DNA of 39,727 bases from Bacteroidota bacterium. Lineage in GTDB: Bacteria; Bacteroidota; Bacteroidia; Palsa-948. Positions 1-39,727 of this stretch are shown here, piece after piece. The stretch spans positions 1 through 39,727 of the forward strand of contig SCSP01000129.1 of assembly GCA_004297845.1 (NCBI GenBank), read 5' to 3'. The notes under the pieces are model-generated. The model was not told where the DNA came from. It was given only the letters and a program-made list of their open reading frames with translations, and ran no database searches. The position numbers and the translations under genes were made by a program. How positions within the stretch are numbered: position 1 is the stretch's first letter; the number at the start of each line of letters is the position of its first letter.

Positions 1-154
1 ATTCAAACGCGAAGAGATCCTTAATTCGGTTTGGGGCGATGACGTAGTGGTAGGCGACCGCACCATAGATGTTCATATACGCAAGCTGAGGGAAAAAATT
101 GGAGATGATTATTTCAAAACGATAAAGGGAGTGGGGTATAAATTTGATTTATAG
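1..154 (+). CDS. OmpR-family response regulator, C-terminal part only
   Basis: The 5' end lies outside the window; reading starts at base 2 and stops with TAG at 152-154. The 50 visible residues are the end of an OmpR/PhoB winged-helix DNA-binding domain: a recognition-helix segment with DRTIDVHIRKLREKIG followed by the hairpin motif TIKGVGYKF, which is diagnostic of this family. It would bind promoter DNA after phosphorylation of its missing receiver domain. The histidine kinase starts 23 bases downstream on the same strand, so the two form a standard two-component pair. The regulon cannot be told from this fragment. Confidence 0.93.
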   Translation, partial: FKREEILNSVWGDDVVVGDRTIDVHIRKLREKIGDDYFKTIKGVGYKFDL

Positions 155-177
155 CCTCTGCGAATACGAATTTACGA

Positions 178-1098
178 ATGAGTAATACGCTAACAATAAT
201 AATCACTTCTCTTGCATCAGCATTGGTTTTTTGTGGAATAATGCGTTTGTTTTTTTTCAACAGAGTAAAGAAAATATCTGATCAAATAAAGTTACAGCGT
301 AAGTCTCAATACCCAATACCCAATACCCAATACCCCCTTAAAGAATTAGAACATCAAGTAAAGGAATGGTCCGCTGAACGCAAAGAAGAAATAGAACAGC
401 TCGAAAAACTGGAGAACTACCGCAAAGAATTTCTCGGAAATGTTTCTCACGAATTAAAAACACCTATCTTCAACATTCAAGGATACATTTCCACTCTTCT
501 GGACGGTGGACTGGAAGACAAAACCATCAACCGCAATTACCTTCAGCGCGGAATGAAAAGCGTTGACCGCATGATCGCCATTGTGGAAGACCTGCAAACG
601 ATTACTCAGCTTGAAAAGGGCGAACTTGAAATTGAAGAAGAATGTTTTGATATAGTTGCGCTGACAAAAGATGTGATAGATGCACAGGAACTGAAAGCAA
701 AGGAGAAAAAGATTTCACTCGAACTGACAAACGCCTCGGAACAACCCATTTGGGTGCTTGCCGATAAATTCAGGATACGGCAGGTGCTTGTAAACCTGGT
801 GGTAAATTCCGTGCGCTACGGAAAAGAAAACGGAAAAACCACCATCAAAATATCGGATGCCGGGGAAAAGATAATTGTGGAAGTAGCGGATTCAGGAATT
901 GGAATTCCAAAAGAACATATATCCAGGATATTTGAACGTTTTTACCGGGCGGATAAGTCCCGCTCCCGCGAACAGGGAGGTACAGGCCTGGGTCTCTCCA
1001 TCGTCAAACATATTCTTGAAGCCCACGGACAAACCATCCGAGTGATGAGCACCGAAGGTGCCGGCTCGGTGTTTGCGTTTACGTTAAAGAAAGGATAA
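178..1098 (+). CDS. PhoR-like sensor histidine kinase
   Basis: A 306-residue membrane-bound sensor kinase, partner of the regulator just upstream. One hydrophobic segment (about residues 5-27) is followed by a short linker, the dimerisation/phosphoacceptor box FLGNVSHELKTP (His91), an N box around NLVVNSVRYG (206-215), the G1 box DSGIGIP, the F box FERFYRAD and the G2 box GGTGLGLS. There is no periplasmic sensor domain, as in short PhoR/WalK-like kinases, so the stimulus is unknown. The linker contains four tandem copies of a 7-base unit (307-334), read as QYPIPNTQYP; this is foreign-looking and could shift the frame if the copy number changed. The 3' end overlaps the stop of the minus-strand glycosyltransferase by 20 bases. 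Confidence 0.93.
   Translation: MSNTLTIIITSLASALVFCGIMRLFFFNRVKKISDQIKLQRKSQYPIPNTQYPLKELEHQVKEWSAERKEEIEQLEKLENYRKEFLGNVSHELKTPIFNIQGYISTLLDGGLEDKTINRNYLQRGMKSVDRMIAIVEDLQTITQLEKGELEIEEECFDIVALTKDVIDAQELKAKEKKISLELTNASEQPIWVLADKFRIRQVLVNLVVNSVRYGKENGKTTIKISDAGEKIIVEVADSGIGIPKEHISRIFERFYRADKSRSREQGGTGLGLSIVKHILEAHGQTIRVMSTEGAGSVFAFTLKKG
307..334 (+). repeat. four tandem copies of CAATACC inside the kinase gene
   Basis: Four perfect head-to-tail copies of the 7-mer CAATACC lie between the membrane segment and the His box of the kinase. Seven is not a multiple of three, so gain or loss of one unit would break the reading frame. Confidence 0.9.
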
Positions 1099-2221
1099 AC
1101 TCGTCCACCGCCCTCCTAAATTCATGTCCGGAATAATTCCCTGCAAACCCTGAATATTTTTCGGATTCCTTCAACGCAACTTGCAGATCAAACTCCTTTT
1201 GTGAAATCGAATAAGCAATTTTTTTTTTCATAAAATGTTTTGCCAGGTATTCCTGCTCCGTTTGTCCGGGCGTAGGAACAAAAATCGCTTTTTTCCCAAG
1301 CACCGCCAGTTCCATCACGGTAGAGTACCCCGGCCGGCTCAAAACAATTTCTGAAGCGAGTACCTCCTTCTGCAATTCTTCCGAAGTAAGATAAGATACC
1401 ATTTCAACATTCCTCGTAATTTTTCTTCGTTCATTTTTTTCAGTAACCCCTTGAACAATCAGCATCCCCCTTGTAAAGGGGGTGGTTTCGCCCTGCGAAA
1501 CCGGGGGATTGGCTGCTAACTGTTCCAAAATTACTTTCTCCAACACCGTCCTTTGCGGTTCCGGACCCGAAAGTATGATCAGGAGGTTGTCTTTGGCTGT
1601 TACTTTCTCCTTTGAAGGGGGACTGAGGGGGCTGTTAAACCTGGACAACACCCCAATAAACTTTGCATTCCCCGGCAACGGAAACTTATGTGCAAGATCA
1701 CCTGAAAGCCCTCTCCGATGCGTGTCCGGCACCCAGCAATCCGTATATTTCGAAATATATTTTTTATTCAACCGATGTATCCACTTTTCTCCGAATGTTG
1801 AAGCAAAGCGAAAACCATCGCTTAGCGGGAGAAATTTCACCATCAGTTGATGTGTTATAAAAACACAGGGCACTTCCCTACTCCACAACCCAAAACGATT
1901 ATCTGAGATCACCGCATCTATTTTTTTCTCTTTTATTATTTTTTTCAGCAGTTCATGCTCGCGTTTTATTCCTGCAAGAATTTTGGGCACCTGAGCAGCG
2001 ATCTTCATGACCATAGAACCGCTTTTCGGGTAAGAAATGTTGTAACCGGGCATTACCACAAATTCGAGAGGTGGAAACTCTTTCTGTAGCAGTTGCATAG
2101 ACCTTCCATCGGCACCAATAACCACTTCCATTCCTTTTTCAACCAAGTACCGTATAATAGGAATACACCTCGTGGCATGACCAAGTCCCCAGTCGAGCGG
2201 TGCGATGAGAATTCTTTTCAT
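1079..2221 (-). CDS. MurG/GT28-like glycosyltransferase
   Basis: A 380-residue protein of the GT-B fold. The N terminus carries the acceptor-side loop PLDWGLGHATRC (about residues 8-19), and the C-terminal half has the nucleotide-sugar site pattern LSRPGYSTVMELAVLGK followed by PTPGQTEQEYLA, as in MurG-like enzymes. No membrane segment is visible; enzymes of this kind sit at the inner face of the cytoplasmic membrane and move a sugar from a UDP donor. The acceptor cannot be predicted. Two stretches in the middle (encoded near 1604-1636 and 1461-1514) are C-rich palindromic repeats read in frame as NSPLSPPSKEK and NPPVSQGETTPFTRG; they probably form surface loops between the two domains. It is transcribed alone, convergent with the kinase. 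Confidence 0.85.
   Translation of the reverse strand: MKRILIAPLDWGLGHATRCIPIIRYLVEKGMEVVIGADGRSMQLLQKEFPPLEFVVMPGYNISYPKSGSMVMKIAAQVPKILAGIKREHELLKKIIKEKKIDAVISDNRFGLWSREVPCVFITHQLMVKFLPLSDGFRFASTFGEKWIHRLNKKYISKYTDCWVPDTHRRGLSGDLAHKFPLPGNAKFIGVLSRFNSPLSPPSKEKVTAKDNLLIILSGPEPQRTVLEKVILEQLAANPPVSQGETTPFTRGMLIVQGVTEKNERRKITRNVEMVSYLTSEELQKEVLASEIVLSRPGYSTVMELAVLGKKAIFVPTPGQTEQEYLAKHFMKKKIAYSISQKEFDLQVALKESEKYSGFAGNYSGHEFRRAVDEFILSLT
1461..1514 (-). repeat. C-rich modular palindromic repeat, intragenic copy
   Basis: Read on the minus strand: CAGCCAATCCCCC, then a hairpin GGTTTCGC/GCGAAACC, then ACCCCCTTTAC and AAGGGGGAT. The same arms, around a different hairpin, occur at 37395-37481. Here the element lies in frame inside a glycosyltransferase gene. 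Confidence 0.85.
1604..1636 (-). repeat. second C-rich repeat inside the glycosyltransferase
   Basis: On the minus strand AACAGCCCCCTCAGTCCCCC is followed by TTCAAAGGAGAAAG. The AACAGCC and CCCCCTT-AAGG parts match other copies of the C-rich family in this window. It is read as NSPLSPPSKEK. Confidence 0.65.
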
Positions 2222-2249
2222 AATTAGAATTACGAATTTACAATTTAAC

Positions 2250-2348
2250 CGTCATTGCGAGGAATCCCGCTTCTGGATGACGAAGCCATCTGCCGATACC
2301 GGAGAGATTGCTTCATCCCGGTCAAAGCCCTCGGGATTCGCAATAACG
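2250..2348. repeat. GTCATTGCGAG-type intergenic palindromic element
   Basis: A 99-base element between the glycosyltransferase and trmB. It starts CGTCATTGCGAGGAATCCCG and ends CGGGATTCGCAATAACG, which are inverted copies with a small gap, and it has internal GATTGCTTCATC and GATGACGAAGCCATC segments. Elements beginning GTCATTGCGAG are widely dispersed in bacterial genomes (established knowledge). No protein is encoded. Confidence 0.8.
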
Positions 2349-2385
2349 TTTAATAGTAAATTCGCGACAATTCGTACTTCGTACA

Positions 2386-3045
2386 ATGCCTAAGAATAAA
2401 CTACAACGCTTTGCTGAACTCAAAACATTTTCCAATGTATACGAGTTCCTATGGACAGAGAGGGAAACCGATTTTAAATTAAAAGATAAATGGAACACTG
2501 AATATTTCAAAAACAGAAACCCGATCGTTTTGGAACTCGGCTGTGGAAAAGGTGAATACTCCATTGGCCTGGCAGAAAAATACCCTGATAAAAATTTTAT
2601 CGGTCTGGATATCAAAGGGGCGCGCATCTGGCGGGGTTCCAAGAACGCCCAGGAAAAGAAATTAAACAATGTTGCCTTTCTCCGCACGCAAATAGAATAC
2701 ATCGAAGCCTGTTTTGCCGCAAACGAAGTGAGTAATATCTGGATCACCTTTCCGGACCCCCAGCCCAACAAAGAAAGAAAACGGCTCACCCATCTTATCT
2801 TCCTGAACCGATACAAAAATGTGCTGAATCCGGACGGCATCGTTCATTTAAAAACAGACAGCCTGGAACTTTATGAATTTACACTGGAAGTAATTGCCGA
2901 GAATAAATTTTCGTTACTGGATTCAACAAACGATCTGTACGGAAGCCCGGAGCCAAGAGAGGAGCCGAAAGCGTTCAAAACGCACTATGAGAATTTATTT
3001 ACGGCACAAGGGAAAAAGATCACCTATTTGAAATTTCGGTTATAG
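2386..3045 (+). CDS. trmB: tRNA (guanine-N7-)-methyltransferase
   Basis: A 219-residue class I methyltransferase that uses S-adenosylmethionine to make m7G46 in the variable loop of tRNAs. The SAM site is PIVLELGCGKGEYS (from about residue 46), followed by the acidic loop FIGLDIKGARIW. The family signature WITFPDPQPNKERKRL (about residues 119-134) and the late TDSLELYEF segment are typical of TrmB. Length is normal for the family. The ATG at 2386 gives the usual Bacteroidota-type N terminus (MPKNKLQRFAELKTFSNV). It stands alone, after a repeat element and before another repeat-filled gap, with no sign of cotranscription. Confidence 0.95.
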   Translation: MPKNKLQRFAELKTFSNVYEFLWTERETDFKLKDKWNTEYFKNRNPIVLELGCGKGEYSIGLAEKYPDKNFIGLDIKGARIWRGSKNAQEKKLNNVAFLRTQIEYIEACFAANEVSNIWITFPDPQPNKERKRLTHLIFLNRYKNVLNPDGIVHLKTDSLELYEFTLEVIAENKFSLLDSTNDLYGSPEPREEPKAFKTHYENLFTAQGKKITYLKFRL

Positions 3046-3090
3046 GTTTAATGGAATCCCAGGCACTATCAATACTAATAGATTTTTCGG

Positions 3091-3189
3091 CTGTTCGCGT
3101 TAGCGATTGCAGCGGAAATCCTTTCCCGATTTTTCATCGGGAAAGATTGAAGCGGAAAGCGCGGCCATGCGCCTCGCGGGGGAACGCCC
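3091..3189. repeat. intergenic repeat with perfect 9-bp hairpin
   Basis: Between trmB and the Rel gene: GCGTTAGCGATTGCAGCGG, then a hairpin TTTCCCGAT-TTTTC-ATCGGGAAA (3122-3144), then GATTGAAGCGGAAAGCGCGG and a GC-rich tail ending GGGGGAACGCCC. The direct repeat GATTG(C/A)AGCGGAAA flanks the hairpin. It resembles dispersed intergenic repeats and could also act as a terminator for trmB, although no T-run follows. Confidence 0.6.
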
Positions 3190-3197
3190 AAATTTTG

Positions 3198-3205
3198 TAA
3201 CTTTG
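3198..3205 (+). promoter_or_regulatory. candidate -7 box (TAACTTTG) of the Rel gene
   Basis: An exact match to the Bacteroidota TAnnTTTG element, six bases before the ATG at 3212. No clear -33 TTG is present at the usual spacing. Transcription from it would give an almost leaderless message. Confidence 0.4.
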
Positions 3206-3211
3206 TAAGGT

Positions 3212-5446
3212 ATGGCAAAGACCGCTTCCGCACCCATCATCAACACCGAAGAAGAGAAAAAAGAGCTTCTCAGACGTTACCGCAGCCTGTTAAAATCCTG
3301 CCGCAGAAAGCTCGATAAGAACAACAAACTTCAGATACGCAAAGCCTTTGATGTGGCGATGGAAGCTCACCAGGACGCAAGAAGAAAATCCGGAGAGCCT
3401 TATATCTATCACCCTATTTCCGTTGCTCAAATTTGCGCGGAAGAGATCGGTCTTGGACCTACCTCTGTTATTTGCGCGCTGATGCACGATGTGGTGGAAG
3501 ATACCGACATGACCTTGGCCGACATGAAAGGAATGTTCGGTGAAAAAGTGGCGCAGATCATTGATGGGCTCACGAAGATTAAAGGCGTTGAAATCATTGA
3601 TCCCACCAACTTTTCGATTCAGGCAGAGAATTTCCGGAAGATGTTGCTAACGCTCTCGGACGATGTGCGCGTGATCCTCATTAAACTTGCCGATCGCCTG
3701 CACAATATGCGCACCCTTGAATCTATGAGCGAACACCAGCAACGGAAAATTGCGTCAGAGACCCTGTACTTGTACGCTCCCCTCGCTCACCGATTGGGAC
3801 TGAACGCAATCAAAACAGAACTGGAAGACCTTGGCTTGAAATACACAGAACCCGAAGTTTATCATGCCATTGAAACCAAACTGAAAGAATCTGAGCCGGA
3901 ACGAAAAAAATACATCAACAAATTTACTGATCCTATCCTTGAAGCATTAATAGAAAACGGATTCAAGCTCAGGGTTTTCGGAAGGCCGAAATCCATTTAT
4001 TCCATTTACAGCAAAATGCGTTCAAAAAATCTGCCCTACGAAGAAATCTACGACATTTTTGCCATACGGATCATTATTGATTCCAAAGAGGAAGATGAAA
4101 AAGCGGATTGCTGGAAAGTGTATTCCGTGGTGACCGATTTTTATTACCCGAATCCGGAGCGGCTGCGCGACTGGATATCCACTCCAAAAGGAAACGGATA
4201 CGAGGCGCTTCACACCACCGTGATGGGTCCCGAAGGAAAGTGGGTAGAAGTGCAGATACGCTCCGAACGCATGGATGAGATCGCTGAGCGGGGATTTGCC
4301 GCTCACTGGAGGTATAAAACAGGAACGGAGGACGCAGTGGACAAGGAATCGCAACTGGATGACTGGCTGAAAAAGATTCGCCATATGCTGGAAAGCGCGG
4401 ATGAGAATGCGCTGGACTTCCTGGACGATTTCAAACTTAATCTTTTCGCGGAAGAGATATTTGTATTCACGCCAAAAGGAGAAATGCGCTCGCTTCCATC
4501 TTCTGCCACCGCGCTTGACTTCGCATTTGAAATTCATTCAAAGGTCGGGGAACAGTGCATTGGCGCAAAGGTAAATCACAAACTGGTTCCGCTCAGCCAT
4601 CCATTGAACAGTGGTGACCAGGTGGAAATCCTCACCTCGGCAAAACAGTCGCCAAAACAGGAATGGGTTAATTATGTGGTTACCGCGAAGGCCAAAGCAA
4701 AAATAAAAGCCGCGCTCAAGGAAGATAAACGAAAAGTGGCGGGGAAAGGATCGCTTGTCCTGGAAAAACGCTTCAAGAGTTTCAAACTCGCTTACACTAC
4801 CGAAAATATCAACAAGGTGGTTTCAATTTTCAAACTACCGAACGCTCAGGAACTTCATTACCGCATTGCGATCGGTAATATCAAGCCGGGCGAAATAAAA
4901 GATTTCCGCAAAGAAAAAAATAAAACTCTTAAGGCCGCTCAAAAAGAAAAAGTTACTCTTGAAGAACTGGTAACCAGCGTTCGCGGGAAATCCGACCTGC
5001 TGGTGATCGGGGATAACATGGAAAATATTGAATACAGACTTTCTCCCTGCTGCCATCCTATTCCCGGGGATGATGTATTCGGATTCATCACCATCAACGA
5101 AGGAATAAAAATTCACCGGGTAAATTGCCCCAACGCCACAAAAATGCTGGCCAACCACGCTTACCGCGTGGTAAAAGCAAGATGGACCAATCAGGAGTTA
5201 ATCTCTTTCCTTGCCGGCATACGGATGACAGGAACAGACCGTCTGGGTGTGATGAACAACCTCACAAAAATCATCTCCAGCGAACTCAATATCAATATGC
5301 GCTCGCTGAGTTTCGATACCAATGACGGAGTTTTTGAAGGGAAAATCATGTTGTTTGTGCATGACACCAAACACCTTACCGAATTGATGGGAAAACTCAA
5401 AAAAGTTCCCGGTGTGCAGACGGTATCAAGGTTCGATACAAATTAA
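3212..5446 (+). CDS. bifunctional (p)ppGpp synthetase/hydrolase
   Basis: A 744-residue long RSH protein (Rel/SpoT) that makes and degrades the alarmone (p)ppGpp. In order: an N-terminal HD hydrolase domain with YIYHPI and the intact metal motif LMHDVVEDTD (His92-Asp93); a synthetase domain (about 250-370) with GRPKSIYSIYSKM, DIFAIRIII, STPKGNGYEALHTTV and EVQIRS; a TGS domain (about 405-465, IFVFTPKGE); a Cys-rich SPCCHPIPGDD segment; and a C-terminal ACT domain (about 670-744). Both catalytic domains appear complete, so it is probably the bifunctional Rel type, though one conserved site cannot be judged without alignment. A Fur-family gene follows after 65 bases. Residues MAKTASAP at the start are not conserved in the family, but no better start is seen. 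Confidence 0.95.
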   Translation: MAKTASAPIINTEEEKKELLRRYRSLLKSCRRKLDKNNKLQIRKAFDVAMEAHQDARRKSGEPYIYHPISVAQICAEEIGLGPTSVICALMHDVVEDTDMTLADMKGMFGEKVAQIIDGLTKIKGVEIIDPTNFSIQAENFRKMLLTLSDDVRVILIKLADRLHNMRTLESMSEHQQRKIASETLYLYAPLAHRLGLNAIKTELEDLGLKYTEPEVYHAIETKLKESEPERKKYINKFTDPILEALIENGFKLRVFGRPKSIYSIYSKMRSKNLPYEEIYDIFAIRIIIDSKEEDEKADCWKVYSVVTDFYYPNPERLRDWISTPKGNGYEALHTTVMGPEGKWVEVQIRSERMDEIAERGFAAHWRYKTGTEDAVDKESQLDDWLKKIRHMLESADENALDFLDDFKLNLFAEEIFVFTPKGEMRSLPSSATALDFAFEIHSKVGEQCIGAKVNHKLVPLSHPLNSGDQVEILTSAKQSPKQEWVNYVVTAKAKAKIKAALKEDKRKVAGKGSLVLEKRFKSFKLAYTTENINKVVSIFKLPNAQELHYRIAIGNIKPGEIKDFRKEKNKTLKAAQKEKVTLEELVTSVRGKSDLLVIGDNMENIEYRLSPCCHPIPGDDVFGFITINEGIKIHRVNCPNATKMLANHAYRVVKARWTNQELISFLAGIRMTGTDRLGVMNNLTKIISSELNINMRSLSFDTNDGVFEGKIMLFVHDTKHLTELMGKLKKVPGVQTVSRFDTN

Positions 5447-5499
5447 TGGTACGAATAACCCCACAGTAATTCGTTATCCGAACAATAAAAGCAATTTCT

Positions 5500-5507
5500 T
5501 ACCTTCG
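5500..5507 (+). promoter_or_regulatory. candidate -7 box (TACCTTCG) of the Fur-family gene
   Basis: A one-mismatch version of TAnnTTTG ending four bases before the ATG at 5512. The identical octamer also precedes korA (9761-9768). The -33 element is not clear. Confidence 0.35.
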
Positions 5508-5511
5508 CCCT

Positions 5512-5979
5512 ATGTCTGCTGTACAGGATAATGTAAAAAAGATTTTCATAGATTATCTCGAAGAACATGGTCATCGAAAAACAGGTGAACGCTATGCGGT
5601 GCTGGAAGAGATTTATTCAGACAAAGGACATTTTGATATTGACTCCCTTTATTCCAAAATGAAGGGCAAAAAGTACAGGGTGAGCCGGGCCACTGTTTAC
5701 AACACGATAGAATTATTGCTGGACTGCAACTTGGTGGTAAAACATTATTTCGGAAAAAATATCTCCCTCTTTGAAAAAGCATACGAATACAAGCAGCACG
5801 ACCACCTCATCTGTCAGGATTGCGGAAATGTTATGGAATTTTGTGATCCCCGCATCCAGCAGATACGGAACAAAATGGGAGATATTCTTAACTTTAATAT
5901 TACATCGCACTCGCTCAGTTTGTACGGCAACTGTAAAAAGCTGGCAGATACAGGAAAGTGCAACTATAAAAAAAACTAA
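5512..5979 (+). CDS. Fur-family transcriptional regulator
   Basis: A 155-residue metal-dependent repressor. The N-terminal winged helix contains [20 protein letters not shown] and the recognition-helix region [15 protein letters not shown] (about 56-70). The C-terminal half has the metal/dimerisation site [10 protein letters not shown] (His96, His98, Cys101, Cys104) and a second Cys pair (Cys141, Cys150) that would complete a structural Zn site. This fits Fur or PerR-like regulators; which metal or signal it reads cannot be told from sequence alone. It lies directly after the Rel gene in the same direction but has its own candidate -7 box. Confidence 0.9.
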
Positions 5980-6003
5980 ACAAACGATGCCGGTATACGA
6001 ATA

Positions 6004-6110
6004 AATACTAATGCAGCAAATAATACAGATGATACGAATACATGCGCTTCATTCGTATTATTAGTATTCGTGTCATTAGTATCAATTCCTATTATTAGCA
6101 TCATAAACTC
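6004..6110. repeat. AT-rich ATTCGTATTATTAG-type intergenic repeat
   Basis: The gap between the Fur-family and STAS genes is built from related short words: GATACGAATAC, ATTCGTATTATTAGTATTCG, TGTCATTAGTATC and TATTATTAGCATC, with ACGAAT/ATTCGT forming a dyad. Similar words (ACGAATTTACGAATG) occur before the kinase gene. It encodes nothing. Confidence 0.5.
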
Positions 6111-6116
6111 CACAAA

Positions 6117-6476
6117 ATGCTATTTATACATACCATCAAAAAACACGGGCAAATCCACGTCATCACCATGCAAGGCGACCTTATCGAAGCCAGCCAGGCA
6201 GATAAACTGATGCAGGAAGTTGATGAAATCATCCTGAACAATAACATCCGCTTTGTCATTGACATGGGCACATTAAAATATCTCAACAGCAGCGGTCTTA
6301 CGATTCTCATCCGCATACTGACAAAAGCGCGCAAAGCGGGCGGGGAAGCAGTTATTACAGCTGTGGGAAAACGCATTAAGGAACTGCTCGTCATCACAAA
6401 ACTGAATACTGTTTTCACCGTTGCGGATACCGTTGAGCAGGGCATTGCAAAACTCAATAAGCTGGTTTCAAATTGA
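6117..6476 (+). CDS. STAS-domain anti-sigma factor antagonist-like protein
   Basis: A 119-residue single-domain protein of the SpoIIAA/RsbV type. The strand HVITMQGDLIEASQADKL is followed by FVIDMGTLKYLNSSGLTIL; Ser58/Ser59 in NSSGL is the position phosphorylated by a partner GHKL kinase in this family. In classical partner switching the unphosphorylated form binds an RsbW/SpoIIAB-type anti-sigma kinase. No such kinase or sigma factor is adjacent; the nearest GHKL protein of this general style is encoded at 11692-12984. The lipoprotein gene follows after about 50 bases on the same strand, so cotranscription is possible. Confidence 0.88.
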   Translation: MLFIHTIKKHGQIHVITMQGDLIEASQADKLMQEVDEIILNNNIRFVIDMGTLKYLNSSGLTILIRILTKARKAGGEAVITAVGKRIKELLVITKLNTVFTVADTVEQGIAKLNKLVSN

Positions 6477-6529
6477 GTTTACTATTTCATCAAAGTACGG
6501 ATTCGGCACGAACTTACGAAGTACAAAAA

Positions 6530-7087
6530 ATGCGTCTTTCTTTTCTTTGCTTGCTGCCTGCTGTCTGCTGCCTACTTCTTGCTTTCCCTTCCTGTAAACA
6601 AAAAAATATATATTCTGAAGAAATTTCAAAACTTGACAGCTCGAAGACTGCCCTGAGTATTGCACAGAAAAACATTGCAAACACCCTTGCTTCAGATTCA
6701 ATCGCAATAGCCTTGCTCTCAAAATCGCTTGAAGAAATAAAAGCTCATCTGCCATCTGATACAGTAAATAAGCAGACCGGAGCAGTATTATCAGAAATAT
6801 CCAATCTAAAAAGCATGATAACAGATTTAATGCAATACAGAACAAATTACGTCCGCGCATCTGAGAAATCTCTTGAAAGAATCAATAGTTTACAACATGA
6901 CCTGAAAGAAAATTTAATAGAGGACAATAATAAAGCGAGGGAGTATATCGTTAATGAAACAAACGCATTAACGAAAATTATCACTGAACTAAAACTGATA
7001 AAAGAGCTGAGCCGTGTTTCTTCAAATAAACTGGATTCCTTAAGGCCAAGGATTACTTTCGTGATAGATAGTTTAAATTCAAAATGA
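6530..7087 (+). CDS. hypothetical coiled-coil lipoprotein
   Basis: Not a recognised family. The ATG at 6530 is preferred over an in-frame ATG at 6473 because it places a lipoprotein signal at the very N terminus: hydrophobic residues 3-19 and the lipobox-like AFPSC with Cys22 as the lipidation site. The mature part (about 163 residues) is rich in Lys, Glu, Ser and Asn with heptad-like spacing (SLEEIKAHL, SEISNLKSMI, SLERINSLQHDL), suggesting a long coiled coil. The signal is encoded by a low-complexity run of TGCTGCC/TGTCTGC words. Its stop overlaps the ATG of the TPR gene by four bases (ATGA), implying translational coupling and a shared job in the envelope. Confidence 0.75.
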   Translation: MRLSFLCLLPAVCCLLLAFPSCKQKNIYSEEISKLDSSKTALSIAQKNIANTLASDSIAIALLSKSLEEIKAHLPSDTVNKQTGAVLSEISNLKSMITDLMQYRTNYVRASEKSLERINSLQHDLKENLIEDNNKAREYIVNETNALTKIITELKLIKELSRVSSNKLDSLRPRITFVIDSLNSK

Positions 7088-8910
7088 CAAAACTGTCTAA
7101 ATACCTGCTTCTGATTTCTATCTTCCGGCTTCTGATTGTTCCCTCTTTCTCTCAGACTACCGATGAGCAACTCGCCTTCCAGTACCTGCAGAACAAAGAA
7201 TACGACAAGGCCGTAGTTTACTACGAAAAGTTTTTCAATAAAAAAGAAGGCATCTCTTATTACGATCCTTACCTGCTATGCCTCACAAAACTCGGGCAGT
7301 TCGACAAAGCAGAAAAAATGATCAAGAAAATGATCAAACAACAACCTGCAAACCTTAGTTACGTTGTTGACCTTGGCACCCTTTATATTAAAAATGGTAA
7401 TAAAGCAAAAGGAAATACACAGTACGAACTTGCCATCAGGCAGTTACAGCCTGATCAGAAACAGATACTATCCCTCGCCAATTCTTTTGTGCAATTAAAA
7501 GAATGGGACCACGCCATCCTGACCTATGAACGGGGAAGAAAGCTTCTAAAGGGATTTTACCCATTCTACACTGAAGTTGCCGAAGTGTATTCCAAAAAAG
7601 GAGATGTAGCAGGTATGGTAAACCAATATCTTAATCTGCTGGATGAATACAACGACCAAATACAAACCGTGCAAAACGGATTGCAGCCTTCCTTCGGAGA
7701 AGACAGGGACGAAGCAAAAAATGACATCATAAAAATCGAACTCCTCAAAAAAATCCAGTCACAGCCGGATAAAGTGATTTTTTCGGAACTGCTTATCTGG
7801 TTCTTCGTTCAGGAAAAGAATTTCGGTGCGGCATTTATACAATCCAAAGCGCTTGATAAGCGTTTGCACGAAGAAGGAGATCGAATAATGAATCTGGGAC
7901 AATTGTGCGTTACAAACGAGGATTACGAGAATGCTTCAAAATGTTTCCTGTATATTATTGAAAAAGGAAAAGAAAATTATTATTATGTAAATGCGCGCAT
8001 GGAGCTGCTGAACTCTCTCTACAAAAAAGTTACAGCCAAATTCACGTACACACAGGCAGATTTGCTGGAACTGGAAAAGAATTTCAACGCTACATTAGAC
8101 GAACTGGGAAAATATGCCGGCACTGTCATTCTTGTTAAAAACATGGCTCATCTTAAGGCATTTTATCTGAACAAAACAAAAGAAGCATCGGTATTGCTGA
8201 ATGAAGCTATTAATCTGCCCGGCATCAATGAACAAATTAAAGCAGACTGCAAGCTCGAATTGGGTGATCTATCGCTTATGACCGGAGAAGTCTGGGACGC
8301 ATCCCTGCTTTACTCCCAGGTTGAATTTGACTTTAAGCATGAACCCATCGGACAGGAAGCAAAATTCCGGAATGCGAAGCTCTCGTACTATAACGGTGAG
8401 TTCAAATGGGCACAGGCACAATTAGATATTCTCAAGGGCGCTACGCAAAAGCTCATTGCGAACGATGCTATGTTACTTTCTCTGACCATCAGTGATAATC
8501 TAAAAGAAGACGATGATTCTTTGGCGCTCCTCTTATTTTCAAAAGCAGATCTTTCCGCTTTCCGAAATCAGACTGACAAAGCATTCGGCACACTGGATTC
8601 CATCTTGAAAAAATACCCCGCCACTTCATTGGCGGATGATATTCTTTTCAAAAAATACCAGATATACCTCAAAGCCGGGAAATTTACAGAAGCAGCGGAT
8701 AATTTACAAAAACTACTGAACGATTATTCCTTTGACATACTGGGTGATGATGCCCTCTTCAAACTGGCCGAGATGAACGAATTCAACCTGAACGCCCCCG
8801 AAAAAGCGAAACAGCTCTACGAAGAACTCCTCATAAAATTCCCGGGCAGCTTATATACTGTGGAAGCGAGAAAAAGATTCAGAAGATTGAGAGGTGATGG
8901 TGTGAATTAG
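7084..8910 (+). CDS. secreted TPR-repeat protein
   Basis: A 608-residue protein with a signal peptide (residues 1-24, ending PSFSQ) and TPR-like helical repeats through most of its length, clearest at AFQYLQNKEYDKAVVYYEKFF (about 30-50), around 90-170, and at the C terminus (LADDILFKKYQIYLKAGKF onward, then FKLAEMNEFNLNAPEKAKQLY). The order resembles periplasmic tetratricopeptide scaffolds of Bacteroidota; no enzyme motif is visible. It overlaps the upstream lipoprotein gene by four bases, and a probable outer-membrane barrel gene begins 15 bases after its stop, so the three may make one envelope-associated assembly. The partner and cargo are unknown. Confidence 0.85.
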   Translation: MTKLSKYLLLISIFRLLIVPSFSQTTDEQLAFQYLQNKEYDKAVVYYEKFFNKKEGISYYDPYLLCLTKLGQFDKAEKMIKKMIKQQPANLSYVVDLGTLYIKNGNKAKGNTQYELAIRQLQPDQKQILSLANSFVQLKEWDHAILTYERGRKLLKGFYPFYTEVAEVYSKKGDVAGMVNQYLNLLDEYNDQIQTVQNGLQPSFGEDRDEAKNDIIKIELLKKIQSQPDKVIFSELLIWFFVQEKNFGAAFIQSKALDKRLHEEGDRIMNLGQLCVTNEDYENASKCFLYIIEKGKENYYYVNARMELLNSLYKKVTAKFTYTQADLLELEKNFNATLDELGKYAGTVILVKNMAHLKAFYLNKTKEASVLLNEAINLPGINEQIKADCKLELGDLSLMTGEVWDASLLYSQVEFDFKHEPIGQEAKFRNAKLSYYNGEFKWAQAQLDILKGATQKLIANDAMLLSLTISDNLKEDDDSLALLLFSKADLSAFRNQTDKAFGTLDSILKKYPATSLADDILFKKYQIYLKAGKFTEAADNLQKLLNDYSFDILGDDALFKLAEMNEFNLNAPEKAKQLYEELLIKFPGSLYTVEARKRFRRLRGDGVN

Positions 8911-8925
8911 AACTCAAAAAAAATT

Positions 8926-9699
8926 ATGTTATACGGAAAACGGATTTTATTGACATCAACTTGCCTTCTGATAATTTTAGATTCTTTCAGCCAAACAAAA
9001 AAAAACAAACACCATTTTTATTTTTCATGGGGATATAACAAGGAATGGTATACCACAAATAATATTCGCATAAATCAACCATCGCTTGGAAATGATTATA
9101 GGTTTGTGAAAGTCAAAGGAGTTGACAAACCGGGGTGGAATACAGGGGTGTTTAATAAAGCGTTAACTATTCCCCAATACAATTATCGTCTTGGATATTA
9201 TATTAACGATAGGTGGGCGGTGGAATTAAATTTCGATCACACCAAATATCAGGTTCCGGATCAAGCGCTTCATATCACAGGAATATACCAAGGAAGAAAT
9301 ATAGATTCAACCTTTTTGCGTACAAAAGATAATCTCACCTATCAATTAAATAACGGAGCAAATTTCTTTTTGTTCAATGCGGTGAGAAGAATAAATATTT
9401 TGGGAAATGACTCCGCAAGAGTAAAAATGAACCTCTTGTTAAAAGGAGGAATTGGATTTGTACTTCCTCATGTAGAAAATAAAATTATGGGACAAGACAA
9501 CAAATCAGGCTTTCAGTATGCAGGGCTCGATGCCGGAACAGAAACCGGAGTTCAAATAACATTCTACAATCGTTTCTACTTAGAGTTCACCAACAAAGCA
9601 GTTTACGCCATGTACCGCAATCTGAATATTTATGAAGGCAGGGCAAAACAAAATCTTACCTCCTATGAGTTGATCTTATCTGCCGGAGTTTGGTTTTAA
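8926..9699 (+). CDS. probable outer-membrane beta-barrel protein
   Basis: A 257-residue protein with a signal peptide ending in DSFSQ (about residue 23). The mature part alternates polar and aromatic residues in strand-like blocks (HHFYFSWGYNKEWYT, YNYRLGYYINDRWAVELNF, VQITFYNRFYLEFTNKAVYAMY) and ends in the sequence SAGVWF, whose terminal Phe is typical of substrates of the Bam machinery. It therefore probably folds into a small barrel in the outer membrane. No specific family is recognised. It closes the STAS-lipoprotein-TPR cluster. Confidence 0.7.
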   Translation: MLYGKRILLTSTCLLIILDSFSQTKKNKHHFYFSWGYNKEWYTTNNIRINQPSLGNDYRFVKVKGVDKPGWNTGVFNKALTIPQYNYRLGYYINDRWAVELNFDHTKYQVPDQALHITGIYQGRNIDSTFLRTKDNLTYQLNNGANFFLFNAVRRINILGNDSARVKMNLLLKGGIGFVLPHVENKIMGQDNKSGFQYAGLDAGTETGVQITFYNRFYLEFTNKAVYAMYRNLNIYEGRAKQNLTSYELILSAGVWF

Positions 9700-9760
9700 T
9701 TCTACTTTTCTTGTCAATAATTTATACCCTAAATCTTACTATGGTTTTAATAGAATTTCA

Positions 9761-9768
9761 TACCTTCG
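9761..9768 (+). promoter_or_regulatory. candidate -7 box (TACCTTCG) of korA
   Basis: The same octamer that precedes the Fur-family gene, here 28 bases before the korA ATG. ATGG followed by a T-run about 19 bases upstream is a poor -33 match. Confidence 0.3.
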
Positions 9769-9796
9769 TTCTCTTCACGAACAATCCAATTATTTT

Positions 9797-11692
9797 ATGA
9801 CAACAGCCACACAAGAATCAAAAAAACAAGTAGAAAACAAAGAGTTAAAAAATGTTGTTATTCTCTTCGCAGGCGACTCAGGAGACGGTATCCAGTTAAC
9901 AGGCACCCAATTCACCAATACAAGCGCGCTGCTGGGTAATGACATCAGCACCTTCCCCAACTTCCCGGCCGAAATACGCGCCCCGCAGGGCACACTTGCC
10001 GGAGTTTCCGGGTTCCAGCTTCACTTTGGAAGCGTGAACATTTATACTGCCGGTGACCACTCCGATGTACTCGTTGTGATGAATGCCGCTGCGCTGAAAG
10101 CTAATATTAAGAACCTGAAACCGGGCGGGATCGTGATAGCAAACATTGAAGGATTCGGGCCAAAAAACCTGGAGCTTGCAAAATACCCTAAAGGAGATAA
10201 TCCCCTGAAAAACGGATCGCTGGATAAATTTAACGTGTACGAAGTGGATGTTACAAAACTTACCCGCGCTTGTCTGGAAGGATCCGGACTAGGTGTTAAA
10301 GATATTGACCGTTCCAAAAATATGTTCGTGCTTGGGTTTCTGCTCTGGATGTATAACCGCAGCATGGATCCAACGCTCAGCTTTTTGAAAGAGCAGTTTA
10401 AAAAAAAGCCGGAACTGATCGAGACCAATACAAAAGTTCTGAAAGCAGGATACAATTACGGAGAAACTACCGAAACCTTCACCACCCGTTACGAAGTGAA
10501 AGCCGCTCCGATGCCCAAGGGAATTTACAGAAGTATCATGGGAAATCAGGCTACAGCCATTGGCTTGATCACCGCAGCAAAAAAAGCCGGACTTACGCTT
10601 TTTTACGGCACCTATCCTATCACACCCGCATCTGATATTCTGCACGAACTTGCAAAACATAAAAACTTTGACGTTAAAACATTTCAGGCAGAAGATGAGA
10701 TCGCAGCAGTTTGTACTGCCATCGGGGCTTCCTTCGGAGGCAATCTCGGGATCACAGGATCCTCCGGACCAGGCATTGCGCTGAAAGCAGAAGCGATTGG
10801 ATTAGCTGTGATGCTTGAACTTCCTCTTGTGATTGTGAATGTTCAGCGAGGAGGACCTTCTACCGGCCTTCCTACAAAAACGGAACAGGCCGACTTGCTT
10901 CAGGCGCTTTACGGAAGAAACGGTGAATGTCCTATAGTTGTTGTTGCCGCTTCTTCTCCATCGGATTGTTTTCAAATGGCATACGATGCCTGCAGAATTT
11001 CTCTTGAACACATGGTACCTGTCATGCTTCTTACAGACGGATATATTGCCAACGGAGCTGAACCATGGAGATTCCCGAACGCAAAAGATATTCCTGAAAT
11101 AAAAGTAAAATTTGCAACCAGGAAGAACTCTGTTATTGAGAACGGGGACGGAAAGATTGAAAAATTTCTTCCCTACCTGCGCGATGAAAAACTTTCACGC
11201 CCTTGGGCTCTTCCCGGCACAAAAGGCATGGAACACCGCATTGGAGGAATTGAAAAGGAAAATGAAACAGGAAATATTTCTTACGATCCGGATAATCATG
11301 AGTTCATGGTGAAACTCCGTCAGGAAAAAGTGGACCGCGTGGCAAATTACATTCCGGAGCAGAAGATTGACAACGGAAGAGAGAAAGGAAAAATTCTTGT
11401 TCTCGGATGGGGGTCTACCTACGGCTCCATCAAAACGGCTGTGAAGGAATGCATTGACATGGGAATAGATGTTTCTCACGCGCATGTAAAATACATGAAC
11501 CCGCTGCCTAAAAATCTGGGGAACATTCTGAAAAATTTTGACAAGGTGTTAATGCCGGAGATGAACAACGGACAGTTTTCAAAAATCATCCGCGATCAAT
11601 TCTTAACTCCTACTATCAACTTCAACAAAATAAAGGGAATTCCTTTCTCAGCAGGAGAATTGAAAGCAAAAATTGAAGAATTGAATAAATAA
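9797..11692 (+). CDS. korA: 2-oxoacid:ferredoxin oxidoreductase, fused gamma-alpha subunit
   Basis: A 631-residue subunit of a two-subunit 2-oxoacid:ferredoxin oxidoreductase, most likely acting on 2-oxoglutarate: 2-oxoacid + CoA + oxidised ferredoxin giving acyl-CoA + CO2 + reduced ferredoxin. The N-terminal gamma domain (about 18-215) begins FAGDSGDGIQLTG. The alpha domain follows, with GTYPITPASDILHEL (about 269-283), the conserved QAEDEIAAVCTAIGASFGG and NVQRGGPSTGLPTKTEQADL. The C-terminal part (about 500-631) is the usual transketolase-like tail. Substrate choice (2-oxoglutarate versus branched-chain or pyruvate) is not certain from sequence. It is the first gene of the kor operon; its stop overlaps the start of an inserted GHKL gene by one base. 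Confidence 0.92.
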   Translation: MTTATQESKKQVENKELKNVVILFAGDSGDGIQLTGTQFTNTSALLGNDISTFPNFPAEIRAPQGTLAGVSGFQLHFGSVNIYTAGDHSDVLVVMNAAALKANIKNLKPGGIVIANIEGFGPKNLELAKYPKGDNPLKNGSLDKFNVYEVDVTKLTRACLEGSGLGVKDIDRSKNMFVLGFLLWMYNRSMDPTLSFLKEQFKKKPELIETNTKVLKAGYNYGETTETFTTRYEVKAAPMPKGIYRSIMGNQATAIGLITAAKKAGLTLFYGTYPITPASDILHELAKHKNFDVKTFQAEDEIAAVCTAIGASFGGNLGITGSSGPGIALKAEAIGLAVMLELPLVIVNVQRGGPSTGLPTKTEQADLLQALYGRNGECPIVVVAASSPSDCFQMAYDACRISLEHMVPVMLLTDGYIANGAEPWRFPNAKDIPEIKVKFATRKNSVIENGDGKIEKFLPYLRDEKLSRPWALPGTKGMEHRIGGIEKENETGNISYDPDNHEFMVKLRQEKVDRVANYIPEQKIDNGREKGKILVLGWGSTYGSIKTAVKECIDMGIDVSHAHVKYMNPLPKNLGNILKNFDKVLMPEMNNGQFSKIIRDQFLTPTINFNKIKGIPFSAGELKAKIEELNK

Positions 11693-12984
11693 TGAAGAAG
11701 AATTTTATACCCAAACCTTTAATAAAACAAGGGGGGCAAGAACTCATATTTGACAACTTGAATAATCCGAGAGTTATTTCTGAGTTCATTGATATTCTCA
11801 ATAAAACACTCAGCTCCCACAACAAGAATCTGATTCTTAACTTTAAAAATATTACAGCAGCATTTCCTAATGTTTGTGTTCCTATCGCGGGGATAATTGA
11901 AAATATAAGTTTAAAAGGGATTAACTTTGAATTTTATTATTTAACAGATTACTTAAAAAAACTTTCAGTTAAAGCTCCACTCCGAGTTCAAGAAAATAAA
12001 GAACTTGCTCAAAAAGCAAGCTTGGATAAGATTTGGAGATTTGATAGTGCAGAAGATATTTACCTTTTAATCAATTCTTTTGTTGATGAATTATCCCAAA
12101 TCATAGTTTGTGAAAAAGGTGTATTAGAGGGCTTTGAGTGGTCTATCAATGAAGTTCTGGATAATGTATTACAACATTCAAGCAGAAGTTTTGGCTACGT
12201 AATGGGACAAGTACATCCCAAAACTAAGCATTTTGTTTTTTGCGTTTACGACACCGGGCAAGGCATTTATAACTCTTTACTTTCGTCTTCTGTTCATAAG
12301 CCCAAAAACCCAGTTGAAGCATTAAAACTTGCAGTCAAAGAAGGGGTAACAAGAGACAAAAAGATTGGTCAGGGGAATGGATTATGGGGGCTTCATCAAA
12401 TTGTAAGTGAGAACACAGGCATACTAAATATTATTTCAAATTCAGCTTGTTATAATTTGACAAATAATGAATTTAAGACATTTGACCGCGTTCCTCAATT
12501 GCCTTATGACAATGGATGCGTGATAGATTTTCAAATTGACTACAGTAAAGAAATTTCCATTTCCAAAGCACTTGGCGGATACGAACCGGTAAATCTTAAA
12601 TTAGAATCTTTAGAAGACAATGCAGACAACATTAATATTGTCTTACGCAGTAAAGAATCAGGAGTAGGCACAAGAAAATCGGGAGAGAAAATCAGAAATG
12701 AATTGATTAATATTTACAAGCAATCAAACAAAAACATAACGCTTGACTTTGCGAACATTAATATTATTTCATCTTCTTTTGCAGACGAACTTATTGGAAA
12801 ACTTGTAACTGAATTTGGGTTTTATGGTTTCAATAATATATTCAAATTGAAAAATATGAATCCAAGCGTTCAATCCATTGTCCAGCGTTCAGTAGCACAA
12901 AGAATGATGGAAAGTTTCAATGGAAAGAATGGAGATAAATCAGACGTTACTACCTCTGAGAAAAAGGCAAACAATAATAAATGA
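11692..12984 (+). CDS. STAS-like / GHKL ATPase / DUF4325-like fusion, inserted between korA and korB
   Basis: A 430-residue cytoplasmic protein with three parts. Residues about 15-92 look STAS-like (NLILNFKNITAAFPNV). About 140-260 form a GHKL ATPase: N box WSINEVLDNVLQHS, G1 YDTGQGIY and G2 GQGNGLWGL. About 324-405 resemble the DUF4325 STAS-like family (ITLDFANINIISSSFADELIGKL, then LKNMNPSVQSIVQRSV). No histidine phosphoacceptor or membrane segment is present, so it resembles anti-sigma kinases and their antagonists in one chain rather than a sensor kinase. The start overlaps korA by one base (TAATG) and the end overlaps korB by four (ATGA). Its codons are much more AT-rich than its neighbours', suggesting later acquisition. 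Its function is unknown. Confidence 0.85.
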   Translation: MKKNFIPKPLIKQGGQELIFDNLNNPRVISEFIDILNKTLSSHNKNLILNFKNITAAFPNVCVPIAGIIENISLKGINFEFYYLTDYLKKLSVKAPLRVQENKELAQKASLDKIWRFDSAEDIYLLINSFVDELSQIIVCEKGVLEGFEWSINEVLDNVLQHSSRSFGYVMGQVHPKTKHFVFCVYDTGQGIYNSLLSSSVHKPKNPVEALKLAVKEGVTRDKKIGQGNGLWGLHQIVSENTGILNIISNSACYNLTNNEFKTFDRVPQLPYDNGCVIDFQIDYSKEISISKALGGYEPVNLKLESLEDNADNINIVLRSKESGVGTRKSGEKIRNELINIYKQSNKNITLDFANINIISSSFADELIGKLVTEFGFYGFNNIFKLKNMNPSVQSIVQRSVAQRMMESFNGKNGDKSDVTTSEKKANNNK

Positions 12985-14030
12985 ATATAAATATGAGTAC
13001 AACAACAGCAACTCCAACAACCGAAAAATTAACAGCAAAAGATTTTACCAGCGACCAGGAAGTACGATGGTGCCCGGGCTGCGGAGATTACTCGATCCTT
13101 AAACAGGCTCAAACCATCATGCCCGAACTGGGTATTCCAAAAGAGAATATTGCTTTTGTGGCAGGTATCGGGTGTGCATCCCGTTTCCCCTACTACATGG
13201 ATACATACGGACTGCACAGCATCCACGGACGTGCTACTGCAGTTGCATCCGGCTTGAAAGTTACCCGCCCTGAGCTCAGCGTATGGGTTGTTGCCGGAGA
13301 CGGTGACGGGCTTTCTATCGGAGGAAACCACACCATTCATTTGCTCCGAAGGAATATCAATGTGAATATGATGCTCTTCAATAATGAAATTTACGGGCTC
13401 ACCAAAGGGCAATACTCTCCTGCCTCTCCGCTTGGGAAGGTTTCGAAATCAACGCCCTTTGGCTCTATTGATTATCCATTCAATCCGCTCGCACTGGTGC
13501 TTGGGGCAGGCGGAACATTCATTGCCAGAAGCATGGACAGGGATCCTGTTCATCTGCGCACGATACTGAAAAGAGCGCATGAGCATCATGGAACTTCTTT
13601 TGTTGAAATATACCAGAACTGCAACGTGTTCAACGATGGGGCATTTGAAGTCTTTACCGAGAAAGCCAGCAAGAAAGAAGAAACACTTTTCATAGAGCAC
13701 GGCAAGCCGCTCATCTTTGGTGCAAACATGGACAAAGGAATCAAACTTGATGGATTTAAACCTGTTGTTGTAAATGTGGCTGATGTTTCTGCAAACGATC
13801 TTTGGATACACGATGAACGCGATGAAATGAAAGCAACACTGCTTACCCGCTTCTTTGACGATCCTAAAAAAGCCGGTCATATGCCAAGACCGTTCGGCAT
13901 TTTTCTCATCCAGGAAAAACCAACATACGAAGATGCCATGTCCGCACAAATTGCTGATACAATAAAAGCAAAGGGCAAAGGCGATCTGGATACTCTATTG
14001 AGAGGAAGAGAAACATGGACCATCAATTAA
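12981..14030 (+). CDS. korB: 2-oxoacid:ferredoxin oxidoreductase, beta subunit
   Basis: The thiamine-diphosphate-binding beta subunit, 349 residues, partner of KorA. Visible features: RWCPGCGDYSIL (about 29-40), whose cysteines with later ones bind the single Fe-S cluster; GIGCASRFPYYM; the TPP/Mg motif GDGDGLSIGGNH (about 106-117) with NNEIYGLTKGQYSP after it; and a C-terminal tail typical of the beta subunit. The first ATG overlaps the inserted GHKL gene by four bases; a second ATG at 12993 (MSTTTATPTT) is an equally plausible and perhaps older start. The 3' end overlaps the next gene by 16 bases. Confidence 0.92.
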   Translation: MNINMSTTTATPTTEKLTAKDFTSDQEVRWCPGCGDYSILKQAQTIMPELGIPKENIAFVAGIGCASRFPYYMDTYGLHSIHGRATAVASGLKVTRPELSVWVVAGDGDGLSIGGNHTIHLLRRNINVNMMLFNNEIYGLTKGQYSPASPLGKVSKSTPFGSIDYPFNPLALVLGAGGTFIARSMDRDPVHLRTILKRAHEHHGTSFVEIYQNCNVFNDGAFEVFTEKASKKEETLFIEHGKPLIFGANMDKGIKLDGFKPVVVNVADVSANDLWIHDERDEMKATLLTRFFDDPKKAGHMPRPFGIFLIQEKPTYEDAMSAQIADTIKAKGKGDLDTLLRGRETWTIN

Positions 14031-16384
14031 ATAGCCCATCCCAGCCTTCCCAAAGGGAAGGAGGAGGAACAACACGACTATTTTTTAGAGTAGGGTTAAT
14101 CGCATTTTCCTTTCTTGTTCCATCGCTCTTGAAAGTCCTTCCCTTTGGGAAGGATTTAGGATGGGCTTCTTCTTTTGCTCAAAATTACACCCGCATTGAC
14201 ACCATCCCCGTAAAAGTTAACGGCAACTGGTTGAAAAATCCCTGGACGGGCGGGCACAATTACATCCAACTTTCGGATATTGACATGAACTTTGACGGAA
14301 AGAAAGATATTTTCATATTTGACCGCACCGGACATAAGGTTACTGCATATATAAACAAAGGTACGCCCAATACGGTAGCGTATATTGATTCCTCTTTTAA
14401 GTACGCATCCAAATTCCCGCGCATGGAAGATTGGGCGATTCTACGTGATTACAACTGCGATGGGAAACCCGATATTTTCACCTACGCGATCACCATGGGT
14501 GGAGTGAAAGTATGGAAGAACACATCCTCAGGCGGAAACCTGCAATTCACCCTGCAAACAATTTATATTAAATCAGACTATACACCCACCGTCACAACCG
14601 ACCCGCTCTCAAACCTCTATGTTACCAGGGTGGATATTCCAACGGTGGATGATATTGACGGTGACGGAGACCTGGATGTTCTCACCTTTGATTACTCAAG
14701 TATCGGTGTTGAATTTCACATTAACAAATCTAAAGAACTTGGTTATAACTGCGATAGCCTGATATTTATCCTGGACCCCAATGGTTGCTGGGGAAATTTT
14801 GAAGAAAATGGCAGCAATTGCAGTATTAATCTCAACGCTTGCAGGATGATGAATCCTGACTCGGCCGGAAGAAAAATACATGAAAACAAACCTCTTCACA
14901 CAGGATCCTGCTCGCTTTGTTTAGATATGAATGCTGATGGAGTCAAGGAAATAATTCTTGGGGATATTTCCTGCTGTAACATGACTATGCTTACGAATAG
15001 CGGTTCCCCAACAGTTGCAAACATTACAGCAAAAGACACCGTGTTTCCGTCTGCTGATATACCTGTTAATATGAACTTATTCCCATGCGGATATTTTGTG
15101 GATGTGGACAATGACAATAAGCGTGATTTGATCGTGTGCCCAAATGCTCCCAATGCGTCAATTGACAATGAAAGTGTTTGGTTCTATAAGAACACAGGGG
15201 CTGACAATGCACCTGTTTTTTCCAGAATAAAAAGAAATTTATTCCAGGACGAAATGATCGAAGTGGGCGAAGGATCTGATCCCACATTCTTTGATTTTAA
15301 TGCGGACGGGCTTACTGATCTGCTTGTTTCAAATTACGCCATGATCAGAGACTCATGCCCTGCTTCTCCAGCAACCTACGGAGTATATGCCTATAAGAAC
15401 ATCGGAACTCTCACTAACCCTCAGTTTGAACTGGTCGATACCGATTACGAAAAACTCTCCATTCAGATGACAGGAGTCCCCAGCAAGCACCTCACTTTTG
15501 GGGATGTTGACAATGATGGTGATAAAGATCTGTTTGTCGGAGACTATAACGGGTTCATTCACCAGTTGGATAACACTGCCGGTCCAGGTGCACCTGCCGA
15601 TTTTCTTTACATGGGTTTGGTAACCGCTGCAGCATCACCCATTGATATTGGCAGCAATGCAACTCCTCAGCTTATCGATGTGGATAGGGATTCCGATCTG
15701 GACCTTATCATCGGAGAAAGGTCCGGCAATCTGAATCTTTACGAGAATATCGGAACCGCAGGCACACCCACATTTTCCCTGGCTACCGCCACATTCGGAG
15801 GAGTGGATGTGAAAAAAAACTGCTGCACCGGATACAGCGTACCTTTTATGTACGACAGTGCCGGAAAATACAATCTCATGGTGAGCAGCGAAGCCAACCG
15901 GAACTATCCCGCAACCGGATGGATTTGGTACTACAAAGACATTGACGCAAATCTGGGAGGTAATTTTACATTGGCCGACTCCCTGTACAAAAATATTTGG
16001 GAAGGAGACCGGATGATCGTTCATGGAAAAGACATCAACGGGGACGGGGCGATGGACCTGGCAATAGGAAACTATGCCGGAGGAGTAACTCTTTACCTGG
16101 GCGACAGCAGCCCTGTTGCTATACCGGAAATTAACTCAACTTTTTTTGATTTTACAATTTACCCTAACCCCTCCACAGAAAATTTCTCAATTACTCTCTC
16201 TCCTTTTGTTCCTGATGAAAAATATACGCTTACTATTTTCAGCTCAATTGGAGAAATGATTTGTTCCCGGCAAATTACCCGGTCCCAATTCAAAATCGAA
16301 AAACGACTTTCTTCCGGGATATATTTGTTTGCTCTGAGCGCTAATAATTTCAGCAAAACAAAAAAACTTGTTGTATTAAAATAA
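14015..16384 (+). CDS. T9SS-secreted FG-GAP/VCBS repeat protein
   Basis: A 789-residue extracellular or cell-surface protein. After a signal peptide (hydrophobic core about residues 24-42, ending SSFAQ) come several FG-GAP/VCBS-type calcium-binding repeats, each with an Asp-rich loop: DIDGDGDLDVLTFD, DVDNDNKRDLIVCP, DFNADGLTDLLVSN, DVDNDGDKDLFVGDYNG, DVDRDSDLDLIIGE, DINGDGAMDLAIGN. The last 75 residues or so are a type A T9SS sorting domain (FTIYPNPSTENFSITL through GIYLFALSANNFSKTKKLVVLK). The only available ATG lies inside korB. The signal-peptide region is bracketed by a large inverted repeat (14034-14061 and 14137-14166), and residues 7-22 read through one arm of it, so the N terminus is unusual. 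The ligand is unknown. Confidence 0.88.
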   Translation: MDHQLNSPSQPSQREGGGTTRLFFRVGLIAFSFLVPSLLKVLPFGKDLGWASSFAQNYTRIDTIPVKVNGNWLKNPWTGGHNYIQLSDIDMNFDGKKDIFIFDRTGHKVTAYINKGTPNTVAYIDSSFKYASKFPRMEDWAILRDYNCDGKPDIFTYAITMGGVKVWKNTSSGGNLQFTLQTIYIKSDYTPTVTTDPLSNLYVTRVDIPTVDDIDGDGDLDVLTFDYSSIGVEFHINKSKELGYNCDSLIFILDPNGCWGNFEENGSNCSINLNACRMMNPDSAGRKIHENKPLHTGSCSLCLDMNADGVKEIILGDISCCNMTMLTNSGSPTVANITAKDTVFPSADIPVNMNLFPCGYFVDVDNDNKRDLIVCPNAPNASIDNESVWFYKNTGADNAPVFSRIKRNLFQDEMIEVGEGSDPTFFDFNADGLTDLLVSNYAMIRDSCPASPATYGVYAYKNIGTLTNPQFELVDTDYEKLSIQMTGVPSKHLTFGDVDNDGDKDLFVGDYNGFIHQLDNTAGPGAPADFLYMGLVTAAASPIDIGSNATPQLIDVDRDSDLDLIIGERSGNLNLYENIGTAGTPTFSLATATFGGVDVKKNCCTGYSVPFMYDSAGKYNLMVSSEANRNYPATGWIWYYKDIDANLGGNFTLADSLYKNIWEGDRMIVHGKDINGDGAMDLAIGNYAGGVTLYLGDSSPVAIPEINSTFFDFTIYPNPSTENFSITLSPFVPDEKYTLTIFSSIGEMICSRQITRSQFKIEKRLSSGIYLFALSANNFSKTKKLVVLK
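14034..14166. repeat. inverted repeat pair flanking the signal-peptide codons
   Basis: The left arm, 14034-14061, begins GCCCATCCCAGCC and ends TTCCCAAAGGGAAGG. The right arm, 14137-14166, is its near-perfect reverse complement, beginning CCTTCCCTTTGGGAAGG and ending GGATGGGC. The 75 bases between encode the hydrophobic core of the signal peptide. Each arm also contains its own dyad, CTTCCCAAAGGGAAG. Confidence 0.85.
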
Positions 16385-16389
16385 TATTT

Positions 16390-16809
16390 ATGAAAAACAG
16401 TATCAAGTACCAAGTACCAGATATTAAGTCCCCAATTCCACGTTTTTCTTTGTACTTATTACTTTGTGCATTGTACTTGCTTTTCGCTGGCTGCTCAAAG
16501 GAAGGTACCGGTGGAAAAGCAACCATTCAAGGCATGGTAAAACACCACAGCGATCCGATTCCGGGTGCGGTTATATATATTAAATATGGGGCCGAAGAAT
16601 CGCCCGGAACCGACATCACCTATTACGATGCGAGCGCTACAGGAGATGCAAACGCACACTACGAATTTTCCGACCTGAAAAAAGGAGATTATTATTTATT
16701 TGCGGTAGGGTTTGACAGCAACATTGTTCAAACCGTTATTGGCGGAATACCGGTTGAAATAAAAAGCAAAACTGAGACAGTTACGGCAGATGTTCCGGTT
16801 ACGGAATAG
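16390..16809 (+). CDS. lipoprotein with carboxypeptidase-regulatory-like fold
   Basis: A 139-residue probable outer-membrane or periplasmic lipoprotein. A long polar N-terminal region (about 20 residues) precedes the hydrophobic core and the lipobox LLFAGC (Cys35). The mature part has the beta-sandwich pattern of carboxypeptidase regulatory-like or transthyretin-like domains: ATIQGMVKHHSDPIPGAVIYIKYG, then ANAHYEFSDLKKGDYYLFAVGFD. Such domains are usually binding or structural modules. The first 35 codons consist of repeat-like words (AAGTACCAAGTACC, TTGTACTT), so the leader may be repeat-derived. It follows the T9SS gene after five bases and ends four bases from a convergent glycosyltransferase. 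Confidence 0.75.
   Translation: MKNSIKYQVPDIKSPIPRFSLYLLLCALYLLFAGCSKEGTGGKATIQGMVKHHSDPIPGAVIYIKYGAEESPGTDITYYDASATGDANAHYEFSDLKKGDYYLFAVGFDSNIVQTVIGGIPVEIKSKTETVTADVPVTE
16395..16492 (+). repeat. AAGTACC/GTACTT words within the lipoprotein leader
   Basis: Tandem AAGTACC words (AAGTACCAAGTACCAG), a TTAAGTCCCCAATTCC block, then TTGTACTTATTACTTTGTGC and TTGTACTTGC, which are partly inverted to the first words. The whole run is read as the signal sequence. Confidence 0.5.
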
Positions 16810-16813
16810 CCAA

Positions 16814-17563
16814 TCAGTTTCTCATCTTATATATTTCTGATTTCAACAGTCCCATCTTGCAGAAAAAATGCAGGAAGGAAACGCCCAACACGCCTAACCC
16901 ATACTTAGTGCTTCTCCGGAAATTAATGGAAGAGGCTTCTTTAAAATACTTTGTAGGACAAGTTACCTCCGCTATCTCAAATCCCGCATAAACTATCTGC
17001 GAGAGCATCTGGTTGTCAAAAACAAAATCATCTGAATTGGCATGGTAATTTATTTTCTCCAGTATCTTTTTGGAAAATGCCCTGTATCCGGTGTGGTATT
17101 CGGATAATTTTTGACCGAGCAATACATTCTCAGAGAAGGTAAGGAAGCGGTTGAAGATATATTTATACATAGGCATTCCTCCTTTCAATGCGCCTTTTCC
17201 GAGAATGCGCGAACCAAGTACACATTCATACAAATCATTCCCAATAATGTTTGCCATACTCGGAATCAGCAAAGGAGTATACTGGTAATCCGGATGAAGC
17301 ATGATCACTATATCGGCACCTAATGAAAGTGCCTTGTCGTAACATGTTTTCTGATTGCCCCCGTATCCGCGGTTCTTTTCGTGGCGAATTACGTGTTTGA
17401 TGCCTATCTGCTTCGCCACTTCCACCGTGTTATCCTTGCTGCAATCGTCCACCAGCACCACATCATCCACAATATCAAAAGGAATCTCATCGTACGTTTT
17501 TTTCAACGTGCGCTCGGCATTGTAAGCCGGGAGTACCACTACTATTTTTTTTCCTTTCAGCAT
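16814..17563 (-). CDS. DPM1-like family 2 glycosyltransferase
   Basis: A 249-residue GT-A enzyme. It begins IVVVLPAYNAERTLKKTYDEI, the usual family 2 start; VLVDDCSKDNT carries the first acidic pair, and MLHPDYQYTP (about 88-97) holds the metal/nucleotide-sugar site. The SEYHTGYRAFSKKIL segment and NSDDFVFDNQML match the polyprenyl-phosphate mannosyltransferase group (dolichol-phosphate mannose synthase-like). It has no clear C-terminal membrane anchor, so it probably works at the inner membrane face, charging a lipid carrier with a sugar. The sugar is not known. It is divergent from the LptF/G-like gene, with a 100-base spacer. Confidence 0.88.
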   Translation of the reverse strand: MLKGKKIVVVLPAYNAERTLKKTYDEIPFDIVDDVVLVDDCSKDNTVEVAKQIGIKHVIRHEKNRGYGGNQKTCYDKALSLGADIVIMLHPDYQYTPLLIPSMANIIGNDLYECVLGSRILGKGALKGGMPMYKYIFNRFLTFSENVLLGQKLSEYHTGYRAFSKKILEKINYHANSDDFVFDNQMLSQIVYAGFEIAEVTCPTKYFKEASSINFRRSTKYGLGVLGVSFLHFFCKMGLLKSEIYKMRN

Positions 17564-17663
17564 AAATCAACGAAAAACGAAACTATGCAAAGTTACGAAA
17601 AAAAGGAAAAGCATCTTGTAATTCATTTCGTACTTTCGTAAAAAATTCACTTTTCAAAAATTC

Positions 17664-19115
17664 GTGCGAACACTAAACAGATACCTCGTACTGTCTTATG
17701 TTGGTCCATTCCTGATGACCTTCTTCATTGCTGTATTTGTGCTCTTCATGCAATTCCTGTGGAAGTACGTGGATGACCTGATCGGCAAAGGGCTGGAAAC
17801 AGGAACGCTTGCAGAATTATTCTTCTACGCCTCGCTCACCACCTTCCCGCTTGCGCTTCCTCTTGCCATACTTCTTTCTTCCCTCATGACATTTGGAAAC
17901 ATGGGAGAACACTTCGAGCTGGTAGCGCTTAAATCAGCAGGCATGTCGCTTCAGAAGATCATGCTGCCTTTGGTTTTAGTTGCGACTCTTACAAGTTTTG
18001 GAGCCTTTCTCTTTGCAAATAATATTTTACCATTTGCAAACCTTAAAATGAGAAATCTCATATATGACATACAGCAGAAAAAACCTGCGTTGAATATCAA
18101 AGAAGGAGTTTTTTACAATGGCATTGAGGGGTATACCCTGCGCATTGAAAAAAAAGAAAGCGATGGCATCAACTGCAGCGGCATCATGATCTACGATCAT
18201 AGCAAAGGATTGGGAAATAATAAGGTCAGCATATCGGAATCAGGAAAACTACAGCTCACAGCTGACAAGCAGTTTTTATCGGTCGTTCTTTTTAACGGCA
18301 CTAATTACGAAGAAATGCAGGATGCGGATAGCGAAGGAAAATACACATTGGTACGGAGTAAATTTAAAGAGCAAAGTGTGCTATTTGATCTATCGGGTTT
18401 CAGAATGGTCAGGACAGAAGAAGACCTTTTCAAATCAAATTACTCCATGCTTACGATCAGTCAGATTGAAGAAATAATTGATTCGATCAACATTACCCGG
18501 AACGCCCGAATCGATGAATTTAGAAAAAATTTCTCCACCATGATGGCTGAGGACAACATCTTAAAACCAACAGAGGCAAGCAGAGCAACACCTCCCGATT
18601 CCCTTCACCGTACCATCGTAGACCTCAACAACCGCAGCCTGCCTGGCCAGCGGGCCATTACAGTCCCGGGAAAAATTCAGACCATTGACATGGCGCTGAA
18701 CCTTGCACGAAGTAAAAAGTATTACATCGAAAGCCTGATGAGTGAAATGGAAAACTACGAACGCCCGGTCCTTGCCATGAACGTAGAGTGGCATGAAAAG
18801 TTTTCGCTTTCCCTGGCTTGCCTTATCCTGTTCTTTGTAGGAGCGCCCCTTGGCGCGATCATCCGCAAGGGTGGACTCGGAATGCCGGTGGTGGTATCTG
18901 TAGTGATCTTCATCCTGTTTTTTGTCATCAGTATTATTGGAAAAAAGATGGCACAGGATGGAGCAATTCCTGTCTACATAGGTATGTGGATATCTTCTGC
19001 GATTACCGTACCAATCGGAATTTTTCTTACCTCAAAAGCAACCTCGGATTCTTCATTGTTTGATACCGATACCTATCTCAATTTTTTTAAGAAACTTTTG
19101 TCAAAGAAAAAATGA
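17664..19115 (+). CDS. LptF/LptG-family permease (YjgP/YjgQ)
   Basis: A 483-residue inner-membrane subunit of the LPS export transporter. Three N-terminal membrane helices (about 12-35, 50-75, 98-120) include LTTFPLALPLAILLSSLMTFGNMGEHFELVALKSAGMSL (shown in two parts: TTFPLALPLAILLSSLM and HFELVALKSAGMS), a periplasmic beta-jellyroll-like middle part, then three C-terminal helices (about 375-455). This is the LptF/G arrangement; it would form a complex with the ATPase LptB, which is not in this window. The start is a GTG at 17664: no ATG upstream gives the conserved RTLNRYLVLSYVGPF start. Its stop overlaps the next glycosyltransferase start by four bases. Confidence 0.92.
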   Translation: MRTLNRYLVLSYVGPFLMTFFIAVFVLFMQFLWKYVDDLIGKGLETGTLAELFFYASLTTFPLALPLAILLSSLMTFGNMGEHFELVALKSAGMSLQKIMLPLVLVATLTSFGAFLFANNILPFANLKMRNLIYDIQQKKPALNIKEGVFYNGIEGYTLRIEKKESDGINCSGIMIYDHSKGLGNNKVSISESGKLQLTADKQFLSVVLFNGTNYEEMQDADSEGKYTLVRSKFKEQSVLFDLSGFRMVRTEEDLFKSNYSMLTISQIEEIIDSINITRNARIDEFRKNFSTMMAEDNILKPTEASRATPPDSLHRTIVDLNNRSLPGQRAITVPGKIQTIDMALNLARSKKYYIESLMSEMENYERPVLAMNVEWHEKFSLSLACLILFFVGAPLGAIIRKGGLGMPVVVSVVIFILFFVISIIGKKMAQDGAIPVYIGMWISSAITVPIGIFLTSKATSDSSLFDTDTYLNFFKKLLSKKK

Positions 19116-20332
19116 GGATTCTGCAGCTTTGCAATAAGTTCGTCTACCCTCCCAAAGACGGTGGCGCGATTGGCATCTTCAATTATACCAAAGCATTTTC
19201 AACGCTCGGATGCGAGGTGGTCATGCTTGCGATGAACACGACCAAGCATCCGTATGATATTAATGACCTTCCGGAAGAAGTAAAAAAAATGGCGGAATGG
19301 GTAACGATCGATGTGGACAATAAACTGAAACCGTTTTCTGCCCTGATCGCCATCCTGCAGAACCGTTCCTATAACATCGAACGTTTTATTTCTTCAGCCT
19401 ACAATGACTGCCTCATAGAACTGCTTCACCAACAACCATTTGACATCATACAACTTGAAGGACTGTACCTTTCTCCCTACGTGGAAACCATACGCGCATT
19501 TTCGGAAGCAAAAATTGTAATGCGTTCGCACAACATAGAGCACGAGATATGGCAACGAAGCGCTGAGAATGAAAAAAGTTTCCTGAAAAGGTGGTATCTT
19601 AAAATATTGGCCAGGCAATTGCGTGACTACGAGATATCAAGGCTGAACAAATATGACCTGATAACCTCCGTTACAGAAAGAGATGCGCAGATGCTGAAGT
19701 CTTTCGGCTGTAAACTGCCTATGCACGTCTGCCCGGCTCCTTACGATGAAACCGTACTGAAGCCGGACAAAACAAAAATGGAATTTCCATCCCTGTTCTT
19801 TATTGGCGCGCTGGACTGGGCTCCCAACGTAGAAGGATTAGAGTGGTTTCTGAAAAATGTGTGGCCGAAGCTGGCTGTTCTCCCCCTTGCAAAGGGGGCG
19901 CAGGGGGATTTGAAGTTTTATGTTGCTGGCAGAAATGCTGACAAAGCCAGACTCCCTGAACTGAAAAATGTTATTGTTGTGGGAGAAGTAGAAAACGCCT
20001 GCGATTTCATGAACTCAAAAGGCCTGATGATCGTGCCCTTGCTTTCCGGCAGTGGCATACGCGTTAAGATCATTGAAGGAATGGCGCTCGGCAAAACAAT
20101 AGTCACCACTTCGCTGGGTGCCGAAGGAATCCCCTGCAAGGACGGACAGAATATCCTGATAGCAGATACACCCGAAATCTTTGCGGAAAAGATCATTAAA
20201 TGTATAAATGAAAAAATGACCTTTACGATAATAGGAGACAATGCCTGCCGGTTTGCAAAACAACGGTTCAGCAGTCAGGAAGTGGTGAAAAAACTTTTGG
20301 AGTTCTTTAAACAACATATTGCTTTGGACTAA
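19112..20332 (+). CDS. family 4-like glycosyltransferase (GT-B)
   Basis: A 406-residue soluble GT-B enzyme. The N terminus has KFVYPPKDGGAIGIFNYTKAF, the acceptor-side loop, and the C-terminal half has the donor site SGSGIRVKIIEGMALGKTIV followed by TSLGAEGI, as in family 4 (GT1-like) enzymes. It probably transfers a sugar in surface polysaccharide or LPS synthesis, consistent with the LptF/G-like gene overlapping its start. An in-frame C-rich repeat (19882-19898) is read as LPLAKGAQGDLK between the two domains. The stop overlaps a possible start of the next gene by one base. Confidence 0.85.
   Translation: MRILQLCNKFVYPPKDGGAIGIFNYTKAFSTLGCEVVMLAMNTTKHPYDINDLPEEVKKMAEWVTIDVDNKLKPFSALIAILQNRSYNIERFISSAYNDCLIELLHQQPFDIIQLEGLYLSPYVETIRAFSEAKIVMRSHNIEHEIWQRSAENEKSFLKRWYLKILARQLRDYEISRLNKYDLITSVTERDAQMLKSFGCKLPMHVCPAPYDETVLKPDKTKMEFPSLFFIGALDWAPNVEGLEWFLKNVWPKLAVLPLAKGAQGDLKFYVAGRNADKARLPELKNVIVVGEVENACDFMNSKGLMIVPLLSGSGIRVKIIEGMALGKTIVTTSLGAEGIPCKDGQNILIADTPEIFAEKIIKCINEKMTFTIIGDNACRFAKQRFSSQEVVKKLLEFFKQHIALD
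19876..19912 (+). repeat. C-rich palindrome inside the GT4 gene
   Basis: CCCCCTTGCAAAGGGGG (19882-19898), a perfect 7-bp stem with a 3-base loop, then CGCAGGGGGATT. It differs by one base from CCCCCTTGTAAAGGGGG at 1466-1482 in the MurG-like gene. Confidence 0.8.
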
Positions 20333-20358
20333 TGTCCAAATTGTATTTGTATTTGACA

Positions 20359-20380
20359 GCCACGACCTTAAGGTCGTGGC
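20359..20380. repeat. perfect 22-base palindrome in the GT2 leader
   Basis: GCCACGACCTT followed immediately by its exact reverse complement AAGGTCGTGGC. Shortly after, TTGGCT-TT-AGCCAA (20399-20412) forms a second dyad. Both lie before the preferred start (20416) of the following gene. Confidence 0.85.
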
Positions 20381-20415
20381 AAATGAATAAAACGATAATT
20401 GGCTTTAGCCAAAAA

Positions 20416-21621
20416 ATGATTCTACTGCAGATCATATTTTGGGTTTCTCTTGTTGCGCTGGCGCATACATACATAGTCTATCCACTATTATTAAAAGTAC
20501 TTGCAGGCTTCTCCTCCCCCCTGCCCCCCTCCAGCGGGAGACAAAACAGCCAACAGCCGGTTTCAATTTTAATAGCTGCATATAATGAAGAAAAAGTCAT
20601 CAAAGGAAAACTCAATAGCATTTTCAATTCGGATTATCCGAAAGATAAAATTGAAGTGATCGTAGGTTCAGATGCGAGCACGGATCAAACCAATGAGATT
20701 GTGAAATCGTTCCCCGGAGTGCAATTGGTAGAATTTAAGGGCCGGAGCGGAAAGGTGAAGATCATCAATCATCTTAAAACACTGGCAAAATACGACACCC
20801 TCATTCTTACCGATGCCAATGTGCTGTTAGATAAAAATACCATTCAGGAACTCACAAAACATTTCATCAACCCTGAAATTGCGCTCGTAGATTCAAATAT
20901 GCAGAGTATCAATCAGCAGGGAGGAATTTCAAAAGCGGAAAGCACTTACATACGCGGAGAAGTGGGAATAAAGAACAACGAAGGTAAAGTCTTTGGAATG
21001 ATGATGGGTCCCTTTGGAGGATGTTACGCAGTGCGAAAGAATTTTTACGAACCTGTGCCTGAGAATTTTTTAGTGGATGATTTTTATGTGAACATGAAAG
21101 CACTGGAGAAAGGCGGAAAAGCCATCAGCGAGATAAATGCCAAGGTGTATGAAGAAATTCCCACAGGCTGGAAAATAGAGTTTGAGAGGAAAATAAGAAT
21201 TGCTACAGGAAGTTTCCAGAACCTGAAAGCATTCTTTCACCTGCTGTTTAGGTTCAACACGCTGTCATTCTGTTTTCTGTCGCATAAAGTGTTGAGATGG
21301 TTTGGACCATTTTTTATGATGGCGCTGTTTGTAAGCAATCTGTATTTCTTTTTTATCTCTATGTTATTTGAAAGATTCACTTCCTCACTTTTCGATGAAT
21401 CTTTTTTATTTCCGGCTAACATTTACACAGTGATTTTTCTGCTTCAGAGTTTAGCATTAATACTTCTGCTTCTCGACCTGCTCCTGAAACTCATAGGGGT
21501 CAACATACTTCTTACTCGCCTTGCAACTCACTTCTTCTCTACAAACCTTGCGCTGGTAATCGGTTTTTTCAAGTTTGTTGGAGGTGTTCGTTCAAGCGTG
21601 TGGCAGCCAACAAAAAGATAG
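20416..21621 (+). CDS. membrane-anchored family 2 glycosyltransferase
   Basis: About 401 residues from the ATG at 20416; an in-frame ATG at 20332 would add 28 residues that run through two palindromes and look unrelated to the family, so 20416 (MILLQIIFWVSL) is preferred. An N-terminal membrane helix is followed by the GT-A domain: PVSILIAAYNEEKVIKGKL, VGSDASTDQTNEI, ILTDANVLLDKN, DDFYVNMKALEKGG. Several C-terminal helices follow (SFCFLSHKVLRWFGPFFMMALF onward, in pieces). This resembles processive polysaccharide synthases and their relatives; the QxxRW motif is replaced by ERKIRIATG. An in-frame C-rich repeat lies at 20510-20560 (SSPLPPSSGRQNSQQP). The product sugar is unknown. Confidence 0.85.
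   Translation: MILLQIIFWVSLVALAHTYIVYPLLLKVLAGFSSPLPPSSGRQNSQQPVSILIAAYNEEKVIKGKLNSIFNSDYPKDKIEVIVGSDASTDQTNEIVKSFPGVQLVEFKGRSGKVKIINHLKTLAKYDTLILTDANVLLDKNTIQELTKHFINPEIALVDSNMQSINQQGGISKAESTYIRGEVGIKNNEGKVFGMMMGPFGGCYAVRKNFYEPVPENFLVDDFYVNMKALEKGGKAISEINAKVYEEIPTGWKIEFERKIRIATGSFQNLKAFFHLLFRFNTLSFCFLSHKVLRWFGPFFMMALFVSNLYFFFISMLFERFTSSLFDESFLFPANIYTVIFLLQSLALILLLLDLLLKLIGVNILLTRLATHFFSTNLALVIGFFKFVGGVRSSVWQPTKR
20510..20560 (+). repeat. C-rich repeat inside the GT2 gene
   Basis: TCCTCCCCCCTGCCCCCCTC, CAGCGGGAG and then AACAGCCAACAGCCGG (20545-20560). The last 16 bases are identical to 33668-33683, after another C-rich hairpin. It is read in frame just before the catalytic domain. Confidence 0.8.
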
Positions 21622-21632
21622 AAGATTTTACT

Positions 21633-21640
21633 TATTTTTG
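21633..21640 (+). promoter_or_regulatory. candidate -7 box (TATTTTTG) of the DUF4160-like gene
   Basis: Matches TAnnTTTG and ends three bases before the ATG at 21644. No -33 TTG is seen at the usual distance; the region is AT-rich, so chance is possible. Confidence 0.3.
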
Positions 21641-21643
21641 TCA

Positions 21644-21928
21644 ATGGGTAAGTTGCTGATATTTTTGAAATATGTGTTTTATGTTTATTCGAGCGATGTC
21701 AAGGAAAATAGAAGGCATGTACACGTTACAGATAAGAAAAGAGACATTGAACGCATTTGCAAATTCTGGATCGAACCCAAAATAGAATTGCATGAAAATA
21801 TCAGGTTCAGCGAAAAAGAATTAAATGAAATTGAAAAATTGGTCCGCACAAACATTAAAACACTAAATGAACAATTGGATGTATTCTATACCCAAAAAAC
21901 TGTAAAGTCCATCAATAAAAATGAATAA
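21644..21928 (+). CDS. DUF4160-like protein
   Basis: About 94 residues from ATG 21644 (MGKLLIFLKYVFYVYSSD); an in-frame upstream ATG at 21575 lies inside the preceding glycosyltransferase and is not needed. The HVHV segment with FWIEPKIELHENIRFSEKELNEI fits the DUF4160 family, small proteins usually encoded next to a DUF2442 gene. They are often suggested to be toxin-antitoxin-like, but no biochemical role is established to my knowledge. The DUF2442-like gene overlaps its last eight bases. The pair sits alone between a glycosyltransferase gene and a secreted-protein gene. Confidence 0.72.
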   Translation: MGKLLIFLKYVFYVYSSDVKENRRHVHVTDKKRDIERICKFWIEPKIELHENIRFSEKELNEIEKLVRTNIKTLNEQLDVFYTQKTVKSINKNE

Positions 21929-22217
21929 GCAAATAGGATATAGCAGTGTAACGCCCCTGATAAAATCTGTGCGTTTCCGCGGCTCCAAAATAATTCTTGA
22001 CCTAGCAGATGGGCGCATGCTTATGCTGCCCCTGAGCAAGTTTCCTGAAATTGAACGCTTGAGCGCTTCACAAAAGAAAAAATACAAACTGCTTGCCGGC
22101 ACAGGACTTATGTTTGATGATCTCGATACCGTATACCATGTTTCAGATTTTCTAGGAAAAGAAAATATGTCTGCGTTTTCTATGGTGGCTGAGCCCAAAG
22201 CCAAATACGGGAAATAA
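21921..22217 (+). CDS. DUF2442-like protein
   Basis: A 98-residue protein: TPLIKSVRFRGSKIILDLADGRM, then LPLSKFPEIERLS, then YKLLAGTGLMFDDLDTVYHVSDFL. The pattern of a DGR-type turn, PLSxFP and a late D-L-D segment fits DUF2442. In related pairs it follows DUF4160, as it does here with an eight-base overlap, so the two are almost certainly translated together. The function is unknown; a DNA-binding or antitoxin role has been proposed in general terms for this family but not shown here. Confidence 0.75.
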   Translation: MNKQIGYSSVTPLIKSVRFRGSKIILDLADGRMLMLPLSKFPEIERLSASQKKKYKLLAGTGLMFDDLDTVYHVSDFLGKENMSAFSMVAEPKAKYGK

Positions 22218-22282
22218 AATCAGAGTTTTCTAGTTTGCTTAAGGCGTCAAATCCAGCATCTGAAATTCCACAAAAAGATAAG

Positions 22283-23082
22283 ATGAAACTAAAATTTATA
22301 AGTCTTTTTTATTCACCAGTCAGTTTCTGTATTCTCAGAGTTTAAAATTTGAATTGAAAGGAAAAGTAACTGAGGATGGTATGAAAGCAGCAATCAAAGG
22401 TGCTAATATGGGATTAGTTGGCTCGGACAATTCAGTTGTTGAGGTAGATACAGATTCACTTGGAAAATATTTCTTTGATTCTACTATGGTAAAACCAAAT
22501 ACCACTTATGTTGTAAGGGCAAGCGGATTAGATGCAAAAAACTCACATGCTCCTGATGGATATTTAGGAAACCCAAAATGGAAGTTCACTACTAAAGAAT
22601 ATACAGAATCATACACATTCACCAAAGATCTGGAACTCAAGATATATATTAAGCCCATACAGCCTGAACAGCCAACTGAAACTAAAAAACCAATTGTTCG
22701 GCCATCAAATACAAAATGCGGTAACTGTTTACTGCTACAAAAAGCACTGGAAACAACAATTTTCAAAAACTGGGGCCGTCTGTGCAGAGATTCAAGTAGG
22801 ACATTAACCCTTATTGATACAAGCAGGTTTTTTCAAAATTGCGGATTAAAAGATATATGCATTCGAAAAATTGAACTAAGCAATGAACCAGGGAAGTTTA
22901 AAGGGAAAAATATATTTCAATTAGGTAATAATCAAGAGCAATACATGAATTTTTTAATTGTTTTTATCGGAGAAAGCAAAAACAAAATTTATTCTATCAC
23001 CTTTTTTCAGCCGGTATCAAACCAGCAGATCGTATTAAAATATAAATGCGGAAAAAATAAGATAAAACTCAAAAGATTATAG
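22283..23082 (+). pseudogene. secreted protein gene with a probable one-base frameshift
   Basis: The 22354-23082 reading frame has no ATG near its start, and begins with the TTG of ELKGKVTEDG. Upstream, ATG 22283 opens a signal-peptide-like frame (MKLKFISLF) that stops at 22343-22345. Adding one T to the T6 run at 22305-22310 joins the frames into a clean signal peptide, MKLKFISLFLFTSQFLYSQ, followed by SLKFELKGKV. The body begins with an Ig/transthyretin-like segment (AIKGANMGLVGSDNS, KYFFDSTMVKPNTTYVVRA), as in Bacteroidota secreted or envelope proteins; the C-terminal half contains CGNCLL and other Cys and is unrecognised. Either sequencing error, a true pseudogene or a switchable homopolymer could explain it. 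Confidence 0.7.
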
Positions 23083-23117
23083 TATGGGAGTATTTTAGAT
23101 TTATTCCTGATAATTTG

Positions 23118-23125
23118 TATCTTTG
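23118..23125 (+). promoter_or_regulatory. candidate -7 box (TATCTTTG) of ribBA
   Basis: An exact TAnnTTTG match seven bases before the ATG at 23133. A TTTTAG about 20 bases upstream is a weak -33 candidate. It argues against the alternative in-frame TTG start at 23115, which overlaps the box. Confidence 0.45.
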
Positions 23126-23132
23126 TTCGGCT

Positions 23133-24344
23133 ATGAAATCCATGTTAAATACCATCGAAGAAGCCATCTCCGAAATAAAAAACGGAAAAGTAATTATCGT
23201 TGTTGATGATGAAGATCGCGAGAACGAAGGCGACTTTGTTACTGCTGCGCACAATGCCACTCCCGAGATCATCAACTTCATGGCAACGCATGGCAGAGGA
23301 CTCATCTGCACACCGCTCAGCGAGCAGCGATGTGAGAAATTAGGGTTGGATCTGATGGTCTCCCGAAACACATCGCATCACGAAACTGCGTTCACTGTTT
23401 CAATAGATTTACTCGGTCACGGCTGCACCACCGGCATCTCCGCAAGCGATCGTTCCAAGACCATTAAAGCGCTTATTGATCCTAACGCAAAATCTACCGA
23501 CTTCGGTCGTCCCGGACACATATTTCCCATACGCGCGCAGAACGGAGGAGTGCTCAAAAGAGCAGGTCATACCGAAGCTTCAGTTGATATGTCTAAAATG
23601 GCTGGATTTCAAGATGTTGGAGTATTGGTAGAAATCATGAACGAAGATGGAACCATGGCTCGTTTACCACAACTTTTTGACATCGCAAAGAAGTTTAATC
23701 TAAAAATAATTTCCATCAAGGATCTCATCGCTTACCGCATCGAAAAAGAGACCATTGTAAAGCGCGAGGTGAGCGTACATTTGCCTACTCCATTTGGCAA
23801 TTTTGAAATGATCGCATACAAGCAAACCACAAGCAACCAGGAACATCTTGCCATTGTAAAAGGCACTTGGAAAAAAGATGAACCCGTGATGGTGCGCGTG
23901 CACTCCTGCTGCCTGACCGGAGATATCTTTGGCTCCCTGCGCTGCGATTGCGGGCCTCAACTGCACAAGGCGATGGAGATGATTGAGAAGGAAGGCAAAG
24001 GCGTGATAGTGTACATGAACCAGGAAGGCCGCGGCATCGGGCTCATGAACAAACTCAAAGCCTACAAGCTGCAGGAAGAAGGAAAAGATACCGTAGAAGC
24101 CAACCACGCCTTAGGCCTGCCCATGGACTCACGCGATTACGGTGTGGGTGCACAGATCCTCCGCGACCTCGGCATCAACAAGCTGCGCCTGCTCTCCAAC
24201 AATCCCAAAAAGCGCGCGGGCTTGCTTGGCTACGGACTCGAAGTGGTTGAAAACATCCCCATCGAGATACAATCCAACACCCACAACAAAAAATATCTCC
24301 AAACCAAACGGGATAAGATGGGACATTCCCTCAAAGTAGATTAG
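23133..24344 (+). CDS. ribBA: bifunctional DHBP synthase / GTP cyclohydrolase II
   Basis: About 403 residues; makes both riboflavin precursors, 3,4-dihydroxy-2-butanone 4-phosphate from ribulose 5-phosphate and the pyrimidine intermediate from GTP. The RibB half has [14 protein letters not shown] (acidic Mg site), GRGLICTPL and DRSKTI plus [10 protein letters not shown]. The RibA half (from about residue 205) has the Zn cysteines [18 protein letters not shown] and [12 protein letters not shown]. Both halves appear complete. The start at 23133 is chosen over the TTG at 23115, which would lie within the promoter box. It is convergent with lpxA, 68 bases away. A single-gene transcript is likely. 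Confidence 0.95.
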
Positions 24345-24412
24345 ACAGCTGCTAATTCCCCATTTTGGAGAGGACAGAATGATAAAGGAAACTAAGAAAT
24401 GACCCTGAACAG

Positions 24413-25192
24413 CTACGCTGTTATTCCGCGGATGATTCCTTCCTTGGAATCCCGGATAAACTTAACGATCAATTCCTTTTCAGGCGAAGCGGGCGCTTCC
24501 TGCTCAACAATATTAATGGCATTGGATACATTATAGCCCCGGACATAAATTGTTCGGTAAATGTCTTCTATTTGTAATACTCTCTCGTTGGAAAAACCTC
24601 TTCTTCTCAATCCTACTGAGTTCACTCCAATGTAAGAAAGTGGTTCGCGGGCGACTTTTACGTAAGGGGGCACATTTTTTCTCACCAACGAACCGCCCGT
24701 TACAAACGAGTGCGCTCCTATATGCACGAACTGCTGAACAGCAACCAATCCTTCCAGTATGGCCCATTCATCAATGTTGATATGCCCGGCAAGGTTCACG
24801 CTGTTGGCAAGGATAACATTGTTGCCGATAGCACAATCATGTGCAACATGTACATAGGCCATGAGAAGGCAATTGCTTCCTACAGAGGTTATCATTCTGT
24901 CCTTTGTCCCCCTGTTTATCGTTACAAATTCACGGATGGTTGTATTATCTCCTATCTGAACAGTAGATTCTTCTCCTGAAAATTTCAAATCCTGTGGAAT
25001 GGCAGAGATCACTGCCCCGGGAAATATTTTGCAGTTCTTACCTATTCGGGCGCCTTCCATGATAGTTACATGAGGGCCAATCCATGTGCCTTCTCCGATT
25101 TCTACATTACCATAAACAACAGCAAACGGAGAAACGGTAATGTTCTTGCCGAGTTTGGCGTTCTTATCTACGGACGAATTCGGAGAGATCAT
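24413..25192 (-). CDS. lpxA: UDP-GlcNAc acyltransferase
   Basis: A 259-residue left-handed beta-helix enzyme that transfers a 3-hydroxyacyl chain from ACP to the 3-OH of UDP-GlcNAc, the first step of lipid A synthesis. Hexapeptide repeats run from SSVDKNAKLGKNITVSPFAV to about residue 185. The catalytic His is in AYVHVAHDCAIGNN (His118, matching His125 of the E. coli enzyme). The C-terminal helical part follows. It is the last gene of the minus-strand lpxD-lpxC/fabZ-lpxA order, separated from lpxC/fabZ by a 77-base gap that holds a repeat. Its 3' end faces ribBA. Confidence 0.95.
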   Translation of the reverse strand: MISPNSSVDKNAKLGKNITVSPFAVVYGNVEIGEGTWIGPHVTIMEGARIGKNCKIFPGAVISAIPQDLKFSGEESTVQIGDNTTIREFVTINRGTKDRMITSVGSNCLLMAYVHVAHDCAIGNNVILANSVNLAGHINIDEWAILEGLVAVQQFVHIGAHSFVTGGSLVRKNVPPYVKVAREPLSYIGVNSVGLRRRGFSNERVLQIEDIYRTIYVRGYNVSNAINIVEQEAPASPEKELIVKFIRDSKEGIIRGITA

Positions 25193-25210
25193 AAGCGAAT
25201 ATACAATTTG

Positions 25211-25265
25211 TTGCCCCCCACCCTAAAGGGTGCTGTTGTATTTCTCCCTTTAGGGCAGGGGTTAC
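25211..25265. repeat. CCCTAAAGGG repeat between lpxC/fabZ and lpxA
   Basis: CCACCCTAAAGGGTG and, 10 bases on, TTGTATTTCTCCCTTTAGGG. The reverse complement of the latter, CCCTAAAGGGAGAAATACAA, is found exactly at 33152-33171. It splits the minus-strand lpx genes. Confidence 0.85.
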
Positions 25266-25269
25266 TTTA

Positions 25270-26730
25270 TCAATTAGGATTTACCGGCACCGCTGATGCA
25301 GAAGGAGTAGATTTCACCTTGATAATCTGTGCCAGCATATCGGCTTCCATCACTGCTTTTTCGTTCACATAGGCAGTACCCCGCATGCGGCATAATCCTC
25401 TGCGGATAGGCTCAAGCAGATGGAGAACAAAAATGACAGTATCACCGGGAACAACTTTGTTTTTAAATTTCGCGTTCTCAATTTTTAAAAAGTAAGTAAG
25501 ATAATTCTCAGGATCCGGAACGGTTTTAAGCACCAGCACCCCTCCTACCTGCGCCATAGCCTCGACCAGCAACACGCCAGGCATTACAGGGTTTCCGGGG
25601 AAGTGCCCACGGAAGTAATCCTCGTTCATGGACACATTCTTTACCCCTACTACATGCGTTGGGCTTAGTTCAAGAATTTTGTCGATTAGCAGAAAGGGAT
25701 CGCGGTGAGGCAAAAGCTTCATGATATCATTGATATCAAGCAACACTTTGTTTACATCGTACTTAGGTATTTCAGTAACTCTCCTGGCTTCCGCTTTTGC
25801 CTTTTCCTTTTCAGCATTGTCTTTTTTTATTCTCTCTTTAAAAATCTTGGCGAATGAAACATTCCCAGCGTGTCCCGGTCTTGCGGCCAGGATATGTGCT
25901 TTCACAGGCATTCCGATGAGAGCAAGGTCTCCTACAATATCGAGCAGTTTATGGCGTGCCGGCTCGTTGTAATAATGCAGCTGCGTATTGTTCAGCACTC
26001 CCCTGCCCTTTATTTCTACATCGGGTTTATTGAATACCTTCCTGAGATGCGCCAGGTCTTCATCCGGAACCGGTTTATCAACTAAGACGATGGCATTATC
26101 CAGGTCACCGCCCTTGATGAGGTTATGTTTCAAAAGCATTTCCAGTTCATGCAAAAAAACAAAGGTCCTGCACATGGCAATTTCTTCTTTGAACTCTCCC
26201 ACTTTGTAAATATGCGCGTGCTGCGTTCCAAGCACTTCGGAATTATAATCCACCATCACCGTTAAACGAAATTCTTCCTGTGGAACAGCAAGCATCTCCA
26301 CATGTTTTACATTATCTTCGTAACTGAGAATGGATGTAAGTTCAAAGTAAATACGTTCTGCATTTTGTTCCACAATGCCGGCTTTTTCCAGCGCTTCGAT
26401 AAAAGGCATGGAACTTCCGTTCATGATGGGCATTTCCGGGCCGGTTACTTCGATAAGACAGTTGTCAATTTCCATTCCTACCAGCGCAGCCAGCACATGC
26501 TCGGTAGTATGAACTCGGGCTCCGTTTTTTTCAAGAGTTGTGCCATGATCAGTAGAAATTACATAATCAGCATCCGCATCAATGATGGGCTTGTCAGGCA
26601 TATCTACCCTTTGAAATTTGTACCAGTAGTTTTCGGGAGCAGGTTTGAAAGTGAGAGACACTTTTGCTCCGGTGTGAAGTCCCACTCCGGAAACAGTAAC
26701 GGGCGCCTTAATTGTTCTTTGTTTTGCCAT
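25270..26730 (-). CDS. lpxC/fabZ: fused LpxC deacetylase / FabZ dehydratase
   Basis: A 486-residue fusion typical of Bacteroidota. The N-terminal part (about 1-300) is LpxC, the zinc deacetylase that commits UDP-3-acyl-GlcNAc to lipid A: HTTEHVLAALVG (His78), HKLLDIVGD (His260, Asp264) as further Zn ligands, and LAARPGH. A charged linker (about 300-330) leads to FabZ, the 3-hydroxyacyl-ACP dehydratase of fatty-acid synthesis, with MKLLPHRDPFLLIDKIL and GHFPGNPVMPGVLLVEAMAQ (His376, Glu390 catalytic). Joining the two ties lipid A and fatty-acid flux. A candidate -7 box lies 11 bases before the ATG, so it may have its own promoter within the cluster. Confidence 0.95.
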   Translation of the reverse strand: MAKQRTIKAPVTVSGVGLHTGAKVSLTFKPAPENYWYKFQRVDMPDKPIIDADADYVISTDHGTTLEKNGARVHTTEHVLAALVGMEIDNCLIEVTGPEMPIMNGSSMPFIEALEKAGIVEQNAERIYFELTSILSYEDNVKHVEMLAVPQEEFRLTVMVDYNSEVLGTQHAHIYKVGEFKEEIAMCRTFVFLHELEMLLKHNLIKGGDLDNAIVLVDKPVPDEDLAHLRKVFNKPDVEIKGRGVLNNTQLHYYNEPARHKLLDIVGDLALIGMPVKAHILAARPGHAGNVSFAKIFKERIKKDNAEKEKAKAEARRVTEIPKYDVNKVLLDINDIMKLLPHRDPFLLIDKILELSPTHVVGVKNVSMNEDYFRGHFPGNPVMPGVLLVEAMAQVGGVLVLKTVPDPENYLTYFLKIENAKFKNKVVPGDTVIFVLHLLEPIRRGLCRMRGTAYVNEKAVMEADMLAQIIKVKSTPSASAVPVNPN

Positions 26731-26741
26731 ATTACAAATAA

Positions 26742-26749
26742 CAAATTTA
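26742..26749 (-). promoter_or_regulatory. candidate -7 box (TAAATTTG) of lpxC/fabZ
   Basis: An exact TAnnTTTG on the minus strand, 11 bases before the ATG. A TTG lies 15 bases upstream of it, somewhat closer than the usual -33 spacing. Confidence 0.35.
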
Positions 26750-26785
26750 GTGTTAAATCATCTGCAACTGAATTTCTCAGATTAA

Positions 26786-26830
26786 CACAGAAATAAATCT
26801 GTGGATATCTGTGGATATCTGTGCAATCTG
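26786..26830. repeat. ATCTGTGGAT tandem repeat before lpxC/fabZ
   Basis: Two full copies and a partial copy of ATCTGTGGAT (26797-26823), preceded by the related inverted word AACACAGA (26784-26791) and followed by CAATCTGTATCC. It occupies the gap between lpxD and lpxC/fabZ. Confidence 0.8.
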
Positions 26831-26834
26831 TATC

Positions 26835-27884
26835 CTATTTTTCTGCTGCTAATTTCAGTTCCTGTAATATCTTCTCCAGTGATTTTATTCTATCATTCAT
26901 ATCCGGGAAATTCCGGAACAAAACATAGGAACGTTTGTATTCGCCAATCGAAAACGCGGGCGATCCCTGCACCGTTGTATTTTCTTCCGAAATAGTATTT
27001 CCTATGCCTGACTGCGCAGCGATTTTGGTCCCATCCGCAATCGTGATATGCCCGACAATTCCAACCTGTCCGCCAATGATACAGTTCTTGCCAACCTTTG
27101 TAGAACCAGCCACTCCAGTCTGAGAAACAATGATGGTATTCTCCCCTATCTCAGCATTGTGGCCTATCTGTATCAGGTTGTCGAGCTTGGCCCCTTTGCG
27201 TATGATGGTAGAACCCAGCGTAGCGCGATCAATAGTGGTGTTGGAACCTATCTCCACATTATTTTCCAATATTACATTGCCCAGATGCTGCATTTTAAAA
27301 TTGCTGTCGTTATTGGGAGCGAAACCAAAACCATCGCTGCCTACAACAACGCCTGCATGAAGGGTGCAATTTTTGCCAATAACACATTCATGATAAACTT
27401 TTACGCCTGCATAAAGGATCGTGTTGTCTCCAATCACAGCATTATCTCCAACAAAAACACCGGGAAATAATTTTACGTTATTGCCAAGTTTTACATTCTC
27501 TCCCACGTAAGCAAAGGCGCCTACGTACACCTCTTTTCCGAGTGAAGCCGTTTTAGAAATAAACGAAGGTTGCTCAATGCCTGATTTATTATTCTTTGTC
27601 TGCTGACGCATCTCCAAAAGTTTTCCAAAAGCTACACGGGCATCGTCAACGCGTATCAGCGTGCAGGTTTTTTTGAGTGACTTTTCAGGTTTAAAATCTT
27701 TATTAACGATGACAACAGAAGCATCTGTTGAATAAACATATTGCTCATAAACAGGATTGCTCATAAAAGCCAAAGATCCCGGTCTTCCGTCCTCGATTTT
27801 AGAAAGGGAGTTGACAACAGTATCAGGATTGCCCTCCACTTTTCCATGGAGGAGAGAGGCTATCTGGCTTGCTTTGAATTCCAT
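26835..27884 (-). CDS. lpxD: UDP-3-O-acylglucosamine N-acyltransferase
   Basis: A 349-residue acyltransferase that adds the second hydroxyacyl chain to UDP-3-acyl-glucosamine in lipid A synthesis. The N-terminal uridine-binding domain (MEFKASQIASLLHGKVEGN, PGSLAFMSNPVYEQYV) is followed by the beta-helix of hexapeptide repeats (about 105-300), with the catalytic region QIGHNAEIGENTIIVSQTGVAG, then a C-terminal helix. It is first of the lpx run, behind the HD-phosphohydrolase gene on the same strand, 95 bases downstream of that gene's stop. Confidence 0.94.
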   Translation of the reverse strand: MEFKASQIASLLHGKVEGNPDTVVNSLSKIEDGRPGSLAFMSNPVYEQYVYSTDASVVIVNKDFKPEKSLKKTCTLIRVDDARVAFGKLLEMRQQTKNNKSGIEQPSFISKTASLGKEVYVGAFAYVGENVKLGNNVKLFPGVFVGDNAVIGDNTILYAGVKVYHECVIGKNCTLHAGVVVGSDGFGFAPNNDSNFKMQHLGNVILENNVEIGSNTTIDRATLGSTIIRKGAKLDNLIQIGHNAEIGENTIIVSQTGVAGSTKVGKNCIIGGQVGIVGHITIADGTKIAAQSGIGNTISEENTTVQGSPAFSIGEYKRSYVLFRNFPDMNDRIKSLEKILQELKLAAEK

Positions 27885-27908
27885 GAGTTACATTATGATA
27901 ACTATCAG

Positions 27909-27916
27909 CAAATTTA
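27909..27916 (-). promoter_or_regulatory. candidate -7 box (TAAATTTG) of lpxD
   Basis: An exact TAnnTTTG on the minus strand, about 24 bases before the ATG, same octamer as before lpxC/fabZ. A TTTTG lies 14 bases upstream, tighter than the usual -33 spacing. Confidence 0.35.
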
Positions 27917-27979
27917 GAGATTTTATATAGCAAAATACACCTAAGAAAAAATGAATTATCAATAGGTGGATGTTTACTA

Positions 27980-29224
27980 CTAAACAAGTTCCTTCGGATA
28001 GCACAAAAAGTACTTTTTCACTGTTTTCTGTAAAGCAGCAATGTAGGCCTGATCGGAGGCTTCGGTGATATCGGCAATTTTGCCGTCTTTAGAAAGGATA
28101 TTGATACGGATTTTATCGGGGCGATATGCATCATTCGTCACATCGTGCGAGAACACAAAATAATCCGCCTCCAAATCGCTCAGCTTATATTTTTCCTTCA
28201 CCTTCTTCTTGAGATCATTCACAAGGTCATCTGCAAATTTATCGGTCTGAATAACTGCTTTGTAAAGTTTTCTGTCCACCAGATTCTTACACAAAGTTGA
28301 GAGCGTAAAATCAGAATGGTTTGCCCAAACTTTTACAGAGGCAAAAACATCATTATCATCTAAGTCAGCAAACGTATTTAACAACTCGGGAGTTTTAGCA
28401 AAGGCTTTCTTATCGTATTGATTGTATAAAAACTCCTTCAATGCAGGCGTGCAAAATAGATCATGGCTGTTCTCTTTTGACTTTTGATTTGCTATTTCTT
28501 TTGCCCTTTTAAGTATATTAACTAAAAGATATTCTGCACTCAGCACCGTTTTGTGCAGATACACCTGCCAGTACATGATCCTGCGGGCAATGATGAAGTT
28601 CTCGATGGAATAAATTCCTTTTGCTTCAACAACTAATTCATCCTTTACAACATTCAGCATTTTGATGATGCGCTCCGAGCTGATGACACCTTCGGAAACA
28701 CCGGTGAAAAAACTGTCGCGGTTGAGATAATCCAAGCGATCCATATCCAGCTGACTGGAAACAAGCTGATGAAGGAATTTCTTTTTGTATGTATCACTGA
28801 ATATTTTAAGCGCTACCGATAGCTCTCCGTTAAATTCCTTATTCAACTTTTCCAGAAAGAGGACCGAAATATCCTCGTGAGATATTCCATGCACAAGGCT
28901 ATTCTCCAAAGCATGGGAATAAGGTCCGTGGCCTATGTCGTGCAGAAGAACCGCGATCAAAACACCTCTCTCCTCTTCTGCTGTAATCTCCACCTCTTTC
29001 GTCCTCAGTGTCTCAATCGCCATCATGGCGAGATGCATGGTGCCCATAGCATGCTGAAAACGGGTATGCAGAGCTCCGGGATAAACCAGACTAGTAAGCC
29101 CCAGCTGCCGTATCCTCTGCAGGCGCAGAAAGTACGGGTGGTTAATGATCTGATGGATAAAAGAATCAGGAACAGTGATAAATCCGTAAACGGGGTCGTT
29201 GAAAAGAATCTGCTTTTTACTCAT
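27980..29224 (-). CDS. HD-domain phosphohydrolase (dNTPase/SAMHD1-like)
   Basis: About 414 residues from ATG 29224 (MSKKQILFNDPVYGFI); an in-frame start at 29242 would add six residues and lie in a repeat. The HD metal site is spread over RFQHAMGTMHLAMM, LLHDIGHGPYSHALE (His-Asp pair) and SQLDMDRLDYLNRDSF, the pattern of SAMHD1/dGTPase-like enzymes that cleave (d)NTPs or related nucleotides. The substrate cannot be fixed. Its gene precedes lpxD; this neighbourhood is common in Bacteroidota as far as I recall. Upstream lies a repeat shared with the divergent porX promoter region. Confidence 0.88.
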   Translation of the reverse strand: MSKKQILFNDPVYGFITVPDSFIHQIINHPYFLRLQRIRQLGLTSLVYPGALHTRFQHAMGTMHLAMMAIETLRTKEVEITAEEERGVLIAVLLHDIGHGPYSHALENSLVHGISHEDISVLFLEKLNKEFNGELSVALKIFSDTYKKKFLHQLVSSQLDMDRLDYLNRDSFFTGVSEGVISSERIIKMLNVVKDELVVEAKGIYSIENFIIARRIMYWQVYLHKTVLSAEYLLVNILKRAKEIANQKSKENSHDLFCTPALKEFLYNQYDKKAFAKTPELLNTFADLDDNDVFASVKVWANHSDFTLSTLCKNLVDRKLYKAVIQTDKFADDLVNDLKKKVKEKYKLSDLEADYFVFSHDVTNDAYRPDKIRINILSKDGKIADITEASDQAYIAALQKTVKKYFLCYPKELV

Positions 29225-29230
29225 GATTTT

Positions 29231-29327
29231 CATGGTTACCAATTAACAAACCAACTACAAATGTTACGAATCACTCCCACGCCCTGATTAGTTATATTCG
29301 TAACAGATTCGTTGATTAGTAACCATG
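29231..29327. repeat. element with 13-bp inverted ends between HD gene and porX
   Basis: The left end CATGGTTACCAAT (29231-29243) and right end ATTAGTAACCATG (29315-29327) are inverted copies with one mismatch. Inside are ATGTTACGAATCACT and TATTCGTAACAGATTCG, also roughly inverted. No protein is encoded, and it separates two divergent genes. Confidence 0.75.
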
Positions 29328-29397
29328 GCAAAGATATACACTTAAGCAAATATTCACACAAATTCTGCGTTCCGTTTCTATTAGTAAATTAGCAACC

Positions 29398-30981
29398 ATG
29401 AATAAGATCAGCATCCTCTGGGCCGATGATGAGATAGATCTCCTCAAACCGCATATCCTCTTCCTGCAAGAAAAAGGATACGATGTAAAAACAGCGATCA
29501 GCGGAGATGAAGCTGTGGGAATGATCAAAGCCGAGACGTTTGATGTGGTGTTCCTGGATGAAAATATGCCGGGACTGAGCGGACTTGAAACCCTATCGAG
29601 AATTAAAGACTATCGCTCCGACCTGCCCATAGTGATGATTACCAAAAGTGAAGCCGAACAAATCATGGAGGATGCTATCGGCTCAAAAATATCCGATTAC
29701 CTGATAAAACCCGTTAACCCGAACCAGATACTGCTCTCGCTGAAAAAAATATTTGAAAACAAACGTCTGGTCTCTGAAAAAACAACTTCCAACTACCAGC
29801 AGGAGTTCCGGCAGATAGGAATGAGTCTGAGCGATGATCACAATGCAGAAAACTGGAAGGATATTTACAAGAAATTAGTTTTCTGGGAATTGGAATTGGA
29901 TAAATCCGATGACGAAAGCATGTCGGATATGCTGGCCATGCAAAAACAAGAGGCAAACGCAGCGTTCAGCAAATTCATTGAAGCAAATTATATTAAATGG
30001 CTGCATTCTCCCCTCTCCGCTGGGAAAGCCGGGGCTGAGGGCGCGCCTTTAATGTCCCATACCGTTCTCAAAAGCAAGCTCAATCCCCTTCTCGACAGAA
30101 AGGAACCCATATTCCTGGTGGTGATAGACAATCTGCGCTTTGACCAATGGAAAATGATAGAGCCAAAGATCAAAGAGTTATTTAAAGTGGAGGAAGAATC
30201 ACTTTATTACAGCATTCTTCCAACCGTAACCCAGTTTGCCCGCAACGCCTTGTTTGCAGGCCTTATGCCCAGCGAAATAGAAAAAATACGACCTGATCTC
30301 TGGAGGAACGAAGAAGACGAAGGAAGCAAGAACCAGTTTGAACAGGAGTTCATGAATGCACAGTTAAAGCGCTGGGGGCGAGACATCAAAAGTTCTTACC
30401 ACAAGATCGTAAACCATAACGAAGGCAAAAAACTGGCAGACAGCATCAGCAACCTGATGCAAAACAAACTGAACGTGATCGTGTACAATTTTGTGGATAT
30501 GCTCTCCCACGCACGTACAGAAATGGAAGTAATACGGGAACTGGCCGATGATGAATCAGCCTACCGCTCCCTAACCGTTTCATGGTTTGAGCACTCACCC
30601 CTGCATGATATCATTAAAAAAATAGCGGAGAAAAAAGGATCGCTCGTCATCACCACCGATCATGGCAGCATACGCGTCAGTGAGCCCTCTAAAGTGGTTG
30701 GGGACAAAAACACTTCCACCAACCTGCGCTACAAACAGGGAAAAAGCCTGAGCTACGAAAAGCGCGATGTGCTGGAAGTAAAAAACCCTGCTGATGCTTT
30801 CCTGCCCCGCATCAACGTAAGCACCACCTACATTTTTGCCAAGCAGGATAAATTTTTTGTCTATCCCAATAACTTCAACCACTACGCGCATTACTACCGA
30901 AACACCATACAGCATGGAGGAATTTCACTGGAGGAAATGCTGATTCCGTTTGTGACCTTGAGTGCGAAGCAGGTAATATGA
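29398..30981 (+). CDS. porX: PorX-type response regulator with PglZ domain
   Basis: A 527-residue protein: receiver domain (1-120) with acidic Asp10/Asp11 (WADDE), phosphoacceptor Asp54 (FLDENMPG), Thr82 and Lys104 (LIKPVNP); a helical linker; and a C-terminal alkaline-phosphatase-like PglZ domain with metal/active-site segments VVIDNLRFDQW (from about 240), FVDMLSHARTEME and ITTDHGSIRV. This is the PorX type, which with PorY and a sigma factor controls T9SS gene expression in studied Bacteroidota; neither partner is here. Residues about 204-217 (SPLSAGKAGAEGAP) come from an in-frame C-rich repeat between conserved KWL and MSHT. The end overlaps rlmN by four bases. Confidence 0.92.
   Translation: MNKISILWADDEIDLLKPHILFLQEKGYDVKTAISGDEAVGMIKAETFDVVFLDENMPGLSGLETLSRIKDYRSDLPIVMITKSEAEQIMEDAIGSKISDYLIKPVNPNQILLSLKKIFENKRLVSEKTTSNYQQEFRQIGMSLSDDHNAENWKDIYKKLVFWELELDKSDDESMSDMLAMQKQEANAAFSKFIEANYIKWLHSPLSAGKAGAEGAPLMSHTVLKSKLNPLLDRKEPIFLVVIDNLRFDQWKMIEPKIKELFKVEEESLYYSILPTVTQFARNALFAGLMPSEIEKIRPDLWRNEEDEGSKNQFEQEFMNAQLKRWGRDIKSSYHKIVNHNEGKKLADSISNLMQNKLNVIVYNFVDMLSHARTEMEVIRELADDESAYRSLTVSWFEHSPLHDIIKKIAEKKGSLVITTDHGSIRVSEPSKVVGDKNTSTNLRYKQGKSLSYEKRDVLEVKNPADAFLPRINVSTTYIFAKQDKFFVYPNNFNHYAHYYRNTIQHGGISLEEMLIPFVTLSAKQVI
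30007..30047 (+). repeat. C-rich repeat inside porX
   Basis: CTCCCCTCTCCGCTGGGAAA, GCCGGGGCTGAGGGCGCGCC. It resembles the other C-rich repeats in composition and order, and is read in frame without stops as SPLSAGKAGAEGAP. Confidence 0.7.
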
Positions 30982-32030
30982 TCCAAAAGAACATACGCGC
31001 CCTTTCCATAGACGAGATCAAAACCTTTTTCGAAAAGAAAGGGGATAAATCCTTCCGCGCCAAGCAGGTGTACGAATGGCTTTGGCAGAAATCAGCTCGT
31101 TCGTTCGAGGAAATGACCAATCTGCCGAAGGCAGCACGTGAAATGCTCAGTGAAAACTTTGTAATCAATACCGTGAACATTTCCACCTCGCAAATAAGCA
31201 AGGACAGAACCATTAAAAATGTTTTTAAATTGTACGATGGCAATATTGTAGAAGGTGTTTTAATCCCTACTGACAGCAGAATGACTGCCTGTATTTCTTC
31301 CCAGGCGGGCTGCTCTCTTACCTGCTCCTTTTGTGCAACAGGCAGGATGGACAATCTACGCAACCTGGGTGCAGATGAAATTTATGATCAGGTCGCAATT
31401 CTTCGGAAACAGGCAGAAGAAAAATACGACATTCCTCTTTCAAACATCGTGTACATGGGAATGGGAGAGCCTCTTTTGAATTACAAAAATGTTTTAGAAT
31501 CCGTGGAGAAAATCACCTCCCCCGAAGGACTGGGTATGTCCCCTCAGCGTATCACAGTCTCCACAGCCGGAATTGCCAAGATGATCAAAAAACTGGGCAA
31601 TGACGAAGTAAAATTCAATTTCGCGCTCTCATTGCACGCTGCCAATGATGAAAAACGAAACAAGATCATGCCCATCAACGAGCAAAACTCGCTCGCAGCG
31701 CTTGCCAGTGCACTCAGGTATTTTTACGAAAAGACCAACACACGGATTACCTATGAATACATTGTATTTAAAGATTTTAACGATGACATTGCAGATGCCA
31801 TCGAACTGGAAAAGTTCAGCCGGGTGGTGCCCTGCAAAGTGAATATCATTGAATACAATCCCATTGGAGATTCGGAATTTCAGCAGACCACAGCCGCGCG
31901 GTTGAATAAATTTGTAGACTGCCTCGAAAGCAAAGGCGTGATCGTTAACTTGCGCAGAAGCAGAGGGAAGGATATTGATGCGGCATGTGGGCAGTTAGCT
32001 AATAAAGGAAATTCTCAAAACCAGAAGTAA
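30978..32030 (+). CDS. rlmN: dual-specificity 23S rRNA/tRNA methyltransferase RlmN
   Basis: A 350-residue radical-SAM enzyme that makes 2-methyladenosine at A2503 of 23S rRNA and A37 of some tRNAs. The radical-SAM cluster motif is CSLTCSFC (Cys112, Cys116, Cys119); Cys105 and Cys337 (DIDAACGQL) correspond to the methyl-carrying and resolving cysteines Cys118/Cys355 of the E. coli enzyme. VYMGMGEPLLNYKNVL and LSLHAANDEKRNKIMPIN are further signatures. The start overlaps porX by four bases (ATGA), so the two are cotranslated. A set of palindromes follows its stop. Confidence 0.95.
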   Translation: MIQKNIRALSIDEIKTFFEKKGDKSFRAKQVYEWLWQKSARSFEEMTNLPKAAREMLSENFVINTVNISTSQISKDRTIKNVFKLYDGNIVEGVLIPTDSRMTACISSQAGCSLTCSFCATGRMDNLRNLGADEIYDQVAILRKQAEEKYDIPLSNIVYMGMGEPLLNYKNVLESVEKITSPEGLGMSPQRITVSTAGIAKMIKKLGNDEVKFNFALSLHAANDEKRNKIMPINEQNSLAALASALRYFYEKTNTRITYEYIVFKDFNDDIADAIELEKFSRVVPCKVNIIEYNPIGDSEFQQTTAARLNKFVDCLESKGVIVNLRRSRGKDIDAACGQLANKGNSQNQK

Positions 32031-32093
32031 GAACAATTGAACATTCGAACAATTGAATTTTGAATGTTCGTACTTCGATTGTTCGCTTGTTCG
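32031..32093. repeat. GAACAATTG-type dyad repeat after rlmN
   Basis: GAACAATTGAACATTCGAAC and TGAATGTTCG pair through the perfect 8-bp stem GAACATTC (32039-32046) / GAATGTTC (32062-32069). A further GATTGTTCGCTTGTTCG follows. It could stop transcription after rlmN, but no T-run follows the stem. Confidence 0.6.
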
Positions 32094-32104
32094 TCATTCA
32101 AAAT

Positions 32105-32168
32105 GGGTCTTTTTCCAGCATCTTTTCCCTATTCCTTATTTCCCTATACCTTATACCTTTACAACCCC
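32105..32168 (+). repeat. CCCTAT/CCTTAT pyrimidine-rich direct repeat
   Basis: TTCCCTATTCCTTATTTCCC, TATACCTTATACC: related short words directly before the polyprenyl synthase start. An in-frame upstream extension of that gene would read them as PIPYFPIPYTF. Confidence 0.45.
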
Positions 32169-32169
32169 A

Positions 32170-33144
32170 ATGGCATCCGTTGAAGAAATAAAAGCTCCCG
32201 TCCGCAAGGAGATGGAGGAATTTGAACACAGGTTCCGCGAATCGATGCGCAGCCACGTTCCGCTCCTGGATAAAATCATGCACTATATTGTGAAGCGCAA
32301 AGGCAAGCAGCTGCGCCCGATGTTCGTTTTTCTGGCCGCTAAAACCTGCGGGGAGATGAACGACTCCAGCTACCGCGCGGCTTCCCTCATTGAACTTCTT
32401 CACACGGCAACCCTTGTTCACGATGACGTAGTGGATGATGCACATATGCGCAGGGGTTTTTTTTCACTCAACGCTCTCTGGAAAAATAAAATTGCCGTGC
32501 TGGTAGGAGATTACCTTCTCTCCCGCGGACTTTTGCTATCTGTTGACAATAAAGATTTTCGGCTTCTCGGAATAGTTTCCAACGCGGTGAAGGAAATGAG
32601 CGAAGGGGAACTATTACAGATTGAAAAAGCCAGGAGATTAGATGTAGATGAAGCGGTATATTTCGAGATCATCCGCCAGAAGACTGCGGTGCTCATCGCC
32701 TCCTGCTGTTCCTGCGGGGCCGCATCGGTAGGCAGCGATGATACTGCGATAGAGCAAATGAGATTATTCGGTGAACAAACCGGAATCGCTTTCCAGATAA
32801 AGGACGATCTCTTTGATTTTGGCACAGGCGATGATATAGGGAAAGCAACCGGTAATGACATCAAGGAAAAAAAATTCACTTTACCTTTGATCCATGCCTT
32901 AAAAAATTCTTCTTACTTTGATAAACGCAGGATTATTAACATGATCAAGAACGACCATAATGACGAAAAAAAAATTAAAACTGTTACTGATTTTGTTTTT
33001 AAAAGCGGTGGTATTGAATACGCCACAACAAGAATGCACGAGCACAAAGACAAAGCGCTTCAGCTGCTTTCCGGCTTCAAGGATAGTGAGGCGAAAAAAG
33101 CGCTGGAGCAGTTGGTGGTTTATACAATTGAAAGAAAAAACTAA
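32170..33144 (+). CDS. trans-polyprenyl diphosphate synthase
   Basis: About 324 residues from ATG 32170 (MASVEEIKAPVRKEM); an upstream in-frame ATG at 32053 would add 39 residues read from repeats and is rejected. First Asp-rich motif LVHDDVVDDAHMRRG and second Asp-rich motif QIKDDLFDFGTGDDIGKATGND mark a head-to-tail isoprenyl chain elongase (IspB/IspA-type) that condenses IPP onto an allylic primer. Family patterns suggest a long-chain (quinone side chain) enzyme but the length of product is not readable here. EKKFTLPLIHA completes the usual C-terminal region. The MORN-type lipoprotein gene follows after about 37 bases. Confidence 0.92.
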   Translation: MASVEEIKAPVRKEMEEFEHRFRESMRSHVPLLDKIMHYIVKRKGKQLRPMFVFLAAKTCGEMNDSSYRAASLIELLHTATLVHDDVVDDAHMRRGFFSLNALWKNKIAVLVGDYLLSRGLLLSVDNKDFRLLGIVSNAVKEMSEGELLQIEKARRLDVDEAVYFEIIRQKTAVLIASCCSCGAASVGSDDTAIEQMRLFGEQTGIAFQIKDDLFDFGTGDDIGKATGNDIKEKKFTLPLIHALKNSSYFDKRRIINMIKNDHNDEKKIKTVTDFVFKSGGIEYATTRMHEHKDKALQLLSGFKDSEAKKALEQLVVYTIERKN

Positions 33145-33147
33145 AAG

Positions 33148-33173
33148 AAGCCCCGACCCTAAAGGGAGAAATA
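33148..33173 (+). repeat. CCCTAAAGGG repeat copy before the MORN lipoprotein
   Basis: AGCCCCGACCCTAAAGGG, AGAAATACAA: the last 20 bases (CCCTAAAGGGAGAAATACAA) are exactly the reverse complement of 25236-25255. It ends about 10 bases before the start codon at 33182. Confidence 0.85.
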
Positions 33174-33181
33174 CAAATACA

Positions 33182-33631
33182 ATGAAAACAAAAATTATTG
33201 TTTGCTGTTTACTGTCTACTGTCTACTTGTTTTCTGCTTGCTCCTCCGGCACAATAGAAAATCCAGAAAACAATGCAACCACTGAGAATACAGTTTCGGT
33301 TGATACATCATTGAATGGATTAACGGGTGTTATCGAAAAAAATCCTCCGGTTTTAAATGGAGATTATGTTTCAAAATACCCAAGCGGTATTGTAAAGATG
33401 AAAGGCTTTTACATCAACGGAAAACGGGAAGGGCAATGGGTAAGTTTTTTTGAGAATGGGGTGAAACAAAGCGAAGGTTTTTTTAAAAATGGCCTGCGTG
33501 ACGGCAAAGCACTTGTGTATTTTGAAAACGGAAAGCTTTATTATGAAGGCTATTATAAAGATGGAAAAGAAGTAGGTAAATGGTTGTTCTATGACATGGA
33601 AGGGAAGAAGATCAATGAGAAGGATTATTGA
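33182..33631 (+). CDS. MORN-repeat lipoprotein (YwqK-like)
   Basis: A 149-residue lipoprotein from ATG 33182; the longer in-frame ORF from 32960 overlaps the polyprenyl synthase in another frame and is rejected. Signal peptide with lipobox YLFSAC (Cys20), a polar spacer, then three MORN-like units: GFYINGKREGQWVSFFENG, GFFKNGLRDGKALVYFENG, GYYKDGKEVGKWLFYDMEG. Proteins of this kind are labelled YwqK-family toxin-antitoxin or MORN-repeat proteins; the role is not known. The signal-peptide DNA is a low-complexity run of TGTCTACTGTCTAC words. Just before the start is a copy of a repeat also found between lpxC/fabZ and lpxA. Confidence 0.8.
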   Translation: MKTKIIVCCLLSTVYLFSACSSGTIENPENNATTENTVSVDTSLNGLTGVIEKNPPVLNGDYVSKYPSGIVKMKGFYINGKREGQWVSFFENGVKQSEGFFKNGLRDGKALVYFENGKLYYEGYYKDGKEVGKWLFYDMEGKKINEKDY

Positions 33632-33770
33632 CCTCTCCCCTAACCCCTCTCCTCCAGAGAGGGGAATAACAGCCAACAGCCGGCCTCACCCCGGAACGAA
33701 CAGTCTGAATCCTAAACAAAAGTATTTTAACGGAGCGTGTCCCTCTCTTGAGGGGGCCAGGGGGAGGAAT
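33632..33770. repeat. C-rich repeat cluster between convergent genes
   Basis: The 139-base gap holds two C-rich copies: CCCCTCTC-CTCCA-GAGAGGGG (8-bp stem, 33644-33664) followed by AATAACAGCCAACAGCCGG, and CCCTCTCTTGAGGGGGCCAG plus GGGGAGG (33741-33766). Both could form hairpins; they may stop transcription from either side, though neither has the T-run of a standard terminator. Confidence 0.75.
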
Positions 33771-36700
33771 TTACTTCGAACCCAGAATCACAAATTTTCC
33801 TGCTACTTTCTTCGATCCACGCGAAGTCAGGGAGTAAAAATAAATCCCCTCATGGAGATTTCCGCATTCGATAATAACCGACTGTCCCGTCAGATTTTTG
33901 TAATGACGAACTGCCTTTCCGCTAAGATCAAAAATCGCTAATTCGCACACATCAGATCTTTTATTATCAAAACGAAGTACTGCTGAGGTATAGAATGGGT
34001 TAGGAAACAACAATGTTTCGGTTGTTGCAATAGTCCCGGAAACATCCAATCCAAAACTGCTCGTTTCAAACTCATACATGGGATTGTTCTTATTCAATGG
34101 AGCAAAACAACTATCGTTGGAAATGCCAAGCAAACCATCCATAAAATACGCGCCCGAATAATATTTTGCGTATTGCTTACTGACTCTCAGTCTCACTTTA
34201 ACATCTGTTTCCAGCAAGTTGTGTCCGGATGAAAGAAGTGGAATATTAGCCCACATCGCCTCCCGATATAATTCACGTTTCTTGGAGTCGGTTGGCAAGT
34301 TATTGTCCCATGAAAGTATTTCTCTCATTCTTTTTCCTCGATCATAACGTGGGACATTGATCGTATCATTCGGGGTATTTGTAAGCGGGGTTTGGTCATT
34401 GTCTCTATTATGCCCGAAAACATAAATGTAATGCTGCCCTCCGAAAACAGGACTTCCAAATGGCTGCCCGGTTGTATCCCATGGCAAATTATAGGTGCTT
34501 GCATATTTAGTGCCGGTTGGATTCCAGATCATGTCATTTCCATTCTCATTTACCAAAGCAGAGTTTTCTCCAAACGAAATATTGAGCCGTTCACCTGTTT
34601 CAAGGTTCACGGCATAACCCGGAAACCAGCCCATGCCTGTTGCGAAATCATTGTTATCGGGCCCGGTTGCAGTACTTCCGTTTTTGTCGACAGAAGGATC
34701 TCTTCTAAAATCAAGTTTTCTTGCTTTCTTTGAAATACCTCCGGTATTTTTCGAGAAGGCAGAGTCCTCGCTCATCTCAAACACCACGCAACGCGACCAT
34801 TTGGATTTATCACTGGTAATTATCACATCCACACTGGCAAGATCCTTCATTTGAACCTGGCTCATCAGATTTAATTTAAAACCCGGGCCGGCATAATATT
34901 TATTCGGGTCAAAGGCTGCGGAAAGCTCAGTTGCACCGCAAAGTCTGTACGGAGCCCAAGTTCCTCCAAGGATTCCTTCGTAGACTTCGTTAGGGTCAAT
35001 ACCGAGATAGTCTCCTATACCGCTTGTAATTGTTCCGGAACGAATCCAGTTTTCGTAACTGTTGCCTTCTTTATCAGCGAGGCCTGTCAGCCACTGCTTA
35101 GCAGTATTTGTAAACCACAGGGAAGATTCCAAAAATCCATTCTTAGGGTCTGTCAGGATGCCCGGATTGGTATTCTGCTTAACCCGCACTTCCATTCCCC
35201 ACTGCGGTATCTTCTGAAGGTTGCCGATGCCGATGGTTGAATCTGAGAAGACCGTATCCGTAAATCCTACGCGGTACATCTTCCAGTTTGCCCCATTGGT
35301 GATCCCATCCAACTTGATGATAAATTTATTATTAGGGAGCAACGTGGTATCATACACACCCACGTGCACAGGTCCTCGCAAATATTCATACCGTGGATGA
35401 TACACCCTGCTTTTGGTCTGCGTAAGCATGCTGTCAACCGATTCAGGAAGAAGATCCAGAACCTGTCCTCCGTTTCCATATCCTTCAATTCTTTTCAAGC
35501 GGAAGCCCCAGGGCGGAGGCAATCCATCATCTGCATTCACAAAAATGCAGGTGCTGTCGGTCCCACAGGCATTGGTAACTGTGAGGCAAACGGTATATTT
35601 TCCATCTGCTGTATAGGTGTGTTTAGGAAATTTTTGCGTGGAGGTTACCCCATCTCCAAAATCCCAGAAGTAAGAGGTACCTTGCCCGTAATAAGCAAAC
35701 ACGGCAGAGAATTTATTGATCTGGTGAGTTATCTGAGCATTTGGAGGAGCGCAGAGAATGGGAGTAAAACAATTATCAAAAAGAATCTGTGCCTTATCAT
35801 CTGCTTTTTGCATGGCCACCATTCCGTCCATGTTATTTCCAAGTGTATCTCTTCCCCATATAAGTCCTTCAGTAATAAACTGCACTGCTCCGGGCTGCAT
35901 GGTGAACTCACCGGCTGACATCATAAATTTTCTGTCTTGGGGAATATTCCCTGCACTTACTTCATCCCAGGGTGCTTGAGGAATACCTCCCGTTCCCCAT
36001 CCGTAAGGATCAGAATCGCGCGGATACATAAAACTGCATGTTGGACCACCAGACTGGTATCCATTTCCACCATAAGTTTTGGGAGTGCCATTGCCCCATA
36101 ACCCTTTTAAATAATAATAAAACCATTGCGCTCCGGAGGGGTTACCGATAGGAGGTCCATTAATAATGTCATAATTCATAAAAAATGCCATCATGATCCT
36201 TTCCCCTGCTTCATCAATTACACTGTCACGATCATTATCAATTCCATCTCCAATATCTGCAAGCGGTCCACCTAAAAAATCGCAGCCAATGGCGGGAGGG
36301 TGCAAACCATATCCCGTAGGAATCTCATCATCCGCATCACCATTATAACAGTATCCCAATCCTCTTTTAACATCACAGGCAACATAATCATCAGTATAAT
36401 TACCAAGATCGGCATCAATCCATTGCCCCCAGTACATACTATCCAATGTATTGGTAGATCGGTTAATTACCTTGTACTGGTAAAAGGTCATGTCATTTAC
36501 TTCATTGCCTGCCTGGTAGGAGAATGCCTGAGCCTGTATCTCGATCCCCAAAGGAGAACCACCGGTTTCTCCATGTATGTTTCCTACATCATTGAATACC
36601 CACCAGAGAGTTTGATCTCCCAGCAGATTGTACTGACAGTTCTGTGTTCCGGTATAATCATAGGCCGGATAATCTCCGTCATACGCATTGTATTTTCCAT

Positions 36701-37268
36701 CCGCGTTGTTGTCAATATACGGAGCCAGGTACCGTGTCTGTCCTTTTAATACATCTCCGTTGCCCGGCCATTCAAGAATATCTTTGGGGATGGTATAGGC
36801 AGTGTCCTTGTATCTCAGAATAAATTCTTCCACCTGATATCGGTTCAAATTCCAGATGCGGTCGTACTTCGCACATACAGAATCTGTGGTGCTTACATTT
36901 ACTGTATCAATGGGTCCGGGCCAGAAATCATTTCCTGTTTGCCGGTAGGTTTGTCCGGCCATCCTTAACTGTCCGCCCTGATCGATCGCTCCTATCCACA
37001 GCGAACCTGCAAAAATTGAATTCACTCCGCTGCCCTTGGGAATTTCATACATTCCGTTTGCCAGATCCCACCACATATCAGCACCATTCAGAATTCTTGT
37101 TCGCACATTATTAACGTCCAGATCTGCCTGGGCAGTGCTTTCGTAACAGGTATTGGCTAATGGAACGGGAAGCGGCTGCTTCTTCTGAGTAGCGGGAAGA
37201 ATTTTCTTTTGTGCAAATAAAACCGCAGGGAGAAAAAAGAAAAGTAAAATGTGCGAGTGCTTAATCAT
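33771..37268 (-). CDS. large T9SS-secreted protein with PKD domain
   Basis: A 1165-residue extracellular protein. The signal peptide is MIKHSHILLFFFLPAVLFAQ. A long N-terminal half (about 30-505) has no recognised family; it is rich in Trp, Gly and Asp and contains an Asp-rich DGIDNDRDSVIDEAGE segment, possibly a calcium loop. A PKD-like domain (about 510-580) reads FWDFGDGVTSTQKFPKHTYT. The last 80 residues are a type A T9SS sorting domain (LLFPNPFYTSAVLRFDN, HEGIYFYSLTSRGSKKVAGKFVIL). It probably ends up on the cell surface or in the medium. The role is unknown. It faces the MORN-type gene and diverges from dnaG. Confidence 0.88.
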   Translation of the reverse strand: MIKHSHILLFFFLPAVLFAQKKILPATQKKQPLPVPLANTCYESTAQADLDVNNVRTRILNGADMWWDLANGMYEIPKGSGVNSIFAGSLWIGAIDQGGQLRMAGQTYRQTGNDFWPGPIDTVNVSTTDSVCAKYDRIWNLNRYQVEEFILRYKDTAYTIPKDILEWPGNGDVLKGQTRYLAPYIDNNADGKYNAYDGDYPAYDYTGTQNCQYNLLGDQTLWWVFNDVGNIHGETGGSPLGIEIQAQAFSYQAGNEVNDMTFYQYKVINRSTNTLDSMYWGQWIDADLGNYTDDYVACDVKRGLGYCYNGDADDEIPTGYGLHPPAIGCDFLGGPLADIGDGIDNDRDSVIDEAGERIMMAFFMNYDIINGPPIGNPSGAQWFYYYLKGLWGNGTPKTYGGNGYQSGGPTCSFMYPRDSDPYGWGTGGIPQAPWDEVSAGNIPQDRKFMMSAGEFTMQPGAVQFITEGLIWGRDTLGNNMDGMVAMQKADDKAQILFDNCFTPILCAPPNAQITHQINKFSAVFAYYGQGTSYFWDFGDGVTSTQKFPKHTYTADGKYTVCLTVTNACGTDSTCIFVNADDGLPPPWGFRLKRIEGYGNGGQVLDLLPESVDSMLTQTKSRVYHPRYEYLRGPVHVGVYDTTLLPNNKFIIKLDGITNGANWKMYRVGFTDTVFSDSTIGIGNLQKIPQWGMEVRVKQNTNPGILTDPKNGFLESSLWFTNTAKQWLTGLADKEGNSYENWIRSGTITSGIGDYLGIDPNEVYEGILGGTWAPYRLCGATELSAAFDPNKYYAGPGFKLNLMSQVQMKDLASVDVIITSDKSKWSRCVVFEMSEDSAFSKNTGGISKKARKLDFRRDPSVDKNGSTATGPDNNDFATGMGWFPGYAVNLETGERLNISFGENSALVNENGNDMIWNPTGTKYASTYNLPWDTTGQPFGSPVFGGQHYIYVFGHNRDNDQTPLTNTPNDTINVPRYDRGKRMREILSWDNNLPTDSKKRELYREAMWANIPLLSSGHNLLETDVKVRLRVSKQYAKYYSGAYFMDGLLGISNDSCFAPLNKNNPMYEFETSSFGLDVSGTIATTETLLFPNPFYTSAVLRFDNKRSDVCELAIFDLSGKAVRHYKNLTGQSVIIECGNLHEGIYFYSLTSRGSKKVAGKFVILGSK

Positions 37269-37341
37269 TTGGTTTGATTTATAAAATAAAGATATGTAAA
37301 AGGAACCGAAAGTGAAATACCAGTTACTAAATTAAAGGTGC

Positions 37342-37500
37342 CGGTTACTAAAAACCTCACCCCTGTCCCCTCTCCTTCAGTAGAGGGGAACTAACAGCCA
37401 ATCCCCCGTCCTGACCAAAGCGTCAGGACACCCCCTTTACTCGCCTTCGCGAAGCGCTATGGCGGAGCAAGGCAAGGGGGAGAAAACAGCCGTTTATCCA
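37342..37500. repeat. C-rich modular repeat pair with nested palindrome
   Basis: The gap 37269-37622 (354 bases) between the T9SS gene and dnaG contains no gene. Copy 1 (37355-37389): ACCCCTGTCCCCTCT-CCTTCAG-TAGAGGGG. Copy 2 (37392-37489): AACAGCCAATCCCCC, hairpin GTCCTGAC/GTCAGGAC (37408-37429), ACCCCCTTTAC, an inserted segment with CTTCGCGAAG and GGCGGAGC, then AAGGGGGAGAAAACAGCC. Copy 2 has the same arms as the intragenic copy at 1461-1514 with a different hairpin. Confidence 0.85.
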
Positions 37501-37555
37501 CAGGCATTTAACAAGCGATGTGTAAAACTCCGATAAGCAATCAGATTCATTTAGT

Positions 37556-37563
37556 TACCTTCA
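37556..37563 (+). promoter_or_regulatory. candidate -7 box (TACCTTCA) of dnaG
   Basis: Two mismatches to TAnnTTTG, 59 bases before the ATG. It resembles the octamers before korA and the Fur-family gene. If used, the leader would contain the hairpin at 37584-37606. Confidence 0.25.
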
Positions 37564-37583
37564 CGCCCCGTTTAGTCAAACTT

Positions 37584-37621
37584 CCCCCTCTCTTGGGGAG
37601 AGGGGGACAGGGGGAGAGGTG
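37584..37621 (+). repeat. C-rich hairpin repeat in the dnaG leader
   Basis: Perfect 9-bp stem CCCCCTCTC (37584-37592) / GAGAGGGGG (37598-37606), loop TTGGG, followed by ACAGGGGGAGAGGTG. It ends two bases before the dnaG ATG and would form a strong hairpin in the mRNA leader. Confidence 0.85.
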
Positions 37622-37622
37622 A

Positions 37623-39704
37623 ATGATCAGCAAACCAACCATAGCACGCATCCAGGATGCTTCACGCATAGAGGAAGTGGTGAGTGATTTTCTCACGCTC
37701 AAAAAGCGAGGGATAAATTACATTGCCTGTTGTCCTTTCCATAATGAGAAGACACCCTCCTTCAACGTAAATCCGGTACGGAATATTTTTAAATGTTTCG
37801 GCTGCGGAAAGGGAGGGGACTCTCTCAGTTTTGTGATGGAGCATGAAAAGCTAACCTATCCGGAGGGATTGCGCTACCTTGCTAAGAAATACAACATAGA
37901 AATTGAAGAGGATCACAACCGGGACATCGAGGCAGACAAAAAATTAGAAACAGAACGCGAAAGTCTTTTTGTAGTGAACGCATACGCTCAAAAATATTTT
38001 TCGGAAACACTTTACAATACGAATGAAGGAAAATCCATTGGTCTCAGTTATTTTAGAGAAAGAGGATTATCAGACGAGATCATTCAAAGATTTCAATTGG
38101 GTTATGCTCCCGAGGGCAAGACAATATTCACAGATACTGCCCTTAAAGAAGCATACAATTTAGATTACCTTGTAAGGGCGGGATTGACAATTAGAATTGA
38201 AAGCGAAGGAAACGTAGAGAACAAAGAAGTTAAGGCAAAAATTTACGACCGCTTCGCAGGAAGAGTAATGTTTCCTATTCACAATATTACTGGAAGAGTA
38301 TTGGGGTTTGGTGGACGAGCACTGAGGAAAGACGTCAAGGCAAAATATGTAAACTCTCCCGAGAGCGAGATTTATCATAAAAGTAATATTCTTTACGGAA
38401 TGCCTTTTGCACGGAATGCAATTTCAAAGGGTAAAAATTGTTATTTGGTAGAAGGGTATATGGATGTTCTTTCTATGCACCAGTCTGGAATTGAAAATGT
38501 TGTGGCGTCATCTGGCACATCACTGACCATAGAACAAATTCGTCTCATTAAACGGTATTCAGACAACATCACCATTATGTACGATGGAGATCCTGCAGGC
38601 ATCAAAGCAAGTTTCCGGGGCATTGATATGATACTTGAAGAAGGACTCAATGTACGTGTAGTGCTTTTCCCTGAGGGGGAAGACCCGGATTCGTATGCAC
38701 GCAAACACAGCGAAAGCGAATTACGTGATTTTATAAATGAAAACACAACCGATTTTATTCGTTTTAAAACAAAGATTTACTTCGATGAGGCCAAAAATGA
38801 TCCTATAAAAAAAGCCGAATTAATTGGGGAATTAGCAAAAAGCATTGCACTTATAGAAGACATTCCAAAACTCTCTCAGTTTGTTAAAGAGTGTTCCACT
38901 ATAATGAATATAGATGAACAATCATTATACTCTCAAGTCAATAAGGAACGAGGTAAGCATATAAAGAACTTACAAATTGAACAATTACGTTCAAAGATTA
39001 ATAAAGTAGCGAGTAATGCTGACGAATCTGAGAGGCAACAAATAGAAGAAAATATAGAAAAAATAGAAAGAGAAATTGAATGGAAAAAAAGAGATATTCA
39101 AAGACTCGAAGATACATTAGTAACTGCTTCTGACACCCTTACAAGTGAATACCACGAAAAAGAAATGATCCGTTTAATGCTCCTTTACGGAAATCATGAA
39201 TTGGAAATGCAAACGGAAAGTGAAAATCCTGAAGCAGTGGCAGAAGTTCAGAAAATAAAGGTTGCACAGTATATCTACGAGCATCTTTTGGTTGACAAGA
39301 TCAGTTTTGAACACGAGAATTATAAAAAAATTTATGACGAGTACTCCGCATTTATTGAGGCAGGAGAACCATTTTCGCTTGAACATTTTATTCATCACCA
39401 AAATCCCGATATTTCCAATATGGCAATTGATCTCACCACCTTCCCCTACACGGTTTCCGACTGGCTTGCAAAACACGGCATCCCTGTCCCCAAGGAAGAG
39501 GATACACTTAAGACAACGGTGGAATACGCCATTTACTCCTTAAAGATCAGGCAGATCATGAAGATGATTACAGAAACTCAAAAGCAATTGCAGGAAGCTA
39601 CCTCCGATGAAGACATCTTTATCCTGATCGCTCAACAGAAAAAATTAGACGCGGCTAAACTCCTTTTCTCCAAAGAACTCGGAGGGCGTGTAGTGTTAAG
39701 ATGA
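37623..39704 (+). CDS. dnaG: DNA primase
   Basis: A 693-residue primase that lays RNA primers for DNA replication. The N-terminal CHC2 zinc finger is complete (Cys37, His40, Cys58, Cys61: CCPFHNEKTPSF and FKCFGCGKGGD). The catalytic core includes GRVMFPIHNITGRVLGFGGR and the Toprim-type YLVEGYMDVLSM (from about 275) and IMYDGDPAGIKA. The C-terminal half has a long coiled coil (about 440-510) and a helicase-binding-like end. Length is typical for Bacteroidota primases. The ATG is only two bases after a C-rich hairpin repeat that may lower or regulate its translation. The stop overlaps a possible next start (ATGA) by four bases. Confidence 0.96.
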   Translation: MISKPTIARIQDASRIEEVVSDFLTLKKRGINYIACCPFHNEKTPSFNVNPVRNIFKCFGCGKGGDSLSFVMEHEKLTYPEGLRYLAKKYNIEIEEDHNRDIEADKKLETERESLFVVNAYAQKYFSETLYNTNEGKSIGLSYFRERGLSDEIIQRFQLGYAPEGKTIFTDTALKEAYNLDYLVRAGLTIRIESEGNVENKEVKAKIYDRFAGRVMFPIHNITGRVLGFGGRALRKDVKAKYVNSPESEIYHKSNILYGMPFARNAISKGKNCYLVEGYMDVLSMHQSGIENVVASSGTSLTIEQIRLIKRYSDNITIMYDGDPAGIKASFRGIDMILEEGLNVRVVLFPEGEDPDSYARKHSESELRDFINENTTDFIRFKTKIYFDEAKNDPIKKAELIGELAKSIALIEDIPKLSQFVKECSTIMNIDEQSLYSQVNKERGKHIKNLQIEQLRSKINKVASNADESERQQIEENIEKIEREIEWKKRDIQRLEDTLVTASDTLTSEYHEKEMIRLMLLYGNHELEMQTESENPEAVAEVQKIKVAQYIYEHLLVDKISFEHENYKKIYDEYSAFIEAGEPFSLEHFIHHQNPDISNMAIDLTTFPYTVSDWLAKHGIPVPKEEDTLKTTVEYAIYSLKIRQIMKMITETQKQLQEATSDEDIFILIAQQKKLDAAKLLFSKELGGRVVLR

Positions 39705-39727
39705 ATTACCGCCAAACCTTATCCTAC
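39701..39727 (+). CDS. folC: start of a downstream gene, probably folC
   Basis: Only nine codons are inside the window: MNYRQTLSY. This overlaps the dnaG stop by four bases (ATGA). FolC (dihydrofolate/folylpolyglutamate synthase) of Bacteroidota, as I recall, begins MNYxxTLxYLF, so this is likely its start, but nine residues cannot prove it. Confidence 0.4.

Follow-up and report, generated by a model that had tools for sequence, protein, structure and literature searches.

The window, a stretch of 39,727 nucleotides analysed at its full length, contains two copies of a C/G-run repeat in which the same outer arms enclose different inner hairpins (Table 1). Both copies were verified in the window with the sequence that had been described in a sequence-only reading, including the shared arms and the AAGGGGG end. 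Copy 1 lies within a glycosyltransferase ORF; copy 2 is located between divergent genes, upstream of dnaG, with one further C/G element on either side of it, three in all. When folded as single-stranded DNA both are more stable than shuffled sequences, with z = -4.75 for copy 1 and z = -3.4 for copy 2.

Table 1. Positions of the two repeat copies, their parts and related elements in the window
Feature	Position	Strand	Remarks
Glycosyltransferase gene (PF04101/PF13528), host of copy 1	1079..2221	-	380 aa; tolerates two insertions
Copy 1	1466..1510	-	putative solo end element, hairpin class A; in frame within the glycosyltransferase ORF
Copy 1, AAGGGGG	1466-1472	-	
Copy 1, second arm ACCCCCTTTAC	1473-1483	-	
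Copy 1, exchangeable inner hairpin GGTTTCGC-AGG-GCGAAACC	1484..1502	-	class A, eight copies in five congeners
Copy 1, first arm AATCCCCC	1503-1510	-	
Second C/G element in the host ORF of copy 1, AACAGCCCCCTCAGTCCCCCTTCAAAGGAGAAAGTAACAGCC	1595..1638	-	also in frame
Short-linker family member ATCCCCC-TGCG-CCCCCTTTGCAAGGGGG, then AACAGCC	19882..19909	-	
Neighbouring family member CCTCACCCCTGTCCCCTCTCC..GAGGGGAACTAACAGCC	37355..37399	+	
Copy 2	37400..37491	+	putative solo end element, hairpin class D and nested palindrome; terminates in AACAGCC tag
Copy 2, first arm AATCCCCC	37400-37407	+	
Copy 2, exchangeable inner hairpin GTCCTGAC-CAAAGC-GTCAGGAC	37408..37429	+	same stem on contigs C337 and C401
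Copy 2, second arm ACCCCCTTTAC	37430-37440	+	
Copy 2, primary C/G hairpin CCCCCTT...AAGGGGG	37431..37480	+	loop divided by a 33-nt insert
Copy 2, extra segment, TCGCCTTCGCGAAGCGCTATGGCGGAGCAAGGC	37441..37473	+	nested palindrome, class K
Copy 2, AAGGGGG	37474-37480	+	
Copy 2, AACAGCC	37485-37491	+	
Third family member TCCCCCTGTCCCCCTCTCC..GAGAGGGGG	37584..37615	-	

The exact pattern CAGCCAATCCCCC...CCCCCTT occurs at two sites in the 3.47-Mb genome, both in the window, and the reversed-pattern control at none. With relaxed arms (ATCCCCC, linker, CCCCCTTTRCAAGGGGG), about ten hairpin-bearing copies are found genome-wide together with short-linker copies, so that the family is not confined to the pair first noticed. 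These genome counts derive from pattern searches and from a sample of ~20% of the genome (~696 kb), in which 88 core elements were present as many-copy dispersed palindromes. The family follows a common plan of ATCCCCC, a variable linker and a CCCCCTT-loop-AAGGGGG hairpin. Some copies have a linker of 2-5 nt; in others a hairpin occupies this position, the one taking the place of the other between constant arms. Hairpin linkers are seen on own-genome contigs C78, C131, C207, C220, C231 (both window copies), C337, C401 and C124, with a weak case on C287, and linkers of 3-4 nt (CAA, TGG, TGCG) on C401, on C14 and in the short-linker member of the window. AACAGCC frequently comes next, as an A(N)0-4AACAGCC tag downstream of many own-genome copies. 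It was rejected as a universal foot of the element, being strong in the own genome (G000) and missing from the copies in the congener G006, and it is also common to a parallel family, CCTCACCCCC-x-CCCCTCTCC..GGAGAGGGG. On C14 (L143:9360-9578), four or five C/G elements stand in tandem with AACAGCC after each.

Searching the genus yielded about 45 linkers at the hairpin position, in six of the seven congeneric genomes, and none in G001. These linkers fold with a mean of -4.5 kcal/mol as DNA, compared with -0.95 for shuffles, and 29 of the 45 individually reach p <= 0.05. They fall into classes, among them A (GTTTCGCAAAGCCGAAAC), B (GCCACTTCGTGTGC), C (GTCACGCGAAGCGCGTGAC), D (GTCCTGAC-GTCAGGAC), E (GTTCCCAAAGCGGAAC) and F (ATCCCGC-GCGGGAT), that are found repeatedly, at separate loci and in more than one species. 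Within a class the differences are slight and partly compensatory, as in GCCAC..GTGTGC compared with GGCAC..GTGTCC; between classes the stems of the 45 linkers share no similarity and form no intermediate series that point mutation could have produced. One class can occur with different primary loops, class B also stands beside a different primary hairpin (L414), and G029 and an Oscillospiraceae MAG each have a DUF559-encoding unit, a structure described below, whose two ends carry different hairpins. The suggestion that conserved arms with interchangeable hairpins were assembled and did not drift apart is thus upheld, and the data support a modular hairpin position in preference to drift of a single palindrome. 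A swappable hairpin implies that structure is conserved here and not sequence, which offers a clue to recognition.

Insertion of the inner hairpins into the element as independent repeats was considered and rejected, as classes A-G essentially never occur outside the arms at the sampled loci and the class D stem was never found outside them in a 695-kb sample. Class K, the palindrome nested in the loop of copy 2, is alone among the hairpins in being free-standing, with relatives at L132 and L133. Palindromes of the same TCGCCTTCGCGAAGCGCTATGGCGGAGCAAGG type are also nested in C/G hairpins at L120 and L077/L155, and the nested palindrome reported for copy 2 is accordingly a separate repeat.

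Comparison of orthologous sites shows that the elements come and go between congeners. At the copy 1 site, G000 and G002 have a class A hairpin and G005 a short-linker element in degenerate form; in G001, G003, G004 and G006 the site is empty. The glycosyltransferase ORF has three such permissive sites, occupied by different family members in different species, and the region upstream of dnaG in G002, G004 and G006 is without the three C/G elements. Well within open frames of >= 200 codons lie 43 of 79 sampled elements, compared with 66% of random segments, so that coding DNA is avoided only mildly; where repeats enter coding genes in frame, the proteins are altered. At one intragenic site, a C/G element in G004 (L354) is matched in G006 (L408) by a different palindrome, AATCCTTCAAGG..CCTTGAAGGATT.

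These observations bear on the view that the repeats are immobile terminators or RNA-processing hairpins that diverged by drift and compensatory change. Their stable stem-loops and the small compensatory differences within hairpin classes are what such a view would predict. We nevertheless consider it highly improbable, given that long ORFs harbour copy 1 and roughly half of the elements, that copy 2 sits between divergent genes, that presence varies between congeners at the same site, and that no series of intermediates links the hairpin classes.

Comparison of orthologous sites also exposed, in G003, a block of two inverted elements around a small ORF that is missing from G001. The enclosed ORF encodes a DUF559 (PF04480) protein. 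An equivalent arrangement is found in the own genome on contig C401, where a DUF559 gene is enclosed by two inverted copies of the element to which the window copies belong; the left end carries hairpin D and is identical to copy 2 over 41 nt, and the other end has a CAA linker. In all fetched DNA there are 15 DUF559 genes, from Bacteroidetes, Nitrospinota, Gastranaerophilales, Oscillospiraceae and a Wirthbacteria bin. C/G-run palindromes lie near all 15, in most cases on both sides and inverted, and inverted ends enclose the gene at C401, L369, L402, L284 and elsewhere. Because most of these loci had been fetched through the element itself, an independent test was made with plasmid DUF559 genes found by protein. 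A C/G hairpin lies within <= 300 bp of 17 of the 19 genes and on both sides of 10; a rough detector left 9 of the 19 without a detected hairpin on one or both sides. Random positions, taken from five of these plasmids, gave 3.0% for a hairpin within that distance and 0/4000 for hairpins on both sides.

A Novosphingobium unit shows the same plan of constant arms and swapped hairpins with other arms, in Deinococcus psychrotolerans a DUF559 gene lies inside a long inverted repeat between paaD and paaZ, and two sub-families differ in having the hairpin in opposite orientation relative to the gene. For DUF559 in viral contigs, a pattern scan found no relative. Solo elements are vastly more numerous than DUF559 genes. 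The 696 kb sampled of the own genome contain three such genes and 88 elements, and 339 kb of G006 contain two and 12; 998 kb of G001 (31% of the genome) contain no such gene and about three real elements, a comparison that is supportive only, being confounded by lower G+C, by the 31% sampling, by the element-guided choice of G000 contigs and by the absence of Y1 transposase genes as well.

The enclosed protein matches PF04480 with E = 1e-29 and 91-105 bits, against a cut-off of 20.6. Its invariant residues include E35, Q55, D64, E75, D77, G78 and H81 (E, D, ExDG, H). The structure model has a mean pLDDT of 81; by fold it matches NGO0050 (3hrl) and the homing nuclease I-Bth0305I of the EDxHD type, and E. 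coli Vsr weakly. By Pfam match and modelled fold, it is a predicted Vsr-like PD-(D/E)XK nuclease of the DUF559 family. YcjD-type proteins had previously been placed in PD-(D/E)XK and connected to Vsr (PMC1189080). A Caulobacter DUF559 protein leads to the SOS response when a DNA methylase is missing (PMC12907096), and in Legionella, DUF559/transposase segments have been noted as recombination hotspots (PMC12308824).

Whole DUF559 units likewise vary in presence. Besides the site that is filled in G003 and empty in G001, a histidine kinase gene and a response regulator gene flank a unit in G006, and the orthologous G000 site is empty. In G000 itself, a whole unit sits in frame within tsaB (L134:3800-4958, minus strand), the gene remaining a single continuous frame of 385 codons; tsaB is generally considered essential. 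Insertion junctions are not sharp, the congeners being about 70-84% identical and the flanks too diverged.

One explanation of these units is that a homing-type DUF559 nuclease cuts pre-existing C/G palindromes and its gene is copied into the break, the palindromes themselves multiplying by replication slippage or repair annealing. The presence of I-Bth0305I among the nearest solved folds, the location of units inside genes, and the C-rich near-palindrome CCCTCTCTCCGGAGG already present at the empty G000 site are consistent with it. Such homing would, however, leave the halves of one palindrome on either side of the gene, whereas two complete ends are observed, often with different inner hairpins, and we regard this explanation as unlikely. 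Known EDxHD nucleases reside in introns or fractured genes. The DUF559 protein shares their fold and motif and differs in that its gene sits between inverted C/G palindromes.

A second candidate for the mobilising enzyme is a Y1 HuH transposase, either a RAYT or an orphan of subclass 1.2, that would spread REP-like elements in trans as single-stranded DNA, with DUF559 as cargo or as a tolerated neighbour. Mobilisation in trans by a RAYT-like transposase of the IS200/IS605 family had been raised as a possibility in the sequence-only reading, and the own genome does have eight PF01797 (Y1 transposase) matches, several of which fit the DH[IV]H / NQ-EHH signature of subclass 1.2. This subclass is found in Bacteroidetes and Cyanobacteria, and its substrate is not known (PMC6006769). 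The strong single-stranded hairpins would suit such an enzyme, as would G001, which lacks Y1 genes and nearly lacks elements. Yet among 32 Y1 loci examined across the genus, not one has C/G elements on both sides, and the idea of a RAYT partner is not supported. The RAYT-like gene at L092:1415-2106 (PNHFH, YIHQNP) has its own unrelated hairpins, GACCTGCAAGG/CCTTGCAGGTC, on both sides and is an ordinary REPtron of another repeat. At L090 and L091, partial Y1 transposase matches lie beside a common hairpin, GGTCGGGATT/AATCCCGACC.

Known REPtrons resemble the units described here in their short dispersed palindromes, in solo copies that far outnumber one linked enzyme gene flanked by repeats, and in some in-frame insertions (PMC6006769, PMC3733652). 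They differ in that the gene here encodes a Vsr-like DUF559 nuclease of an unrelated superfamily, not a HuH Y1 enzyme; in that a GT[AG]G foot of the GTAG/GGAG type is absent, the tag in the own genome being GGCTGTT/AACAGCC, which the G006 copies do not have; and in that a second, exchangeable hairpin stands between constant runs. Spread of the elements by a Y1 enzyme seems to us unlikely, with some probability left for a role in trans, as G001 lacks Y1 genes too.

With moderate confidence, we interpret the window copies as solo ends of small DUF559-encoding mobile elements, on which the DUF559 protein would act in trans; the association with DUF559 is observed directly, and from it we infer the mobilisation. 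Against this reading weigh the blurred insertion junctions, the plasmid DUF559 genes that have no detected hairpin on one or both sides, the opposite hairpin orientations of the two sub-families and the great excess of solo elements over DUF559 genes. A complete unit measures about 0.5 kb and consists of the predicted nuclease gene (PF04480, Vsr/EDxHD-homing-nuclease-like) between two inverted C/G-run ends, each with a primary hairpin (CCCCCTT..AAGGGGG) that a linker separates from a second C/G run. The nuclease may recognise the folded C/G ends and cut there or at similar C/G palindromes, whereupon an end or the whole unit would be copied into the break, and it could serve solo ends in trans in the same way. 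The hairpin between the two C-runs would be a structural spacer, indifferent in sequence; strand annealing or gene conversion through the two flanking runs, which are the same in every copy, could replace one hairpin by another. More tentatively, with slightly less than even confidence, we propose that these units represent a new class of mobile element in bacteria, whose C/G-run double-hairpin ends are mobilised by a Vsr/EDxHD-like DUF559 nuclease and not by a transposase, and whose inner hairpin is exchanged by annealing through the runs.

Other small repeats share parts of this layout. MITEs and insertion sequences with terminal inverted repeats, too, carry an enzyme gene between inverted ends and have non-autonomous derivatives, but the ends here are multi-hairpin with low-complexity C/G runs, and there is no DDE or HuH transposase. 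The empty sites are too diverged to reveal a target duplication. BOX elements of Streptococcus pneumoniae are likewise small repeats built of modules, the outer ones constant and the inner ones variable (PMC3049150). BOX varies in the copy number of one inner module, whereas each copy here has a single unrelated hairpin, and the layout of boxA/boxC ends with tandem boxB modules is not matched. The Rickettsia palindromic elements (RPE) also lie in frame within functional genes (reviewed in PMC3733652). Their sequences are different from those of the C/G repeats. To our knowledge, no nuclease gene is linked to RPE.

In the literature covered, which is partial and leaves room for an earlier description elsewhere, no link between DUF559 and palindromic repeats was found, and the DUF559-repeat element appears to be previously undescribed. 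DUF559 is still listed as of 'unknown function' in Pfam, and a consistent association with repeats would give it a role. If its part in mobility is proven, the units would form a separate class of element with an otherwise REPtron-like layout. Many bacterial genomes contain short C/G palindromes in abundance, usually with no known mobiliser; a consistent DUF559 association makes their spread directly testable, and, if the proposal is true, such a class would explain many orphan palindromic repeats of the C/G type in several bacterial phyla. In E. coli K-12 (L440), a C/G palindrome, CCCCtcgCCCCtctGGGGagagggttagggtgaGGGG, lies downstream of the DUF559 gene ycjD and is perhaps a remnant end.
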